A stretch of DNA of 64,000 nt from Bradyrhizobium guangdongense (GTDB taxonomy: Bacteria > Pseudomonadota > Alphaproteobacteria > Rhizobiales > Xanthobacteraceae). The position numbers and the translations under genes are program-made. Of the stretch, positions 1 to 64,000 are shown one piece after another. Each line of letters begins with the position of its first letter. Position 1 is the stretch's first letter. Under the pieces are notes generated by a model. That model saw only the letters and a program-made list of their open reading frames with translations. It ran no database searches and was not told the DNA's origin. Location: the NCBI RefSeq assembly GCF_004114975.1, contig NZ_CP030051.1, positions 2,480,001 to 2,544,000 of the forward strand. Reading direction: 5' to 3'.

Positions 1-1116
1 ATCGATCCCGGTGAAGCCGAGCCCGAAGCCGATGATGGTTGCGGCGGCGATGATGGTGTAGAAGCCGACCGCCTTCTCGGGCCGTGCCTCCAGCGTGGCG
101 CGCCAGCCGAAGATCTCGGCGACGCCGTAAGCCGCCGAGCCCGCCAGCACCGGGATCGCCAGAAGGCCCGTACCGATGATGCCGAGCGCGAACAGCGCGA
201 AGGTGAAGTCGCCGGCGAGCGGCCGCAGCGCCTCGGCCGCCTGCGTCGCCGAATTGATGTTGGTGACGCCGTTGGCGTTCAGCACCGAGGCCGTGGTCAG
301 GATGATGAAGAACGCGATGCCGTTCGACAGCAGCATGCCGGAGATCGTGTCGACCCTGATGCGCGTGAGCTCGGGATCTCCGCCGCGCCTGGTTTCCTCG
401 CGCAGCGGCTTGTCGCGCGTGCCGAGATTCATCTCCTCGACCTCCTGAGAAGCCTGCCAGAAGAACAGGTACGGGCTGATGGTGGTGCCGAGCACGGCGA
501 CGACCATCATGAGATAGTCGGCGCTGATGTCCGCTTTCGGCCACACGGCGGCCAGCAGCGCGGTGCTCCAGGGAATCTTCACGGTGAAGGCGGTCGCGAC
601 ATAGGCGAACAGCGCCAGGGTGAGGAATTTCAGCCCCGGCGCGTAGCGGCGATAGGGCAGAAACACCTGCAGCAGGGTCGAACCGGCGGCGAAGATCAGC
701 GCGTGCTCGTGGTTGAGCCCGCCGATGACGAGCGAGAGCGATTCCGCCATCGCGGCGATGTCGGCGGCGATGTTGAAGGTGTTCGCCATCACGAGCAGCG
801 CCACCAGCCCGAGCACCAGCCATCGCGGCGCGAGCTCCATCACATTCGCGGCCAACCCCTTGCCGGTGACGCGGCCGATCTGTGCGCTGACGAGCTGGAT
901 CGCGATCATGAACGGCGTGGTCAGGAACACCGTCCAGAGCAGTCCATAGCCGAATTGCGCGCCGGCCTGGGAATAGGTGGCGATGCCCGAGGGATCGTCG
1001 TCGGCCGCACCGGTGATCAGGCCCGGCCCGAGCCGCTGCAGCAGCGTCGGTGCGGACTTGGTCGGCGCAGCGACGGTGGCGCGCTTGGAGGCTTCAGGTT
1101 TGGACCGGTTCGACAG
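1..1116 (-). CDS. NRAMP-family divalent metal ion transporter (3' end cut by window edge)
   Basis: The reverse strand encodes a multi-spanning membrane protein of the NRAMP family, which imports Mn2+ or Fe2+ with protons across the inner membrane. Near the N-terminus it has the family's TM1 metal-binding motif region, read as [18 protein letters not shown], and later the typical [17 protein letters not shown] segment. The C-terminal part lies outside the window. No ATG, GTG or TTG precedes the TM1 motif in frame: the frame opens just after a TGA at 1120-1122. The best start is a CTG at 1114-1116, six bases after GGAAGG, giving [16 protein letters not shown] at 1121-1123 lies in another frame. 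Family assignment is secure; the start is inferred. Confidence 0.85.
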
Positions 1117-1324
1117 GGCTCACCTTCCGGAAATTGCGAATTCGAGGTTTAAGCGCGAACCTGCCAGGAAAGTTCCCTCGGGCTCGGCCGGCGACCCGCC
1201 TCCGCATGCCGCTGCGGGCCGTTGCGGCGCTTCTTGCATCGCTTCGAGACGGGCGCGTAACTCTGCCGCTTGCGGTGAGGCACGACGCTGTCGCGGCCTA
1301 CACGTTAAAATTTATGGAGCGCTG

Positions 1325-2109
1325 ATGCGGCATGGCATCACGCCCACCCAGGTCAATCCGCTCGCGCCCGATCAAGCCGCTGCATTGACCCGCGACGGTT
1401 ATCTCCTGCTCCGCGGTGCCGTGCCGGCGGCTTGGCGCGATGCGCTGCGGGCCGCCTTCGACGCCGGTGTAGGCACCGTCGACCAATGGTCGGCGCCCCG
1501 CGGAAGCGGCTGGCGGCATGCGCTGGTCGATCTCGATCCAACGGTCCAGCGAACCTGCCGCCTGCCGCTCCTGCTTGCGGCGGGAGCGCACATCCTGGCC
1601 TGTCCGGTCTTTCTGGCTCAGGTCGAGGGACGCGAGCCGCTCCCGGGCGGCGGCCATCAGCCTCTGCACCGCGACGGTGCAGGCACCAAAGCCATCGCTG
1701 CCCTGGTCTTCCTCGATGCCTACGGGCCTGACAACGGCGCCACGCGCCTCGTTCCAGGCCATCTCGACCGTGGTGAGCCTGATGAGGCTTCAGCGCTGAT
1801 CATGGCGGGCGAGGCAGGGGACATCCTGGTGATCGACGCTGACTTGCCGCACGGTGCGACTCTGAACCGTTCCGGGCGCGGCGGCGTTCATTGCTGCCGA
1901 GCTTCGTGCAGGAGCGTCATCGGCCGACCCAGGATGCGTGCCGCGCCATCCGCGATGTGCGGATGGATACCTCGGAGCTGTTTGTCCCGCTCGGAACGGC
2001 GCGGGCAGGCTGGACGTTCTTCTCTCCTACAGGAGGACGCCGTGAAGGATCATCTGACCAAGCGCGAACAGCCGGACCGCAGCAAAATCAACATGAACGA
2101 GGCGCTTGA
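1325..2109 (+). pseudogene. PhyH-like (phytanoyl-CoA dioxygenase family) Fe(II)/2-oxoglutarate oxygenase, frameshifted
   Basis: From ATG 1325 the frame gives a PhyH-type double-stranded beta-helix protein. The metal-binding H-x-D is visible in QPLHRDGAG and the distal His in [11 protein letters not shown]. Directly after that His the frame degenerates at about 1878. A second frame then resumes the expected family C-terminus ([19 protein letters not shown], then [12 protein letters not shown]). One G missing from the GGGCGCGG run would explain the break. The substrate cannot be told from sequence. The repaired product would be about 260 residues and would overlap the start of the next gene. 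This is either a pseudogene or a sequencing frameshift. Confidence 0.7.
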
Positions 2110-2218
2110 GGTCAAGTATTGGACTCACGCGCTCGGTGTCTCCAGGCAGGAGCTGCAAAAGGCCGTCGACAAGGTCGGCAATTCCGCAGCCGCGGTCCGC
2201 AAAGAGCTGGCCCTATGA
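2042..2218 (+). CDS. DUF3606 small protein
   Basis: This 58-residue protein has the DUF3606 pattern: a charged N-terminus with [16 protein letters not shown], then a short helix with [12 protein letters not shown]. It starts at GTG 2042, five bases after a strong AGGAGG at 2031-2036. Such proteins are widespread in Rhizobiales and have no established biochemical role. A related lysine-rich version is encoded at 22054. It is followed by another small gene with its own ribosome-binding site. Confidence 0.75.
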
Positions 2219-2270
2219 GGGGAGGAACGTTGAGCTCGCCGAACGGTTTTCCCAACAGGAGGAAACACCG

Positions 2271-2519
2271 ATGAAAGCAGCGACCCTGACCCTGGCGATC
2301 CTGCTCGCAATCCCGGCCGGCTCTGCCTCGGCCCACGCGAGCCGCCATGCCCGCCATCACGGCTGGTCCAGCGCGATGAACATGATGCACGGCCCGGGAC
2401 GGACCGCGGCCCGCACCGACCCGAACGGCACAGCTGGTGGACCGACCAGTCCCAGCGGCACCGGACCGTCGAAATTCGGCGGGCAGATTCCCGGAGCGAG
2501 CGGCGCGGCCCGCCAGTAG
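2271..2519 (+). CDS. Small exported protein, unknown function
   Basis: The 82-residue product starts with a clear Sec signal peptide (MKAATLTLAILLAIPAGSASA, cleavage after ASA or AHA). The mature part is short, His-rich at first and then Gly/Pro/Thr-rich, with no domain I recognise. AGGAGG at 2257-2262 sits eight bases before ATG 2271. It probably acts in the periplasm. Confidence 0.7.
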   Translation: MKAATLTLAILLAIPAGSASAHASRHARHHGWSSAMNMMHGPGRTAARTDPNGTAGGPTSPSGTGPSKFGGQIPGASGAARQ

Positions 2520-2569
2520 GCCTCGACGCGCAACGGACCCGGCGCTGGTCGCGGCCGTTGGGCGGCGTC

Positions 2570-2767
2570 CTACTTGACGCTGACGAACATGCCCCAGGCC
2601 GCGGCCAGCGCCGCGCCGGTGAAGACGATCGCCGGGCTGTCGCAGAAGCGCCCGCCGTAGCTGCACACGTCCGCGCCGAACGAGCCGAGCTCGCGATGGC
2701 CCGCCGAATAGAACAGTCCCGAAAGCCCAAGCAGTGCGGCGGCGACGTAGTACATTGGCTCCCTCAT
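2570..2767 (-). CDS. Small inner-membrane protein, unknown function
   Basis: A 65-residue reverse-strand protein with two hydrophobic stretches, YYVAAALLGLSGLFYSAG and AIVFTGAALAAAWGMFV. The middle holds two Cys (VCSYGGRFC). The predicted topology is a two-helix hairpin with a short loop. It converges with the exported-protein gene at 2271. I do not recognise a family. Confidence 0.6.
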   Translation of the reverse strand: MREPMYYVAAALLGLSGLFYSAGHRELGSFGADVCSYGGRFCDSPAIVFTGAALAAAWGMFVSVK

Positions 2768-2998
2768 CGTGAGAACGCGACATGTACCAGCATGGGGCGG
2801 ACAGATTTCATTCCGCCGAATTCGCTCGGATGCATTCGATTAAAGTTTGAAAGGACCGGCCACGATCCAGTTCGCGCTGATCCGGAGGAGACGTTGGCGC
2901 GGATGGCTAGCCGACGCGGCTGCGTGGTCGGGGCCGTAGAGCGTCAGCAAGCTGTTCAACAGCGGACGTACCGCGGAGAGTACGCGGCGGCAGCTTAT

Positions 2999-4537
2999 GA
3001 CCCTGGCTGTGTGAAAACGGCGGGCGGCTGCTATGATTCTCCTGTGATTCTTTTGGGGGAATCGATGAGGCGCTTCGTTGAAGAGGCGGATCGTGGGCAG
3101 CGGACGCTGTTGCCCGAATGCCTCGATGACTTCATTGAAGAGAGTAACCCAGTTCGCGTGATCGACGTATTTGTCGATGCGCTCAGTTTGGCTGAGATGG
3201 GCTTTGAGGGTGCTGAGCCGGCGGCCACCGGTCGGCCGTCGTACCATCCCTCGGTTCTCCTTAAGCTTTACATTTACGGCTATCTGAACCGAGTGCAGTC
3301 GAGCCGGCGGCTGGAACGAGAGGCCGGGCGCAATGTCGAGGTGATGTGGCTGCTGGGTCGGCTCGCTCCCGATCACAAGACGATTGCCGACTTCCGCAAG
3401 GACAACGGCCTGGCGTTGCGCAAGGTATGTGCGCGCTTTGTCGAGCTCTGCCGCGGGATGGGTCTTCTCATGACGTCCAGCGTCGCCATCGACGGAAGCA
3501 AGTTCAAGGTCGTGACAACCGGGACAGAAACTTCGCGCGCGCGAAGGTGGAGCGGCGGCGCGCTCAGTTGGAGGAGAGCGTCGCGCGCTATCTGAGCCAA
3601 CTTGACACGGCAGACCGACAGGAGCCGAGCGAGGCGCTGTCGGCGAAGGTGACGAGGCTTACCGAGAAGCTGACGAAGCTGAAGGAGGAGATGGGCAAGC
3701 TTGCCGCCTACGAGAAGCAGATGCTTGCTTCGCCCGATCAGCAAATCTCCCTGACCGATCCGGACAGCCGTTCGATGGCAACCAGTGGCCGCGGATCCGG
3801 CGTTGTCGGCTACAATGTCCAAGTCGCCGTCGATACCGACCATGACCTGATCATTGCGCATGAGGTGACGAACAGCGGCTCAGATCGGGCACAACTTGCT
3901 AATATGGCCATGCAGGCGAAGGCCGTTCTGAAGACTGAGACGCTCGAGGCCGTTGCCGATCGCGGCTACTTCAGCAGCCCGGAGATCCTCGCCTGCCACG
4001 AGGCCGGCATCACGGTAACTCTGCCCAAGCCGATGACTTCGGGCGCCAAGTCGGACGGACGCTTCGGTAAGCAGGACTTCGTCTATTTGCCTGAGGAAGA
4101 CGCCTATCGTTGTCCGGCCGGGGAGCGATTGCCGTATCGCTATACAAACGAAGAAGCCGACAAGATGCTGCGGCGCTACTGGACCAACGCCTGTAAGAAC
4201 TGTTCGATCAAACCCCAGTGCACGTCCGGGTCAGAGCGCCGGATTACGCGATGGGAGCACGAGGATCTACTCGACGCCGTGCAGCAGCGGCTCGATGCGA
4301 ACCCGCTCGCTATGCGCCTTCGTCGCGAGACTGTCGAGGGGAGCGACGCACTTCCTGACCAAGACTCTGCCAAGGGTAGCCGCTGAGATGGCCCTCTCGG
4401 TTTTGGCCTATAACCTAACCCGAGTAATGAATATCCTCGGGATTAGGCCGCCGATCGCCGCGGTCGCGGCCTAAGGCCGGCCCAGTCTTGGCTTCAGGCT
4501 AACGACCCTGTTAGGACGTATTACACGACCAAGACCC
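2999..4537 (+). mobile_element. IS1182-family insertion sequence, decayed copy
   Basis: The left end is placed at GACCCTGGCTGTGTGAAAAC (2999-3018), because the same sequence opens a second copy at 31484. The right end is placed at the imperfect complement GTATTACACGACCAAGACCC (4518-4537). No target duplication is evident. The single transposase gene inside is broken, so the element cannot move by itself. Boundaries are inferred from the shared ends and may be off by a few bases. Confidence 0.65.
3064..4467 (+). pseudogene. IS1182-family DDE transposase, frameshifted
   Basis: ATG 3064 begins MRRFVEEADRGQRTLLPEC, followed by the family's GRPSYHPSVLLKLYIYGYLN and the first catalytic Asp in SSVAIDGSKFK. 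At about 3517 one base is missing and the protein continues in another frame (NRDRNFARAKVERRRAQ), including YNVQVAVDTDH and AVADRGYFSSPEI. Near 4336 a second lesion deletes the HPFG-IKARM segment that normally follows RRETVE. The C-terminus ATHFLTKTLPRVAAEMALSV continues in yet another frame to about 4467. It has two independent inactivating lesions. Confidence 0.85.
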
Positions 4538-4632
4538 CAAGCAGACATCGGCGCCAAGCTGTTTGTGGTGCCGTAGCGGGTGCATCTGGGCTATGAGATG
4601 GTAGTCTGGGAACTACTGATCAGGGGGCATGA

Positions 4633-5592
4633 ATGAGGCGACGGGAGTTCATCGTAAGCCTGAGCGCGCTTGCTACCATTGGTCGATCGAGAGCTCAGGA
4701 CCAAGTTCGCCATGTTGGGGTACTGGTCGCGAGCCCGAGAACCGAGAAGGCGCTTGAAGCGGCTCTTGAGCAACGTGGGTGGACCTTGGGCCGAAACCTT
4801 CAGATCGAGGCACGAATAACCGGGGGCGACACTGATCGAACTCGGCAGGGTGCCCGCGAATTAATCGAGTTGAAGCCTGACGTGCTGTTTGCGGAAACCA
4901 ACACATCTATGGCGGCGTTGCACGCCGAAGGCACTACCATCCCGACCGTCTTCGTCATGGTCAGTGATCCCGTTGGAATGCATTACGTCGAAAGCCTGTC
5001 GAACCCCGGCCGCAACGTCACGGGTTTTACGCCATTTGAGCCGTCGTTGGGAGGAAAGTGGGTCTCTCTCCTAAAGGAGATAGCACCGAACATTGAACAT
5101 ATAGGCCTGGTCTACAATCCTGAGCCCGGAAACAACTCGGCGGCTTTCCGCAAGTCGATCGACCAAATTGCAGATAAGTCGGGCATCGCTTCAGTCGACA
5201 CACCGACGGGCAACAGTGCGGACATTGAGCGGCTCATTCACTCCCTCAAGGACCGGCCGAATAGTGGACTAATCTTTCTGCCAGACGCTCTCACGACGAT
5301 GCAAAGTGACCAGATTGTCGCGCTCGTTGCGCAATCTCGACTGCCTGCAATCTACCCGCTTCGCCTATTTTGCCTAGCGGGTGGCCTTATGTCTTATGGA
5401 GTGGACATCAACAAAATACATGTCGGAGGAGCGTCCTACGTTGACCGAATATTACGTGGCGTCGATCCCAGCAAGTTGCCAGTGCAAGCCCCAACGGAGC
5501 TTGAGCTTGTCGTGAACCAAAGAACAGCCAAGCAGCTCGGTTTGCAACTGCCAGCTACGCTTCTGGCTCGCGCCGACGAGGTGATTGAGTAG
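4633..5592 (+). CDS. ABC transporter substrate-binding protein (ABC_sub_bind / DUF534 family)
   Basis: A 319-residue protein of the uncharacterised ABC-type substrate-binding family common in Bradyrhizobium (related to TrpX-type proteins). It has a short twin-arginine-like N-terminus (MRRREFIVSLSALA), a periplasmic-binding fold, and family hallmarks VGVLVASPR, SLSNPGRNVTGF and the terminal LPATLLARADEVIE. It would capture a small ligand in the periplasm. No permease or ATPase gene is adjacent, so it is an orphan receptor or works with a remote transporter. A broken homologue lies at 18140. Confidence 0.85.
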   Translation: MRRREFIVSLSALATIGRSRAQDQVRHVGVLVASPRTEKALEAALEQRGWTLGRNLQIEARITGGDTDRTRQGARELIELKPDVLFAETNTSMAALHAEGTTIPTVFVMVSDPVGMHYVESLSNPGRNVTGFTPFEPSLGGKWVSLLKEIAPNIEHIGLVYNPEPGNNSAAFRKSIDQIADKSGIASVDTPTGNSADIERLIHSLKDRPNSGLIFLPDALTTMQSDQIVALVAQSRLPAIYPLRLFCLAGGLMSYGVDINKIHVGGASYVDRILRGVDPSKLPVQAPTELELVVNQRTAKQLGLQLPATLLARADEVIE

Positions 5593-5620
5593 AGCGCTCC
5601 CGCTGCAGGGCATGAGTCCG

Positions 5621-5715
5621 CGTGGCCCATCGCTGCCGCATCCAGGGATCGAGGATATGTCGGCTGTCTGGAGTGGACCGGACGTGACCTAGACCGGCCA
5701 AACCGTCGCGAATGA
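5621..5715 (+). repeat. ~95-bp direct repeat, copy A
   Basis: This intergenic block starts with TGGCCCATCGCTGCCGCATC, and contains ATATGTCGGCTG and GACCGGAC in the same order as copy B at 8501-8595. The copies are imperfect but colinear over about 95 bp and in the same orientation. They bracket the four genes at 5758-8469. Confidence 0.7.
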
Positions 5716-5757
5716 CCAAAGGCTGACTTGGCAGGCTAAGAGAGAGTGGAGGGAATC

Positions 5758-6132
5758 TTACGCAGTTGGATTGAGCAGGACCCATAGCCGCGCGATCCGG
5801 CTATCGACAATCTCGGCGACGTCGGTGCCGGTGACGGCGACCGGCCCGGTGCGCGGACCCGCCTGCCAGGATAGGCGGGCAAGTCCGTGATGACCGACGG
5901 CATGGCCAATCGGCACGAAGGCGAAGTCAGCGCCGAACTGCGCGAGCAGTTGCCCGGCGGCATCGACGATGGCGCTTTGCCCCCGCACCACGTTGGCCGA
6001 TTCGAACATGACGGGGTCGGCACCGGACAGTTCGGCGACGGCCGCGGTGCGCCTCGCGGCATTGCGCTCATTGAAGACGCGCTCGAGATTGGAGCGCAGC
6101 AGACGATCGTAGTCCGGTTCACCGGTCGACAT
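5758..6132 (-). CDS. NTF2-like (SnoaL-type) protein
   Basis: A 124-residue protein with the cone-shaped NTF2 pattern: an N-terminal helix (DYDRLLRSNLERVFNERN), a central FESANVVRGQSAIVDAA segment and closing strands (RIARLWVLLNPTA). Members act as small-molecule isomerases, cyclases or binding proteins, and substrate cannot be predicted. It follows a second NTF2-like gene by 78 bp on the same strand. The likely unit is SDR, NTF2-like, NTF2-like. Confidence 0.7.
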   Translation of the reverse strand: MSTGEPDYDRLLRSNLERVFNERNAARRTAAVAELSGADPVMFESANVVRGQSAIVDAAGQLLAQFGADFAFVPIGHAVGHHGLARLSWQAGPRTGPVAVTGTDVAEIVDSRIARLWVLLNPTA

Positions 6133-6210
6133 GATGTAGTCCTCGATGTGATGCGGGGGGCGTGCCGATGTGGTGGAGCTCCCGGCATATCGGCATTTTA
6201 AGACTTCCGT

Positions 6211-6651
6211 TCAGCCGGTGATCGCGGCCTGAAGATTTCCCAGCACGCCGAGCTGGGCCATCAGGATCGTGCCCGCCGTATAGCAGTGGAACGACTTCAC
6301 CTTGCCATTCTCCAGATGGAAGACATCGCAGCACGGTGTATGTATCTCGTTGCCGGTGGCCGGGATGATGCCGGCGGAGAGGGCCAGCGGTCCCTTATGG
6401 GTACCGTTCAGTGACAGTTCGACGATGACGACGTCACCGGTGACATAGACCAATCCGAGTTCGCGATGCATGTCGGGGAAGGCATTGGCATAGATGTCGA
6501 CGGTCTTGCCGATATCCGCACCGTAGTATTTCTGGCCGGCAGAGACATCCCAGAAATAACCATCCGGGGTGAACATCTCGGTGAAACCACGGGAGTCCTG
6601 AAGTTCGGCTACGTCGTAGAGCTTGCGGATGATGCGTTCGTTCTCGGTCAT
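6211..6651 (-). CDS. SnoaL-like polyketide cyclase / ester-cyclase family protein
   Basis: A 146-residue NTF2-fold protein beginning MTENERIIRKLYDVAE, with FTPDGYFWDVSAG and the closing FHLENGKVKSFHCYTAG. This is the pattern of the SnoaL-like ester-cyclase group. It lies between the upstream SDR gene and a second NTF2-like gene on the same strand, suggesting one catabolic or detoxifying pathway for a small organic molecule. The enzyme activity is an inference. Confidence 0.75.
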   Translation of the reverse strand: MTENERIIRKLYDVAELQDSRGFTEMFTPDGYFWDVSAGQKYYGADIGKTVDIYANAFPDMHRELGLVYVTGDVVIVELSLNGTHKGPLALSAGIIPATGNEIHTPCCDVFHLENGKVKSFHCYTAGTILMAQLGVLGNLQAAITG

Positions 6652-6710
6652 GATCTTCGTTTTCGGTGAGATTGCAGGAAGGGGAATGCGATCGGCAGCG
6701 AAGGCCGGGT

Positions 6711-7475
6711 TCAGATCTGGGCCTGGCCGCCATCGACGAAAAGTTCGATGCCGTTGACGAAGCTGGCATCGTCGGAAGCGAGGAAGACGGCAGCCTTGGC
6801 GATCTCCTCGGGCTCGCCGACGCGGCCCATCGGAATGCGCGAGGCGAGATAGTCCAGCAGACCCTGCTGCTGGGCAGCGTCGGGGCCGGCGAGTTCGACC
6901 AGGCCGGGCGTGCGGGTTGCGCCGGGGCTCAGCGTGTTGACGCGAATGCTGCGGCCCTTGAGGTCGAGGATCCAGTTCCGCGCGAACGAGCGCACCGCGG
7001 CCTTGGAGGCGGCATAGACGCTGAAGGCGGCGGTGCCTTCGATGCCGGCTGTGGAGCCGGTCAGGATGATCGAGGCGCCATCCTGGATCAGCGGCAGCGC
7101 CTTCTGCACGGTGAACAGCACGCCCTTCACATTACGATCGAAGATGTCGGCATATTGCTGCTCTGTGATCTGGCCGAGCGGCAGCATGGAGCCGCCGCCG
7201 GCATTGACGAACAGGACGTCGATGCGGCCGGCCTCGGCCTTCACCTTCTGAAACAGCAAATCGAGGTCCGGGAGCCTGGAGACGTCGGCTTGGACGCCGG
7301 TCGCGCTGCGGCCGATCTCGGCAACCGCAGCGTCAAGTTCCGCCCTGCGGCGGCCGGTGATCAAGACTTGGGCGCCTTCGGCGGCGAAGCGCTTGGCGGT
7401 AGCAAGGCCGATGCCGCTGCTGCCGCCGGTGACGACTGCGATCTTTCCGTTGAGCTTCTGGGACATGGTGGTCAC
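6711..7475 (-). CDS. SDR-family NAD(P)-dependent oxidoreductase
   Basis: A 254-residue classical short-chain dehydrogenase. The cofactor motif TGGSSGIG lies at residues 16-23, the NAG motif near 91, and the catalytic Ser141, Tyr154 and Lys158 (YAASK) are all present. The GRRR after the second strand, with no acidic residue at its end, suggests NADP preference. It ends with the usual [11 protein letters not shown]. It is divergent from the LysR gene at 7567 across about 90 bp and is therefore its likely target. The substrate is unknown. Confidence 0.9.
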
Positions 7476-7527
7476 TCCTGTTCGTCGATGAACAGAAGAT
7501 GTCGCCGGCCGCGCTGTTCCGATATAT

Positions 7528-7546
7528 CAATGATTGAAAGTCATTG
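7528..7546. promoter_or_regulatory. Palindrome in the divergent SDR/LysR promoter region
   Basis: CAATGA and TCATTG are perfect inverted repeats separated by seven bases (CAATGA-TTGAAAG-TCATTG). The site lies between the divergent SDR and LysR starts, 53 bp from the first and about 20 bp from the second. That suits a LysR autoregulatory operator. It is inferred from position and symmetry only. Confidence 0.45.
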
Positions 7547-7566
7547 TTGCAGGAATGGTAGTGTCG

Positions 7567-8469
7567 ATGTCCCGACTTCCCGATCTCGAAGGCCTCGCTC
7601 TGTTGGCCAAGGTGGCCGAGGAACGCTCCTTTGTCGGCGCTGCCCGCTCGCTCAACCTTTCGGTAGCGACGGTGTCGCGCGCCATCACGCGTCTGGAGGC
7701 CCGCTTGGGCGCGCAGGTCTTCAACCGGACTTCGCGCAAGGTGGCGCTGACGGATTTCGGGCGTCGCCTGGCCGAGCGCGGCGCGCGCATGCTGCTGGAG
7801 GCCGAAGAGGCCGAAACGGCGGCGCGCGAATTGTCGAGCCGGCCGCGCGGCACAATCAATCTGGCGCTGCCGATGTCGTTCGGCTTGAGGGAGATCGCGC
7901 CGATCGTGCCGGAATTCCTGCGTCAGTATCCCGAGATCGCGCTCAACCTCCACCTGAGCGACGCCGCGGTCGATCTGATCGGCGAGGGTTACGATGCCGC
8001 GATCAGGATCGCGGCGCTGCCGGACTCATCGCTGCTGGCCCGCAAGCTCCGCGCGATGAGTCGCTTCATCGTCGCATCGCCGACCTACATCGCTCGATAC
8101 GGGCGACCGCAATCGCCTTCCGAGCTCAATGTGCATCATTGCCTTGGCTATGCGTACCGCGCACGGACCGGCACCTGGCACTTCACCCATGAGAATGGGG
8201 AGCAAGTCTCGGTGACGCCTACCGGGCCGCTGTCGGTCACCAATATTGACGCGCTGTTGCCCACTCTGCTCGACGGAATTGGCATCGCCGAGCTGCCGTC
8301 ATTCGTTGCTGATCCATACGTCATCGACGGACGTCTCGAAGTGCTGTTGCCGGAATGGCAATTGCCGGGCGGCGGCCTCTACTTCATCACACCTTCATCG
8401 CGTGTGCGGCCGGCGCGCATCGACGTCCTCAGCGATTTTCTCGCGGCACACTTGTCCCGTCGCGCGTAG
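7567..8469 (+). CDS. LysR-family transcriptional regulator
   Basis: A protein of about 300 residues with the N-terminal winged helix-turn-helix (AKVAEERSFVGAARSLNLS then VATVSRAITRLEARLG) and a C-terminal substrate-binding co-inducer domain (GTINLALPMSFGLREIAPI onward). ATG 7567 is preferred because the helix starts close after it. In-frame GTG 7561 and ATG 7555 are alternatives. By its divergent arrangement it probably controls the SDR/NTF2-like genes at 5758-7475. Confidence 0.88.
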   Translation: MSRLPDLEGLALLAKVAEERSFVGAARSLNLSVATVSRAITRLEARLGAQVFNRTSRKVALTDFGRRLAERGARMLLEAEEAETAARELSSRPRGTINLALPMSFGLREIAPIVPEFLRQYPEIALNLHLSDAAVDLIGEGYDAAIRIAALPDSSLLARKLRAMSRFIVASPTYIARYGRPQSPSELNVHHCLGYAYRARTGTWHFTHENGEQVSVTPTGPLSVTNIDALLPTLLDGIGIAELPSFVADPYVIDGRLEVLLPEWQLPGGGLYFITPSSRVRPARIDVLSDFLAAHLSRRA

Positions 8470-8500
8470 GCACCGCGCGCGCCGGCTTGAGCGACCGCTT

Positions 8501-8595
8501 GTGGCCCATCGCTGCCGCATCGCTCGGCCGAGAATATGTCGGCTGCCACAGGTAGACCGGACCTAACTCAAATCAGGCCAAAACAACGCGATTAA
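8501..8595 (+). repeat. ~95-bp direct repeat, copy B
   Basis: Same orientation as copy A (5621-5715) and identical for the first 20 bases, TGGCCCATCGCTGCCGCATC. It then shares ATATGTCGGCTG and TAGACCGGAC and a similar GGCCAAA-ACGCGA-T-ACC tail. It lies 30 bp after the LysR stop codon. Confidence 0.7.
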
Positions 8596-8724
8596 CCCGT
8601 TGCAGACGTCTTTAGCTAGTGGCGCTTTCGTATCCCAAGGCGCTACTTCAGCCCTCCGCCCTGCGGATTCTGCTGACTTTTCGGATTCTAAATTAGCCGC
8701 GGAAGAGGGGGCCTGGCACGGCTG

Positions 8725-10389
8725 CTAAGCAAGTTCTGCCGACGCGCGCTGCATGTTTGCTGACATGTCCGCGGTGACGATGCTCTGCTCTTCGACTGCG
8801 GCGGCTGTCGAGGCGATAAACTCGTTAACACCGGCGATGGCAGCCTTGATCGCCGTAAGGGAGCTCGCGACCTCGCCGGAGATGACGTTGAGCGCGCCAA
8901 TCTCGGAAGATATCGTGTCCGTCGCTTGCTTGGCTTGGTTCGCGAGATTCTTCACCTCAGAAGCTACAACCGCGAATCCGCGCCCGGCCTCGCCCGCGCG
9001 CGCGGACTCGATCGTGGCGTTGAGCGCGAGAAGGTTGATCTGGCTGGTTATGCCGGAGATCATCTCCACAATGCCGCTCATGGCCTCCGCGGCTGCGGTC
9101 AGCTTCTGGGCCTGCCCATCGGCGGATTCTACCCGGTTGGTCGCGACCTTGGACGTCTCCCGGGACTTTGCCATCGTCTCGGAGATCTCACGGATCGATG
9201 CGCTCATCTCTTCGCTGCCGGCCGCGACCGCCTCGATTAGTCCGCGTGCATTGTCCGCCTTTTTACGGCCGATGACTTGCGCGGTGACGTCGGTGGCGTA
9301 CTTCACAACCTTGTAAGGCTTGCCATTGAGATCGAAGATCGGGTTGTAGGACGCCTGGATCCAGATCTCGCGACCGCCCTTGGCGATGCGCTTGTATTCG
9401 GCAGCCTGGAATTCACCGCGGTTGAGAGTTTCCCAGAACTGACGATAGCCCGGCGTGTTCTTCTCGCTCGGCTCGACGAACATGGAATGGTGCTGGCCTC
9501 GGATCTCTGCCAGCGAATAACCCATCGCTCGTAGAAAATTCTCGTTGGCGGTGCGGATCGTGCCGTCCATGTTGAACTCGATTACCGCCTGCGACTTCTG
9601 GATGGCGGTGAGCTGGCCGTCACTGTCGGCCGCCTTCATCTTCTGCGTGGTGACGTCAGTTGCGAATTTTACCACCTTGAACGGCTTGCCGTTCTCGTCG
9701 AGGATCGGATTGTAGGTCGCAAGGATCCAGATCTCCTTGCCGCCCTTGCCCAGCCGCTTGTATTCGGCGGCTTCGAACTCGCCGCGGTTCAGCTTGGCCC
9801 AAAACGCGGCATAGGCCGCACTCGCGCGGTCCTCGGGCGTTACGAACAGGCTGTGATGCTTGCCCTTGATCTCGTCGAGCGAGTAGCCCATCGCATTCAG
9901 GAAGTTCTCGTTGGCGCTGATGATGGTGCCGTCCATCTGGAATTCGATCACGGCCTGGGCGCGGTTCACCGCGGCGATCTTGCCGGCATCCTCCATAGTC
10001 TTGATCTTGTACGCCGTGATGTCGGTGGCGAACTTGATAAAGCTGACCACCTTTCCGTTCTCATCGCGCAAGGGCGCGTAGGAGGCGTGAATCCAGAGTT
10101 CCTTGCCTCCCTTTCCGAAACGCTTGTATTGCGTGGTCTGGAACTCCCCGCGGTTCAGGCTGGCCCAGAAGTCGCGATAGCGGACGCTGTCGCGCTCGGC
10201 CGGGCTGACGAAGATGCTGTGGTGCTTGCCCTTGATCTCTTCAAGCGTGTAGCCGCTCATCTTGAGCAAATTTTCATTGGCATCGAGGATGGTGCCGTCG
10301 AGGTCGAATTCGATCACGGCCTGCGACTGATCCAGCGCCTCGACCTCCGCGATTGCGTGTCTGACTTTCTTGCTTTGAAAATTGAACAC
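8725..10389 (-). CDS. Methyl-accepting chemotaxis protein with three tandem PAS domains, no transmembrane segment
   Basis: A cytoplasmic chemoreceptor of about 554 residues. Three PAS-PAC units repeat at a 122-residue period; each opens with AVIEF-x2-DGTI and ends with KFATDIT or KYATDVT. The MCP signalling hairpin follows, with the tip [20 protein letters not shown] and [15 protein letters not shown]. The start is taken as GTG 10389 ([20 protein letters not shown]), six bases after GGAG; upstream codons look non-coding. No membrane helix is present, so it senses an internal signal, perhaps redox or a PAS cofactor, and feeds a CheA/CheW array. No che genes lie nearby. Confidence 0.9.
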
Positions 10390-10855
10390 TGCGGCTCCGC
10401 ACGTGGGTTTGCAATTGCGAGGACAGTCGCTCCCCTGCCTAAAAAAATTGCACGTTCTTGTTGACCAATCGTAAACCCTGCAACACCCCAAGCTTGCCCA
10501 GGCTCACAACGTGGTATCTTCGCCGTTTGCAATTAAAGATATTTCCAGAGTGTATGCACGTTAGATTGCGTACGAGCCCGTATTTGTACGGGAGTATCCA
10601 AGCCGGTGCACAGACTGAAGAAGGAGATTATCGCTCCTCTACGCCCGAGGACCACAGCCGTGGTGCGGGGGAGCGTGACTAATCCTCTCTCGGTCTCAGT
10701 ACACGTGTCTGAAAACCGCGCCTCTCAGCTGCCGCTTACGTCGCTCTGACATTGTGCTGATATTGCTGTTCAACTCCGTAGAAGCCACGGATGCCATAGG
10801 AGCTACGAGGGCTTAGAATCGTGCAGACGAATCGTGACTAGCACAGACAGTCCTA
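10390..10855. other. Intergenic region, no gene supported
   Basis: This stretch presumably holds the promoter of the reverse-strand chemoreceptor gene and sequence upstream of the small gene at 10856. It includes an A/T-rich patch around 10530-10545. I found no convincing open frame, hairpin terminator or repeat. Confidence 0.4.
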
Positions 10856-11071
10856 ATGCCTGCTTTGACAGCGCTTCAAGGAGAGCTCGAAAGAGCACTC
10901 AAAGAGCTTCAGGACCTTCGCAGAGAGCTTGGCGATCGAATAGTCGTCAGCACCTCGGAGAGCGAACATTTCGGGATCGCGGCCGGCGCAGCCAGTCGGA
11001 TGAAGGAAATCTGCAGCCGGATCGAGATGCTAACCATCCTTCTGATCGAGGCAAATGGCGGCATAAACTGA
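10856..11071 (+). CDS. Small helical protein, unknown function
   Basis: A 71-residue protein dominated by heptad-like helix (LQGELERALKELQDLRREL) followed by SRMKEICSRIEMLTILLIEA. It is probably a small coiled coil. No strong ribosome-binding site is visible. No family is recognised. Confidence 0.5.
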   Translation: MPALTALQGELERALKELQDLRRELGDRIVVSTSESEHFGIAAGAASRMKEICSRIEMLTILLIEANGGIN

Positions 11072-11308
11072 GCTTAGAGAGATCTGCACCTCTCTCCCGA
11101 CACGGTTCCAGACCGGTGGTAAGGGAAGAGCAGCAGTAGGGAAGGGTTAGGGGTTATCATTGCCGCCAAAATCGGCGGCACGCTAGTACCTGCAGAAATC
11201 GCCAGAGCCAATGAGCTGCCGGATACCGACAGCATTAGCAATCATTCCTTGAGCAAAAGCGAGGGCTGCGCGGTATGTCGGCCACCCATTAAGCTGATGG
11301 AAAGCAAA

Positions 11309-11326
11309 GCATGATGACCATCATGC
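11309..11326. promoter_or_regulatory. Perfect palindrome upstream of diguanylate cyclase gene
   Basis: GCATGATG-AC-CATCATGC is an 8-bp perfect inverted repeat with a two-base centre, ending 26 bp before the GTG start at 11353. Its size and position suit a dimeric repressor site overlapping the promoter or leader. No matching regulator is evident next door. Confidence 0.45.
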
Positions 11327-11352
11327 CTAAGTGACTACCATGCCTACGACAA

Positions 11353-13293
11353 GTGAGCGTTGGAATGCCGGGGTCTTCGTTTCAGCGGCAATTGCACAGG
11401 AACCCGCGGATGGTCGTCGGGACCTTCCTGGTGCTTATGATTGCCTGCGTGATCGGACTGGTGGCATGGAAAGCCTCATATGCCCGGGAAGCGGCCCTTA
11501 GGCAGTCAGCAGATAGCCAAAAGAACCTAACACGCTCGCTTGCCCAGCATGCAGCCAGCACATTCAAAGCACCAGACGTGGCGCTTGCTGGTATGGCCGA
11601 CTTACTAAAGTACCAAAACCCTCAAAAAGTGCGTTTCGACGCCTACTTGCGGGAGATGACGCAGGCCATGCCACAACTCCGCTTTATCGCCGTATTCGAC
11701 AGCGCTGGGAGCTGGCGCTATTCGTCAGTTGAGGAGCGACCCGAGTACAGTAACGCTGACCGTCCGTACTTCGCCTACCACCGCGACAACTCCGACACGA
11801 AGTTGCTCGTCAGTGGCCCTGTTACCTCCAGGCTCACAGGACTCCCAACCATAATTCTGTCTAGGCGCATTAGCACTCCCTCGGGGCAGTTTGCCGGGGT
11901 GATCGTGGCGGCCATCGACTGCCAGTTCTTCACTTCATTCTTCGGCTCATTCAACTTGGGTACCCAAGGCGGAATCAGCATCTTGAAGAGCGATGGCACT
12001 CTGTTGGCGCGCTGGCCGGCGGTTGAGAGTATCCGGACAATTGGCGATACGTCCCTCTTCCAACAACGAATAGGCGAAAGCGCCTCCGGATTCTACAGGA
12101 TCACTTCGCCCTTCGATGGCCTGATCAAGTACGTTGCTTATGAGCAGACCCCAAACTACCCATTGGTCGTCACCGTGGCCCAGTCCGAGGGTGACGTTTT
12201 GGAGGGCTGGCGCACTGATCTCGCCTCTGACGCCCTGATTGCTGGGTTGCTCCTGGCGCTGGTCATTGGAGTTGCATGCCTGCTGAACGCCCAATTCCGT
12301 TTCGGCGCGCGTGTCGAACGCACCTTGCAAGAACGAGAGGCTCGTTTCCGGCTGCTCGCTGACAATATTGCCGACATCGTGATCGTTATGGATAAAAAGG
12401 GATATATCCGCTACGTGTCGCCTTCGGTGGTTACCGTGCTGGATACCTCTGAAGACGCCTTTCTGGGCAAATTGTGCCTCGATGTCGTCCACGAAGATGA
12501 TCGCGACAGAGTGATTAACGCGAGTAGGCAGTTGAAGGAAGCTGCAGCTTCTCCTTCCGTGCGCTTCCGAATGCGGCGCGCGTCAGGTTCTATCGCGTGG
12601 TTGGAGGCTCACTTCAGGATAGCAGAGCGTTTCTCTTCAGCCGATGCGGAGATTGTGGGCGTCCTCAGAGATGTCACGAAGCAGAAGGAGATGGAAGACG
12701 AATTGTCCAAGGCCAACTTGAAGTTGGCCCAGCTCGCAATGACGGACGGGCTAACCAAACTGGCAAACCGGCGTAGCTTCGATGCATTCTTGCGAGATGC
12801 CTACGCCGCGCATGATGTACTCTCGGTTCTTCTTATCGACATCGACCACTTCAAAGAATTTAACGACGGTTTGGGCCATCCAGCAGGTGATGCATGCCTG
12901 CAACAGGTTGCTGAAGTGATTGGCCGCGCAACGGCAAATACGGGAGGCTTCTCGGCGCGCTATGGTGGAGAGGAGTTCGCCGTCATCCTTCCCGGGGTCC
13001 CTGAGGAGAAAGCAGCGAGGGTCGCGGACGCCATTCGGCTGTTGGTTCAGCGTCTGAAGATCCGTCACCCTCGATCACCAGCTTCTCGCGTGGCTGTTAG
13101 TGTCGGCGTGGCACAAAAGAACCATGCCACATCCGATGAATTCACTTTGATCCGCGACGCTGACATCGCTCTTTACCATGCCAAGAAGCGAGGCAGGAAC
13201 TGTACGGTGGTCAGTTCGACAACCACCAATCGCGTTGCCGACGCGCCGGACCTTGCACCGTCTCTGGGCAGTCTGCACAGGATGAGAGAGTGA
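11353..13293 (+). CDS. Membrane diguanylate cyclase: dCache sensor, PAS and GGDEF domains
   Basis: A 646-residue protein. In order: a TM helix (about 20-40), a periplasmic dCache-type sensor (about 45-285, with WRYSSVEERPEYSNADRPYF), a second TM (about 293-312), a PAS/PAC domain (about 325-445) and a GGDEF domain. The active-site signature is GGEEF at 538-542, so it should make c-di-GMP from GTP. The position of the RxxD inhibitory I-site does not match (RATA near 528), so product inhibition is probably absent. GTG 11353 and ATG 11365 are possible starts. Its stop overlaps the start of the PilZ gene. Confidence 0.9.
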   Translation: MSVGMPGSSFQRQLHRNPRMVVGTFLVLMIACVIGLVAWKASYAREAALRQSADSQKNLTRSLAQHAASTFKAPDVALAGMADLLKYQNPQKVRFDAYLREMTQAMPQLRFIAVFDSAGSWRYSSVEERPEYSNADRPYFAYHRDNSDTKLLVSGPVTSRLTGLPTIILSRRISTPSGQFAGVIVAAIDCQFFTSFFGSFNLGTQGGISILKSDGTLLARWPAVESIRTIGDTSLFQQRIGESASGFYRITSPFDGLIKYVAYEQTPNYPLVVTVAQSEGDVLEGWRTDLASDALIAGLLLALVIGVACLLNAQFRFGARVERTLQEREARFRLLADNIADIVIVMDKKGYIRYVSPSVVTVLDTSEDAFLGKLCLDVVHEDDRDRVINASRQLKEAAASPSVRFRMRRASGSIAWLEAHFRIAERFSSADAEIVGVLRDVTKQKEMEDELSKANLKLAQLAMTDGLTKLANRRSFDAFLRDAYAAHDVLSVLLIDIDHFKEFNDGLGHPAGDACLQQVAEVIGRATANTGGFSARYGGEEFAVILPGVPEEKAARVADAIRLLVQRLKIRHPRSPASRVAVSVGVAQKNHATSDEFTLIRDADIALYHAKKRGRNCTVVSSTTTNRVADAPDLAPSLGSLHRMRE

Positions 13294-13595
13294 TACCGAA
13301 CAAGCGAGGAGCACGGCGAGTCCCATTCGCCCGTCCCTTCACCGCCAACATCATGGCGATTGATGGCACTTGGCGGCGCGGCTGCACTGTCAAAGACGTA
13401 TCTGATACGGGGGCGAGGCTCATTGTTGACGCCTCAGATCACGGTTTGCCTCTTAAAGAGTTCTTTCTTGTGCTTTCCGCGACCGGACTGGCGTACCGGC
13501 GATGTGAGGTGGCCTGGGTGAACGGTGCAGAAGTCGGCGTGACGTTTCTGAAACAGGCCAACCTAAGACTCAATCGAGCTTCGGTTCCACACTAG
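13290..13595 (+). CDS. PilZ-domain protein
   Basis: A 101-residue single-domain PilZ protein with the c-di-GMP-binding RxxxR (RRVPFAR, near residue 10) and D-x-S-x-x-G (DVSDTGA). The GTG start at 13290 overlaps the cyclase stop in a GTGA arrangement, which implies translational coupling. Source and receptor of the second messenger would thus be made in fixed ratio. It is probably a direct output of the upstream cyclase. Confidence 0.85.
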   Translation: MIPNKRGARRVPFARPFTANIMAIDGTWRRGCTVKDVSDTGARLIVDASDHGLPLKEFFLVLSATGLAYRRCEVAWVNGAEVGVTFLKQANLRLNRASVPH

Positions 13596-13784
13596 TGTAC
13601 CTGCCAATCGAACGCCCGATTAGCGAACCAGGCATTTGTCTTGCTCCGCAAACGAACGAGTTCGGCTTCAGCTAACGCAAGCTCGATCGAGCTCTGTTGC
13701 TCCGGGTTGCGAACACGCAGCTTATGTCGCCTTCTGGCCCGAAGCCCTCTGTGAGGGCAGGGCACGTCTGCTCTGCCCCCGAAG

Positions 13785-14414
13785 TCAGACGTCGACTTGT
13801 TCTGCTATCGCGAGCGCATCGTCTACCTCGATGCCAAGATATCGAACGGTGCTCTCGATGTTCGTATGCCCCAAAAGAAGCTGTACGGCTCGCAGGTTGC
13901 CGGTTCGGCGGTAGATCAAGGTCGCCTTAGTCCGTCGAAGGGAATGCGTTCCGAACAGATGAGGGTCTAATCCGATGTCGGAGAGCCAGCGGGATAGGAG
14001 GCGGGCATACTGGCGGGTCGTCATATGTCCACCCAATCGCCGGCCTGTGAACAGGTATTCTCCTGGCTTCTTGCAGCTGATACGCAGGTAATCGTCGATT
14101 GCCTGCCGGGTTGATTCCGTCAGCTCAAATTTTACCGGCCGACCGGCCTTCTTTTGTCGGACGGTGGCGCGGTCGGCCGAATATCCGCCCGGCGCAAGAT
14201 CATCAACTTTCAAGGCTACAACGTCGCAGCCGCGCAGCTTGCTATCGATGGCGACGTTGAAAATTGCCAAATCGCGGGTTCGGCCTTCGACCTGGAGCTT
14301 TGTTCGGATTGACCAGACGTGCTTGGGACGGAGCGGCGGCTTTGCGCCCATGATCTTGCCCTTGTTCCAAGGAGCGTGTTTCGAGACGACAGGGATGGTT
14401 GGGACGTTGGTCAT
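13785..14414 (-). CDS. Tyrosine recombinase / integrase, catalytic domain only
   Basis: A 209-residue protein carrying the full tyrosine recombinase active site: Arg61 (SKLRGCD), a Lys near 88-90, His157-x-x-Arg160 (THSLRRTKA), His183 (LLGHTNIEST) and Tyr192 (VRYLGIEVDD). It lacks the SAM-like core-binding domain of full-length integrases, as is usual for a short rhizobial family. GAGGAGG lies just before ATG 14414. It may be what is left of an integrated element, but I could not identify an att site or a tRNA. Confidence 0.88.
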   Translation of the reverse strand: MTNVPTIPVVSKHAPWNKGKIMGAKPPLRPKHVWSIRTKLQVEGRTRDLAIFNVAIDSKLRGCDVVALKVDDLAPGGYSADRATVRQKKAGRPVKFELTESTRQAIDDYLRISCKKPGEYLFTGRRLGGHMTTRQYARLLSRWLSDIGLDPHLFGTHSLRRTKATLIYRRTGNLRAVQLLLGHTNIESTVRYLGIEVDDALAIAEQVDV

Positions 14415-14577
14415 AATTGACCTCCTCAGCTATAGTGAGGCTGGTCATTTTCAGCCCGCACGCCTTCCAAACCCGCGTCCGGTTTGAGACGATTGGAGAC
14501 GTACTTGGGTCCAATTTGAGCGAAGCGAGGCCCGCCTTTGACCCCAAGCCGACATCAGTGGAGTGAAGCCGTCACTG

Positions 14578-15441
14578 TCAATCGGCTTGCAAATTTGACC
14601 CCTCATCGGCGTCCAATTTTGACCCCTTTGTGCGGCGGGGTTTGCTGGTAGCGCTCGTCTCGTCGGAGCTGGCCGGGATAGCGGAGGCGAGACGAGCGCG
14701 GGTGGCGTGATCGTCGTCTCTGCTTTTGAACCGCCAGCTATCGTTGCCGGTCTCGACGATGTCGCAGTGATGGGTCAACCGATCGAGCAGCGCGGTGGTC
14801 ATCTTGGCGTCGCCGAAGACGCTCGGCCATTCGCCGAAGGCGAGATTGGTGGTTACGATGACGGAGGCGCGTTCGTAGAGGCGGCTGACGAGGTGGAAGA
14901 GAAGCTGGCCGCCAGACTGGGCGAAGGGCAAATAGCCGAGTTCATCCAGCACGATGAAGTCCATCCGGGTCAGATGCTCGGCGAGCCGTCCTTGCCGTCC
15001 GTTGCGGGTCTCGGTCTCGAGGCGATTGACGAGGTCGACGACGTTGAAGAAGCGGCCGCGGGCGCCGGATCGGATGCAGCTTCTGGCGATGGCAATAGCC
15101 AGGTGGGTTTTGCCTGTGCCGGTGCCGCCGACCAGCACGACGTTGCGTTGTTGGGCGATGAAGCCGCCGCCAGCGAGATCATTGACGAGAGTTTGATTGA
15201 TCGGCGTGCCATCGAACTGGAAGTCGGCGATGTCCTTTGCAAGCGGCAGCTTGGCAATGGTGAGCTGGTATTTGATCGAGCGGGCCTGCTTCTCGTTGAT
15301 CTCGGCGTTGAGCAGGTCGCCGACAATGCGCTGGGGTTCGTGCTGTCGCTTGACGGCAGTTGCCATGATCTCGTCGAAGGCAGCCTTCATGCCGTAGAGC
15401 TTGAGTTCGCCCATGAGGTCGAAGATTTGGGTTCGTTCCAT
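14578..15441 (-). CDS. istB: IS21-family helper ATPase IstB
   Basis: A 287-residue AAA+/DnaC-like ATPase that acts with IstA during IS21 transposition. It has an N-terminal helical domain, Walker A ([12 protein letters not shown], near residue 105-113) and Walker B ([12 protein letters not shown]). Its ATG at 15441 overlaps the istA stop by one base (TGATG). The C-terminal tail after RFKSRDDD runs through the subterminal repeats, and the stop codon lies inside the terminal repeat. Confidence 0.95.
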
Positions 15442-16940
15442 CAGATGGTCCTCCGGAGGTTATCGTAGCGGGCACAATCGGCGATCGGTGCATGACGGAG
15501 CGTCAGTGCGGCCGGCGTCATGATGTTGGCCGGTGGGGCGGGTTCACGTTGACGGGCCAGGATATTGAGCACGACATCGGCGGAATGGACGCCATGACCG
15601 AGCGCTTCGGCACAGGCCGCTTCCACCGCGGGCAGACCGTCAGTCAGCACCGCGTTGAGGATGTCGACCATCTGCCGATTGCCATCGTCGGTGCTGGCAA
15701 GCTTGCGCCGGATCCGCTCGATCGCGGCCGGCAGCACCCAGTCTTTGAAGGGAGCACCGTTGCGCAAGGCGCCGGGTTTGCGGGCGAGTACCGGCACATA
15801 ATGCCAGGGATCGTAGACGGTATCGCCGCGGCCAAAGGATCGCGGGTGCTCGGCAACGATGCGTCCATCCTGACGGATCACGATGCGATCGGCATAGGCT
15901 TGAACTTCGACCGGTCGTCCGACTGCGCTGGCTGCGACCGAGTACTTGTTGTTGTCGAAGCGCACCAGGCAAGTCTTCGAGACCGATGCCGTCACCGCGT
16001 GGAAGCCGTCGAAGCGGCCGGCATAGGGAACAAGCTTGGGGCGTTCGGCTTCGAACACGTCCCAGATTGTCTGATCGACCAGCTCTGGATGGCGATGAGC
16101 CTTGGCGTAGGCGATGCATTTGTCCAGCAGCCAGGCGTTTAACTCGTCGAGGTTTTTGAACCGCAGCCGCGGCGTGAAGAAGCGTTCCCTGACCAGCCCG
16201 ACCTGGTTCTCGACCTGCCCCTTCTCCCAGCCCGACGCTGGCGTGCAGGCGACCGGATCGACCAGATAGTGGCTGCACATCTGCAGGAAGCGGCGATTGT
16301 AGAGACGCCCTTTACCGACGAAGATCGTCTCTACAGCGGTCTTCATGTTGTCGTAGATGCCGCGGGTGCAGGTGCCTTTGAACAGGGCGAACGCCCGGTC
16401 GTGGGCGTCAAACACCATCTCCTGCGTCTCCCGCGGATAGGCCCGCACGAACAGCATGCGACTGTGACAGAGCCGAACATGGGCGGCCTTCACCATCACC
16501 GTGGTGCCGCTCAGCAGGACGACCTCGTGGCTCCAGTCGAACTGATAGGCTTCGCCTGGGGCAAAACTCAGCGGGACATAAGCGGCTGCGGTCGATTGCC
16601 CGCGTTCCTTGCTCCAGCGCCTGGCGTAACGCCGCACCGCATCGTAACCGCCGTCGTAGCCGCGGCCGCGCAGCTCCTCGAAGATCCGGATCAACGTCAG
16701 CTGTTCACGAGCCGATTTAGCCGCGTTCGCCGCCAGCAAACCTTCAAGCTCTACTGCCCATCGTCCCAGCTTTGGTCGCGGCTGCACCTGCCGCTCGTAC
16801 TCGAAGGAGGTCTCTCCCGACCTCAGCACCTTCCGAACCGTGTTCCGCGAGACCTTCAGATCGCGGGCGATCTCCTTGATCGTCTTGCCCTTGATGAAGT
16901 GCTCGCGCCGAATCCGCGCAATCGTCTCCACGATCAGCAT
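15441..16940 (-). CDS. istA: IS21-family transposase IstA
   Basis: A 499-residue transposase with an N-terminal helix-turn-helix ([20 protein letters not shown]) and a DDE integrase core: first Asp in [10 protein letters not shown], second in [10 protein letters not shown], Glu in [13 protein letters not shown]-terminal beta-rich Mu-type domain follows. The full length and all catalytic residues are present, so it appears functional. It is transcribed with istB. Confidence 0.95.
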
Positions 16941-17023
16941 CCCCGACCACCTGCTTCATTCCAAAGCAGGCAGCGCAACAGACCAACCTGTAGGGGGTCA
17001 ATTTTGGACGCCGATCCCCCGGC

Positions 17024-17859
17024 TTAGGGGGGCAATATTGCAGGCCGAATGACAGCCGTCACCACCAAAGATTGCTGCGGGAATGTCAGCTTGCCACCCG
17101 CGAGCATGGACTGATCTAGGCGGGATGCGGCGTAATCGGCAAGCGACTTGATCATCCGCTCACGCTCAGTCGCACCTTTTTCTCTCAAGAGCGCAGCCAT
17201 CGGAGTCGCAGTAAGTTGGAAGCGGACATAGTCCAGCATAGAGGGGAACGTGATCTGTTTTGTGACGGCGGCCACATCGACAACGTCAAAGCCTGCCTGT
17301 CTAGCCCAAGCGTCAACCTCTTGCTCATTGTAAGCGAGGTGCTCCGAACGTTTGGTTTTTGAGGCCTCTTCTCCGAGATGTTCGTCTAGTGCTTGGACAA
17401 AAGCGTGCGCCGCTGGCGTTTTCTCAATCGCGCTGTAGACGCTTAACCCCGCACGACCTCCGGGCTTGAGTACCCGGACCATTTCCCTGAGTGCCAGTGG
17501 CCGATCCGGGAAAAACTGTAATCCAAGTTGACAGAGCACGACATTAAAAGAGTTTGCATCGAAAGGCAGGTCTAGCGCGCTGCCTTCGATCCATTCGATA
17601 TCGGAAGACTTTTCCCGTGCCACCGCGAGCATAGCTGTATTGAGGTCAATGCCAACTAACCGTCCGTCATGTCCGCGCTGCTTCTCTAGCCGCGCCACAA
17701 CGCCGGTACCGCAGGCAACGTCTAGCACGCTTTCCCCTTCGCTCGGCGAGATGCGGTCGAGCGGATCATTGGCCCATACGGAATGATGGCTGGCACGAGA
17801 TAGCGTTCATAAAGCTCCGGCGCGCTGGCATCCATTTGCCAATGTTCATGGGCCGACAT
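17024..17859 (-). pseudogene. Class I SAM-dependent methyltransferase, frameshifted and with 3' end replaced by IS21 insertion
   Basis: ATG 17859 follows AGGAAGG and starts MSAHEHWQMDASAPELYER, the N-terminus of a UbiE/Methyltransf_11-like enzyme. The SAM-binding motif VLDVACGTGVVAR and VLKPGGRAGLSVYS are clear. Near 17780 one T appears lost (TATGGGCC where TATTGGGCC restores WANDPLDRISPSEGE), so the N-terminal 28 codons are out of frame with the rest. The IS21 element at 14576-17054 replaces the last codons. Without it the gene would read LVVTASLH and stop at 14555; now it reads VVTAVIRPAILPP. The substrate is unknown. Confidence 0.85.
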
Positions 17860-17876
17860 GACCTTCCTCTAATCCT

Positions 17877-18139
17877 TTGATCAAAAATGGGAAAGAAAGC
17901 ACTGCGTTGGCGACGACCACGCCGATGCTGGCTGACTTGCCCAACAACCGCAAGGGGGCAAACGACTGCTTTTGGCCCGTTGACCGAGTTGCTGGGCTCT
18001 CAGACGGTCAGCTTTTTGACCCTTCAGCGAGCTCGGCAGTCGTTCGCTTTCCCGCCGCTGTTAGGGGGGAGCGGACATCAGGCGGCCAGCTCGTTAATGA
18101 GTACACAGCCCTAAGCTAACGCTCTTTGGGGGCATTCGC
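17877..18139. other. Intergenic, no gene supported
   Basis: Open frames here have no recognisable domain or signal. The segment precedes the broken ABC substrate-binding gene and probably carried its promoter. Confidence 0.3.
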
Positions 18140-19147
18140 ATGAAACGCCGCCATTTCATCACTCTTATGGGGGGAGCGGCATTGCTTTCGCCGGCGCTGT
18201 CGCTTGGACAGCAACCGCCAAGGGTTTGGAAGATCGATTTGGCGAAGCGTCGAGCTGAGCGAGCGAAGTGGAGGCGTTCCGCGCCGTTCTTCGCGATTTC
18301 GGATATGTCGAGGGAAAGAATATCAGAATTGATTTTCAATGGGCCGAGCGAGTTGATCAAACGTTTGATCTCGCAAAGCAACTCGTCGACAGCAAGGTCG
18401 ATGTCATTTTCGCGCCTACGTCCACCCAGGTAGGGCCAGCTCGGCGCTACGGCCACCGTCCCATCGTTTTCGCTCAGCACGCAGACCGGGTGGGGCTTGG
18501 AGACGTGACGAGCCTCTCGCGGCCGGGCGGAAACATAACGGGCATGTCCATGCTTCTGACAGAAGTGTCCGTGAAGGAACTAGAGATCTTGGAGGAAATA
18601 CTTCCCGGAACCACGCGAGTCGGCTTGCTCTGGAATCCGACGACGCCTTCGCATCCGACCGCTCTTAAGGCGGTCGGTCGCGGAGCACAAACGATCGGAG
18701 TGGAGCTCGTCCCTGCTTCAGCCAGCACTGTCTCAGAAGTACAGGACAGAGTTCAAGCCATGGCGCACAATCGATGCAACGGGTTTCTAGTCGTGTCATC
18801 ACCTCTATACACCGTGCAAGCTGAGCTGGTGGCTGAACTTCAGACGAAGCATCGATTGCCTGCCATATTCGCTAATAGGGCCAACGTGAAGGCGGGCGGC
18901 CTGGTCAGCTACGGGTCCGATCTAGACGATCTCTATAGGCGTGCCGCCTTCTACATCGGCAAAATCTTCAAGGGAGCTACGCCTGCTGAATTGCCAGTGG
19001 AGCAAGCTTCGAAGTATTTTATGGTTCTCAACCTAAAGACAGCGAGGGCTCTGGGCGTTAATGTCTGCCCGACGTCGTGGCCCGCGCAGATCAAGTGATC
19101 GAACGAGTCGCCAAGCTGACTTGCATGAATGGCCCATTCCGAAGTTG
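18140..19147 (+). pseudogene. ABC transporter substrate-binding protein (ABC_sub_bind family), two lesions
   Basis: A homologue of the intact protein at 4633. It begins MKRRHFITLMGGAALLSPAL, an exported N-terminus, but after PRVWKID the frame is lost. The main body resumes in another frame at about 18268 (EAFRAVLRDFGYVEGKNI). It contains LSRPGGNITGMSMLL and YFMVLNLKTARALG. Near 19070 a further single-base shift puts the expected terminus LPDVVARADQVIE out of frame. At least one deletion and two shifts make function unlikely. Confidence 0.8.
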
Positions 19148-19623
19148 CGTGTGGCCCGACGGAGGTCCGCTCATCGCGGCAGAGCGGACGCAAGTTCTCA
19201 ACTAGAGTCGTTTGCATTCTGACGCAACGCGGACCGCCTCTAACAAAGTCACGTCGGTATGCGGCCTCTCATAATAGGCATTTCTCGTCCGGCCGCATTG
19301 GCTCAAGCGCCTGAGTTCGCGTCGGCGGCCCGGCAGACAAAAAGACCCCAGCGTCACCAAAGGATAAGTGAGCTGGGGCACAAGTCACCTTCTGGCCCGG
19401 GATCACGAACCCGAGCTATCGGGAAAACTCGGCAAGGCCGCCGTCGTTCCGCGATTGAGATGGCGCTTGGGAACGAAACACAAAAAGTGTTGGTTGAAAA
19501 GCCGCAGATGCCCGCCCGGGAATCCTTAATTCCTCGGAGTGCGCCGATCTAGATGGCAAAATTGCACATTGCGTATCGGGCAAAGCCCTGGGAGTGGTAC
19601 CATCGCAAAGGGCTGCCTGCCTT
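19148..19623. other. Intergenic region holding only a terminator
   Basis: Apart from the hairpin at 19338-19378 I see no feature. Forward frames at 19259 and 19553 run into the antisense of the SRAP gene and lack ribosome-binding sites or known domains. Confidence 0.4.
19338..19378 (-). terminator. Intrinsic terminator downstream of the SRAP gene
   Basis: Read on the reverse strand, GTGCCCCAGCTCAC pairs with GTGACGCTGGGG around a short loop and is followed by TCTTTTTG. It lies about 245 bp past the SRAP stop codon, so it would end that transcript. Confidence 0.65.
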
Positions 19624-20292
19624 CTATGGTGTCGAAGCCACATCTTCCTTTTCGCTTCCTCGCGCTACGATCTGGAGTGCGGCATCCTCAAGCGGTCGCT
19701 GCAGCCCTTTGGCCTTGTCCCAGGGTGCCCGCAGCCATACTTCCCATTCTTCAGCCCTCGTCAGGATCGCCGGCATCGCCTTCGGATGAATCGGCTCGAC
19801 GACGGCATTCGGCGCGGTGGTGAGAAATCCATAGACCTGATGGGGCCCCGGCACGGGCTTCGTCTTCGTGCCCCGATCACCGTTGAAGGTGGTCCAGATG
19901 CCGGCGAACGCAAACAGCGGTCGCGACTCCGCGAGCGCGAACCACACGACGTCTTTCTTCTTCGTCTCCGGGTTGGGCTCCGGTGCGTATTCGGCAAAGC
20001 TGTTGACCGGCACGAGACAGCGGTGCTCCGGCTTGAGCCAAGCGCGCCAGTGCGGGGACGAGGTGTTGCGAATGTTGGTCACGGGCGGGCCGCCGGTGCG
20101 CGGCGGAGGCGGCATGCCCCAGCGCATCATCACCATCTCACGTTCGCCGCTGCTCGCATCGCAAATGACGGGGGCTGGATAATCCGGAAAGACCCCGGGC
20201 ATCGGCGCGAGGTTGCCTTCGTAGCGCCTGACCACGCGGAAGAGATCGGCGATGGCGGCCTGGTTCGTTGTGATCGAGTAAAGGTTGCACAT
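19624..20292 (-). CDS. SRAP-domain protein (SOS response-associated peptidase, HMCES/YedK family)
   Basis: A 222-residue protein starting [11 protein letters not shown]; Cys2, exposed after Met removal, is the residue that forms the thiazolidine crosslink with abasic sites in single-stranded DNA. The conserved Glu is in [12 protein letters not shown] and the His in [11 protein letters not shown]. The family shields abasic sites during replication, and founding members are near SOS genes. The neighbours (a zinc-ribbon protein and a DNA ligase on the same strand) support a DNA damage role. The start is fixed by the essential Cys2. Confidence 0.93.
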
Positions 20293-20309
20293 GATGCAGA
20301 TGATATCCT

Positions 20310-20723
20310 TCAGCGCTCGCCCGGCCACCAGTACGACGCTGGGTGATCGGCTGAAATCTTGGTCGGCCTCAGCGCAACCAGCGCACTTCTTTTGTAGGGA
20401 TAGCCACGCACCTGCGAGCAGTCCTTGCATCGCATATAGCGTTCGAGCTCGTGAACGGGCGTCGTCTTCGGACGTCTGATAATGCCAAGGGCCACGGTTT
20501 GGTTGGTGTCGCAGCCGAGGCATCGCACCTCGAGATAAAGGAAGCCGGCATTGATCGCATCGCCAATCGTCGGCGACGGCTGAGCGGGACCCTTGTAGCC
20601 GAGCATCCGGTAATTCCACGCGACGCAAGCGAGCTTGTCAGCTTCCTTACGGGCCTTGACGGCCTCTTCGGCCGACATCTTGATCTGAGTTCCGTAGAGG
20701 TGTTGGCGCGATTTCGTGGACAT
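20310..20723 (-). CDS. Zinc-ribbon-like conserved protein, unknown function
   Basis: A 137-residue protein starting [20 protein letters not shown]. Two Cys pairs ([10 protein letters not shown] and [12 protein letters not shown]) are spaced as in a zinc ribbon. Its stop lies 17 bp before the SRAP start codon, so the two are probably co-transcribed. It may bind nucleic acid; no established function is known to me. Confidence 0.75.
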
Positions 20724-20827
20724 CGGAGTATCAAAGCCAAGCCGCCGGGGCGTTGGCAAATTATCGATTCCTAGTGGTGTCGGCCGGTGGGCCGCTACTG
20801 AGTCTCGTGGGTGTGGAAAAGGCTGGC

Positions 20828-20989
20828 CTAGTGCCGGACCGGCTCCCCCTCGACTGGCTCACCGTGCAGGTGCTCCAGCACTTCGCCAAGATCGCGACAG
20901 TCGATCCGCTCGCCGCAGGTCGGGCAGATCATGAAATGATCCTCCTCGCTCGCTGGCGTCCAACCCTCGGTGCGAAACTTTGGCCGCAT
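20828..20989 (-). CDS. Small C2H2-like zinc-finger protein
   Basis: A 53-residue protein with a single possible zinc site: MICPTCGERIDCRDLGEVLE then HLHGE, giving a C-x2-C and H-x2-H-like arrangement. It starts at ATG 20989, immediately after the ligase stop at 20993, consistent with one operon running ligase, zinc finger, zinc ribbon, SRAP. The function is unknown. Confidence 0.65.
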   Translation of the reverse strand: MRPKFRTEGWTPASEEDHFMICPTCGERIDCRDLGEVLEHLHGEPVEGEPVRH

Positions 20990-20992
20990 CGC

Positions 20993-21916
20993 TCACAAGT
21001 CCTCCCTTACGCCTTTGAAGAAGGGATGCCGAACCTTTCCTTCGGCCGACTTGGCGCGATACTCGATCTCCGCGAGCAGCTTCGGCTCAACCCAAATGCC
21101 CTTGTGCGCAATGCGCTTGGCATAGGGTTGTGTTTTGCGGATGAGTGGCTGCAAGCGTTTCTGTAGCTCGGCGGCTGAGGTCTTGTCGAAGCCGTGGTCG
21201 ACCTTGCCGGCATAGATCAGGGCGTCTCCCCTGTGGCGGCCGAGATAGATGCCGTCCCATTTGCCTTCGTCGAGCGCGAAGCCGGCGATGGTCAACGTCT
21301 CTCGTTGGGTACATGTTGTCTTGACCCAATTATTGCCGCGACCGCTGGCATAGGTGCTGTCACGAACCTTCGAAACCACCCCCTCCAGGCCAACTTTGCA
21401 GGCATGGGCGAACATGTCGCGACCTTCGATCTCGAAGCTCTCGCTGAATTGCACGTCGGTGTCCACAATGATCTTCTTGAGCGCGGCCTTCCGCTGGCCG
21501 AGTGGCTCGCGGCGGAGGTCGCGTCCGTTGAGATAGAGCAGATCGAAGGCGACGAGCACGATCTTGCTGGATTTGCCTTTTAACTCGTTTTGCAGGACGG
21601 AAAAATCGGTGGTGCCGTCGGCGGCCGGGACGACGATCTCGCCGTCGATGATCGCGGAGCCCGCCTTAATGCGCCAAGCGTCGTCGGCGGCCTTCTTGAA
21701 ACGCTTGGTCCAGTCATGACCGCGGCGGGTGAAGACCTTGACAGCTTCGTTGGCGAGATGGACCTGGACGCGGTAGCCATCGAATTTGATCTCGTGAATC
21801 CATCGCTCCCCCGACGGCACCCTCTCGACCGAGGAGGCCAATGCCGGTGTGATAAAGCCGGGGAAGGGCGCCTTGACGCCGATCTCAGCCGGCCGACGCT
21901 GACGGCGCGATGCCAC
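20993..21916 (-). CDS. ATP-dependent DNA ligase (LigD ligase-domain / LigC type)
   Basis: A ligase of about 307 residues. The nucleotidyl-accepting Lys is in KFDGYR (motif I), with VAFDLLYLNGRDLR (motif III), LEGVVSKVRDS (motif IV) and WVKTTCTQRETLTIAGF (motif V), then an OB-fold C-terminus. It corresponds to the ligase module of LigD without polymerase or nuclease domains. GTG 21916 is chosen for a GGAG seven bases upstream; a TTG at 21937 is the alternative. No ku gene is in the window. It diverges from the lysine-rich gene at 22054. Confidence 0.88.
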   Translation of the reverse strand: MASRRQRRPAEIGVKAPFPGFITPALASSVERVPSGERWIHEIKFDGYRVQVHLANEAVKVFTRRGHDWTKRFKKAADDAWRIKAGSAIIDGEIVVPAADGTTDFSVLQNELKGKSSKIVLVAFDLLYLNGRDLRREPLGQRKAALKKIIVDTDVQFSESFEIEGRDMFAHACKVGLEGVVSKVRDSTYASGRGNNWVKTTCTQRETLTIAGFALDEGKWDGIYLGRHRGDALIYAGKVDHGFDKTSAAELQKRLQPLIRKTQPYAKRIAHKGIWVEPKLLAEIEYRAKSAEGKVRHPFFKGVREDL

Positions 21917-22053
21917 TGACCAACTCCACGCAACCAATACTTCGGATTCGAATCATTCGCCGCGGATTCGTTCCGATCTTGCCGCAGCCAGAGGGCGGCA
22001 GCTCGGAACCAACTGAAATCTCCTTGCGTTTCTACAAGGCAAGGAGATGCATC

Positions 22054-22248
22054 ATGGCAGCAGCAAAGAAACAGACCGCCCGTGGCCGAAAGCAGGACCG
22101 GGCGCGCGTCGCCGGAGGACAACAATACGAAATCGCCTATGAGGCGAAGAAGACGCGCAAGTCGGCTTCCGCGGTTAAGAAGGCCGTCAAGAAGGTCGGC
22201 AACAGCCGCAAGAAGGTCGAGCGCAAGCTCGGGCGCAAGGGGCGATAG
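22054..22248 (+). CDS. Lysine-rich DUF3606-like small protein
   Basis: A very basic 64-residue protein (MAAAKKQTARGRKQDRARV). Its C-terminal helix AVKKAVKKVGNSRKKVER matches the DUF3606 protein at 2042 in its KVGNS pattern. AAGGAG lies eight bases before ATG 22054. The basic composition suggests DNA binding. It is divergent from the ligase gene and may share its promoter region. Confidence 0.7.
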   Translation: MAAAKKQTARGRKQDRARVAGGQQYEIAYEAKKTRKSASAVKKAVKKVGNSRKKVERKLGRKGR

Positions 22249-22613
22249 GATTTTCAGTTTCAAAGTGGATTTGGTTTCGGACCGGCATACCGCCGATTGG
22301 CCGGCAGGAATGCCGGCGCTGGCGCAGCCCCCTGCTTCGCGGAGTCAGCTTCAATTTTTCGTAACAAGAAGATTGAGCCGCGGGGCAAAACATTGGCCGC
22401 TGGCATGATCGGAAGGTTTGGCCTAGCCCCGCACGGTCACTCCGCTGCGGCCTTCTTGTTATCCAAAGTCATGATGCACGTATCGAGCCGTCAGCAGACG
22501 TTTCCACGATCGGAGCGGAGGATAGGCTTTGACCGAAGCACCAAATCAGCGGAGTTCACTCACCCTGAATTTTCCTCTCTCAGCGCGTGGTTGCGCAGCG
22601 GTCTGCCCCTGCC
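22249..22613. other. Intergenic region with repeat copies
   Basis: It contains a block at 22462-22537 that is also found at 30938-31016. It also has a short block near 22278-22330 (CCGGCATACCGCCGATTGGC) resembling 26553-26610. No gene is supported. Confidence 0.45.
22462..22537 (+). repeat. Dispersed intergenic repeat, copy at 22.5 kb
   Basis: It starts TCCAAAGTCATGATG and continues with AGACGTTTC, GATCGGAGC and GACCGAAG in the same order as the copy at 30938-31016, with scattered mismatches. It is not within a gene in either place. Confidence 0.6.
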
Positions 22614-22638
22614 AAAAAAAGGCCCCGCGATAGGGGCC
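22614..22638 (-). terminator. Intrinsic terminator of the 22695-22883 gene
   Basis: On the reverse strand GGCCCC-TATCGC-GGGGCC is followed by TTTTTTT, a textbook Rho-independent terminator. It lies 57 bp past the stop codon. Confidence 0.85.
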
Positions 22639-22694
22639 AAGTTTGGGAGGGACCTACAGGTTGCGGAAGCAATCCCTCCCATTCTGGCTCGTTC

Positions 22695-22883
22695 CTATTG
22701 ATGCTGGCGGAGCTGCCGCTCCAACTCGATTGCTTGATCTGCGTTATAGGCCCTCTTTAGCAAGGAGTTTCGCTGATCACCCGCTTGTACCCGTTCCGCG
22801 CGTTCACGCATGTCTTCAGCGAACTGCGTCAGCCGTGTTTCGAGCGAGTCTGTTTGTTTAAAGCGCCTTCGCTTCTTTCCCAT
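22695..22883 (-). CDS. Small basic helical protein with RRRFKQT motif
   Basis: A 62-residue protein starting MGKKRRRFKQTDSLETRL, then a charged helix (AEDMRERAERVQAGDQRNSL). It is a paralogue of the protein at 25773-25973, which begins MLKRRRFKQTKTLHQRL. It has its own terminator. The family is common in Bradyrhizobium and uncharacterised. Confidence 0.7.
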   Translation of the reverse strand: MGKKRRRFKQTDSLETRLTQFAEDMRERAERVQAGDQRNSLLKRAYNADQAIELERQLRQHQ

Positions 22884-23319
22884 CGCCTGTTCCTTCTACC
22901 GATTGACGCGATGCTAGATTTCCAAGCAGGAGGTGGCGGACACATAAGTTAAAATCGCCACATAAACCTTGGACAAGACGCTCGCATGCGAGGCACGTGC
23001 CGGTACCTCGGTGTGCGCTGATCGCGTGCGCCGCTGCGGCCTGCGGACGCGGAGATAGGTTTCGCACCCAAAACGATCGCGCGTCGTGAAGCAATCTGTC
23101 GCACGTTTTCTTTGAACCAGGAGGCGCGCTGGCCGAATATCTGATTTTGCTCGCGCTCGCAGGCTGGATCGCGCCCGCGCTGTGGGAATTGATCGATCGA
23201 TGATTTAGCAGAGCTGGCTGTCTTGTTGCCGCGGGAGGCAGCGCCAATCGCCGACCATGCTTTGTTGGGACGACCGCGGCGGTTGTGCGTCTCTGGATCA
23301 AAGAGCTGCGAGCGCCACC
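22884..23319. other. Region with a possible 24-residue membrane peptide
   Basis: From CTG 23129 a frame of 24 codons encodes LAEYLILLALAGWIAPALWE plus LIDR and stops at 23203. AGGAGG ends four bases before the CTG. The peptide is a single hydrophobic helix. CTG starts are rare, so this could be a gene that lost its ATG. Nothing else is supported here. Confidence 0.3.
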
Positions 23320-23472
23320 ATGCCTTCAACATCGCTCTCAACACCTCTGGTGAACCGTTGCCCCAAATGCAGTCATCCACTCGCCCTGGCTGACAAGATT
23401 TGGAACATCACCACGAAACGCTTTGCCCGCGTGTACAAGTGCCGGTGCGGAGAACTCATGTGGGATGATTGA
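23320..23472 (+). CDS. Small zinc-ribbon protein
   Basis: A 50-residue protein with C-x2-C (NRCPKCSHPLALAD) and C-x-C (YKCRCGELMWDD), resembling a zinc ribbon. Its TGA overlaps the ATG of the next gene by one base (TGATG), so the two are probably translated together. Confidence 0.65.
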   Translation: MPSTSLSTPLVNRCPKCSHPLALADKIWNITTKRFARVYKCRCGELMWDD

Positions 23473-23606
23473 TGGCTAGCAGGCTTCCTGCAAAATCGAT
23501 CCCGCCTGCGGACCCGGAACGCACCGACGAACTGCAGAAGACGGTGCGCGAGGACATCGAGGAGCAGCGCAAGCTGCTCGAAAAGCTTCGGCGCAAGATG
23601 AACTGA
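23472..23606 (+). CDS. Very small coiled-coil protein
   Basis: A 44-residue protein, MASRLPAKSIPPADPERTDE, followed by a helix ending EEQRKLLEKLRRKMN. It starts inside the stop codon of the zinc-ribbon gene. The helix looks like a short coiled coil. The function is unknown. Confidence 0.6.
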   Translation: MASRLPAKSIPPADPERTDELQKTVREDIEEQRKLLEKLRRKMN

Positions 23607-23651
23607 GGAATAGGCAAAGAAATTCCCCCTCATCGAACCGAGTATGACTCA

Positions 23652-23684
23652 CCCGCACCGGAGCCATCCGCCGCGGGCGTTTTG
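23652..23684 (+). terminator. Probable intrinsic terminator after the 23320-23606 pair
   Basis: CCCGC at 23652-23656 pairs with GCGGG at 23673-23677, followed by CGTTTTGTT. It lies about 45 bp after the second stop codon. The stem is short. Confidence 0.5.
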
Positions 23685-23790
23685 TTCAAGGAGACATAAT
23701 TGCCCGTTTGAGGAGATTGAAATGACCAGGATTCAGGAGACGGATACCCGCTACCAACACGCCGCCCAGCCCATGACGAGCGATGATTAA

Positions 23791-24432
23791 CTGTCGCCCA
23801 CGTTGGCCGACATTTAGGCTTTGGCGAGAAGCCGGACCGAGCCGGCCATCCACGTGCTGCCCTCTATCATGGTGAGACAGACAGCAAATACCTTCGCGCC
23901 TGGCTGCTGCAAAGCAGCTGCTCGATCGCGGCTGGGGCAAGCCTGCGCAGCCGTTGGCGAATAGCGAAAGGTCCCTTGGAACTGTTGACGCGGATCGAGA
24001 GCCTGATCCTGCATCCGGATAATCCCTCGGTGTCCGCCAACCCGGTCGAGCGAGCGGACAAAGCGGAGATGCCCCACGATGGTTCCCCAGGCGAGGAGAA
24101 GCTGGGATGAGCGAGAAGATGCCGGGAGCTCTGCGTGCCTGTGTCCTCGCAGGCAGAGGAACTGCCAGTCTCGCCCGGTTGGCCACGCTGGATGGCGGAA
24201 GCGCTTGCCTAACCACCCGAGCCGGAGGCCGCGAAGAAGATCGCCGAAGCCGAGATGCCGGCCCGCAGCGATCCCGCTTCGGTCCGGAAACTGAGCCGCG
24301 TGTCTCCGCGCCCCTGGCGCGCTCCGAGGGCTCCCTTGCCGGACCAATTGAACCTGCCTCCCCGCCAGCGACACGAAGACAGGCAGAGCTATTGCCTTGG
24401 CCACAGCCCGAGCCGGTGAACGGATGCTCCAC
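23791..24432. pseudogene. Decayed gene remnants
   Basis: Short coding-like pieces appear in changing forward frames. One reads AAKQLLDRGWGKPAQPLA, a phrase seen in DUF5681-type proteins. A second reads LLTRIESLILHPDNPSVSAN and ends EEKLG at a stop near 24109. A third is EAAKKIAEAEMPARSDPASV around 24220. No single frame survives. Just upstream, 23722-23790 could encode a 22-residue peptide after GAGGAG. This looks like at least two degraded genes. Confidence 0.4.
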
Positions 24433-24693
24433 ATGAACCCCGCCCTTGACCTGCTCTATCGCCTGCTCGCGATCGGGATCGGCATCTATTGCTCGCGCAA
24501 GGTCTGGGTTGGCTATGCCGAGAGGAAGCTCCTCTTCGTCAGCGACGACTGGCTGGACTGGTCGAGATGGTCGCGGCAGGAGTTTGACCGGGACACCATG
24601 CCGATCCGGTACTGGGTGCAGATGGGCGGCACGGCCTTTGGCGCGCTGTTGTGTCTCGTCGGGGCGATCATCGGCTGGCAGCCGAACGGCTGA
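24433..24693 (+). CDS. Small inner-membrane protein, unknown function
   Basis: An 86-residue protein (MNPALDLLYRLLAIGIGIYC) with two hydrophobic segments, the second being GTAFGALLCLVGAIIGW, separated by a Trp-rich charged stretch (SDDWLDWSRWSRQEFD). The start follows degraded sequence, and an ATG three codons upstream is an alternative. Confidence 0.6.
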   Translation: MNPALDLLYRLLAIGIGIYCSRKVWVGYAERKLLFVSDDWLDWSRWSRQEFDRDTMPIRYWVQMGGTAFGALLCLVGAIIGWQPNG

Positions 24694-24816
24694 GCGATCC
24701 TCATGGGCCCAGCAGCAGGCATACGATGACGAAATAGCCTTGAAACAGTCCTGAAACCAGATCGTCCTGAACTCGCCCGGCGTCGGAACCGACCAACGGA
24801 GCGAAAGGAGACAGTC

Positions 24817-24915
24817 ATGATCCAGATCGGTTCGAAGGAAGAAGTCGCGTTGCTGCTGGCGCTGTTCGGGACGCATACCCAGCCCGTCAGGAAGCCGAAG
24901 CCGCAGCAAGGCTGA
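24817..24915 (+). CDS. 32-residue peptide, unknown function
   Basis: AAGGAG at 24805-24810 precedes ATG 24817. The product is MIQIGSKEEVALLLALFG followed by a basic tail ending KPKPQQG. The spacing and clean stop make a real micro-gene plausible. There is no known family. Confidence 0.5.
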   Translation: MIQIGSKEEVALLLALFGTHTQPVRKPKPQQG

Positions 24916-24925
24916 GAGACCAGCC

Positions 24926-25173
24926 ATGGCGGGTCTGGCCGATTGCCTGAGCTTTCTGCGGTTGCTGATCGCCAGGGGAGATCCAAAAGGTATCCCGCTG
25001 GCGACGGGCGCCATCGACGACTATCTGGCGATGGCTCCGGTCGCTGCCCGAAGGCGCGGCTGCGGGTGCTCCAGCAGGATGCGATCGCGCTGCATGTCAC
25101 CTCGGTCGGCGTGCAGCGCTCGTTCGCCGAGACGGTCGACGCCTACATCGAGCGGAAGCTGGCCGACGAGTGA
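24926..25173 (+). pseudogene. Small conserved protein, frameshifted
   Basis: The first frame gives MAGLADCLSFLRLLIARGDP to AIDDYLAMAP. Beyond about 25038 the sensible protein continues in another frame as GRCPKARLRVLQQDAIALHV and ends DAYIERKLADE. One missing base explains the switch. The function is unknown. Confidence 0.55.
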
Positions 25174-25279
25174 GACGGAGCCGTTGCGCCGGTTTACCAA
25201 AGAGCTGGCATCCGTCTTGCTGAACAAGGTCTCAATCCCCAACCCGGCCCACCGGGCCGTATCAGATTGAGGCGATCAC

Positions 25280-25537
25280 ATGCCATCACCGTCCCGTTTC
25301 GAAGCGACCGCGTCCTTGCAGCTCCAGGCGCTGATTTCCGACCTCAACTGGCGGATGCAGATGCTGGAGCGCGACATCGCCGAGGAAGAGCGCAAGGCCG
25401 GCAATTCCGATCCCGGCAGCGCCACCTATCCCATGCTGGCGCTGACCTTGCGTTCGCGCCGCGACAATCTGCGGACCTCGATCGCCGTGCTGGAAGCACG
25501 GGTCGAGCCGGCGGGGCAAGCGCCGCGGGCCGCCTAG
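25280..25537 (+). CDS. Small helical protein, unknown function
   Basis: An 85-residue protein (MPSPSRFEATASLQLQALIS) with two long charged helices, WRMQMLERDIAEEERKAG and RRDNLRTSIAVLEARVE, that could form a coiled-coil hairpin. It overlaps the convergent gene at 25534 by a few bases. Confidence 0.6.
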   Translation: MPSPSRFEATASLQLQALISDLNWRMQMLERDIAEEERKAGNSDPGSATYPMLALTLRSRRDNLRTSIAVLEARVEPAGQAPRAA

Positions 25538-25776
25538 TTGCGCACCTGCTCTCGAAAGCGGTCAGTCTCGCATGGGACGTTCTGCGAGACCTCGTGCGGC
25601 CGCGGGCCCCTCAGCAGGCCGATCTTCCGGTCGAGCTGCCAGACCTCGACGTCGCCACGACGCGCGAACTGCTGTGCGACGACGAGGGCCGAGATGTCGC
25701 TGGACGCCTCGAACGCTTCGGCGGAGCGGAAGACGCCGTTTTCGCCGACAAGATAGGCGCGGTATTGGTGTGTCAT
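25534..25776 (-). CDS. Small conserved rhizobial protein, unknown function
   Basis: An 80-residue protein starting MTHQYRAYLVGENGVFRSAE. It has the pattern of small Bradyrhizobium proteins that include VAQQFARRGDVEVWQLDRKI. Its ATG overlaps the preceding stop as ATGA, so it forms a two-gene operon with the RRRFKQT protein. Confidence 0.7.
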   Translation of the reverse strand: MTHQYRAYLVGENGVFRSAEAFEASSDISALVVAQQFARRGDVEVWQLDRKIGLLRGPRPHEVSQNVPCETDRFREQVRN

Positions 25777-25973
25777 GTCGGCGCCCTCAGGCCCGGCGAA
25801 TGCAGCCAAGCATCGATCTGCATCGCCGTCTCGTCCTGCCGCGCGCGGCGCAGCAGCATCTCGCGGCGGCGTCCGGGGCTGAGCGCGCGCGCTTCTTCGC
25901 GCAATCGCGCGGCCTCGTCCGCGAGCCTCTGGTGAAGTGTCTTGGTCTGCTTGAAACGACGCCGCTTCAACAT
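25773..25973 (-). CDS. Small basic helical protein with RRRFKQT motif (paralogue)
   Basis: A 66-residue protein, MLKRRRFKQTKTLHQRLADE, related to the one at 22695. ATG 25973 is chosen by that similarity. It is the first gene of a coupled pair with 25534-25776. Confidence 0.7.
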   Translation of the reverse strand: MLKRRRFKQTKTLHQRLADEAARLREEARALSPGRRREMLLRRARQDETAMQIDAWLHSPGLRAPT

Positions 25974-26313
25974 GGCGCTGCTCCCATGTTCGAGGAAGGC
26001 GGGAGCGCAATCGGGCGTTCTCATCACCGATATCTGCCGGGGGCCTTGCGGTGCTTAACTGTACGACTCGTCTCGGCGAGAGTCTTGATCATTTGATATG
26101 TCGGCAGCAGATATTTCCATGTTGTTTTCAACGAGTTGCTTGCTCCACTTGAGCGGCTTACTCATTTTGCGCACCATACTGGCCTAAAGTTCACTTTTGA
26201 ACAAAAGCGACCTCCGGTAGTTTACCTGCCATCACCGGCCAAGGCTCTGTCCGTGGGCGCCGGTGGCTGAGAGACCGAGCGTGCTCCCGCCTGCAAGGCC
26301 AGGGAGTATATCC
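25974..26313. other. Intergenic region, one weak micro-frame
   Basis: On the reverse strand a 40-codon frame (MVRKMSKPLKWSKQLVENNM and on) lies near 26054-26176 without a good ribosome-binding site. Nothing else is supported. Confidence 0.3.
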
Positions 26314-26496
26314 ATGCCGGACGATCGCGCGCCGATCCGTCGCATCCACAACGAAGCATCCGCCATCGCCGAACAGAACGCGCAGATGCGCGAGCAAATC
26401 GCAAAAGCGCTCGAGCTCTTGAAGGCGCCCGTGCCCGATACGTTTCTCGGCCGCAAGACACAGAAGCCGTTTCCCAGCGCGGATGGCGAGGAGTAG
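26314..26496 (+). CDS. Small conserved protein, unknown function
   Basis: A 60-residue protein, MPDDRAPIRRIHNEASAIAE, then a helix and FLGRKTQKPFPSADGEE. Its composition and length match small conserved rhizobial proteins of unknown role. Confidence 0.6.
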   Translation: MPDDRAPIRRIHNEASAIAEQNAQMREQIAKALELLKAPVPDTFLGRKTQKPFPSADGEE

Positions 26497-26743
26497 GAGC
26501 ACCGACGGGCGCCGTTAGGAACTTCCCGCTTCGCACCTGATTTTGTCACCTGGCCGGTCTGCCGCCGATTGACCGGCCTGGAATGACGGCTCCGGCGCGC
26601 GTGCCCCCCGTCTGCGCCGGGGCCGTATTCATGACCATCCTTTCCCGTGCCATCCCTTCACGTGCAGTTCTTTCACGTGCATGTCAGGCAACCGTACCCG
26701 ATTGCCGGCGTTGGCTCGTCATACACGTTGGAAAGGTTGAGCC

Positions 26744-27076
26744 ATGAGATCATCAGCACTTGTTTGTGCGACCGTCGGCGCGCTGGCGCTGACCGGAATT
26801 GCGACGACGGCGCCCGCGCAGGCCCGCCACTTCGGCCCTGCATTCGCCGGCGGATTGATTGCCGGCGCGCTCGTGGCCGGCGCGGCCTCGTCGGCCTATG
26901 CCTATGCGCCAGGTCCCGGCTATGCCTATGATGACGGGCCGGCCTATACCTATGGCTACGCGTCGGCGCCGGGCTACTATATCCCGCGGCGGGAGCATCC
27001 CTACCGGACCTACGGGGTATACGACGAATCCCAGCACGGCGGGCAGCCGTCCTACACCTCGCCGACGGGCGACTGA
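26744..27076 (+). CDS. Exported Gly/Tyr-rich protein
   Basis: A 110-residue protein with a Sec signal (MRSSALVCATVGALALTGIA to PAQA) and a second hydrophobic Gly/Ala stretch (GPAFAGGLIAGALVAGAASS). The tail is rich in Tyr, Gly and Pro (GYAYDDGPAYTYGYAS). It resembles glycine-rich envelope proteins of Rhizobiales. The location is probably periplasm or outer surface. Confidence 0.7.
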   Translation: MRSSALVCATVGALALTGIATTAPAQARHFGPAFAGGLIAGALVAGAASSAYAYAPGPGYAYDDGPAYTYGYASAPGYYIPRREHPYRTYGVYDESQHGGQPSYTSPTGD

Positions 27077-27124
27077 TCGCAGGCCGCGCCGCGGGCTGGT
27101 TTGCTTCGGCAAGGCCTGCGGCGT

Positions 27125-28645
27125 TTACGCTGCGCCGAACCACCTCGTCAGCGCCTGCGAAAGTCCGCCGCCGCTCTGGTCTCCCACCCAGGCCACATGG
27201 CCGTCGGGCCGCACCAGCACGGCGTTCGGCGCTGACACCGCGCCGATGCACGGAAGCTCCCATGCGCCATCATAGACGGTGTCGATGCGCGTGACGCGAT
27301 CGGCGAAGGGCGCCATGTCGAAGCCCACCAGCCCGCCGAGATCGAGCAGCACGCCGCGCGCCTGATGCAGCAGCGTGAACAGCTGCTGCTTGCGGCCCGC
27401 GACGGTCAAGGCGAGATCGGGCATGCGGCGGCCGAGCAGGGGATGGCCGTCGCCGAGATCGTAGTGGATGTCGAGCCCGCTCATCATCGCGCCGTAGCGC
27501 CGGCGCGGCTCCTCCATCGAAAGCAGCTCGGACATCACCTCGCGCGCAGCCTTGCGGCCGTGGTCGTCGCGGCGGAGCAGGGCGATCTGCGCTCTTGTGT
27601 TGCGCAGCACGCGCGCGGCGACGCCATGGCGTTCGGCGTGGTAGCTGTCGAGCAGGCTGTCGGGCGCGAGGCCCCTTGCGACCAGCGCCAGCTTCCAGCC
27701 GAGATTGACGGCATCCTGCAGGCCGGTGTTGAGGCCCTGGCCACCGACGGAGTGATGGATATGCGCGGCATCGCCGGCGAGCAGCACGCGCCCGTTGCGA
27801 TAGGCGACGGCCTGCCGCGCCGCATCGGTGAAGCGGGAGATCCAGGCCGGACTGTGGACGCCGAAATCGGTGCCGTACACCGCGACGAGCGCTTCGCTGA
27901 GATCGCTTAAATCTGGCTCGCCGCTGCGGTCGAGCGTTGCTTCCGTCATCACCACCAGCACGCGACCGCTCTCGCTTCTACTGAGGCCGTGAAAGCCGAG
28001 CGCATCGTGACGCAGGCCCCATGCGGGCGTCTCGCGCATCTCGACCTCGGCCATGAGGTTGCTGAGCGTCGCATCGGTACCGGCGAAGTCGATGCGGGCA
28101 GCCTTGCGCACGAGGCTGCGGCCGCCGTCGCAGCCGACCAGGTAATCCGCGCGCAAGCTCGCGCCGCCGGCGAGCGTCACGTCGACGCCGGCTTCGTTCT
28201 GCGAGATCTCGCTCACCTCGCTGCTCCGATAGACGGGGACGCCGAGCTCGGCGACCCAATTGGCCAGGATGCGCTCGATGTGGCTCTGCCGCAGCGCCAG
28301 TCCATAAGGGTGGCGGGTCGGCAGATCGGAGATGTCGAGCCGCGTCCAGGCGAAGCCCGCGAGCTGCGTGACCTTGCCTTCGCGCAGGAAGCGATCCGCG
28401 ACGCCGCGCTGATCGAGGATCTCGATGCTGCGCGCGTGCAGGCCGCCGGCCCGCGTGCCCGTGAGATCCTGGCTTTCGCGGCGCTCGAGAACCGCGACGT
28501 CGCATTGTCCGAGCGCCAGCTCCGCCGCCAGCATCAACCCGGTCGGCCCGCCGCCGGCGATGAGGACGGCATGATCAGGCGCGAGCGCAGGCCGCCCCGG
28601 TGAGGCGTGAGCGCGCGTGCGTGCGTTCGGAAGCAGGACAGGCAT
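27125..28645 (-). CDS. FAD-dependent aromatic monooxygenase (PheA/TfdB/MhpA-like)
   Basis: A 506-residue flavoprotein hydroxylase. The dinucleotide motif GGGPTG is at 31-36, with ERR at 54-56, the DG motif CDGG at 172-175 and the second FAD motif GDAAHIHHSVGGQGLNTG from 291. A thioredoxin-like C-terminal domain follows. These are group A monooxygenases that hydroxylate phenolic or polyketide rings with NAD(P)H and O2. ATG 28645 is chosen for a purine-rich AGAGGGG upstream. The substrate is unknown and no pathway genes are nearby. Confidence 0.88.
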   Translation of the reverse strand: MPVLLPNARTRAHASPGRPALAPDHAVLIAGGGPTGLMLAAELALGQCDVAVLERRESQDLTGTRAGGLHARSIEILDQRGVADRFLREGKVTQLAGFAWTRLDISDLPTRHPYGLALRQSHIERILANWVAELGVPVYRSSEVSEISQNEAGVDVTLAGGASLRADYLVGCDGGRSLVRKAARIDFAGTDATLSNLMAEVEMRETPAWGLRHDALGFHGLSRSESGRVLVVMTEATLDRSGEPDLSDLSEALVAVYGTDFGVHSPAWISRFTDAARQAVAYRNGRVLLAGDAAHIHHSVGGQGLNTGLQDAVNLGWKLALVARGLAPDSLLDSYHAERHGVAARVLRNTRAQIALLRRDDHGRKAAREVMSELLSMEEPRRRYGAMMSGLDIHYDLGDGHPLLGRRMPDLALTVAGRKQQLFTLLHQARGVLLDLGGLVGFDMAPFADRVTRIDTVYDGAWELPCIGAVSAPNAVLVRPDGHVAWVGDQSGGGLSQALTRWFGAA

Positions 28646-28964
28646 GTGGTGACCCCTCTCAGGTGGCGTGAGGCGCGGGGGTGTACTCCGGGGGAGGGCG
28701 CTTGAAGCAAGGGCGTTGCGCACCACATATTCAGCTGGGAGGAGGGGCTTTGTCCCTCGTCGCGGCGCCGTGCCGAAGGACCGTGCTTCCCCGCTCGGCT
28801 GCCAGCAGCGGACAGCCCGTCCGGCGCCTGGCGCGCCCGATCAGAAAAGTGTGGAGGCCGGCAAAAAAGAAGGCCGGTGCGGGCGGCAAGTGTACACTTT
28901 GGCACCGTGGGTTCCGTCACGGGAAAGTAATGGTTCCGCATCGCCACCGCGGAATCCAAGCCAA
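28646..28964. other. Divergent intergenic region
   Basis: This gap lies between the reverse-strand monooxygenase and the forward Crp/Fnr gene and presumably holds both promoters. I see no clear symmetrical operator. Confidence 0.35.
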
Positions 28965-29687
28965 ATGCGTCCGAAGCCCGAGAGCTCTCGTCCTCTGAAT
29001 GACCTCATTGGATCCCTTAGCAGCAAGGAATTCGAGTTCTTCAGGCACTCTTTCGACGTTGGCGAGGGCACCGTCGGACAGGTGCTGTACCATCCCGGCG
29101 ATCCGGTCGAAAACGTCTACTTCCCCTGCGGTCCTACGCTCCTGTCGCTTGCGATCGCGGCCAACGAGGACCGCGATGTCGAAGCCGTCCTGATCGGCCG
29201 GGAAGGGGCTGTCGGCGTCGTCGCCGATGGCGACGGCCTGCCGACCTATTCGCGCATCTCGGTCAAGGCCGGCGGCCCGCTGGTTCGACTGCCGGTGCGC
29301 AAGCTGGGCGAGGCCAAAGCAGGTTCGGGCGGATTGGAACGGCTGCTGGCGCGATATTCCCATTACCTGCTGGCGTATCTCGGCCAATCGGCAGTCTGCA
29401 ACGCCGTGCATTCCATCGAGCAGCGCGCGGCGAAGTGGATCGTGCAGATCATCGAGCACACGGGCGCCGAGGACGTGACGCTCACCCATGAGCAGCTTGC
29501 CGCCCTGTTGGGGATCGGGCGCAGCTACGCCAGCCGGATCGTCCAGCGTTTCAAGGCTGAAGGCATTCTGGGCACCGCACGCGGGAAACTTCGCGTCCAG
29601 GACCTGCCGGAGCTTCAGCAAAGATCGTGTCAGTGCAGCGGCTGGCTCAAGAAGCACTATACCGAATTGTTTTCGAGTAGTCCCTGA
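28965..29687 (+). CDS. Crp/Fnr-family transcriptional regulator
   Basis: A 240-residue regulator. The N-terminal cyclic-nucleotide-binding-like fold (VGQVLYHPGDPVENVYFPCG) is followed by a C-terminal winged helix (LTHEQLAALLGIGRSYASRI). The fold's phosphate-binding region reads AVLIGREGAVGVVADG, unlike true cAMP binders. No Cys cluster for Fe-S is visible near the N-terminus. The start ATG 28965 gives MRPKPESSRPLNDLIGSLSS. Confidence 0.88.
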   Translation: MRPKPESSRPLNDLIGSLSSKEFEFFRHSFDVGEGTVGQVLYHPGDPVENVYFPCGPTLLSLAIAANEDRDVEAVLIGREGAVGVVADGDGLPTYSRISVKAGGPLVRLPVRKLGEAKAGSGGLERLLARYSHYLLAYLGQSAVCNAVHSIEQRAAKWIVQIIEHTGAEDVTLTHEQLAALLGIGRSYASRIVQRFKAEGILGTARGKLRVQDLPELQQRSCQCSGWLKKHYTELFSSSP

Positions 29688-29809
29688 GGCCCTTGCCTGG
29701 GAACGCCGGGGCGCGGCCACCGGCCGCCGTCTGCTCGTGCGTTCAGGAGTCGGAAGAGCGCAGGGCGAACCAAAGGCCTCGCACTGACTTATCGGGCAAG
29801 GAGGTCATC

Positions 29810-30166
29810 ATGGAACGCTACGCCATACCACGTCTCGCGCTGTTGGTGACGCAGGACACGGAACAGCGCCACTCCCTTGCCGATGCTCTTTCGACCGCTG
29901 CATTCGACGTGATCGAATGTGCCAGCCCCGTTGCAGCCGAGCTGATCGTTGCGAAGGTCGGCCCCGACCTTCATGTGCTGATATCCGATCTTTCCCGACC
30001 GGAAGATCCCGACGGAACTGCGCTCGCGGAGTTCGCGGCCGCCTTCTTTCCGCATCTAAAGATCATCTCCGTAGCCGGGAACGAGCAACAACCACTTCCG
30101 GGCCGCGCGCATCGCCTTGCAAAATCCTGTGCGCCTGATGAGATCGTCAGGCTTGCCGCCGCATGA
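29810..30166 (+). CDS. Response-regulator receiver-like protein
   Basis: A 118-residue protein in the length and alternation of a CheY-like receiver (ALLVTQDTEQRHSLADAL, then VLISDLSRPEDPDG with the candidate acceptor Asp, and a final IVRLAAA helix). The acidic pair at the first strand is replaced by TQD, so phosphorylation chemistry may be altered. AAGGAGG precedes ATG 29810. No kinase is adjacent. Confidence 0.65.
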   Translation: MERYAIPRLALLVTQDTEQRHSLADALSTAAFDVIECASPVAAELIVAKVGPDLHVLISDLSRPEDPDGTALAEFAAAFFPHLKIISVAGNEQQPLPGRAHRLAKSCAPDEIVRLAAA

Positions 30167-30188
30167 CCGTTTCCCGGCGCGCGCCCGC

Positions 30189-30434
30189 CTAGCTCTTTCC
30201 GCCTCTGACGAGGCGAAAGCGAACAGCCGACAGCTCGTCAGGAGGGACGCGCGCCGGCGTGAACCCGGTATCGACGCGATGGGCGCGCTTGCAATTGGGG
30301 CAGACGAAAAGGTGGGCGATGATCGCCTCCTGCTCGTCCCGCACGAGCTCCGAGCGAAACCATCTCATGGCGACATGACAATGAGGGCAGTCCGGGGCTT
30401 CGAGCTGGCCCAGAGCGTTCGTCAGCCGTTTCAT
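30189..30434 (-). CDS. Small zinc-ribbon protein
   Basis: An 81-residue protein with two Cys pairs, PDCPHCHVAMRW and FVCPNCKRAHRV, forming a likely zinc ribbon. MKRLTNALGQLEA is taken as the start. The function is unknown; it could bind nucleic acid. Confidence 0.65.
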   Translation of the reverse strand: MKRLTNALGQLEAPDCPHCHVAMRWFRSELVRDEQEAIIAHLFVCPNCKRAHRVDTGFTPARVPPDELSAVRFRLVRGGKS

Positions 30435-30598
30435 GTCTGCCCCCTGTGTTGGCAAACAGTAGCAAGCCAGGCGGCTTCGCATTGTATCAAACGATACATA
30501 ACGGTACCGCAACAACTGAAAAATGGCTGATCCTCTGGAATCCGGATTGAAATTCACGGAGTGGTCATGGCGTGTGCATTCAGCGAAAGGGATTGCGC

Positions 30599-30799
30599 CT
30601 AGTCGTCCTTCGCCAAATCGCCGGGCTGGGCCGGGGCGTCGATGGTTCCACCCTCGCCGTGCAGGAGGTCCCTTGTGTCGTCGTCAGTCTCGCCCGCGTC
30701 CTCGATGACGGCCTCCTGCGTCTCGCGCGCGCTATCGATGCGCGTCTTGGGGCCGGGCAGATCTCGCGACGTCCGGGGCGCAGCAGTCTTTGAAGTCAT
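30599..30799 (-). CDS. Small acidic protein, unknown function
   Basis: A 66-residue hydrophilic protein (MTSKTAAPRTSRDLPGPKTR), acidic toward the C-terminus, probably disordered. AGGAGG lies seven bases before the start at 30799. Confidence 0.55.
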   Translation of the reverse strand: MTSKTAAPRTSRDLPGPKTRIDSARETQEAVIEDAGETDDDTRDLLHGEGGTIDAPAQPGDLAKDD

Positions 30800-30855
30800 G
30801 GCCGCTCCTCCTGATCGACCAACGCGCGAGACGATCGGATCGTTCGTTTGACACT

Positions 30856-30932
30856 TTGGGCAAAACAGGGGAATGATGGCATCATCGAAATCTTCGGTCA
30901 GCCCGCGAGGAGAGCCTCCGCCGCGGGCTTTT
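30856..30932 (+). repeat. Dispersed intergenic repeat with terminator-like hairpin
   Basis: It begins TTGGGCAAAACAGGGG, includes TAATGGCATC-like sequence, and ends in a hairpin: GCCCGCG at 30901-30907 pairs with CGCGGGC at 30922-30928 and is followed by TTTT. The same order is found at 35835-35912. The hairpin could terminate forward transcription, though no forward gene lies just upstream. Confidence 0.6.
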
Positions 30933-30937
30933 GTCTG

Positions 30938-31016
30938 TCCAAAGTCATGATGGCAGCTGATGAGCCACCAGGAGACGTTTCAGGATCGGCAGCTTGAAGA
31001 CAGGTTTTGGACCCGA
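30938..31016 (+). repeat. Dispersed intergenic repeat, copy at 30.9 kb
   Basis: It directly follows the hairpin repeat and matches 22462-22537: TCCAAAGTCATGATG, then GAGACGTTTC, GATCGG and GACCCGAAG. The two repeat units may be parts of one larger element here. Confidence 0.55.
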
Positions 31017-31026
31017 AGGCGACTAA

Positions 31027-31416
31027 TTAGGTGGCCGCAATAGCCGGATTTTCGATTTCCCCTTTCGGCGCTTTGGAGAGTTGTTTCGCCAGATCAATTG
31101 CTGCTTGCTCCGTCCAACTGGGATCACTAATCTGGACCGTACCGCTTTCAATTAACTCTCTGAGAATCGGCGTAAGAAGCACTCGTCCATCAGCGCGAAA
31201 CTCGACCTTTTGACCGACGTTGTTAGCCCCAAAGACGCGCAGTTTTTCCTTCGATGCCTCTGCGAAAGTCAGCTTTAGGATAGGTCTCGCCGTCCGCTAG
31301 TCATGGTCGATCGTCGCTCCGCTGAGCAGAACTACGATTTCATCGGCCATGCATCCTGAAATCCAGAGAACACTGGTAAGCGCAAATAGAAACGATCGGC
31401 ACGTGAGTGACCTCAT
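31027..31416 (-). pseudogene. Lipoprotein with SecDF P1-head-like domain, interrupted by one in-frame TAG
   Basis: ATG 31416 opens MRSLTCRSFLFALTSVLW followed by ISGC, a lipoprotein signal with lipobox Cys22. After 39 codons an amber TAG at 31297-31299 interrupts. In the same frame 89 further codons continue (ILKLTFAEASKEKLRVFG, then VEFRADGRVLLTPILRELIE and ISDPSWTEQAAIDLAKQL) to TAA at 31027. This second part resembles the SecD P1 head subdomain, which also occurs in stand-alone lipoproteins. A single base change would restore the gene, so decay is recent or the base is an error. Confidence 0.7.
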
Positions 31417-31483
31417 CCCGACTCCAAGTCGCATCGCTGGGATCCTATCTATTATAGAGGAATACAGCGATATCGCCTATCGA

Positions 31484-31706
31484 ACCCTGGCTGTGTGAAA
31501 AGCCACGAGTCAGCTACGATTCCTCCGTTTCCTGATGGGGAATACGGACGGGACGCTTCGTTGAAGGCGCGGACAGATCCGAGCTGACGCTCTTGCCGGA
31601 ATGTCTGGAGGATTGGGTAGGCGAGGACAATGCCGTCCATGTGATCGATGTGTTTGTCGAGGCGCTCGACCTGCATGGAATGGGGGTTGAGCTTCCGAGA
31701 GATGAC
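31484..31706 (+). mobile_element. IS1182-family 5'-end fragment
   Basis: It starts with the same end sequence as the copy at 2999 (ACCCTGGCTGTGTGAAAA). It then encodes a broken transposase N-terminus in one frame: GRFVEGADRSELTLLPEC, then VHVIDVFVEALDLHGMG. The similarity fades near 31700. Confidence 0.75.
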
Positions 31707-31835
31707 CCGACCAAGGCGTGCCGGCTACCGAGGGCCGCCTTTGACCCCGAGCGGACGTTTCCTTAGCCTGAGGCAGCGAAAGCCGCGTTAGGAACGAAGA
31801 AAATGACCCGGTGTTCAGCTCTCTTTGGAGTCCTG

Positions 31836-32036
31836 ATGCTGAACGCTGAAGAATGCCGCACTCTTGCCGAACAATACCGGGAGCGGGCTAACCAAGAGAG
31901 TGTGCCACGCGTCGCGAATGTCCTTCGCAGTGTTTGCCATGCCTACCTCGCGCTGGCTAGCCAGCTCGAACTTCTGGCCTCCGTGGAGCGCCAGGAGATC
32001 GCGAGAACCGCCCGGAAGGATGATCCGGGGCCGTAG
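31836..32036 (+). CDS. Small helical protein, unknown function
   Basis: A 66-residue protein, MLNAEECRTLAEQYRERANQ, then a helix containing VCHAYLALASQLELLAS. The MxAEECRxLAxxYR opening is typical of small uncharacterised Bradyrhizobium proteins. Confidence 0.55.
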   Translation: MLNAEECRTLAEQYRERANQESVPRVANVLRSVCHAYLALASQLELLASVERQEIARTARKDDPGP

Positions 32037-32163
32037 TTTCGCCCGAGCAGGAAGCGGCCGAAGCTTTGCATTAACGGATTTTAACTCGGCGGACCGCTCG
32101 CTGTTCACAAGGGGTTCATTGCTGCTGCCGTAATCCGCCCGCTTCCAGCAAGCAGGCAGGACA

Positions 32164-32493
32164 ATGAGTTCCTTTGATGCAATGGCTGCGGCTCTCGACT
32201 GGCTTGATGCCTATCGCGCGAGTGATCTTTCGATCGATGATCTCTACACTGTCGACGCGCAGATACTCTGCGGCTGCGGCGGTGAAAAGGCCATGTCCGG
32301 CTCGCTGAAGCGAAAGTCCTATTGGCGCGCGAGGTTCATCGACAAACCGGCTGGGGACCTGATTGATCTCGCCGACTGCGGCGGCGAGATCGTGGCTGTG
32401 ACCTACCGGACCCCGCAGGATGTCGTCCAAGCCACCCTCTCATTCGACGCGGACAGCGGCCTGATCTCCCTTCATCGCTGCGGCCCGCTCTAA
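32164..32493 (+). CDS. Conserved hypothetical protein
   Basis: A 109-residue protein (MSSFDAMAAALDWLDAYRAS) with CGCGG and a mixed beta pattern toward the end (VVQATLSFDADSGLISLHRC). No family is recognised. It is followed 43 bp later by a small gene on the same strand. Confidence 0.6.
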   Translation: MSSFDAMAAALDWLDAYRASDLSIDDLYTVDAQILCGCGGEKAMSGSLKRKSYWRARFIDKPAGDLIDLADCGGEIVAVTYRTPQDVVQATLSFDADSGLISLHRCGPL

Positions 32494-32536
32494 TGACAAG
32501 AGATCCGGCTGCCCACTCTTTGCCGGAGGACAGGCA

Positions 32537-32713
32537 ATGAAAGACATGCAGATGAGCCTTGAGAAGCTTCGCACCGATGCAGCAGAAGCGGCTCTGGTTC
32601 GTGACCTCGCAACCGAGCCTGACAAGAAAGCTCTCTACACCCTGCTGGCGGAGCATCTGTCCAACCTTGCGGACGAGGTGGAGCGGGCAATCAGGAGGCA
32701 AGCGCGGGCTTAG
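32537..32713 (+). CDS. Small helical protein, unknown function
   Basis: A 58-residue protein, MKDMQMSLEKLRTDAAEAAL, then KKALYTLLAEHLSNLADEVE. An AGGA-rich stretch precedes ATG 32537. The pattern is fully helical. It may be co-transcribed with the gene at 32164. Confidence 0.6.
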   Translation: MKDMQMSLEKLRTDAAEAALVRDLATEPDKKALYTLLAEHLSNLADEVERAIRRQARA

Positions 32714-33008
32714 CGGGCATGCAGTTCAGTTATCGCGACTTCTGCTGTGAGCCATAACCAGCCTGCGACGAGGTCTGCCGATCCATCGGCTCTTGACCCG
32801 AAGCGACCTGCGTCTTTCGTGTCAGTGGTTATCAACAGGAGTGACGACCATTCTCCACGAATCGCGCCCACCACAAAGTGGTGCCGTCGCCGACCGTGAC
32901 GCTTTGCAGCGCGATAACGCTCCGGGTTAAGTGTTCGCTAACCAGCCGCAGCGCTCTGAATCTTAACGCCTTTGGGGTTTCCTGACGGGAAGATCGGGAT
33001 AATCTGGT

Positions 33009-34136
33009 ATGGCGCAATCTGCAGTCCAGCGAACGACCATCGAACCTCGCACAGAGTTCAAAAGGGGAGTCGACAAGCGCGCCCGCTTGCGGCGGCAGAT
33101 GTATGTTGCGCAGATGGCCAGCTTCATCCTGGATGCTGCCATCCTGTTTCTATACGCTCTCAACGGCACCATATCGATTTCGGCTTCAGCGTGGTACGTC
33201 GCCGCGGGAGTGGGATGGACCGCGATTGCGTTGATCCTTTCCGAATTGCACTTCAACGACCGCTTTCGAGATCACTACCTCACGGTACCGCAAAGCCTCG
33301 GAAGCATAGGTATTGAACTGCTCGCGATCTATTTCATTCCAGAGGTCGGATTCTATTTCGCGTGTATCATCTTCGTGGTGCTTGGCTTCGGTGCCCTTCG
33401 TATGTCTGCCCGGCAGACCGGCGTTGTTTGGGCGTACGCTGCGATTGGCCTCACGACCGTCTTCACACTGACTAATCAGCGCATTGCTATGCCGATGGAT
33501 TCGTATGCAGATCGACATCTAGCTTTGCTGTGCTTCGTCACTGCTCTTGGCAGGTGCGCGTTCACCGGGCTGTACGGCGCTTCCCTGCGCGAGGCACTTT
33601 ACAGGCGCGGGAATGAACTCAAGCTCGCGCACGCCAAGATCGAGGAGCTTGCACAGGTCGATGAACTCACCGGCGTACTCAATCGACGCTACGTCATGCG
33701 GGCTTTGAACGATGAAATGGCACGGGCACAACGTGCCGGTACGCCGTGTTCTCTCGCAATCATAGACATAGACTTCTTCAAGCGCATCAATGACTCATAT
33801 GGTCATCCGACTGGAGACGAAGTACTGCGAGGCTTTGCACTCATGCTCGTCCGCAATATGCGCTCCATAGATAGGATTGGCAGATACGGTGGCGAGGAAT
33901 TTCTTGTAGTGATGCCGGATGCCGCAAAAGATCAGGCCGTTTTGGTAATGGACCGGCTAAGGCAAATCATTTCAGAACAGCATTGGGATTCTGTTTCCGA
34001 TGATTTGAGGGTGACCTTATCGGCCGGAATAGCGCAGGTTCGCCCGAATGATGCTCCTGAGGACACTTTGGCTCGCGCTGACGCTGCCTTGTACAAGGCA
34101 AAAGACGCAGGCCGAAATCGGGTTGCTGTCGGTTGA
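33009..34136 (+). CDS. Integral-membrane diguanylate cyclase
   Basis: A 375-residue protein with about six N-terminal TM helices (residues 30-195, MASE-like) and a C-terminal GGDEF domain. The active site is GGEEF at 294-298. The inhibitory I-site RxxD is intact as Arg285-Ser-Ile-Asp288, exactly five residues before GGEEF. It should make c-di-GMP under product inhibition, unlike the cyclase at 11353. It is a single-gene unit. Confidence 0.9.
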   Translation: MAQSAVQRTTIEPRTEFKRGVDKRARLRRQMYVAQMASFILDAAILFLYALNGTISISASAWYVAAGVGWTAIALILSELHFNDRFRDHYLTVPQSLGSIGIELLAIYFIPEVGFYFACIIFVVLGFGALRMSARQTGVVWAYAAIGLTTVFTLTNQRIAMPMDSYADRHLALLCFVTALGRCAFTGLYGASLREALYRRGNELKLAHAKIEELAQVDELTGVLNRRYVMRALNDEMARAQRAGTPCSLAIIDIDFFKRINDSYGHPTGDEVLRGFALMLVRNMRSIDRIGRYGGEEFLVVMPDAAKDQAVLVMDRLRQIISEQHWDSVSDDLRVTLSAGIAQVRPNDAPEDTLARADAALYKAKDAGRNRVAVG

Positions 34137-34189
34137 GCATTGTTGGAGAGGTTGATCTGCTCAATGAAGCAGCTGCGCGGCTGTCGATT

Positions 34190-34842
34190 GCTCAAGCAAA
34201 GGCCCCCTCAGGCGGGGGTCTTTCTTGTGCAGGAGTGACTTCCCCTTATGGCCCTTCAGCGACCTGGGGAGCCGCTCCCACGCGGTCTGCAATGACCGGA
34301 GCAGACCAATGCCTGCTTCGAAACAACCGGATCGAACGCCCGGCGAATCATGGGCTCGGTCCAAAATTTCGCGGACCTTCAGCGCCAACTTTGCCTGAGT
34401 AACTGGCTTTTCCAGAAGGTCTACGCCCTCATCTAGCCGCCCCTGGTGAACGACTGCGTTGCGCGAATAGCCAGTCATGTAGAGAATCCTGAGATGTGGC
34501 CGGATCTCTTGCGCTCGTCTTCCTAACTCGCGTCCGTTGATGCCAGGCATAACCACGTCGGTCAGTAGGAGATCGACCGCCTGGTTGTCTTGCAACAGGA
34601 CCGTCAATGCCGACTGCGCGCCGCCGGCAGACAGAACGCGATAATTGAGATCGCGCAGCACATCCGAGATATGGCTTCTAAGATCGGGATCATCTTCAAC
34701 GACGAGAATTGTTTCGACTGAGCTGCCCTCCGATAGGAGCTCGCCATCGTCGCTCGAACCGGGCTGCGGCTCACTCCCGGTATATCGAGGGAAATACATC
34801 CTGATGCTCGTCCCTTCCCCCGTGCTCGAAGTCCTAGTCAGT
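34190..34842 (-). pseudogene. Hybrid histidine kinase, C-terminal fragment (ATPase end plus receiver)
   Basis: What remains is the end of a HATPase domain (TGEGTSIRMYFPRY) and a receiver domain. The receiver has the acidic pair in ILVVEDDPDLR, acceptor Asp in LLLTDVVMPGINGREL, and YMTGYSR and LEKPVT. The PAS/HisKA half is missing. Upstream of about 34842 the sequence switches to an IS1182 transposase 3' end, so the kinase appears to have been cut by that element. The downstream frame runs on past the receiver without a domain. Confidence 0.75.
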
Positions 34843-35112
34843 ATGTTTTTTGATGAAGCGCCTACAGAATGTCGCCGCTGAGATGGCGATGTTCTCGCCC
34901 ATAATCTCACACGGGTGATCGGCAAATGGAGGCTGATTGCACCCATCCGCGCTGCGTGAAGGCCGGAAAGCGCATCCAAAGCCGCAATACCCCGCCGCGA
35001 TACTCCCTTTGGCCCGGTCATTGACGATCGGAGCCGACGACATCGGCCGATTGCAATGATTGGCGGCAACGGCCCGCGCCCGACCTGTGCGTTTGCACAC
35101 AAGCAAGACCCT
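34843..35112 (+). mobile_element. IS1182-family 3'-end fragment
   Basis: It encodes the transposase C-terminus FLMKRLQNVAAEMAM and, after a small shift, NLTRVIGKWRLIAPIRAA then a stop at 34968. The degraded right end GTTTGCACACAAGCAAGACCCT lies at about 35091-35112. It has the same orientation as the 5' fragment at 31484, 3.1 kb away. Confidence 0.65.
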
Positions 35113-35315
35113 ATGCGGATCTTTCGCGCAGCTCGTAGGATGGGTTTCGCAAGGGCTCAAACCATCCTGCTCACTGCAGCCGTCATGGTCCGCGCTTTCC
35201 AGACCCTAAGCCTAAATCGAAACATCTGTCGCCGTTCGACGCCGTGATTTGATGCGGACTTCGAAACAAGACGAACGGCAAATCAAGTTGACCTTTGCCC
35301 GACAGGGAAATCCGC

Positions 35316-35741
35316 TTATGTCGTGCCGGAGCCTGTCTCTCCGTCTGGTGATGCAACGACCACCGTATAGCCGTCGAGATCCTTGATCCAAAGTTCAAGG
35401 TGCTGCGCGTTCGGATTGATATGAACCTCTCGCACGACAGCGGCATTGAGTTGACGGGCGCGGGCGACGACTTCCTGGAAATCGTCCACCTCGAACCAAA
35501 TCAGAATGCCATTACCGATCGCTTGTGCTGGGTCCCCGATCGCACCATGATGATGATCAGCGTTCCAATCGTGCAATTGCAGGATGAGCCCGTCACTCCC
35601 CCATTTGCTCGTGTGGTGCCGTGGGTCCCACAATCTTTCATATTGATCACCCCCGTGCCCACCGACACAGCCGAGCAGCCGCTGGTACCATCGGCTCGAC
35701 TTCCGAACGTCCCGACAGAGGATGAGTGGTTGTGCACGCAT
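35316..35741 (-). CDS. VOC-family protein (glyoxalase/bleomycin-resistance fold)
   Basis: A 141-residue protein with paired beta-alpha-beta-beta-beta units. The first opens QPLILCRDVRKSSRWYQRLL and the second ILIWFEVDDFQEVVARARQL, ending HLELWIKDLDGYTVVVA. Putative metal ligands His and Glu are in LILQLHDW and QHLELW. Family roles range from isomerases to antibiotic binding, and the substrate is unknown. Confidence 0.85.
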   Translation of the reverse strand: MRAQPLILCRDVRKSSRWYQRLLGCVGGHGGDQYERLWDPRHHTSKWGSDGLILQLHDWNADHHHGAIGDPAQAIGNGILIWFEVDDFQEVVARARQLNAAVVREVHINPNAQHLELWIKDLDGYTVVVASPDGETGSGTT

Positions 35742-35834
35742 TATCCGACGTTAAATCAGCGGTCGCGCCATTACAATTCGGGTTTGTGTTTAGATGTTGC
35801 CTTCCTACGCCGGCGAATTCATTGCTTTTACAGG

Positions 35835-35912
35835 TTGGGCAAAACAGGGGCATAATGGCATCGTCGAAATTTTCGTTCAGCCTGGCGGGAAACACCTGCC
35901 GCGGGCCTTTTC
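35835..35912 (+). repeat. Dispersed intergenic repeat with hairpin, second copy
   Basis: It matches 30856-30932: TTGGGCAAAACAGGGG, then ATAATGGCATCGTCGAAAT, then a GCCTGGCGG/CCGCGGGC hairpin and CTTTTC. It differs by scattered substitutions. Confidence 0.6.
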
Positions 35913-36021
35913 ATGCAGATGTCATCTTGATGCGGAGGTCGTTGACGAGATCGCGCCCCAGATCACGACAAGGCTTGCGCCCCTTGCAGAACCATCCGGT
36001 GGTCTCGCGCATTATGTCGCC

Positions 36022-36120
36022 ATGAACAAGATCTGGTATGCTGCAGCTTTCATCGTCGTCACCGGCATCGTCTTCGGCGCCCTCGTCGGCTTCGACCGGC
36101 TGATCGGCGGCGCCGGCTGA
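36022..36120 (+). CDS. 32-residue single-helix membrane peptide
   Basis: MNKIWYAAAFIVVTGIVFGA followed by LVGFDRLIGGAG. One TM helix fills most of the peptide. No strong ribosome-binding site is seen, so this is tentative. Confidence 0.35.
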   Translation: MNKIWYAAAFIVVTGIVFGALVGFDRLIGGAG

Positions 36121-36234
36121 CATCGGCCGGTCGAGCGCCTTCGATCGTCTCGCGCTCCCGACCTTAAAGCTGACAAAGTCTCGGACCCCAAGAAGAAACA
36201 TTTTCACGTGCTGCTTTCAATCGGAGTGAACGAG

Positions 36235-36606
36235 ATGAGCCCGTCCGGTGCCCTGGTCGCGATCCTGCCCTGTAACGATCTCGATGCGTCTGAGCGGTTC
36301 TACAACAGGCTCGGCTTTGCGCGCCCGGACAGCGAACGGCCTGCGGGAGAGGCGGACACCTATCGCATGCTGTCGAACGGCAAGGGCGGCTACTTGCACC
36401 TCACCGGCGCGGTCGAGGGCTGGCTGATCCCGGGCCAAAATCCGTTCGGCCTCTATCTCTACCTCGAGGACGTCGACGCCGCCGCGCGCGAGTTCGGGCA
36501 GTCCCCCGAGGACAAGCCGTGGGGGATGTACGAATTCGCGCTTTCCGATCCAGATGAGGCGTTGGTGCGGGTGGGGTGGCCAAGCCGGCTGCGCGCAGCA
36601 GTTTGA
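36235..36606 (+). CDS. VOC-family protein (bleomycin-resistance-like)
   Basis: A 123-residue protein starting MSPSGALVAILPCNDLDASE. RFYNRLGF and GLYLYLEDVDAAAREF give the two half-sites, and the end is KPWGMYEFALSDPDEALVRV. This pattern is typical of bleomycin-resistance-like VOC proteins that bind ligands as dimers. It is unrelated in detail to the VOC protein at 35316. Confidence 0.85.
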   Translation: MSPSGALVAILPCNDLDASERFYNRLGFARPDSERPAGEADTYRMLSNGKGGYLHLTGAVEGWLIPGQNPFGLYLYLEDVDAAAREFGQSPEDKPWGMYEFALSDPDEALVRVGWPSRLRAAV

Positions 36607-36782
36607 GGATCACAGCAAGGACTGGATCGTCCCCGTTAGTCCGACCCTTAGACGGATCGTAAGTCTTAGCAACTGTGGTTCCTTACAGTTGTTCAGAACC
36701 TCATGGCGGCCGTGCTTCATCACCGCAGCTAGCACGACTTTGGCAGATCTTTGATGTTGCCGCGCTTTATAGGATTTCCGAA

Positions 36783-37019
36783 TCAATTGTTCAATGATTC
36801 GCGGCCGTCCTGCACGGGCTCGATGCCGGCGATCTCGACGAGCTTGCGGGCGGCGGTGGCAGGATCAGCGAGGGCGCGGGCAGCGGCGAATTTCATGTGG
36901 GCATCGATACGTTGGTCGCGAACCGCACCCTGAAAAGCCACCATGTAGATCAGCGCGCAGCCAATCAGGATGATCCACATAATCGACGCCACCAACAGCC
37001 AGTTGTGCGGATGTTTCAT
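36783..37019 (-). CDS. Small membrane-anchored protein, possibly truncated
   Basis: A 78-residue protein with one N-terminal TM helix (WLLVASIMWIILIGCALIYM) and a cytoplasmic tail containing ADPATAARKLVE and GIEPVQDGR. The same tail motif occurs in the broken gene at 47217, where it continues for about 50 more residues. Here the protein stops five residues later (ESLNN), so it is probably a shortened paralogue. Confidence 0.55.
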   Translation of the reverse strand: MKHPHNWLLVASIMWIILIGCALIYMVAFQGAVRDQRIDAHMKFAAARALADPATAARKLVEIAGIEPVQDGRESLNN

Positions 37020-37155
37020 GATGATCACGAAGGAGAAGGTTGGCCTCACTGGATCAAAGGATTGTAATTCTCCGGAAAATTACGGACCAGGCACCAATTG
37101 CAAGAAAACCGGCGAATCACCTACATCGCCGATGGGCTGGAAGCGGAGACTAAAG

Positions 37156-37254
37156 ATGAGAGTCGCTTCCTTGGAGAACCTTCTGACCTTGGCCACGCTG
37201 GTGTCGGCCGTTGTCGTCGTGCTGTGGGGGATCAGGATCTATCAGGGCGGGTGA
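37156..37254 (+). CDS. 32-residue single-helix membrane peptide
   Basis: MRVASLENLLTLATLVSAVV followed by VVLWGIRIYQGG. An in-frame ATG at 37132 would add MGWKRRLK. It may be a small membrane protein; support is only the clean hydrophobic helix and stop. Confidence 0.35.
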   Translation: MRVASLENLLTLATLVSAVVVVLWGIRIYQGG

Positions 37255-37410
37255 ACTGCCAACCGGCCAAAATCCCCCTATGATCCCCGCGCTCGGCATC
37301 GACCGTGAAGCAGCTCTGTGCGCCTCATCACAGTTTTGGGTCGAATAGGCAGAGATAATACCGTCCATCGGTTGGGTCGTCACCGGACCCGAGCACGATG
37401 GAGGGATCAC

Positions 37411-37632
37411 ATGTCGAAGCACTGCGAACTGGACCTGACCTCGCTGGAACGGGTCAGTGGAGGTATGCGCAACTTGGCTAATTCACCCGCTTACCACGGC
37501 ATCAGGATCAGCAAAGAGCCTGGCACTGTGGGACAGGGCGATACCATCGACGGCATCCCGTGGGGCGGCGGCGAGGGCTCTTGGGGGACCTTCAATGGTA
37601 ACCTGCCAGGGGCTGGCAATTGGGGAAACTAA
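37411..37632 (+). CDS. Bacteriocin-like precursor peptide with double-glycine leader
   Basis: A 73-residue peptide preceded by GGAGGG at 37400-37405, five bases from ATG. Residues 1-18, MSKHCELDLTSLERVSGG, match the double-glycine leader consensus (hydrophobics at -12, -7 and -4, then GG) cut by C39-peptidase ABC exporters. The predicted core of 55 residues starts MRNLANSPAYHGIRISKEPG and is Gly-rich with three Trp and repeated GxGxW or GNWG ends. It has no Cys, so it is not a disulfide or lanthionine peptide. No exporter or immunity gene is adjacent. The family call is by leader pattern. Confidence 0.65.
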   Translation: MSKHCELDLTSLERVSGGMRNLANSPAYHGIRISKEPGTVGQGDTIDGIPWGGGEGSWGTFNGNLPGAGNWGN

Positions 37633-37713
37633 GACCCGCTGCATGGCCGTAACTGCGAATCTGATAGCCTCCGCCTGCGACGGAATCCGGGGAGGCTGGA
37701 CAGTTGCACCCAA

Positions 37714-37752
37714 GGCCGTGCGGCATAAATCCCGCACGGCCTCGGCTATTTT
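37714..37752 (+). terminator. Strong intrinsic terminator after the double-glycine peptide gene
   Basis: GGCCGTGCGG at 37714-37723 pairs perfectly with CCGCACGGCC at 37732-37741, with an eight-base loop, followed by TCGGCTATTTT. It ends a single-gene transcript about 80 bp past the stop. Confidence 0.8.
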
Positions 37753-37884
37753 CCGGGTTCGGGCCGCGCGACCTCCCGAGCCGCATGCAAGGCCGCCTCG
37801 CGCGTCAACACCTCGGCCCGTAGACGGCGGCTATCTGACACTTTTGGAGCCCGCCAGACCGACAAGACCTGCGCGCTCGATCCA

Positions 37885-38091
37885 ATGGCAAACATCCGCG
37901 ACAACGTGAGCGTTGCTGAGCTGTCCTTCGTCATGGCCGCTGCGGAGCTGGCGGCTGAACGCATCGAGCAGGAAATTCGAATCGGCAATGACGACTGCGT
38001 CGGGGCAAGCGCAACGAGTGCATCCGCCATCCGCGGAGCCATCGAAGCTGGCCGAGCCAATCGGACCCTCATAACTTCGTCGAGGCAGTAA
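37885..38091 (+). CDS. Small helical protein, unknown function
   Basis: A 68-residue protein, MANIRDNVSVAELSFVMAAA, with one long amphipathic helix. No ribosome-binding site stands out. Being next to the bacteriocin-like gene makes an immunity role conceivable, but it has no TM segment and a terminator separates them. Confidence 0.4.
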   Translation: MANIRDNVSVAELSFVMAAAELAAERIEQEIRIGNDDCVGASATSASAIRGAIEAGRANRTLITSSRQ

Positions 38092-38275
38092 GACCGTGGC
38101 CGCGCGGTTCAGCTTGGAAACGCGCGGCCGATCTCGGAAGGCTCTTTGGCCGGTGCAGCCGAGAGTCTGATCCCCACCGAAGGGGCAGCATCAGAACGAC
38201 ATGGACGAACTCGCGCGCATGGAGGGAAGGTCTCAGGCTATGTGACGAGCTCGAAAGGGCGGGAAGCGGGTGCGT

Positions 38276-38518
38276 TCAATTCAGCGTCTGGTGAGCCGTG
38301 CTTGGACGCAGCAACTGAGTATAGCAGGCATCGATATCCGATTGATTGGGCGCGGGAAGCCTATCAGCGTTATCAAGCGCTTCAATCAATTCCGGTAGCC
38401 AAGCCGCGCTGTCTACGCTGCTGGAGAGTGCACTGCCTGCCGCTCCCTGGGTCTTCATGCCGGGAATTGAGGCCGAGATGACCTCACCGTAGATCGCGTC
38501 CAGAAGCATGCCTAACAT
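38276..38518 (-). CDS. Hypothetical protein
   Basis: An 80-residue reverse-strand protein beginning MLGMLLDAIYGEVISASIPG after AAGGGG nine bases upstream, ending RPSTAHQTLN. An ATG three codons earlier is the alternative. It looks more protein-like than the opposite strand. Unknown. Confidence 0.4.
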   Translation of the reverse strand: MLGMLLDAIYGEVISASIPGMKTQGAAGSALSSSVDSAAWLPELIEALDNADRLPAPNQSDIDACYTQLLRPSTAHQTLN

Positions 38519-38527
38519 GATCGCCAT

Positions 38528-39513
38528 CCCCTTGTTGATTGGCGGCGACGCTACGCACGCAGTGTTTCAAAGGTGCTTCGTCGCTTCGGGAAATGGCTTC
38601 GTGGCGAGCAAAACACAAGTCCACTGCGTGAAACCTCACGGGTGGTTGTCAGATCGGGCCCTGTCCGCAATAGGCGGCGGCATCTGTGCGGCCGTCCTGC
38701 ACCGGCTCGATGCCACGCTCGGAGAGCGGAAGCTCCGTTGGGCTTGCGTCTTCGTTGCCGTTTTCGCCCCGTCAAGGGGCTTGCTTGGCTGTGGGACTCG
38801 CGCTGGCAAGTGCGGCAACGATGCGCCGTAACGCGATGACCTCCGTCATCTGAAAGCGAAGATCGATCGGTCTTGCGTGAAACAGAATTTGCGAGTGACC
38901 TCGCTTGATCGGCATCGTCGCCTCCTGGCCAGGATGATGAAGGGCTTCAAAGTCCGTGGTCGAAGCAACGTTCCTATTTTTCCTGGCGCTCCAGTTCCGG
39001 TAAGCCGAAGCCCAGACGGGCTCGTCAGATCTGTTTATGCTGCGAGCGTGTTGTGTCTTGTGAGCGATTTTCTAAAGAGCGATGTAAAGCCCAGCGAAGG
39101 TTGCGGCGGAAGTGGAAAGATGGTGGCGCGCGCCGTCCCCGAAAACGGTGGACCGCTGACACAAAGCAAAAAGTCGCCCCGAAAAGGAGCGGCTTTGCTG
39201 TGTTTGATGATGAGGACGAATAGCGGGCTGCGAGTGCGTTGCCGGTCTGCTTGCCGATACGCCATCAAGCCGAGGCCGCAGAAGCCGAGGATCATCATCG
39301 CCCAAAGACCGATGAGTCTCGTGACGCCAGGCCCGAACGACAGCCGCTCTCGCCCTGGATCGACTTAATGGAGGCTTTGCCGGGTATTAGCCAGACGTGC
39401 CGAGGCTCGAATTTCATTGCTGCTGAAGCTGAGCCGCTTCCTCTTTCCCGGCAATCTACGGAGTTGCACTGGAACCCGGCCCCGATAGACTTCTGGAGGG
39501 TCGAGGGGAACGC
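38528..39513. other. Degraded region with PEP-CTERM-like remnant
   Basis: On the reverse strand around 39240-39330, LIGLWAMMILGFCGLGLMAY resembles the membrane part of a PEPxxWA-CTERM tail, but the PEP motif and any upstream exported domain are missing. Around 38690-38720, also in reverse, GIEPVQDGR recurs, as at 36783 and 47217. No intact gene is supported; an imperfect hairpin lies near 39175-39205. Confidence 0.45.
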
Positions 39514-39747
39514 ATGGCTAAGCAGAACATTTCATCTTATGATTTGAGCTGGATTTTTCTTGAAGAATTGCAAGCTACCGAGGATTGTCCAACGGGCGTG
39601 GCGCTTGCTGTCATTCCGGACGGAGAGGGCGGCGGTTGGCGCGTTGTTATCGAGACACGCAGCCGCCAAATCATGACACCCAAATGCGCTCGCCGGGTCG
39701 CAATCATCGAGAGGAGGCTCAGATCTCTCTATACATTAGATGGGTGA
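39514..39747 (+). CDS. Conserved hypothetical protein
   Basis: A 77-residue protein (MAKQNISSYDLSWIFLEELQ) with a beta-rich middle (GVALAVIPDGEGGGWRVVIE) and a basic C-terminal helix (CARRVAIIERRLRSLY). It resembles small rhizobial proteins of unknown role. Confidence 0.6.
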   Translation: MAKQNISSYDLSWIFLEELQATEDCPTGVALAVIPDGEGGGWRVVIETRSRQIMTPKCARRVAIIERRLRSLYTLDG

Positions 39748-39942
39748 GATCAGTGGGCCGCTTGATGGCAGCCCGCCTACTGCCCCAATTAACCCGGACC
39801 GCGGGCATCAAGCTTAACGCACGAGTTCGGTTGCCAAGTATGTGCGGCTGGCTACGCTGGTAGCGCCGGACATTTCCCTCATTTCCCCCGGCGCGAGCCG
39901 TCGTGCAGATAGCTGCTCGGCGGCTCTGTTCGGAGTTGCGCG

Positions 39943-40155
39943 ATGTCCGCAGCGATACGAGTACAACAGGTTTCGGGATTTCAGATCGTATGCCGCCGGT
40001 GTGACAGCATCGGCATTATCTTCGACGGCAAGGAAAACACTCCTCCAACGACCTTGATCACCTGCAGGAATTGCGGTGCACCACGCGGCATGATGGGTGA
40101 GCTGCGCGCCCTGGCTTTCTCCGCTGATCTGTCTGAGTGCCAGCCTCGAGACTAA
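39943..40155 (+). CDS. Small zinc-ribbon protein
   Basis: A 70-residue protein with IVCRRCDSIGIIFD and ITCRNCGAPRGMMG, two C-x2-C knuckles typical of a zinc ribbon. The function is unknown. It is one of several such proteins in this window. Confidence 0.65.
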   Translation: MSAAIRVQQVSGFQIVCRRCDSIGIIFDGKENTPPTTLITCRNCGAPRGMMGELRALAFSADLSECQPRD

Positions 40156-40229
40156 CAGATCAGGAAGGGATCTGCCCAAGACTGCCACGAAAAGTAACCC
40201 GCTCCGCAGATGACCGATTGAGATTCGCA

Positions 40230-40361
40230 ATGTCAGCATCACGCCAACGAATGGATCATCCGCTCTGGCCTCGGGCTGTCGTGCTCGCCGGCTTCTGCAC
40301 GCTTGGGCTGGGAGCAATCTTCGTGCTAAGCTGGGTTCTGCTGGCCGTGCTCGGATATTAA
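40230..40361 (+). CDS. 43-residue membrane protein
   Basis: MSASRQRMDHPLWPRAVVLA, then a single hydrophobic helix to the end (LGAIFVLSWVLLAVLGY). Small single-pass protein, unknown role. Confidence 0.5.
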   Translation: MSASRQRMDHPLWPRAVVLAGFCTLGLGAIFVLSWVLLAVLGY

Positions 40362-40574
40362 CGAGCCTGCCGGCACTCCTATTGCGCCGCCGCCAATGGC
40401 CCGATTGCCAGCACAACGAGAGTTGCCTACCTGCAGCCGGTCGATTTCGATGCGAAGCGCCAAAGCGCGGTCGAGACGAACCGGTTGAGCTTGACCAAGC
40501 GTCTCGATGTCGTAGCCGAGCATGGCAGCGGTCTCCTGCGGGACCCGCTGAAACCCGGCATTAGCGTCGCTCAT
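40326..40574 (-). CDS. Hypothetical protein, doubtful
   Basis: An 82-residue reverse-strand frame, MSDANAGFQRVPQETAAMLG, then ETLGQAQPVRLDRALALRIE. It overlaps the 3' end of the gene at 40230. It looks moderately protein-like, with no domain. Confidence 0.35.
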   Translation of the reverse strand: MSDANAGFQRVPQETAAMLGYDIETLGQAQPVRLDRALALRIEIDRLQVGNSRCAGNRAIGGGAIGVPAGSLISEHGQQNPA

Positions 40575-40589
40575 GCCTCAGAGCCTCCG

Positions 40590-41301
40590 TGGCGACCCAA
40601 CAGAGGGCTCCAGGCCGGGCCGCGGGCCGACCTGGGCTGTCGGTATCCCTCGGCACCTGAAAGTGTATCCGGTCGATGTGAAACTCATTTGGCCGATTAC
40701 CAAAGCCCGCGGTAAACCACGAAAGCACCACGTGCCCGATATCTTATCGATGGCCGCAGAACAAATGCTGGCCGGCGCCAAATGGAAAACTGTGAGTTGG
40801 CGTAGCGGGACGAAAGGTCGGCTTAAAGTTCGTTTTGCTGCTCTCCGTGTCCGCACCGCCGACGGCCCTCCGCAGCGAATATGGGATGAAGGTCAGCAGC
40901 ATCTCCCAGGCGACGGAGCCTGGCTCATTGGCGAGCAACGTACCTCCGGCGAGAAGAAATACTATATCGCCAATCTTCCGGCTGCGACGGATCTGCGCGC
41001 GCCGGCCGCCACCATCAAGGTACGGTAGATTTGTGAGCAGGCGCATCAACAGCTGAAGGAGGAGCTTGGACTTGATCACTTCGAAGGGCGATCTTGGCAA
41101 GGTCTTCATCGCCACGCCTTGATGACAATGATTGCCTACGCCTTCCTGCAACATCGCCGCCTCGCAAACGCGGGGCGGAACAAAAGGAATCAACGGTCCC
41201 CCGCCTCAGCCAACCATGCCAGCCGTACGTCACGCCATCGTCGATCTCATCCTTCGGCCGCCGTCTCAGCAGTGCCCTTATTGCCGAAAGCAAATCCTTG
41301 A
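40590..41301 (+). pseudogene. IS701-family transposase, 3' part, with in-frame amber codon
   Basis: The forward frame reads WAVGIPRHLKVYPVDVKLIW, then GAKWKTVSWRSGTKGRLK, GEKKYYIANLPAATDL and ends at KVR followed by TAG (41026-41028). The frame then continues without shift as [20 protein letters not shown] and [14 protein letters not shown] to TGA at 41301. The amber sits where family members have Trp (ARWICEQ), so TGG to TAG is likely. The N-terminal half is absent. A non-functional remnant. Confidence 0.8.
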
Positions 41302-41328
41302 AAAACGGTGGCTAATACAATCTGCCAA

Positions 41329-41598
41329 TCACGGCGCAACACGTGGCGAGATGCGATGGAATTCGATGGTCTTGCGGCTTAGCGAGACGCTACCCGTTTT
41401 GAACCCGGCACTCGTCCACGCTCTTGCTTGGCTGTGACCCGCCTTGAGCGCGCTTTCGTTTCCCCACCATGCGCTGAACCTGTAGGCAGAACGGGGCAGC
41501 GGCCGGCCAAGAATTTCTTCGATCTCGGCAAACGTGAATGCGACGCATCGCTCACGGACGCACTCTAGCTTTACACGGAGGGGATCGTAGATCGACAT
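41329..41598 (-). CDS. DUF7662-like small protein
   Basis: An 89-residue protein: YDPLRVKLECVRERCVAFTF then AEIEEILGRPLPRSAYRFSA and WWGNESALKAGHSQARAW. This order matches a small family annotated as DUF7662 with the conserved WW-N and HSQARAW motifs. The biochemical role is unknown. Confidence 0.7.
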   Translation of the reverse strand: MSIYDPLRVKLECVRERCVAFTFAEIEEILGRPLPRSAYRFSAWWGNESALKAGHSQARAWTSAGFKTGSVSLSRKTIEFHRISPRVAP

Positions 41599-41866
41599 CG
41601 AGATCGCCTACCTTGGCTTCTCAATGATATTCGGCAATACCGCCTCTAATGCAGCAGGCAAAAGACTGTGCAAGAACCCATCTCCTTCTTATTGCATTGG
41701 TTTAGAAAGCTAACATCCAATCCCAAGTCCGAGACAATCGCAAGTGGCCGAGAGCCGCCGGGCGGCGGCTCGGACTTTCGTCCCAACGGCATTTGCCAGG
41801 GCTTTCCTTCTTCGCTTGGGTAATCTTCGGATACAAATCTAATCCATCGAGGAATCTGGAGAGCGC

Positions 41867-42063
41867 ATCGCGGCAATAGGCACCGTCAAGGGGTTCAACG
41901 TGAGCAAAGGCTATGGCTTCATTCGTCCGGAAGACGGGGACTAGATGTATTCGTTCACATCACCGCAGTGCAAAAGGCCGGTTACGGTGAGCTGGTAGAA
42001 GGTGTTCGAGTTAGCTATGAGCTCACGGCTAACCGGTCGGGCAGGAGTCGGCCGAGGACCTGA
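41867..42063 (+). pseudogene. Cold-shock (CspA-family) protein, inactivated
   Basis: The sequence reads GTVKGFNVSKGYGFIRPEDG, the RNP1 region of a CspA-type RNA chaperone, but with Gly in place of the Trp of VKWFN. After DGD the frame meets TAG at about 41942. A shift of one base restores DVFVHITAVQKAGYGELVEG and ELTANRSGR. The start also seems lost: the codon at the expected place after GGAG is ATC. It has three independent lesions. Confidence 0.8.
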
Positions 42064-42152
42064 GGATCGGCTAAGCTGCGGACGGACGGCAGGGCCGGCA
42101 GTGGAGCAATTTTCGATCGCGCTCCATTGCATAATTTTTAAGGCAGGCGGCA

Positions 42153-42419
42153 ATGAGCCAATACGTTGAGGCGCGATACGCGCTGCTTACACTGCACGCG
42201 GCTCGCGAGGCGTCGCCGGAACAAGCGCAAACGTTGCTGAGCAATCTCCTTACGGACCTCGGTTCGAGACAGCAGGACCGCGCCGATCACCGCGCGAGCG
42301 TGATCGCGGCCATTCGCCATCTTGTCCTGATTTTGCAGGAGCACAGGACACCGCCGGTGTTCTATTGGGAGACGGCGGCGCGCGCGGCGCACCTATGGTG
42401 TGAGGAAGCAGCCGAGTGA
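42153..42419 (+). CDS. Conserved hypothetical helical protein
   Basis: An 88-residue protein, MSQYVEARYALLTLHAAREA, mainly helical, with HLVLILQEHRTPPVFYWETA. An AGGC-rich stretch precedes ATG. Unknown function. Confidence 0.6.
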   Translation: MSQYVEARYALLTLHAAREASPEQAQTLLSNLLTDLGSRQQDRADHRASVIAAIRHLVLILQEHRTPPVFYWETAARAAHLWCEEAAE

Positions 42420-42817
42420 CTGCGATATCGTTACCTCAACAGTACGGGGGTAGACCAGAGTGCCGCCAAATGCACGTGAGGAGCGCGTCAGTACAGAGCT
42501 CGTTTGCAATTGGGCTGAGGTGTGTAGCGAAGCTCGAGCAAAAGGCGTCTTCGGCACCAGGATTTTCTGGATTCGCCTTTTTTGTGCCTTCGGAGCTGGG
42601 CGGACCAAGGAAGACCGAGACCGGTGGTCTACACGGCGGAGGTATCTGGGGAGATCACCTGCTCTCCCGGATGCAAACGGTAAGCGGGCATGGTGTTCTT
42701 ATTGCGTTTAATCCGAAATGGTGTTGGCCGATACTCTCGTTGAGGCGCACGCACGTTTAACGTTCTTGCAGGCAAAAGCAGTTACAATTGAGTTTTCGCG
42801 GAATTTAAGGAATTGCC
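42420..42817. other. Intergenic region, no gene supported
   Basis: Two overlapping forward frames here lack domain, signal or ribosome-binding site, and their compositions are unlike neighbours. The region presumably holds the promoter of the PilZ gene at 42818. Confidence 0.35.
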
Positions 42818-43276
42818 ATGACTTTTAATTGTGATGCCGAAACAGCGACTCTAGCAAGAGAAATGGCGGCCAAACAACTCGATGTTGAGAGCCAAGCGCT
42901 GTTGATCGAACGTCTCGAACGCGATGGCCATGACATGCTTGAGCAGCGACTGAAGCTCGCCAAAGACAGATCAGATCTCGCAAGACAGAAGGCCCAGCTA
43001 GCTCGCCTACCGAGAGATAATGTGCACAGTGGCGAACGTCGAAAGCTGGAGCGCATCGACGTCGACGAGGTAGCCTACATTTCGGGCGACGGCTCTAGCC
43101 TGCGCTGCCGGGTTATCAATATGTCGGCCCAAGGGGCCGCGATTGAGCTTCCGACCAAGCGGTATGTAAGTTCTACCTTTAAGCTTATGCTCGCAAAAGA
43201 TCGTATCCTCAGAAGTTGCCGGCTTGTCTGGTCGAGTGGTGACCGGATCGGACTTTTGTTCGAGGATCATCTTTAA
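42818..43276 (+). CDS. PilZ-domain protein with N-terminal coiled coil
   Basis: A 152-residue protein. Residues 1-65 form a charged coiled coil (REMAAKQLDVESQALLIERL). The PilZ domain follows, with RRKLER for the RxxxR box near 75 and N-x-S-x-x-G in NMSAQGAAIE. It should bind c-di-GMP; the coiled coil may drive dimerisation or partner binding. Membrane cyclases at 11353 and 33009 are possible sources. Confidence 0.8.
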   Translation: MTFNCDAETATLAREMAAKQLDVESQALLIERLERDGHDMLEQRLKLAKDRSDLARQKAQLARLPRDNVHSGERRKLERIDVDEVAYISGDGSSLRCRVINMSAQGAAIELPTKRYVSSTFKLMLAKDRILRSCRLVWSSGDRIGLLFEDHL

Positions 43277-43398
43277 GTTGGCGATTAGGGCGAGTACTCA
43301 TAAATTGTCGATGATGTCCGTTTCGCCCCGGTACAGACCGCCTTTGCGCAACCGCAGCAAATGACGCGATGGCCAGAAGCGGTCGTCATCGAGAGTTT

Positions 43399-43477
43399 CT
43401 ACGCTTCGAAGTCGAAGCTGCGAAATCCTTCTCGGTCGGGGATAACTAGCTCCCGTTGCGTGTTCCCCACAAAAGTA
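43399..43477 (-). pseudogene. Severed 3' end of the fixK-like gene
   Basis: On the reverse strand this piece encodes FVGNTQRELVIPDREGFRSF then DFEA and a TAG stop at 43399. It is the natural C-terminus of the Crp/Fnr protein at 45001-45602, separated by the IS5 element. Joining the two through one copy of the AAAGTA duplication keeps the frame and gives 224 residues. Confidence 0.85.
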
Positions 43478-45000
43478 GTCGTCCGTGAGGAGCGGCTAAG
43501 CGATTGAGGTAGAATCGCATTTATCGTTGTGGGCTGTTTTGGGATTGCAGGGATTTGATGCTTCGGGCCTCGGAACCTTGCGATTTCATTTTCAGGATTC
43601 CGTCGAATCGCCAGTCATGATTCCGTCGTCGCATCGGAGGTGGCGATGCGACCGAAGAAGCAAAGGACGACGGGATCTGGCGATCTGTTCCGGGCCAGAC
43701 TGGACCAGATCATCAACATGAAGCACGAGCTGGTTCAGCTCGCCGGCAAGGTCGATTGGGACTGGGTCGACGGCGAGATCGCGCCGCTCTACAGCGAGAA
43801 CGGCCGGCCGGGGATCGCGACCCGCTTCATGATCGGGCTGCTGCTGCTCAAGCACATTTACGGCCTGTCCGATGAGGGGGTGTGCGAGCGCTGGGTCCAC
43901 GACCCGTATTTCCAGTACTTCACCGGCGAAGAGTTCTTTCAGCACGCCTTCCCGCACGAGCGCTCGGACCTGAGCCACTGGCGCAAGCGGCTCGGCGACA
44001 AGCTGGAGCTGCTCTTGGCCGAGAGCCTGCGGGTGGCGCACGAGGCCGGCGCGTTGCGCAGTCAGGACCTCAAGCGGGTCACGGTCGATACCACCGTGCA
44101 GCCGAAGGCCATCACCTTCCCGACCGATGCCAAGCTCTTGCACGCCGCGATCAAGGGGCTCAACCGTCTGGCGAGGAAGCACGGGGTCAGGCTGCGGCAG
44201 TCCTATCTTCGCATTGCCAAGACCGCGGCCATGATGGCGGGGCGCTACGCCCATGCCAAGCAATTCAAGCGGCATCAGCGGCAGTTGCGCATCCTGCGCA
44301 GCCGGCTGGGCCGGATCATCCGCGATATCCGCCGCAAGATCGAAGGTCAGACCGTGCTCGAGAACGCCTTCGTCCTCCCGCTCAGCCGGGCCTCCCAGAT
44401 CCGCTCGCAGCAGCAGCGCCAGCGCGGCTGGAAGCTTTATTCCTTCCACGCTCCGGAGGTCGAGTGCATCGGCAAGGGCAAAGCAGCCGCCCCTTACGAG
44501 TTCGGGGTCAAAGCCTCCATCGTCACCAACAACCGCCGGGCTCCCGGCGGCCTGTTCGTGCTGCACGCCAGGGCGCTACCGGATAACCCGTACGACGGTC
44601 ACACCTTGCGGGATGTCATCGACCGCACCGAGACACTCACCGGCTGTGCGATCGAGCGGGCCTATGTCGACAAGGGATACCGCGGCCATGACGCGCAGAA
44701 CCCGCGCCGTGTCTTCATCTCCGGCCAGAAGCGCGGCGTCTTCGGGGTCATCAAGCGCGAGCTGCGCCGCCGCTCCGCCATCGAACCCATCATCGGACAC
44801 CTGAAGGCCGATGGTCACCTCGGCCGCTGCTACCTCAAAGGCCGCGCCGGCGATGCGGCCAACGTCATCCTCTCCGCCGTCGGCCATAACTTCCGGCGCA
44901 TCCTCGCATGGCTGAGAGCTCTCTGGTGCCTCTTCCTGGCCACCCTCATCGCCGCCAGCAGCGACGGCTCACCGCTCAAATCGGCTTCTTAACGGACGAC
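43478..45000 (+). mobile_element. IS5-family insertion sequence, intact, inside a fixK-like gene
   Basis: The left end GTCGTCCGTGAGGAG (43478) and right end ACGGACGAC (to 45000) are inverted, perfect for nine bases and imperfect beyond. Flanks show a direct repeat AAAGTA (43472-43477 and 45001-45006). The element is 1523 bp with one complete transposase gene. Excising it with one AAAGTA copy restores a continuous regulator gene on the opposite strand, which confirms the boundaries. Confidence 0.88.
43646..44992 (+). CDS. IS5-family transposase
   Basis: A 448-residue DDE transposase. It has the N-terminal IS5 region (MIGLLLLKHIYGLSDEGVCE), the first Asp in VTVDTTVQPK, second in RAYVDKGYRGH and the Glu region in SAIEPIIGHLKADGHLGRCY. 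No lesion is visible, so it may be active. The stop codon lies near the right end, and the last 17 bases overlap the altered end of the interrupted regulator frame. Confidence 0.93.
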   Translation: MRPKKQRTTGSGDLFRARLDQIINMKHELVQLAGKVDWDWVDGEIAPLYSENGRPGIATRFMIGLLLLKHIYGLSDEGVCERWVHDPYFQYFTGEEFFQHAFPHERSDLSHWRKRLGDKLELLLAESLRVAHEAGALRSQDLKRVTVDTTVQPKAITFPTDAKLLHAAIKGLNRLARKHGVRLRQSYLRIAKTAAMMAGRYAHAKQFKRHQRQLRILRSRLGRIIRDIRRKIEGQTVLENAFVLPLSRASQIRSQQQRQRGWKLYSFHAPEVECIGKGKAAAPYEFGVKASIVTNNRRAPGGLFVLHARALPDNPYDGHTLRDVIDRTETLTGCAIERAYVDKGYRGHDAQNPRRVFISGQKRGVFGVIKRELRRRSAIEPIIGHLKADGHLGRCYLKGRAGDAANVILSAVGHNFRRILAWLRALWCLFLATLIAASSDGSPLKSAS

Positions 45001-45602
45001 AAAGTAAGAACTCCTGCCCAATGCAGTCGCGACAGTGCGCGCGATACAGTTTCGAGCGTCAATCCGAGGTAATCAGCAATATCGCGCCGGGACATTGGCA
45101 GAGACATAGTATTGGCCCCTGCTCGTCGATCCATCTCGCTCAAGAAGGCGGCAACTCGCTCCACCGACGTTTTGCGACCCGGAAGTAGCATATGATCTTC
45201 CGCATGCTCAAGGTTGCTGGTGAGCATGCTGAACAGGTTACGAGCGACCACAGCGTCTGCTTCGGCTACAGTTTGTAACGATTTCCTCTCGATCAGGCGG
45301 ACGGTGGTCTTGACTACAGCTTCCGCCGTAAATCGGTGCCGTTCCCCGTTATTCAGCCCAAAGATGTCGCCCATCAAGTGGAAAGCTCCGATTTGTCGCC
45401 GACCATCTGACAGCATCTTGTAAGTTCTAACGGCGCCGCGCTTTACCTGATAGATGTGCTCCGCAGGCTCGTTCTCGCCATAAATTTCGGCGCCCTTTCG
45501 GTAGGTGAACTCAACGAGATTTACGGTTTGGTGAGACGCGCTGGCAAACCCAATATCGTCAATTGTATTGGGCTTTCGGCGATCCGCTACGCGCGCGAAC
45601 AT
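44976..45602 (-). pseudogene. FixK-like Crp/Fnr regulator, C-terminus replaced by IS5 sequence
   Basis: It starts at ATG 45602 (MFARVADRRKPNT), eight bases after GGAG. The sensor fold (AEHIYQVKRGAVRTYKMLSD) and winged helix (MSRRDIADYLGLTLETVSRA) are complete; E-x-x-SR is the FNR/FixK recognition signature. No Cys ligands for Fe-S are present, as in FixK. The IS5 insertion changes the end from LTFVGNTQRELVIPD to LTLSSVKKPI, removing about 20 residues. Such regulators act in microaerobic gene control. The shortened protein might keep some function. Confidence 0.85.
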
Positions 45603-45950
45603 TGAGCAAGCTCCGCCAACATATCGAACCAATCGTGCGCGGAATGAGAGCTGCCACTCTGCCGACGCTGGCTCGCAAAAGGCAGTGTATTCGGGTGATG
45701 TACCTTCGATCCTTGTTACCAAGAGACAATGTTAGGTTGCGAGCCCGCTCGGCCGCTTTTGAAAAAGGCAATGGCAAAGGTCTGCTCCGGGTCGGGAAGC
45801 AGCACTGCCGTGAGGTTAGCGATAGGTGCAGAAGCGAAGTCTAGCCCAAAGCAGAATGAAAGAGGCCGTCACCTGAGGCGGCCTTAACATTTGTTGTTGG
45901 CCGGAGAACTACAGGCATGAAAATACCGCGCTGGAAATGCGGGGCATGCG
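45603..45950. other. Intergenic region with one hairpin
   Basis: AGGCCG at 45863-45868 and CGGCCT at 45879-45884 form a small hairpin, but the T-run after it is weak. Upstream sequence should contain the fixK-like promoter; I see no clear TTGA-N6-TCAA box. A 16-codon Cys-containing frame at 45917 is too short to call. Confidence 0.35.
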
Positions 45951-46130
45951 GTGAAGTTGCTGACTGAGTATCTAGAAAGGGCTGTCCAGCTCGAACATCT
46001 TGCGCGTAGCGAGCGTGATTCCGCGTTCAAGGAGCAGTTGCTCCAGCAAGCCCGGTCCTATCGCAAGCTCGCGGCAAAGCGGGCGAAGGACTACGGCCTC
46101 CCGTCTCCAAGCTCGCCAGATGACGCGTAA
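45951..46130 (+). CDS. Small helical protein, unknown function
   Basis: From GTG 45951 a 59-residue protein starts VKLLTEYLERAVQLEHLARS (first residue Met) and continues KEQLLQQARSYRKLAAKRAK. The pattern matches a small Bradyrhizobium family built on YLERAxQxExLA and AYRKLAxxRA. Its role is unknown. Confidence 0.6.
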   Translation: MKLLTEYLERAVQLEHLARSERDSAFKEQLLQQARSYRKLAAKRAKDYGLPSPSSPDDA

Positions 46131-46543
46131 GGTCTCGGTGCTGAGGCGGCCACACTCTTTCGGCGGTTCGGGATGCCGGATAACGGGACGCGCTGGGCAA
46201 GCAACTGGTACGACCTAGTGATGGCTATCCGTGAGCGCTCAAGCATTTCCTTCGTCAACTTGTCTTTGAGGCGACGCCTCTCAGGTAGTTCTCAAGGTAA
46301 ATCTCGAGGAATTCTCGATCGATTGGCAACATAGGTGCGCGCCACTGCGCTTCAACACATCCCGCAGCCGCTCGGATGTCGCGCTCCACACCGTGAACGT
46401 GTGCAGCAACTTAGCGGCGAGATGTTTTAGATGAAGATTAGGTCGGGGGTGCTGTCGCTACTGTACCGCCGATGTTTGATCAATCCCGTAGAAACCAACG
46501 CCGCCCCACCTCGTTGAAGCAGCATCATTACGGAGGATGGAAG
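46131..46543. pseudogene. Decayed reverse-strand gene remnant
   Basis: On the reverse strand, pieces of one protein appear in two frames: AAAGCVEAQWRAPMLPIDRE, FLEIYLENYLR, then RRLKDKLTKEMLERSRIAIT. A frameshift near 46270 separates them. The original was probably a small helical protein. The forward strand close to 46544 carries the next gene's leader. Confidence 0.4.
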
Positions 46544-46987
46544 ATGCGCATTTCAGCTCTGCTCACTATCCTGCTGCTCTCGTCTGGCCTCGCTTCCACT
46601 GCAGCAGTCGCACAACAATCGGAGAACTCTTCCGATACAAACCAGCCTCAAACGACTCCTGTCCAACCAGAGCGCACGCCACAACAGGCGGACCAGGCTC
46701 GCGAGCAGGACCGTCAGAATGCCGAAGACACTCGCGTGAAGCGGGACTGGACGGCGCAGCAACGCGATGAGGACCGCATGGGCATGGACCGCATGCGCCA
46801 GCAGCACATGGGCCGCATGATGGAAGACATGGATCATCGCACGATGGGTCGGAATCAGCGTATGCAGCGCAATGAAGACGAGATGGATCGCCACTTTCGA
46901 TACTACGATGAAGATCGCCCCCACCGTCGCGTAAAGATTTGCTTTGAATATGATAACGGCGACGAATTCTGCCGTTATCGGGACTGA
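46544..46987 (+). CDS. Exported Met/Gln/Asp-rich protein
   Basis: A 147-residue protein with a Sec signal (MRISALLTILLLSSGLASTA to VAQ). A disordered Gln/Asp-rich part follows, then a Met/His/Arg-rich stretch (MGMDRMRQQHMGRMMEDMDH) and a short folded end with two Cys (KICFEYDNGDEFCRYRD). Met- and His-rich exported proteins often bind metals such as copper, but this is an inference. GGAGG lies upstream of ATG 46544. Confidence 0.7.
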   Translation: MRISALLTILLLSSGLASTAAVAQQSENSSDTNQPQTTPVQPERTPQQADQAREQDRQNAEDTRVKRDWTAQQRDEDRMGMDRMRQQHMGRMMEDMDHRTMGRNQRMQRNEDEMDRHFRYYDEDRPHRRVKICFEYDNGDEFCRYRD

Positions 46988-47216
46988 GTGGGGCCGCCAA
47001 CCGTCCGCACAATATGGCCGGCGGCCCCGACCAGTCACTCGCAATCCTCCGACTTCAAGAGCATCAGCCATGACCGGCCACGAAAGGACCATGTTGACGA
47101 CCGACCATGCACGCGCGGGGTGCTCGATAACGCGCTATTCGCCGCTGTTCCTAATGAAGCTGCTGGTGAGGGCGAGTCGCTTGGTCAGCGTGGCGACTCA
47201 GCTTATCGATCCCGCA

Positions 47217-47476
47217 TGAGGCACGCCGCTGCCCATCCCTTGGCCGACCCCGCCACTGCGGCCCGCAAGCTCATCGAGAGAGGCCAGCGGCATCGAGCCG
47301 GTACAGGACGGCCGGATCTACATCGAGCTGGTCAACGTGCCGTTCCTCAAGATTGGCGGCAGCGGCGAGGAATCTTGCGCTGGCATCATGTCACTCAAGA
47401 GCGCGGCTGGATCGAGCTTCGCGAGTCGGGGACGTTTCTGCGGCTGACGCAAACAAACGCTCTCGCTTCACCGTGA
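47217..47476 (+). pseudogene. Small conserved protein with two compensating frameshifts
   Basis: It opens MRHAAAHPLADPATAARKLI; the middle is in another frame (SGIEPVQDGRIYIELVNVPF, then LKIGGSGEE). The end returns to the first frame (WIELRESGTFLRLTQTNALA). Together these make one plausible protein of about 85 residues, of which the protein at 36783 carries a shortened version. Two shifts make it non-functional unless the errors are in the sequence. Confidence 0.65.
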
Positions 47477-47514
47477 GAGCTGCAGCTCTCGCCCGCTTTG
47501 CCCCGAGAAGCGGA

Positions 47515-47823
47515 TCAAAAGCAGACGTGCTCAGAATTGGCGCGATGGACCAAAAGGGGAAAATGACTCAAGGTCGTTACACTGCTTGAGAGGACGCGAC
47601 TCTTGCAATAACATGTTGCCCCAACAGGAGTGTAGCGACTACAGGGAGCTACGCTAGCGCCCTCGATCTGCACAACGACGGGATCGTCATCTCCCGCCTG
47701 GTAAACGCCGCGGTCGAGAAAGAACGGGTCGACGTTGGCAGCCTGGGAAGCCGAGCAGCAAATGAACAGCAATGCGAAATACAGGGTTACCCTCACAGCT
47801 TTCCTCAATTTTCTGCACCCCAC
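47515..47823 (-). CDS. Exported small protein, unknown function
   Basis: A 102-residue protein with a signal peptide (VRVTLYFALLFICCSASQAA). The mature part has NVDPFFLDRGVYQAGDDDPV and several Cys in a PCSRYTPVGATCYCK stretch. The C-terminus looks less protein-like, and a shorter form is possible. Confidence 0.45.
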   Translation of the reverse strand: MGCRKLRKAVRVTLYFALLFICCSASQAANVDPFFLDRGVYQAGDDDPVVVQIEGASVAPCSRYTPVGATCYCKSRVLSSSVTTLSHFPLLVHRANSEHVCF

Positions 47824-48192
47824 GCTGCTACCACTACCAGAAGCAGTGAATGACGAGAATGGGCTGGTTCAAACGGAGCCACTGAGCGAAGGTCGGCTAA
47901 TGGGATGGTCCGGCCGTGCTCCTGCCCCATCAGCAAGCGAAGCTGGCTAGGGGCGCCAAAGACAAGGAGCACGCCATATCTCAGACACCCAATACCGGAA
48001 GCCTCAGATCTATGGGCACGGTCAGAACGTTCGGCGCAGCTCATCGAGCGGTTTGCGCTGACATTCGAAGGGCTGGAAGCCGACGCTACCAGGGTGCGTG
48101 GGGCTACCAATCGGGGCGAGGCGCTGAAGATGTCCCATTGCGGTCAATTTGATCAGAGGAGCGCCAAGGACCGCGCGGAAACTTGCATCGGA
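47824..48192. other. Unassigned region
   Basis: Forward frames contain a coding-like phrase (LIERFALTFEGLEADATRVR) near 48037 but no start with a ribosome-binding site. It may be a degraded gene. Nothing is called. Confidence 0.3.
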
Positions 48193-48498
48193 TCATTGCA
48201 GTTTTCGCCCGAGGTCTCTTAGGATCGCGTGCAGAAAATCACTCGCATGGTCGTACCGCGCCCCACCGCTCGCGAGTTCATGGGCGCGCGGCTCCACTAC
48301 AGTACCGACGATTTCTGGCCCGACTAGATCAGCTGCTTCAGACCATTGCTGCAAGAGTCGGTCAGGAATGTATTCCGCAGACCCGAACAACCTCAAAAGG
48401 CACTCCTCTCCTTCGGCTTTGTGGTCGTGATGAGCTTTCGCTGCGTAGAAAGCGAATAATCCACGAAAAGCATCTCGGGAAACGGGTGGTTTTGCCAT
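48193..48498 (-). CDS. Conserved hypothetical protein
   Basis: A 101-residue protein, MAKPPVSRDAFRGLFAFYAA, mostly helical, with CLLRLFGSAEYIPDRLLQQW and a C-terminal DFLHAILRDLGRKL. No family is recognised. Start 48498 is chosen over an upstream ATG because the sequence before it is not protein-like. Confidence 0.55.
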   Translation of the reverse strand: MAKPPVSRDAFRGLFAFYAAKAHHDHKAEGEECLLRLFGSAEYIPDRLLQQWSEAADLVGPEIVGTVVEPRAHELASGGARYDHASDFLHAILRDLGRKLQ

Positions 48499-48885
48499 TG
48501 CAATTTCCCCGCGGAATGGAATGCTCAACGAAGAGGCCATCTAAAGGCGACCTCAGGAGTTCAATAGAGTGATCTAATATCTGGCCTTGAAACGCCCGCC
48601 GCAGCGTTGCCGTTAGTTCAGAAACCGAGTTTTAAACAGAGGTGAATGGAGCGTGCGAGCCCCGGTCACAGAAGCATGCCAAGATAATTCGCTTCTGCCA
48701 ACAAGAATTTGATGATTGCCGGGAAATTCTGGCAAGTCCACGCGTATGTAGGTTTTGGCGAGCGAGGGATCACGATAATCTACGAAATTTACGTGCTCGA
48801 CGAGCTTGCAATGCCTTGAGTTTGGATCTGGCTCCCAGCCAGGTCAGCCATCGCTCGCGCGAGCAGCATCGATAGACCCGGCTCC
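48499..48885. other. Intergenic region
   Basis: A forward frame near 48669 reads HAKIIRFCQQEFDDCREILA, which looks protein-like but is short and then becomes Arg-rich. No start or ribosome-binding site supports it. Confidence 0.3.
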
Positions 48886-49887
48886 TCACTTTTCCCCGAC
48901 TTCGCCCTGAGCACTTTCGCACCCTTCATCGGTGTCCCGTCGAAGCGCCGAACCGACGCCGCGTTGACCGGGTTGTACGTCTTCCGCTGCGATCTGTTGG
49001 TGATCGACTGAGCTTGCCATCTTGTTGCTCTGGTTGGCTGAGAAGTCGCTGCCGGCGACGCGATAGATCCAGGTGAATTCGTGCCCGAACCAGAGGCGGT
49101 ATCGCGCAAGCGACTGAGCGCCGATTGTGACCTGTCCGCCGAGTTCATACCTCAGCCAGTTTCGGTCGGCCGCCGCCCGCAACAGTTTGCGAATATGGGC
49201 ACGCGAGACTGCGAACTTGTCGCTCACATCTGACAGGGAAACGACGCCGGAGGCCCCCAGCCTTGTAATCTCCAGGTGACTGAGGATCTCCATGAAGATG
49301 TGGTACCCGCAATGGCGGTCCATGAAGATGCGCACCTCCGGGAGGGGCTCGAACAGAATGTGATGCTCGCGCCGGTAGGCCTCGACATTGCCTCGGACGA
49401 AACCCGACAGCACGCCAGGCGTGCGTGCCCATTCGGCGGGAGCTTTCGGCCAGGCGATCACGGGCTCGAGGGCGGAAAAGCGGATCGAGAGATTGTCCTG
49501 CATCGTCTCAATGAGGGCCGCCGTCGGACGCAACCGATGCGCCGGTCCGGGCGTGACCGGTTCGTCGGAAACAAGCATGCCACCCTGCCGCAGCAACGCA
49601 ATCGCGTTTCGGACGGCCGTGGCTCCAGCAAGCTGTCCTTCCGCGCAAATCGCAACCAGCCTCCTCGCGTGGGCGCTCTCGGGGGCGTGCTCGTCGAGAT
49701 AGAGGACCAGCAGTGCGACAGCCCAAGTCACGGTATCGACGATGCCGGCCCGCCGGGTCAGCGCAACGGAGTGGAAGTCGGCTAGGCCGCGGCAGAAGGC
49801 GAGCATAGCTTTGTCGAAATTCGGGTGTTCGACGCGACGCTCAGCTTCGCCTGAGATATCCGCAAGGTCGGGAAAGACGCGGCTCAT
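48886..49887 (-). CDS. Putative helix-turn-helix regulator, unknown family
   Basis: A 333-residue protein starting MSRVFPDLADISGEAERRVE. The N-terminal half is helical (AGIVDTVTWAVALLVLYLDE). In the C-terminal third, VSLSDVSDKFAVSRAHIRKL then LLRAAADRNWLRYE resembles a winged helix-turn-helix. That suggests a cytoplasmic transcription factor, although no sensory domain is recognised. The C-terminal 60 residues are low-complexity. Confidence 0.6.
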   Translation of the reverse strand: MSRVFPDLADISGEAERRVEHPNFDKAMLAFCRGLADFHSVALTRRAGIVDTVTWAVALLVLYLDEHAPESAHARRLVAICAEGQLAGATAVRNAIALLRQGGMLVSDEPVTPGPAHRLRPTAALIETMQDNLSIRFSALEPVIAWPKAPAEWARTPGVLSGFVRGNVEAYRREHHILFEPLPEVRIFMDRHCGYHIFMEILSHLEITRLGASGVVSLSDVSDKFAVSRAHIRKLLRAAADRNWLRYELGGQVTIGAQSLARYRLWFGHEFTWIYRVAGSDFSANQSNKMASSVDHQQIAAEDVQPGQRGVGSALRRDTDEGCESAQGEVGEK

Positions 49888-50271
49888 CCCGCGCTGCGGC
49901 GGTAATCCCGTACAGGCCCTGGGCGGAATTGGAGTTCCGCGACCGAAGCTGCCGCACGCAGATGAACCGACGTTGCGGCTTGCTCCGCCCCTGTGCAGGT
50001 TTGTTCCATTGAAGCGCTCCAGCCAGTCAACTAAATCGCGCTGCCAAGGCATTGGTAGCGCGTTTTTCCGTGCGGGCAAGAGCGGCGGCCTTGGCCTCGC
50101 TCGCTGGTTCTGCCTTTTCGGCCCGCAGCGCCTGCTTTGTAGGATTCTCATGATCTGGAGTGCAATTTATAATTGTGGTCAGGCTTGACCGTTGTGTAGC
50201 CACTCCAAGGTGCGGGCCCACTACCGTGCCGATGGGTTTCATGGATGACATCGCGAATTGGAGAGATTGTC

Positions 50272-51084
50272 GTGCAAGTGAAGAGACTAACGATCGTGCG
50301 GATCAGATCATATGTGTGCGCAGCTGCCGCGCTGCTGCTCTGGATGTCGTCCGATGTTCCAGCTGGCGCGACGATCGCGCTCGATGGGGTGTTGAACGCC
50401 GTCGCAGACGCATCCATTAACGGAGATAGAGCAAGGGATCTTCAGCGAGAGCATTGGACCGGCACCCCGAAAACGCTGGCTACGAATGTTCTTGCCCGGG
50501 CGACTTTCGGGCCCGAATTCGTCACAGCTTCGGGAAACGCGGTTGCGACTTGGAATTCCGCGGACAACGGTTCGGTTTTCTTCCGCAATTACGGTTGGCA
50601 TTTCATGAATCCGCAGCATGCCGCCGTCGCGGATCTGTCGCACAAGCTCGAGGTGAACGATTGGTCGTATACGTTCAGAGCCACCAGCGACGCCATCTTT
50701 GCGATGAATTGGGACATCAGGCTGGTCAGCGGGAATGGATTTGGCCTCAAGGGCTGGACGATCAGTTGGACTGGTGCCGACGCCACCGGATACACGCAAC
50801 CCGACCTTTTCAATCCTACCGAGTCGGGAATTTTCGAAGGAGCCGTCCGGGCCGGTCGGTTCTATACGATAGCTATCCAGGGCGACGAGGATTTCATCCT
50901 CCGCAATGGAGGCCTCTCTATCCAGGACGCAAACTATTCCGGCTATATGAACGGCGCCTTTTCATGGTCGATTTCCAGCGTGCCGGAGCCTTCGACCTGG
51001 GCAATGATGCTTCTCGGATTGGCCGGCCTTGGCTATTTCGGTTATTGTCGCTCGGGCGCTGGCTATGCACGGAGAAGTGTGTAA
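50272..51084 (+). CDS. Exported protein with PEPxxWA-CTERM sorting signal
   Basis: A protein of about 270 residues. It has an N-terminal signal (VCAAAALLLWMSSDVPAGA) and a beta-rich body (WSADNG-type strands, FRATSDAIFAMNWDIRLVSG). The C-terminus is VPEPSTWAMMLLGLAGLGYF followed by a basic tail. The PEP-CTERM tripartite signal marks proteins sorted by an exosortase to the cell surface, but no exosortase gene is in this window. GTG 50272 is preferred for GGAGAG six bases upstream; ATG 50245 is in the same frame. Confidence 0.85.
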   Translation: MQVKRLTIVRIRSYVCAAAALLLWMSSDVPAGATIALDGVLNAVADASINGDRARDLQREHWTGTPKTLATNVLARATFGPEFVTASGNAVATWNSADNGSVFFRNYGWHFMNPQHAAVADLSHKLEVNDWSYTFRATSDAIFAMNWDIRLVSGNGFGLKGWTISWTGADATGYTQPDLFNPTESGIFEGAVRAGRFYTIAIQGDEDFILRNGGLSIQDANYSGYMNGAFSWSISSVPEPSTWAMMLLGLAGLGYFGYCRSGAGYARRSV

Positions 51085-51350
51085 GCGGCAAGACTTGCCA
51101 CTGGCGCCAGTTCAACACCTAGCAGGTTGTTGCTGAGCGACTTGACCTAACTGCGACGGAGCTGAACCCGATGGCATTGTCGACCGCGGTCGATGAAGTT
51201 GCCCGCTTCCGGCTAAGTTATTCCCAGGCGCGAAGATCGCGTTTATGGGTGGTCGTCGAGCTTTGCGGCCTTTAAGCTGAAGCACAAATGCCAACGTCAA
51301 CGGAGTAATGAGAGGCGGCATAGGTTAAGTAGCTGCGCCAGCGGCAACGC

Positions 51351-53207
51351 CTACGATGGGTCGCAGCGCTTTATGTTTGCTCCGGCAGTGTGCGCGCGCA
51401 GAATGGCACGCAAGCGAATCGGCTTGATCGGCTTGCGCAAAACGACGATGTTGCGGCGAGCTGCTCCGTCCATCACCGCTTTATCGGTCTCTGCCGTCAT
51501 CAGAGTGAGACGAACTCGATTGCCAAAGGATTTTCCGACCTGATCGGCGAGGTCGAGTCCCGTCGCCCCATTTCCGAGACGATGGTCCAGTAGGACATGG
51601 GGCAGGGCATCTGGAGGCGAGGACTGCAGAACTTCAAGCAATTCCATCTCGTTACGACAGCTCACAACTGAAATGCCCCAACTGGTAAGCAATCTAGTCA
51701 GCGCATCCTCCACCAGCGCATCGTCTTCAAAAATGACCACCTTCTGCGTCATAGTGCTCTGAAGATCAGTTGAGGCATCAAGTCCGGTTGGAGTTCGAGG
51801 AGCCCTCTCTGCGCGGGGCACCTCGACGCTGAATAAGCTTCCGCGACCAACAGCTGATTTGCACGCGACCGGCCACTGCATGCCTGTGCATAGACGCCGG
51901 ACGATCGAGAGGCCAAGCCCATACCCAAGCTCACGTGCCCTGCCGCTGTTGCCGACTTGATAAAACTCATCGAATATCTTCAGCTGTTCCTCTTGCGAGA
52001 TCCCGATCCCAGTATCGACGACGCATATCCGGACGGCACGGCCGATCTTGCGCGCGCCCAGCAATATCGTTCCTTGGCGGGTATATTTCACAGCGTTCGA
52101 AAGCAGGTTGAGCAGAACTCGCTCGAGCAGGTCTGAAGGCGCCCAGCACCACAGGCTGGTCGGGACGGTCTTCAGACGCAATCCTTTCGCCTCTGCATCA
52201 GGGCGGAATTGGTCCGCCAACCGGACGAACAATGCTTGTAGTGAAATAGGGGCGGGGCGCGCCTGACGTAAACTCGCGTCTATGTCGGCGACCTTCAATA
52301 TCGCGCTAAACTGGCGCTCAAGGGTCGTTACACATTCGATCACTCGCGTGGCGATATCGCGACGCGAGCCGTCATCTTTCGCGCTCAGTAGTAGAGGAGC
52401 ATATAAACTCAGCGCCTGCAGGGGCTGCTTCAGATCATGACTGACAGAGGTGAAGAACCGAGTGCGCTCAGTCATAGCGTCTTCGACTAGCCTAGTCTGC
52501 AATTGCTGTCGCTCGAGCAATCCAGCGAGCTCCAATCGGCCCTCGATCAGCGCGGTAATATTGCGGCGTCCTAACACACCAAGAAACCCAACGAAGGGAA
52601 GTGCGAGCAGAAGCAAAGCAGCTCCCAGACGTGTAACATCCGTGCCTTGGGCCAGCAGCCAGCAAGCCGCCGGTAGTATACCAGCAAGCCCAGTTGCGAT
52701 CAGCGAAGGTAGGAAAGGCGCCGCCGTATAGGCAGACGCAGCCGTGAGATTAATGATCCCCCATAGAGGAACTATCAGCGAGACGATATCGCCATGCTGG
52801 TACATCAGAATGGGACCCGAGCTCCAGGCAAGAGCCCTTGCGCCTGACGCAATTGCTCTTGCCCAAGCCCAACTCAATAGTTGGTTGTCTTTCGGCGCGT
52901 TGTGGCGAAAACTGCGGTCAAGCAATGAAAGGCAAATGTCGGCGCCGGCGATTCCGCCAAGCCAAAGCAACACGCGCATCCAATCGGCTCGACCAATATG
53001 GAGGCATAGGAGCGCGACAAGAATAGCTCCCAGTGTTGAGAATCCCAAAAAGAAGAATCGGCTGGTGTGTGGACGATACAGTGCGCGGATTCGCTCAGCA
53101 GCGACCGCATCGAATTTAGTATGAACTAGATCAGCCCGAGACGGGTCGCTTTGAATACCGCTTCCGTTCGGTTGCTTGCGCCAAGCTGCGCGAAAATGTG
53201 CTGCCAA
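51351..53207 (-). CDS. Hybrid sensor histidine kinase with membrane N-terminus and receiver domain
   Basis: A 618-residue protein. About six TM helices span residues 52-212. HisKA carries the phosphorylated His257 (FFTSVSHDLKQPLQALSLYA). HATPase has the N-box LLNLLSNAVKYT, DTGIGI near 398 and GYGLGLSIVRRL. A C-terminal receiver has the acidic pair in IFEDDAL and acceptor Asp541 in LLDHRLGNG. The start overlaps the 3' end of the regulator gene by 82 bp. Its likely partner is the NarL-type regulator just upstream. The sensed signal is unknown. Confidence 0.9.
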   Translation of the reverse strand: MAAHFRAAWRKQPNGSGIQSDPSRADLVHTKFDAVAAERIRALYRPHTSRFFFLGFSTLGAILVALLCLHIGRADWMRVLLWLGGIAGADICLSLLDRSFRHNAPKDNQLLSWAWARAIASGARALAWSSGPILMYQHGDIVSLIVPLWGIINLTAASAYTAAPFLPSLIATGLAGILPAACWLLAQGTDVTRLGAALLLLALPFVGFLGVLGRRNITALIEGRLELAGLLERQQLQTRLVEDAMTERTRFFTSVSHDLKQPLQALSLYAPLLLSAKDDGSRRDIATRVIECVTTLERQFSAILKVADIDASLRQARPAPISLQALFVRLADQFRPDAEAKGLRLKTVPTSLWCWAPSDLLERVLLNLLSNAVKYTRQGTILLGARKIGRAVRICVVDTGIGISQEEQLKIFDEFYQVGNSGRARELGYGLGLSIVRRLCTGMQWPVACKSAVGRGSLFSVEVPRAERAPRTPTGLDASTDLQSTMTQKVVIFEDDALVEDALTRLLTSWGISVVSCRNEMELLEVLQSSPPDALPHVLLDHRLGNGATGLDLADQVGKSFGNRVRLTLMTAETDKAVMDGAARRNIVVLRKPIKPIRLRAILRAHTAGANIKRCDPS

Positions 53208-53725
53208 TGGTTTCTCACCGTGCTCTCTGAAATGTTCAGCCGTTCACTAATTTCCTTATCAAGGTACCCACCTGCTGCGAGAAGAACAATCTCCTGTCTG
53301 CGAATTGAAAGCGAGCCGTCACGCGCGCTGGTAAATTCCTTCTCGTCAAAGACCATTCCGCCGGCGAACAACGTTTCGATTGCAGATGCCAATTGAGTAA
53401 CATCTCGATTTTTGGACAAGCACGCAACGCCACCTAGCTTCTTAACACGCGCAATGAGGTCCGAGGTGACGTCTGCACACAGGATGCCGAGACCCACATC
53501 GCAATGGCTAGGAGCGACCGTACGCAAAATCGATATGCCGTCTCCATCGGCTAGCCGGTAGTCGGCTAGGATCAGATCGATATCGGCCCTTGCGTCTACG
53601 AGTTGCAGCGCCTCTTGGGTGCCTGAAGCGACAACAACATCAAGATCATGGACCAGCTCGAAGAGAGCGCGTTTTAGCCCCTCCCGATAGATCGGGTGGT
53701 CGTCTACAAACAGCATCGTCCGCAT
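53126..53725 (-). CDS. NarL/LuxR-family response regulator
   Basis: A 199-residue two-domain regulator. The receiver has acidic residues in LFVDDHP and acceptor Asp55 in ILADYRLADG. The LuxR-type helix-turn-helix is at about 138-195 (VLLAAGGYLDKEISERLNIS then ESTVRNHWQHIFAQLG). It lies upstream of and overlaps the kinase gene, so both are one transcription unit. It may control the divergent exported PEPxxWA gene at 53920, an inference from position. Confidence 0.92.
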   Translation of the reverse strand: MRTMLFVDDHPIYREGLKRALFELVHDLDVVVASGTQEALQLVDARADIDLILADYRLADGDGISILRTVAPSHCDVGLGILCADVTSDLIARVKKLGGVACLSKNRDVTQLASAIETLFAGGMVFDEKEFTSARDGSLSIRRQEIVLLAAGGYLDKEISERLNISESTVRNHWQHIFAQLGASNRTEAVFKATRLGLI

Positions 53726-53919
53726 GGAACTTACCTATCTCCTATGAAAAACCAAACGCAGAATTTGCGACTGCATCTGTCGATATCGATAGATAGACGG
53801 CGGCAACAATCAATTGCACCCTGCTGGGGTACCGTGCCTTAGGGAGGCATAAATAGCCAGCCCTGGCGATCGGCGCAGGTAGACCGCTTGCACGAAAACA
53901 TGGAGCAGGAGAAATTTCC

Positions 53920-54534
53920 ATGAGGCTCTCGGCGATTTTCTTTTGTATTGGTTTTGGTGGAGCAGCCATGGCTTCCTCTGCTCACGCTTCGATTGTCAAT
54001 TACGACGCAACAAACCCTGCTGGCACCACCATTATACTTGCCGCGGGAACCTACCAGGTTCAGCTGATCGGCACTGCCGCAGGAGGCGCCTACGATGCTT
54101 GGGATCCCTGGTCAGGTGGGACGGTGTCAGGTTGTGACGGTACTGGCGCAAACTGCGCTCAAGGGTGGACCGACCGATTTACGATCTCCTTCAACGGTAA
54201 TACAACGCAATATCTGTTGCCCAGCAGCTCGTACTTCTCCACGGCGACCCAAGCGCTCACGGCGTATACGACGAGCCCGCTGGATCAGCAGGTTAATGGA
54301 GGTCTGTCAACGCCGGCCCCCAATCCAATAACGTTTTCCCTCGCCGCGGCAACTCCGGTGACTTTTGGCGTCGCGGACTTTCCCTATAACGACAACACGG
54401 GAGGAGTGTCTCTTGACGTCACTCCGATGACGAGCGCTGTACCGGAGCCGTCGACGTGGGCGATGTTGATGGTGGGTTTTCTAGGTCTCGTCGGTCTAGC
54501 TAATCGGCGAAAATCGCGATCGCAGCTGGCTTAG
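53920..54534 (+). CDS. Exported protein with PEPxxWA-CTERM sorting signal
   Basis: A 204-residue protein with signal peptide (MRLSAIFFCIGFGGAAMASS), a Thr/Ser/Gly-rich beta body (GTTIILAAGTYQVQLIGTAA, two Cys in GCDGTGANC), and C-terminal VPEPSTWAMLMVGFLGLVGL then NRRKSRS. This is the same sorting tail as at 50272. AGGAG lies ten bases before ATG. It is divergent from the regulator gene at 53725, with about 190 bp between. Confidence 0.88.
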   Translation: MRLSAIFFCIGFGGAAMASSAHASIVNYDATNPAGTTIILAAGTYQVQLIGTAAGGAYDAWDPWSGGTVSGCDGTGANCAQGWTDRFTISFNGNTTQYLLPSSSYFSTATQALTAYTTSPLDQQVNGGLSTPAPNPITFSLAAATPVTFGVADFPYNDNTGGVSLDVTPMTSAVPEPSTWAMLMVGFLGLVGLANRRKSRSQLA

Positions 54535-54783
54535 GGTTGCTGCTTCAACGCTTGGCTGCTTTTGCATGCCGGTTGTGCACTCCCGTGCGGCACATAGATG
54601 GTTGCGCAGACGATGGCTATTGGTGCTGCAACACAGTCATTGGCCGGATCGGCGCTCTAACGAATCTAACGAACAAGGCTCACTCTTTTCCCGAGGTGGG
54701 CCACGCCCTCGATAATGCGGAACTACGGCTGGAGGCTTCACACAAGCCGAGCTATTTCGCTTCCACTTCGTTGGAGCTCCTCG

Positions 54784-55017
54784 ATGCGCGCAATTGGGTT
54801 GATCATTGTAGGTATGTTCGCCGGCCTTGCCTGGTCTGTCGAGGCAAAGCAGTGCCCCGCGGACCCGTTCTTAGCATCTAAGACGATCTGGAATTGGGGC
54901 GAGTTCCGGACAGGAGAGGTTCGCACCGGCGTGCACCCATGCGGGCGCAAGATGACTTGCATCGGCGGAAAGATTTCGGGCAACGTCATCATCAAGCGAT
55001 CATGTCATTGGGATTGA
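54784..55017 (+). CDS. Small exported Cys-containing protein
   Basis: A 77-residue protein with signal peptide (MRAIGLIIVGMFAGLAWSVE). The mature part has four Cys (KQCPADPF, HPCGRKMTCIGG, RSCHWD) that could form two disulfides in the periplasm. GGAG lies upstream of ATG 54784. Unknown family. Confidence 0.6.
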   Translation: MRAIGLIIVGMFAGLAWSVEAKQCPADPFLASKTIWNWGEFRTGEVRTGVHPCGRKMTCIGGKISGNVIIKRSCHWD

Positions 55018-55422
55018 AGAAGGCTGATCGCTACTCCGTTCGACAGAGACGTGCGTGTGCTCTCTGGGCAAATCGTCCTTCGCCATCTTGTCGGCATTCG
55101 GCCTTTGTTGCCTGTCAAAAACTCATCGCGGTGTGAGCCTTGCTTAGAATTTTTCTGAAGTTCGAGGACGCCGACTCATTGAGGCGCAGCCATAGCTACG
55201 GCGTGTACCCACAGACGGTTCTCGCGGATCGGCGCGTGGGTGTCTGCCCCAGGGCGCGGCGGCGGCGGAATAGCGGGTATTTCTCAATTGCCGCTTTGGA
55301 CCATACCTTCGAAGGCATGTCCAATCAGCAGATCAGCAGCGAAACCATTAGGCGCAAAGAACAGTTCCATCCGAGCCGGCGCGCTTCGAGAGGTCTCTTC
55401 GAGTGAAGACCGGGAGGAAACT
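55018..55422. other. Intergenic region, no gene supported
   Basis: An 88-codon forward frame from 55140 has no domain or ribosome-binding site and ends in an Arg/Ser-rich stretch. Nothing else was seen. Confidence 0.35.
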
Positions 55423-55920
55423 CTAGGGCTGCCCCTTGACGCGCTCGAACGTTAAAATCCCAACTCCTTCACGCCCGTCAATCGGACTTTTATTCCTTTC
55501 GGTCTTGAGGATAAGCTTGTCGTCTCCGACAGAATAGAAACGAACCTGATCCGTTCCAAGTCGGCGACCATCCCACTCGATATCAATGTGATGGATCACT
55601 TTGCCGGGTGATAGCGTGTAAGTGCCGCCGTAAGCCAACATCCCCTTGTGCAGTTTGATCCGCTCCTCATCGCTGGGCTCGGCGCGCGGGCGTGGCTGAT
55701 CGGCCGATACAAAAAACGCGAACATCCGGCCGTCGGCTGCGTAGCTCAGATAGCCGTCGGGTCTTTCGCCCAGTTGGTTGTAACGCTCACCGCTGGCAGC
55801 GACCTCTCGGACAAACGACTGCAGCTTCCATGTCCCGAGCAACGGATTTTCGTCGGCTACGGCGTACATTGAAGCAAGCACCATCAGAAACGGCAAAAGG
55901 AGCAACGTTCTTCGGGTCAT
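55423..55920 (-). CDS. Exported lipocalin-like domain protein
   Basis: A 165-residue protein with a signal peptide (MTRRTLLLLPFLMVLASMYA). The lipocalin-like pattern follows: NPLLGTWKLQSFV, GYLSYAADGRMFAFFVSADQ, YGGTYTLSPGKVIHHIDIEW and KLILKT. AGGAGG lies seven bases before ATG 55920. It probably binds a small hydrophobic ligand in the periplasm. Confidence 0.8.
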   Translation of the reverse strand: MTRRTLLLLPFLMVLASMYAVADENPLLGTWKLQSFVREVAASGERYNQLGERPDGYLSYAADGRMFAFFVSADQPRPRAEPSDEERIKLHKGMLAYGGTYTLSPGKVIHHIDIEWDGRRLGTDQVRFYSVGDDKLILKTERNKSPIDGREGVGILTFERVKGQP

Positions 55921-56046
55921 GCGAACCTCCTGGTGATAGGTATGACATCGGCTACGAAACCTGAGTACGTGAAGGCAAACTTTGCCGTCGTTCAGACCGT
56001 CAAGCAAAAGAAGCGGCTGCTGGTAAGCGAGTGTGCTGGTACAAAT

Positions 56047-57036
56047 TTATCGATCGAGCTTGAATGCGTCCTTTAAAAATGTCCTGATTGTGCCAGTTGC
56101 CCATTCCGTGGCCATGGGGTCGTGGCCCAGGTGTGGGCCGTGTGCAACACAGTCGTCCTTGTAGCTGAAGGGCTGGCTGGTCTCGGCATTGATGAGAAGC
56201 CCGCCGGGTCGTTCCTCAATCCTGCATTTTCGCACACTCTCATAGGTCGGAGCGAGTGCGGATGGCTGAGCGCCGAGCGGATTATCGAACGCGTGCGATG
56301 CGTTCTGGCATTCGGTCATCTCGACATCCTGGCCGTTTTTCCTGAGCCGCTCCACGTAACTTCTGCACGCCGAAACCGGATTGTAGTCGTCAGATGTACC
56401 GGCGAAGATCCGGATGGGCCGCTTCTCAACGTCGCCGTCGTCGATGTAGCTCGTCATACAATCGGGGTAAAACGGTAAATAGGCGACAAAATCCAGACCA
56501 GACCTATTCCACATCCGTTGAAACCTCTTCAGACTGGCGTACAGCGCGGCCTGACCGCCCCGCGAGAAGCCCATGAGAGCGATGCGTCGCGGATCGACGC
56601 GCGGGTGCTGGCCAACAACCTCGAGTGCACGATAAATGTCGAGGATGAAATTCAGGCGACCAAGCAGTGCTTGGTTGCTGTTCACTTCCGCTAGCCCGCG
56701 CCCAGTGAATCCGTCGAGCGCAAATGTCGAGATCCCGGCTGCATTGAGCTCTCTTGACCAATATTCGATTTTTGGCGCGAAGCCGCCAGAGCCATGCTGG
56801 AGCACGACGAGCGGCAGGCGACCAGTCCCCTGCGCGATGCGAAGCTCACCGGTTAGAGTGGTTGGCGTGCCGCTCGTATCGCCTGTAAGAAACTGCCGAT
56901 CGGTCAGCGTCAATGTCTGAATCGATCGAAGCTCGGTTCGCGCGGCGAAATCTCTCACCCCAATCTCGGTGGCTGGAGCAGATGACGAGAAAGCGATTAG
57001 AGCAATAACTGCAGCGCCTTGGCAACGGACCTTCAT
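56047..57036 (-). CDS. Exported dienelactone-hydrolase-like alpha/beta hydrolase
   Basis: A 329-residue protein with a signal peptide (to about residue 23). The triad fits Ser158 in GFSRGG, Asp216/217 in AGTSDDYNP and His248 in NASHAFDNP. The oxyanion region is VVLQHGSGGF. Dienelactone-hydrolase-type enzymes cleave lactones or esters; this one would act in the periplasm. It lies between a lipocalin-like gene and a LuxR gene on the same strand. Confidence 0.87.
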   Translation of the reverse strand: MKVRCQGAAVIALIAFSSSAPATEIGVRDFAARTELRSIQTLTLTDRQFLTGDTSGTPTTLTGELRIAQGTGRLPLVVLQHGSGGFAPKIEYWSRELNAAGISTFALDGFTGRGLAEVNSNQALLGRLNFILDIYRALEVVGQHPRVDPRRIALMGFSRGGQAALYASLKRFQRMWNRSGLDFVAYLPFYPDCMTSYIDDGDVEKRPIRIFAGTSDDYNPVSACRSYVERLRKNGQDVEMTECQNASHAFDNPLGAQPSALAPTYESVRKCRIEERPGGLLINAETSQPFSYKDDCVAHGPHLGHDPMATEWATGTIRTFLKDAFKLDR

Positions 57037-57109
57037 AGCTCGTCCCTCCGATGCTCTTAAGACTTCTCATCCTCTGAAGTCATGCCCGACATTTGGGCGG
57101 ACGGCCCCT

Positions 57110-58210
57110 TCATTGGGCGAGTGTTGTCGGTGGCGTAGAGGTCATCAGCAGGTGAATCAGCTCGGCTTGCCGTGACGTCTTCGTTTTATTGAAGATCCGG
57201 TGCAAGTGGGTTTTGACCGTAGCCTCGCTGATACCCATGAGGGCTGCCGCTTCTGATAGGCTGAGCCCCGGGAGGAGCGCGTTAAGGACGCGCAGCTCCC
57301 CCTCCGTGAGGCCGTAGAGCCTCGCGAAAGCAGCATTGGCCGGCGAGACGGCCTTGACCGGATCCTGAACGAAAACCGCCGCCATTGCTGTGAAGTGACG
57401 CGCAGCGCGCGCGCCCACGGACAACGCCGCAACATGAGCGATAAACCCCGAACCTGCCCCATCGGACAGCGCTATGGCGCGACCAGGCCGTCGCACCGGC
57501 TTGAAATCCCGTTCGATCTCGCGCAGTTCGGCCGTAAGCAAGTCCTGACCCCTTTGGTCGGTAGCGACGAGTCTGCCTTCCTTGAGCCGGAGGACTTTGC
57601 CGGCCCTGACCTGGTCCCGCGCCACGCGATTCAAATACGCCACCCCACCGTCGGCGCGAATGAAGTAGACGCCCGTACTTAGAGCCTCGAGACTTGCTTC
57701 GAACATCTCCGAAGCAAGGCGCTTTGCGTTTATGCTGCGGAACATGCGTACCGCCCTGGCAATGTGCGGAGCAATAATGCGCATCCGGGCCAAGTCGCCA
57801 TCCGTGTAGCGTTCGTCCGTCCGAACGGCTTCAAGAATGGCTCTGCTGCTCTCTCCCGTCGGCATCACCACCATGAGTGTGTCGAAAATATCTTGATCTC
57901 GCCATGGCTCGGCGCTGCCGATGGTGATGTGTGGGGCCACCTGGCTTTGAGCGACTGGCTCGCCCGGGGTGATGAACTCGACTTCGCGGGAGCTTACTGG
58001 CTCTGCTCGAGACGGATAGGAAGAAATGCGGTGCTCACAACCCGCCTCCACCGAGAACACGAGCCGCTCTTCATCGTTGTCGATCACGATCCTGCAACCG
58101 GAACTCCCACTAATTGCTGCCAGCCGGTGCAGCGCGCCGAACCACGGCTCCGATGCCAAGGCGCTCTCGTAGATCGTCAGAATGGTCTCTGAGAGGGGTT
58201 CAATGGGCAT
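57110..58210 (-). CDS. LuxR-family transcriptional regulator
   Basis: A 366-residue regulator, MPIEPLSETILTIYESALAS, with an uncharacterised N-terminal region and a PAS-like middle (TGVYFIRADGGVAYLNRVAR). The C-terminal LuxR helix-turn-helix follows (LTEGELRVLNALLPGLSLSE then AAALMGISEATVKTHLHRIF). It has no receiver domain, so it is not a two-component output. The protein at 62775 is its paralogue in the same layout. It may control the divergent genes starting at 58446. Confidence 0.85.
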   Translation of the reverse strand: MPIEPLSETILTIYESALASEPWFGALHRLAAISGSSGCRIVIDNDEERLVFSVEAGCEHRISSYPSRAEPVSSREVEFITPGEPVAQSQVAPHITIGSAEPWRDQDIFDTLMVVMPTGESSRAILEAVRTDERYTDGDLARMRIIAPHIARAVRMFRSINAKRLASEMFEASLEALSTGVYFIRADGGVAYLNRVARDQVRAGKVLRLKEGRLVATDQRGQDLLTAELREIERDFKPVRRPGRAIALSDGAGSGFIAHVAALSVGARAARHFTAMAAVFVQDPVKAVSPANAAFARLYGLTEGELRVLNALLPGLSLSEAAALMGISEATVKTHLHRIFNKTKTSRQAELIHLLMTSTPPTTLAQ

Positions 58211-58445
58211 TTTCGATCGACCCACGCCTCCGGATCAACAGACCCCCACATACCGCAGGCGATCGGGAGCGATGATCCCTTTTTAGAGTACCAGAACACT
58301 CGCACAGCGGAAGCCGTGTCGGCGTCAACCGAACGGATGACGCGTCCTTTTCGATTGTTCTGTATTGTCTTTGTGGGGCTGGTGAAGACCGGATCGGACG
58401 AAGGATCTTAGCGAAGCGATTTCCTTAAAATTGAAAGGGGGCAAT

Positions 58446-58643
58446 ATGGCTCCTCCAGTCCATTTTGCACAAAATAGTGGCTCCACAGCCAAGCCGGACA
58501 GCCGAACAGCCGGATCGGGCGCAGCAGGCGTGCTTGTCATGGCCGCGGCTGGAATTATCGTCGCGGTGATGCTCATTGTCGAGAGCACGGCAAGCCCCGC
58601 GCAGCGAGACCAGCTCTTTCAAGCAACGCACGTCTTCCCCTAA
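58446..58643 (+). CDS. Small membrane protein, unknown function
   Basis: A 65-residue protein, MAPPVHFAQNSGSTAKPDSR, with one TM helix (GAAGVLVMAAAGIIVAVMLI). AAGGGGG lies upstream of ATG 58446. It is the first forward gene after the divergent LuxR gene. Confidence 0.6.
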   Translation: MAPPVHFAQNSGSTAKPDSRTAGSGAAGVLVMAAAGIIVAVMLIVESTASPAQRDQLFQATHVFP

Positions 58644-58714
58644 GCAGTGGCTCAAGACCGCCTTCGTGCGCAATTCAGAGCACAAGTGCAGTCGTGTACC
58701 TTCGGAGATGAACG

Positions 58715-58936
58715 ATGAGAGCTTTGGGCTTTGCGAGTCAAACGAGGGCACGCCTTTCCTTCTCTTCTCGCGGTCATGGCGGCATTGGAATTCTCGGCCG
58801 AATGCTGGAAGCACTGCATCACTCCCGCGAGCAGCAAGCCCGACGTTTTCTAAAGGACTACCGCCTCCTCCTTGAGGAGCAGCAATCTCCTCGAGACGAG
58901 GCTCCGACAACTTTTGGAGGCAAATCATGCGTCTAA
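58715..58936 (+). CDS. Small helical protein, doubtful
   Basis: A 73-residue frame with a convincing helix in the middle (MLEALHHSREQQARRFLKDY then RLLLEEQ), a phrase common in small rhizobial proteins. Ends are less convincing. A start at the internal ATG near 58802 is possible. Confidence 0.4.
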   Translation: MRALGFASQTRARLSFSSRGHGGIGILGRMLEALHHSREQQARRFLKDYRLLLEEQQSPRDEAPTTFGGKSCV

Positions 58937-59112
58937 ATGACGTGTCGCGGGTCGGATCGAAACAACCGAACCGTGGCGTATCAAAGGCCGCAATTCCGGT
59001 CATTCTAGCGGTGTTCTTCATCCTGCATTTCATGGCGATTCTGAGCCTGCAGCAGTCAGGTACCGTGAAGAACGACATCGAAGAACAGGCTCTCGGACAA
59101 TCGCGAGATTAG
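58927..59112 (+). CDS. Small single-pass membrane protein
   Basis: A 61-residue protein, MRLNDVSRVGSKQPNRGVSK, one TM helix (AAIPVILAVFFILHFMAILS) and an acidic tail. GGAGG lies seven bases before ATG. It precedes the TauE/SafE gene by 19 bp and is probably in the same operon. Confidence 0.65.
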   Translation: MRLNDVSRVGSKQPNRGVSKAAIPVILAVFFILHFMAILSLQQSGTVKNDIEEQALGQSRD

Positions 59113-59131
59113 TGTTCCAATACAGGTTCGT

Positions 59132-59863
59132 ATGATGGTCGGTCCGGAATCTGTTTTGTTGCTGAGCTTGGCCGTCTTCTCCGGGGCTTTCGTCTCGGGA
59201 GTCGCAGGCTTCGCCTTCTCCGCCGTTGCAGGCGCGATCTTGCTGCATATCCTGCAGCCGATGGAAGCGGTGCCGCTGATGATGGCGTGCAGCGTCGGCG
59301 TGCAGGCGGCAAATCTTTGGGCGCTCCGCCAGGAGATCCGTTGGATCGAAAGTCTCATTCTTACAATCGGCGGACTGCTCGGGCTTCCATTGGCGTTGTG
59401 GGCTCTCCGCAACACGGACGCCCGGACGTTTCAACAAATCTTCGGCGCGGTCATCGCAGCCTATGCCGCCTGGATGCTGTTCAGGCCGAGCAACCCTTAC
59501 GTCCACCAAATGAATCGGGTCAGCAACGCGCTGATTGGCTTCGGGGGTGGTTTGATCGGCGGATTGACAGCGATGCCCGGGGCGCTGCCGACAATCTGGT
59601 GCGACCTACATGGCCTTACCAAGAAGCAGCAGCGCGGGCTCGTTCAGCCCTTCATCGCAGTCATGCAAATTGTGGCGCTCTGTATCATGCTGGCCCGTCA
59701 CGACCTATCACCGAAACTCTTTATCGAAATCGGCTTGAGCATTCCCGCCCTGGCTGCCGGGTCCGCTCTTGGCCTTCTGGTGTTCCGGTCGATCAATGAG
59801 GTCGCCTTCAGACGACTGATCCTGGGCGTTCTGTTGATTTCTGGTGCCATGCTTGTTGCCTGA
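59132..59863 (+). CDS. TauE/SafE-family membrane permease
   Basis: A 243-residue membrane protein of the TauE/SafE (DUF81) family, with about eight TM helices, SGVAGFAFSAVAGAILLHIL near the N-terminus and the family's second half repeat FGGGLIGGLTAMPGALPTIW. Members export or take up sulfonates, sulfite or small organic acids. Nine bases separate it from the LrgA-type gene, implying one operon. Confidence 0.88.
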   Translation: MMVGPESVLLLSLAVFSGAFVSGVAGFAFSAVAGAILLHILQPMEAVPLMMACSVGVQAANLWALRQEIRWIESLILTIGGLLGLPLALWALRNTDARTFQQIFGAVIAAYAAWMLFRPSNPYVHQMNRVSNALIGFGGGLIGGLTAMPGALPTIWCDLHGLTKKQQRGLVQPFIAVMQIVALCIMLARHDLSPKLFIEIGLSIPALAAGSALGLLVFRSINEVAFRRLILGVLLISGAMLVA

Positions 59864-59872
59864 GAGGTCGCC

Positions 59873-60271
59873 ATGCTGGAGCAGATCGCCCGTGTCCTAT
59901 TTTGGCTCGGCCTCGGCGAGATCCTGACTAAGATGCTCTCGCTGCCCGTTCCGAGCGCCGTGCTCGGTCTCGCTCTCCTGTACGCCGAGCTTTCGGTAAG
60001 GGGCGAAGTCCCTCCTGAGCTGGAAAAGCTTGCTGACAAATTGCTCCAGCTTCTCGGACTGCTCTTCGTTCCGGCCGGGGTTGGGGTCATCGCCCACCTG
60101 GATGTGTTCCGAGGCGAGGCGCTGCCGATATTGGCGGCCGTGATCGGCGGAACGGCAGTCACCATCTGCACAACGGCCCTGGTGGTGAACCACGTTGCGA
60201 GGAGCCGTCGGCGCAATCGCCCGGGCCGGTTCGATGCACCGACGGAAGCAAGGTCACGTGTCCGGTCTTGA
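59873..60271 (+). CDS. CidA/LrgA-family membrane protein
   Basis: A 132-residue holin-like protein with four TM helices: SLPVPSAVLGLALLYAELSV, LEKLADKLLQLLGLLFVPAG and VGVIAHLDVFRGEALPILAA are typical. The last 25 residues are basic. LrgA/CidA proteins partner LrgB/CidB; in bacteria and plants the pair is linked to export of glycolate, pyruvate or similar acids and to lysis control. It overlaps the LrgB gene by 14 bp. Confidence 0.88.
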   Translation: MLEQIARVLFWLGLGEILTKMLSLPVPSAVLGLALLYAELSVRGEVPPELEKLADKLLQLLGLLFVPAGVGVIAHLDVFRGEALPILAAVIGGTAVTICTTALVVNHVARSRRRNRPGRFDAPTEARSRVRS

Positions 60272-60983
60272 GCATCTCGCGCCATCCTCCCTGCGCACTC
60301 TGGCTGAGCAGCCGCTGCTCGCCACAGGCGGGACGGTGCTCATTTACCTGGTGGGCAGTCGTATCTCTCGCGCGAGCGGCCACCATCCAATCCTGAATCT
60401 CACGCTGCTCGCGATCGTGATCGTTGCGTGCTGCCTCGACGCCATCGGCATTCCCTACGAAACCTACCTGAGGGCAGCGGATCACATTCACTTCATGCTG
60501 GGTCCTGCTGTCGTTCTGCTGTCTGTGCCCCTGTTTCGACAACGCGCCACGATCTGCGGCTCTGCCCCTCTGATTGCGTTGGCGCTGACGATAGGCCTGC
60601 CGATCGGAATCATAAGTGGGGCGGGTATTGCCTGGGCGCTGGGAGCTAGTCCGCGCGTCGTTCTATCTCTCGCTCCAAAGTCGGTGACCAGTGGCATAGC
60701 CCTCGGAATATCCGAGCAGATTGGCGGGGTGCCAGGCTTGACGGTGGTGGTCGTCATCATGACCGGTATCACGGGCGCGGTTCTCGGTCCGATCATCACG
60801 CGCCTGGCTAAGATAGAGGATGCTCGCATCGTCGGACTAGCCATGGGCATCGCCTCGCACGGCATCGGCACGGCGCGTGCGCTCCAGATCGGTGAGACAG
60901 CCGGCGCATTTTCGGGACTTGGAATGGCGCTGAACGGTGTGCTCACATCTGTTCTGCTGCCGGTCATCATATATTTTATATGA
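60258..60983 (+). CDS. LrgB-family membrane protein
   Basis: A protein of about 241 residues with multiple TM helices and LrgB signatures: FMLGPAVVLLSVPLFRQR, LSLAPKSVTSGIALGISEQI, GLAMGIASHGIGTARAL. GTG 60258 is chosen because family N-termini begin near there; ATG 60234 is an alternative. With LrgA it forms a two-component carboxylate exporter-type pair. Confidence 0.9.
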   Translation: MSGLEHLAPSSLRTLAEQPLLATGGTVLIYLVGSRISRASGHHPILNLTLLAIVIVACCLDAIGIPYETYLRAADHIHFMLGPAVVLLSVPLFRQRATICGSAPLIALALTIGLPIGIISGAGIAWALGASPRVVLSLAPKSVTSGIALGISEQIGGVPGLTVVVVIMTGITGAVLGPIITRLAKIEDARIVGLAMGIASHGIGTARALQIGETAGAFSGLGMALNGVLTSVLLPVIIYFI

Positions 60984-61164
60984 TGTTATCTGATGCTGAT
61001 CGCCGTCCCTCGACGCGAGAAGCTGCGGTCTGCTCGTGCTGATTGTGGGCTGCGTTCGCCGCTTAGGCGTTTCGCGAGGATCTCGCATGCAGCTCCATGC
61101 TGCAGATCTTGCGAGAGACTGTGATAGGATAGCATTGGCCGGCGCGAGACGAGCGAGATCTCTG

Positions 61165-62715
61165 ATGGCAACATCTAGCGATGAGTATCTGGAAACCGCC
61201 ATCTCACCCGGTCATGCGCGGACGCGCCGGGCTATCACCCGGATCGCGCAGGCCGATACTGCCGCAATACACTACTGGTCAGCCACCCGACTCGCGCGAG
61301 CGATCCGACAAAAGCAGATCGGCTGCGCCGAGTTGCTGGCGGCGTTTCTGTCCCGAATCGAAAAGCACAATCCGCGCCTCACCGCGATCGTCGACCTCGA
61401 TCTCGCGGGTGCCCGCAAACAAGCCGAGGCGGCAGATGCCGCTTTGGCGCGCGACAGCGCCGTCGGCCCCTTGCACGGCATCCCTATGACGGTGAAGGAT
61501 TCCGTTGACGTGGCCGGGCTCGCCTCTACCTGGGGCTTCGGCGAGCTGAAGAACAATCGTCCCGCAAAGAGCGCGCAGGTTGTTGAGGCTTTAACCGAAG
61601 CGGGCGCGATCGTCTTCGGCAAGACGAACGTTCCGCTCGGATTATTGAGCTGGGAGACCTTTAACGATGTCTTCGGCACCACCAATAATCCCTGGGATGT
61701 GACGTGTTCTCCCGGAGGATCGTCCGGCGGTGCGGCAGCCGCCCTTGCAGCCGGGCTTTCGGCGCTTGAATTGGGCAGCGACAGCGCGGGATCATCGCGC
61801 GGCCCAGCGCATTACTGCGGCATCTATGCCCATAAGCCAACATACGGTGTCGTTTCGATCGAGGGACAGTCGCTTCCGGGGGTCGGATCCGTACCCGACA
61901 TCATGGTTCTTGGACCCATGGCCCGCAGCGCCGAAGATCTCGCGGTCGCGCTTGACGTGATGGCCGGGCCGGACGAAGCCAAAGCCGCAGCTTGGCGGGT
62001 CACGTTGCCGCGATCGCGCCTGACCAAGCTTTCGGAGTTCAAGGTCGCCATCATGAGCGAGCATGACGGTTACGACGTTGACCGCGAGGTGCAGGCGCGC
62101 CTCGATGAATTGGGCGGATTTCTGTCGCGACGCGGAGCACACGTCAGTTCGCAAGCGCGCCCCGAAATCGATTTCGACGCCGCCCACCGGCTTTGCCTCA
62201 ATCTAATCTGCGCCTCGGCTGCAGGAGCAATACCGGAGCCTTATTGGACGCAGCTGACGCGCATGGCGCGGCTGACGGCCGCACGAGTTGACTCCGAGCT
62301 CACGAGCGTGATCCGAGGCTACACACAATCCCATCGCGAGTGGATCAGAAACGATCAAGTGCGACGGCAGCTCCAGACGACATGGGGCTCATTCTTTCGG
62401 GACTACGACGTTCTGCTGACGCCGGTTGCCGCAACTGCCGCATTACCCCACGATCAGAGCAGTCGAATTGATCGGTTCCGCAAGATCGTGGTGAATGGCA
62501 AGCGCGTGCCGGCAACTGACCAATGGTTCTGGGCGGGATTGCCTGCGGCCGCCTATCTGCCGGCAACCATCGCGCCGATCGGGTTTACCTCAGCCGGTCT
62601 CCCCGTTGGCGTACAGATCATCGGTCCGCAATATTCCGATCATACGTGTCTATCGTTCGCACACCTGCTCGAGCAGGAATATCATTCTTTCGTACCGCCT
62701 CCGGGCTGGAATTGA
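61165..62715 (+). CDS. Amidase signature-family hydrolase
   Basis: A 516-residue amidase. The Ser-cisSer-Lys triad is present: Lys111 (PMTVKDSV), cis-Ser in CSPGGSSGGA at 181-190, and nucleophile Ser210 in SDSAGSSRGPA. The usual GGSxRxP appears here as AGSSRGP. It hydrolyses an amide or related bond; the substrate is unknown. It follows lrgB by 182 bp and precedes the frameshifted LuxR gene, so it may be part of the same regulated group. Confidence 0.88.
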   Translation: MATSSDEYLETAISPGHARTRRAITRIAQADTAAIHYWSATRLARAIRQKQIGCAELLAAFLSRIEKHNPRLTAIVDLDLAGARKQAEAADAALARDSAVGPLHGIPMTVKDSVDVAGLASTWGFGELKNNRPAKSAQVVEALTEAGAIVFGKTNVPLGLLSWETFNDVFGTTNNPWDVTCSPGGSSGGAAAALAAGLSALELGSDSAGSSRGPAHYCGIYAHKPTYGVVSIEGQSLPGVGSVPDIMVLGPMARSAEDLAVALDVMAGPDEAKAAAWRVTLPRSRLTKLSEFKVAIMSEHDGYDVDREVQARLDELGGFLSRRGAHVSSQARPEIDFDAAHRLCLNLICASAAGAIPEPYWTQLTRMARLTAARVDSELTSVIRGYTQSHREWIRNDQVRRQLQTTWGSFFRDYDVLLTPVAATAALPHDQSSRIDRFRKIVVNGKRVPATDQWFWAGLPAAAYLPATIAPIGFTSAGLPVGVQIIGPQYSDHTCLSFAHLLEQEYHSFVPPPGWN

Positions 62716-62774
62716 ATGCGCAACACGAATTTCGTGTAGTTCTATATTGATGTCAGTCATTTGACCGGAGCATC

Positions 62775-63915
62775 ATGTTTCGGGCTGAATTCAGTGATGA
62801 AGCGAGATTCTCGCAGCTCGTGGGCGCGATCTACGATTGCGCGCTGGCGCCGCAGAGGTGGCGGGACACTCTGGCGAGCCTTGCTTCCCTTTTGCGCAGC
62901 GCCGGGAGCTCCGTCATCATCAATGAGAGCCACGATACGAAGGCCGGTCACATATTCGAGCATGGCGTCGACCAGAAGTACTTGCGCCTTTTCTTTGAGC
63001 GTCACGCGGCAGAAGACTTGCGCGATCCGGTTCAGCAGAGGGCCGTCCTCGGCATTCCAAAAACATTGAAGCTGCTGTGCAGCGAGCAGCCAACGGCCAG
63101 GGAGTTTTTCGAGAACTACCTGGGTTCGCAAGGTCTGGGCGACTCGATTGCCGTTCAGATCCTTCACTCCGGACGTCGGATTGGGTGGCTTTCGACGGCT
63201 CGCACAGGCGTTCAACCAGTATTTGGCCGGCACGAGCGAGCCCTGATGCAGCTGCTGTCGCCGCATTTGTGTCAAGCGCTTGCGCTTTCAGATGCACTCG
63301 ATTTGGCCACTCTGACGGCGTCCAATCTCGAAAGGACCATTGATGCCCTGGCCGCGGGCCTATTTTTCACTGATGGAGGAGGGCGGGTGGTCCATCTAAA
63401 CCAATCTGCGCAGCGGCTCCTTGAGAACGGAGACGGCGTTCGACTTGTTGGGAGTCGGCTGGTCATAACGGATCGCGCCGCGAACGCCCTCCTCGCGAGA
63501 GCATTGACTGCGCACGACTATAAAGAAGTTGCGCCGGTTGCCGTGGGTACAATCCTAGCGATACCTGAAGGTGCCAGCCATGGCTATCTGGCGAGCGTGC
63601 TGCCGCTCGATGGGGGCATACGGCGCGACTTGATGGCTCCTTTTCGTGCGAAAGCCTGCATCTTCATGCAGGGCGGCGCGACCGTCAGGTGAGGCTCTTG
63701 CGCAGCTTTATGGACTGACCGATGCTGAACTAAGGGTTCTGCTCGGACTGATGCCAGGGTTGAGCCTCAAGGAAGTTGGTAAGGCGCTTGGCCTAGGCGA
63801 GCCCACCGTGAAAACTCACCTGCAGCGTATCTTCCTAAAGACAGGTATGAGCCGACAGTCCGAGCTAGTTCGCCTTTTAATGGCTCACACTCCTCCGTTG
63901 CGCTCAAGCCGATAG
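62775..63915 (+). pseudogene. LuxR-family transcriptional regulator, frameshifted before the DNA-binding domain
   Basis: From ATG 62775 the frame gives about 305 residues with a PAS-like middle (AAGLFFTDGGGRVVHLNQSA) similar to the regulator at 57110, then stops at 63692 after FMQGGATVR. The rest continues one frame over: SGEALAQLYGLTDAELRVLL, then LGEPTVKTHLQRIFLKTGMS to the stop at 63915. One base lost or gained near 63685 separates sensor from helix-turn-helix. It is either recently broken or a sequencing error. Confidence 0.82.
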
Positions 63916-64000
63916 CAGACAGTTCCTAAAGCGGAATTCGGTAAAGCGGGGACTCAACTTAGGACGGGATGCTTGTCCGACTAAGACTGTCGATCGGCGC

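Follow-up and report, generated by a model that had tools for sequence, protein, structure and literature searches.

A double-glycine peptide of Bradyrhizobium guangdongense, probably served by a distant NHLP-type exporter

Main finding

The gene P0001, which lies in the 64,000-nucleotide stretch of Bradyrhizobium guangdongense DNA that we analysed as a whole and call the window, probably encodes a peptide that is cleaved by a C39 peptidase and acts outside the cell, as a signal or a surface/biofilm factor rather than as a pore-forming bacteriocin. In the mechanism that we propose, the gene would yield a 73-residue precursor, an NHLP-type exporter, whose genes lie on the same contig at a distance of 3.2 Mb, would recognise the 18-residue leader with its C39 domain and cut after Gly-Gly, and the 55-residue core would be released unmodified outside the cell, where its conserved C-terminal module (...VGQGDTIDGIPWGG...NGNLPGAGNWGN) may serve as an extracellular peptide, signal or surface/biofilm factor. 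We computed the leader anatomy, the catalytic residues of the exporter, the co-location of gene and exporter in relatives, the conservation of the core and the occurrence of the module behind a Sec-type signal. From these we infer that the peptide is cleaved, secreted and left unmodified; the conservation and composition of the core suggest that it acts outside the cell. The features concerned, in window coordinates, are:

37281..37828, + strand: module of ~550 bp, 88% identical to B. zhengyangense (G264), where its chromosomal context is different
37400..37405, + strand: Shine-Dalgarno-like GGAGGG, read in the sequence, with the ATG 5 nt further on
37411..37632, + strand: precursor gene P0001, 73 aa, from ORF reading and homologues
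37411..37464, + strand: leader, residues 1-18, closing with Gly17-Gly18 (37459-37464), from alignment and leader statistics
37465..37629, + strand: core, residues 19-73, with the conserved module at about residues 38-73, from alignments
37713..37742, + strand: terminator-like hairpin (11 pairs) with CGGCTATTTT behind it; recurs elsewhere in the genus

Results

A precursor gene with a double-glycine leader

P0001 consists of the leader MSKHCELDLTSLERVSGG and, after the cut point, the core MRNLANSPAYHGIRISKEPGTVGQGDTIDGIPWGGGEGSWGTFNGNLPGAGNWGN. A sequence-only reading of this DNA had described a 73-residue ORF with a strong ribosome-binding site, an 18-residue leader ending in GG with the hydrophobic spacing of C39 substrates, and a Gly/Trp-rich core lacking Cys. 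All of this was borne out: GGAGGG stands 5 nt ahead of the ATG, the leader has L-12, L-7, V-4, G-2 and G-1, and the core has 14 Gly and 3 Trp among its 55 residues, with Cys absent. When a regular expression for such leaders was run in six frames over the 64-kb window, the P0001 ORF was the sole match, and the same expression gave 0 matches in 60 simulated first-order Markov windows. With hydrophobic residues at -4, -7 and -12 ahead of GG, and a C39 exporter with Cys, His and Asp in the genome, P0001 has the marks of a C39-processed double-glycine peptide.

Matches to described families were scarce. P0001 had no match up to E 10 in Pfam and NCBIfam, including the precursor families TIGR03793 and TIGR03798 (the P0001 leader is 18 aa long); PADLOC, run on 3 proteins, gave nothing up to E 0.1; and no relatives were found among plasmids and phages (tblastn) and viral contigs. 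A search of PDB sequences with the 49-row profile described below returned a single match at E 0.17, which we took as chance. None of the neighbouring ORFs listed was recognised as an immunity gene, most of them being without annotation and immunity proteins being often unrecognisable. Elsewhere in the window, two adjoining ORFs at 14578-16940 (- strand) resemble what we take to be an IS21-type IstA/IstB pair.

The conserved part of the precursor is its C-terminal end

A first search found 14 homologues at E <= 2.7e-9, and a second, with a 20-row alignment as query, yielded 140 proteins at E <= 0.01; the 120 listed among these were read. Setting aside 9 with a Sec-type signal and P0035, P0046 and P0087, whose start is the core Met, left 108 leader-bearing proteins (P0001 included). 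Their cleavage-site residues are GG in 97, GA in 9 and neither in two (P0052, P0053), and in the leaders long enough to read, L-7 is found in 96/105 and L-12 in 99/105. Loss of the GG site among homologues had been named as a result that would speak against the double-glycine reading, which survives this check, GG or GA being kept in 106/108. The accompanying expectation of a conserved leader and a variable core was reversed: in a 49-row alignment of long-core proteins chosen from the 108, mean pairwise identity is 0.51 in the leader, 0.43 in residues 19-37 and 0.80 in residues 38-73. The conserved part of the precursor is the C-terminal ~36 residues. The dN/dS of the P0001 core against three relatives is 0.05-0.12, at dS values that are high or saturated. 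Compared with one another, the relatives give 0.20-0.32, a looser constraint than that on P0001.

The bacteriocin signature TIGR01847 (bacteriocin_sig) is matched above cut-off by a distant family member, P0066 (17.2 vs 15.7 bits). In the genome of P0001, it has four matches up to E 10, the P0001 gene not among them, and at two of the four (3.85 and 7.43 Mb) the regular expression found no GG peptide; the P0001 homologues in G230 and G039 do match, at E 5.5 and 6.7. The titles and opening parts of abstracts of the open-access papers listed on double-glycine or NHLP bacteriocins and on GG-motif or C39 peptides in rhizobia, a set that does not extend to the 2004 screen by Dirix et al. cited in such papers, hold no description of the family. 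A related GG peptide, NRSQVNDPWYRGPK...GDTLDNTLTFDQLP, is present in B. erythrophlei G039 (L023-L026, L051, L107) at four dispersed places, inside a repeated unit of 1.1-1.4 kb whose copies are 92.6-98.5% identical.

A complete NHLP-type exporter on the same contig

The sequence-only reading had called the gene an orphan with no exporter in the window, and had proposed a search of the genome for a C39 ABC transporter with an HlyD-type partner. The genome has two PF03412 matches, neither of them inside the window, so this part of the claim holds. The search found the pair of proteins 3.2 Mb off: C1:5740468-5742579 is a C39 exporter (PF03412, 131.6 bits) on the same contig as P0001, and it belongs to a complete NHLP-type set of C39 peptidase/permease/ATPase, second ABC protein and HlyD, with scores of 1028 bits for TIGR03796, 845 for TIGR03797 and 313 for TIGR03794. 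The exporter aligns over its length to 4ry2, a solved 'ABC-type bacteriocin transporter' that we take to be PCAT1, and has ECGAAC, NHF and NDP opposite DCGAAC, AHF and ADP; the Cys, His and Asp so matched are presumably the catalytic triad. Because this complete set stands on the same contig, P0001 is not an unserviced orphan, even though gene and exporter are unlinked in its genome.

The exporter has its own adjoining GG peptide (L003:4251-4487), and there is another unlinked one at C1:3,894,897 (L106:5745-6101, - strand; ...VGG|NWLGDAFRAIGNAIVHAVEWVGGVIAGGLRGPG...), relatives of which flank the exporter of G264. Counting these two and P0001, one exporter would have three or more candidate clients, and two of these lie far from it. 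By look, the peptide at ~3.895 Mb resembles a classical amphipathic bacteriocin more.

A protein of ~175 aa was seen in 7/7 Bradyrhizobium exporter loci examined (L003:11015-11542, + strand, and L047, L048, L049, L052, L053 and L054). It lies upstream of the NHLP-type HlyD, on the opposite strand in all five loci that were drawn with both genes, and has a probable signal peptide as judged by eye. Three copies had no match in Pfam at E 0.001. It is a conserved partner, possibly an immunity or outer-membrane factor.

The family and the exporter co-occur in the genus

A 15-row profile detected the P0001 family in 7/265 genomes of the genus, strongly in G000, G039, G063, G230 and G264 and weakly in G108 (3.2e-4) and G160 (8.7e-4), with no additional strong copy beyond those named. 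TIGR03794 is above cut-off in 70/265 genomes, and all seven family-positive genomes are among them (hypergeometric P 7e-5 for the seven and 1.2e-3 for the five strong ones, a statistic that ignores phylogeny). TIGR03796 is above cut-off in 7/7 positive genomes and in 2/7 other genomes compared (9/14). The family gene lies a few kb from the exporter in four of the seven (G039, G063, G230, G108) and away from it in G264, G160 and G000, the genome of P0001 itself. The order in G039 and G230 is HlyD, C39 ABC, second ABC, a 181-aa cNMP-binding protein (an assignment tested against Pfam in G039), the P0001 homologue and one or two more GG peptides, all on the same strand, and an export locus can hold up to three GG peptides. 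This co-occurrence and clustering with TIGR03794/03796/03797 places P0001 among NHLP-type export substrates in the wide sense. We rejected a modified RiPP since none of the 13 proteins that we tested from exporter loci is a modification enzyme.

A ~550-bp module shared with B. zhengyangense

The P0001 gene is carried on the ~550-bp module. In G264 this module has, at a distance of ~0.45 kb, genes with the look of cysN/cysD, and those genes are at 2.68 Mb in the genome of P0001. The module was not seen in further genomes of the genus among the matches listed (about two places scored per genome); pieces of its flanks in the window match many of them, and no convincing flanking repeats were found to explain its move. 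The core differs from that of B. zhengyangense at 3/164 aligned bases (98.2% identity), and the leader and flanks at 56/379 (83-86% identity; Fisher 8e-7 against the core). In the copy of B. zhengyangense, the closest relative, a single-base frameshift lies near the 3' end; it reflects either genuine decay or an error in sequencing.

The hairpin lies 80 nt downstream of the gene. It had been read as a dedicated terminator, and the hairpin is indeed present, but 'dedicated' is doubtful: its segment (window 37670-37752), with flank, recurs in four other Bradyrhizobium genomes (81-92% identity over 68-74 nt), and further genomes of the genus hold shorter pieces of it. At the two places inspected, no GG-peptide gene was seen beside the recurring segment, and one loose match to the regular expression there looks like a membrane-protein ORF. 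Upstream, window positions 36729-36800 and 37095-37261 have matches of ~73-92% in dozens of Bradyrhizobium genomes, and 36729-36800 has the look of a dispersed repeat.

The same module occurs behind a Sec-type signal

The C-terminal module, preceded by a CPGGC-like motif, was found in 22 proteins, 9/120 from the second search and 13 from a reverse search, and 21/22 also bear a hydrophobic signal ending in ...SPALAG or similar (signal peptides were judged by eye on the alignment, without a predictor). The exception, P0132, lacks such a signal, and its DTID is not intact either. In P0122 and P0126 the C-terminal end is incomplete, P0133 has a disturbed look, and P0134, from the reverse search, has the signal and lacks the module. 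Started from the Sec-type profile and scored on the 7990 candidates sharing most words, the reverse search recovered GG-type proteins down to 9e-12 and P0001 at 6.2e-5. The Sec-type proteins are known here from contigs alone: searches of 265 genomes of the genus and 391 of the family turned up no full Sec-type gene, and the matches, in 6/265 and 5/391 genomes, are all GG-type cores or weak partial ones, the latter in three genomes, two of which carry internal stops.

The sequence-only reading would have been weakened by homologues forming part of a larger non-secreted protein. The Sec-type homologues, of 83-169 aa, do not indicate such a protein because nearly all have signal-like N-termini. 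Sorted with a loose regular expression by the insert between GDTID and NLP, 126/134 proteins could be classed, 8 being without DT[ILV]D. The IPWGG-long insert is found in 46 GG-type and 13 Sec-type proteins and the MEVN-like insert in 17 and 1, respectively; the LTFDQ-type insert (32) is GG-type only, W-[EQ]-x-[IV] (7) is Sec-type only, and the other inserts (10) are GG-type. We rejected an RTX-like repeat, which we take GDTID to resemble, since there is a single GDTID. These data suggest one secreted module with two export routes, C39 and Sec-type, and the peptide probably acts outside the cell because the same ending occurs behind a different export tag.

Discussion

Weighing the alternatives

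A chance ORF might also be short and isolated, yet the 14 homologues of the first search exclude this for practical purposes, and the 140 proteins of the second, the purifying selection on the core and the lack of matches in 60 simulations go against it too. A real gene could still be a relic, copied away from its exporter on the ~550-bp module and since disused. Its isolated position, the sporadic distribution of the family (7/265) and the frameshift in the B. zhengyangense copy would fit such a history, which we nevertheless consider improbable: the copy in the window keeps its frame, ribosome-binding site and GG site, the exporter is still in the genome, and the core is 98.2% identical to that of the relative when the flanks are at ~85%, and therefore it was probably under selection during a large part of the period after the two diverged. 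The earlier choice between remote service and relic is thus narrowed, with remote service supported and the relic disfavoured by the conserved core. Remote service could in principle come from nearer by, since a C39-like type I transporter lies at 2.685 Mb, ~167 kb off, and its orthologue in B. zhengyangense (G264) is ~5.6 kb from the peptide gene. This is very improbable, and we rejected it as the exporter, because Ala, Lys and Ser replace the catalytic Cys, His and Asp (read on the G264 orthologue, 88% identical in DNA); moreover, it adjoins an HlyD-like ORF and a large repetitive region, and those homologues that neighbour an exporter do so at the NHLP type instead. Besides the type I transporter, the loci concerned (L004:5305-16400, at 2.68 Mb in the genome of P0001, and L050:5066-14000) hold a long region of internal repeats and two proteins that by look are HlyD-like and PEP-CTERM-like.

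As for the role of the core, it could be a class II-like bacteriocin or microcin without modification, which the remote NHLP-type transporter would cut and export and which would be active on other rhizobia. The GG leader with a C39 exporter and the grouping of as many as three GG peptides at one export locus speak for this; sources label some family members 'bacteriocin' or 'bacteriocin-like' (e.g. P0014, P0066), the label of P0066 fitting its TIGR01847 match, and the part of PMC3546714 that we draw on describes class IIa members that likewise use GG and Sec leaders, so that an exchange of leaders is by itself no argument against a bacteriocin. We nonetheless regard this as rather unlikely. 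The core is acidic (pI 5.46) and hydrophilic (GRAVY -0.64), its low-confidence structural model (mean pLDDT 56) has no fold and no helix of four residues or more and predicts disorder, its C-terminal part is conserved rather than diversifying, and no immunity gene was recognised beside the gene among the neighbouring ORFs listed, which are partly annotated. The sequence-only reading had left the choice between a class II-like microcin and a signalling peptide; the first is possible but disfavoured by such an acidic, hydrophilic and unstructured core, and a signal or surface role is preferred. A C39-cleaved extracellular peptide of this kind is the reading that we retain, a conserved C-terminal core with an exchangeable leader pointing to a conserved extracellular role rather than to warfare. 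A more ambitious version, which we put forward only tentatively, is that of Bradyrhizobium-centred extracellular peptides in which a 'GDTID ... N-x-LPG' module has been swapped between C39 (GG leader) and Sec (signal and CPGGC) export, with a variable insert between constant ends. If true, constant ends around an exchangeable insert would be in keeping with a private-signal (pherotype-like) system, with one exporter and many dispersed genes.

The peptide is a concrete candidate client for the NHLP-type exporters of 70/265 Bradyrhizobium genomes, and the exporter loci looked at have GG peptides without a recognised modification enzyme. Its roles might include cell-cell signalling, biofilm formation or plant contact. 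Mining by gene neighbourhood would miss such precursors because they can lie megabases from their likely exporter.

Comparison with known systems

The class II bacteriocins share with P0001 the type of GG leader, and class IIa offers the precedent for two export routes. Against the description in the part of PMC3546714 used here, P0001 has no YGNGV motif and lacks the cationic and/or amphipathic core of the class, and its C-terminal module is conserved. The TIGR01847 domain divides the family, P0066 passing its cut-off and P0001 itself having no NCBIfam match. The three-gene exporter TIGR03794/03796/03797 was described together with NHLP/N11P precursors, according to the portion of PMC2887384 consulted, and the exporter of the P0001 genome is of exactly that type; the P0001 leader, in contrast, is short and classical, neither nitrile-hydratase-like nor Nif11-like, the core is without Cys, and the exporter-locus proteins tested include no modification enzyme. 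Another comparison is with EbfG1-4 and PteB of Synechococcus elongatus, where, in the sections of PMC4997328 on which we rely, GG peptides serve biofilm formation through a C39 transporter. Like P0001 and its relatives, EbfG1-4 are small proteins with GG/GA leaders, several per locus; the C39 transporter is needed for their efficient secretion, and their role is in biofilms and not antibiotic. The two systems differ in that mature EbfG is described in those sections as without homology to proteins of other cyanobacteria, whereas the P0001 core is conserved across its family, which is known here from sequence, and its module is also found behind a Sec-type signal.
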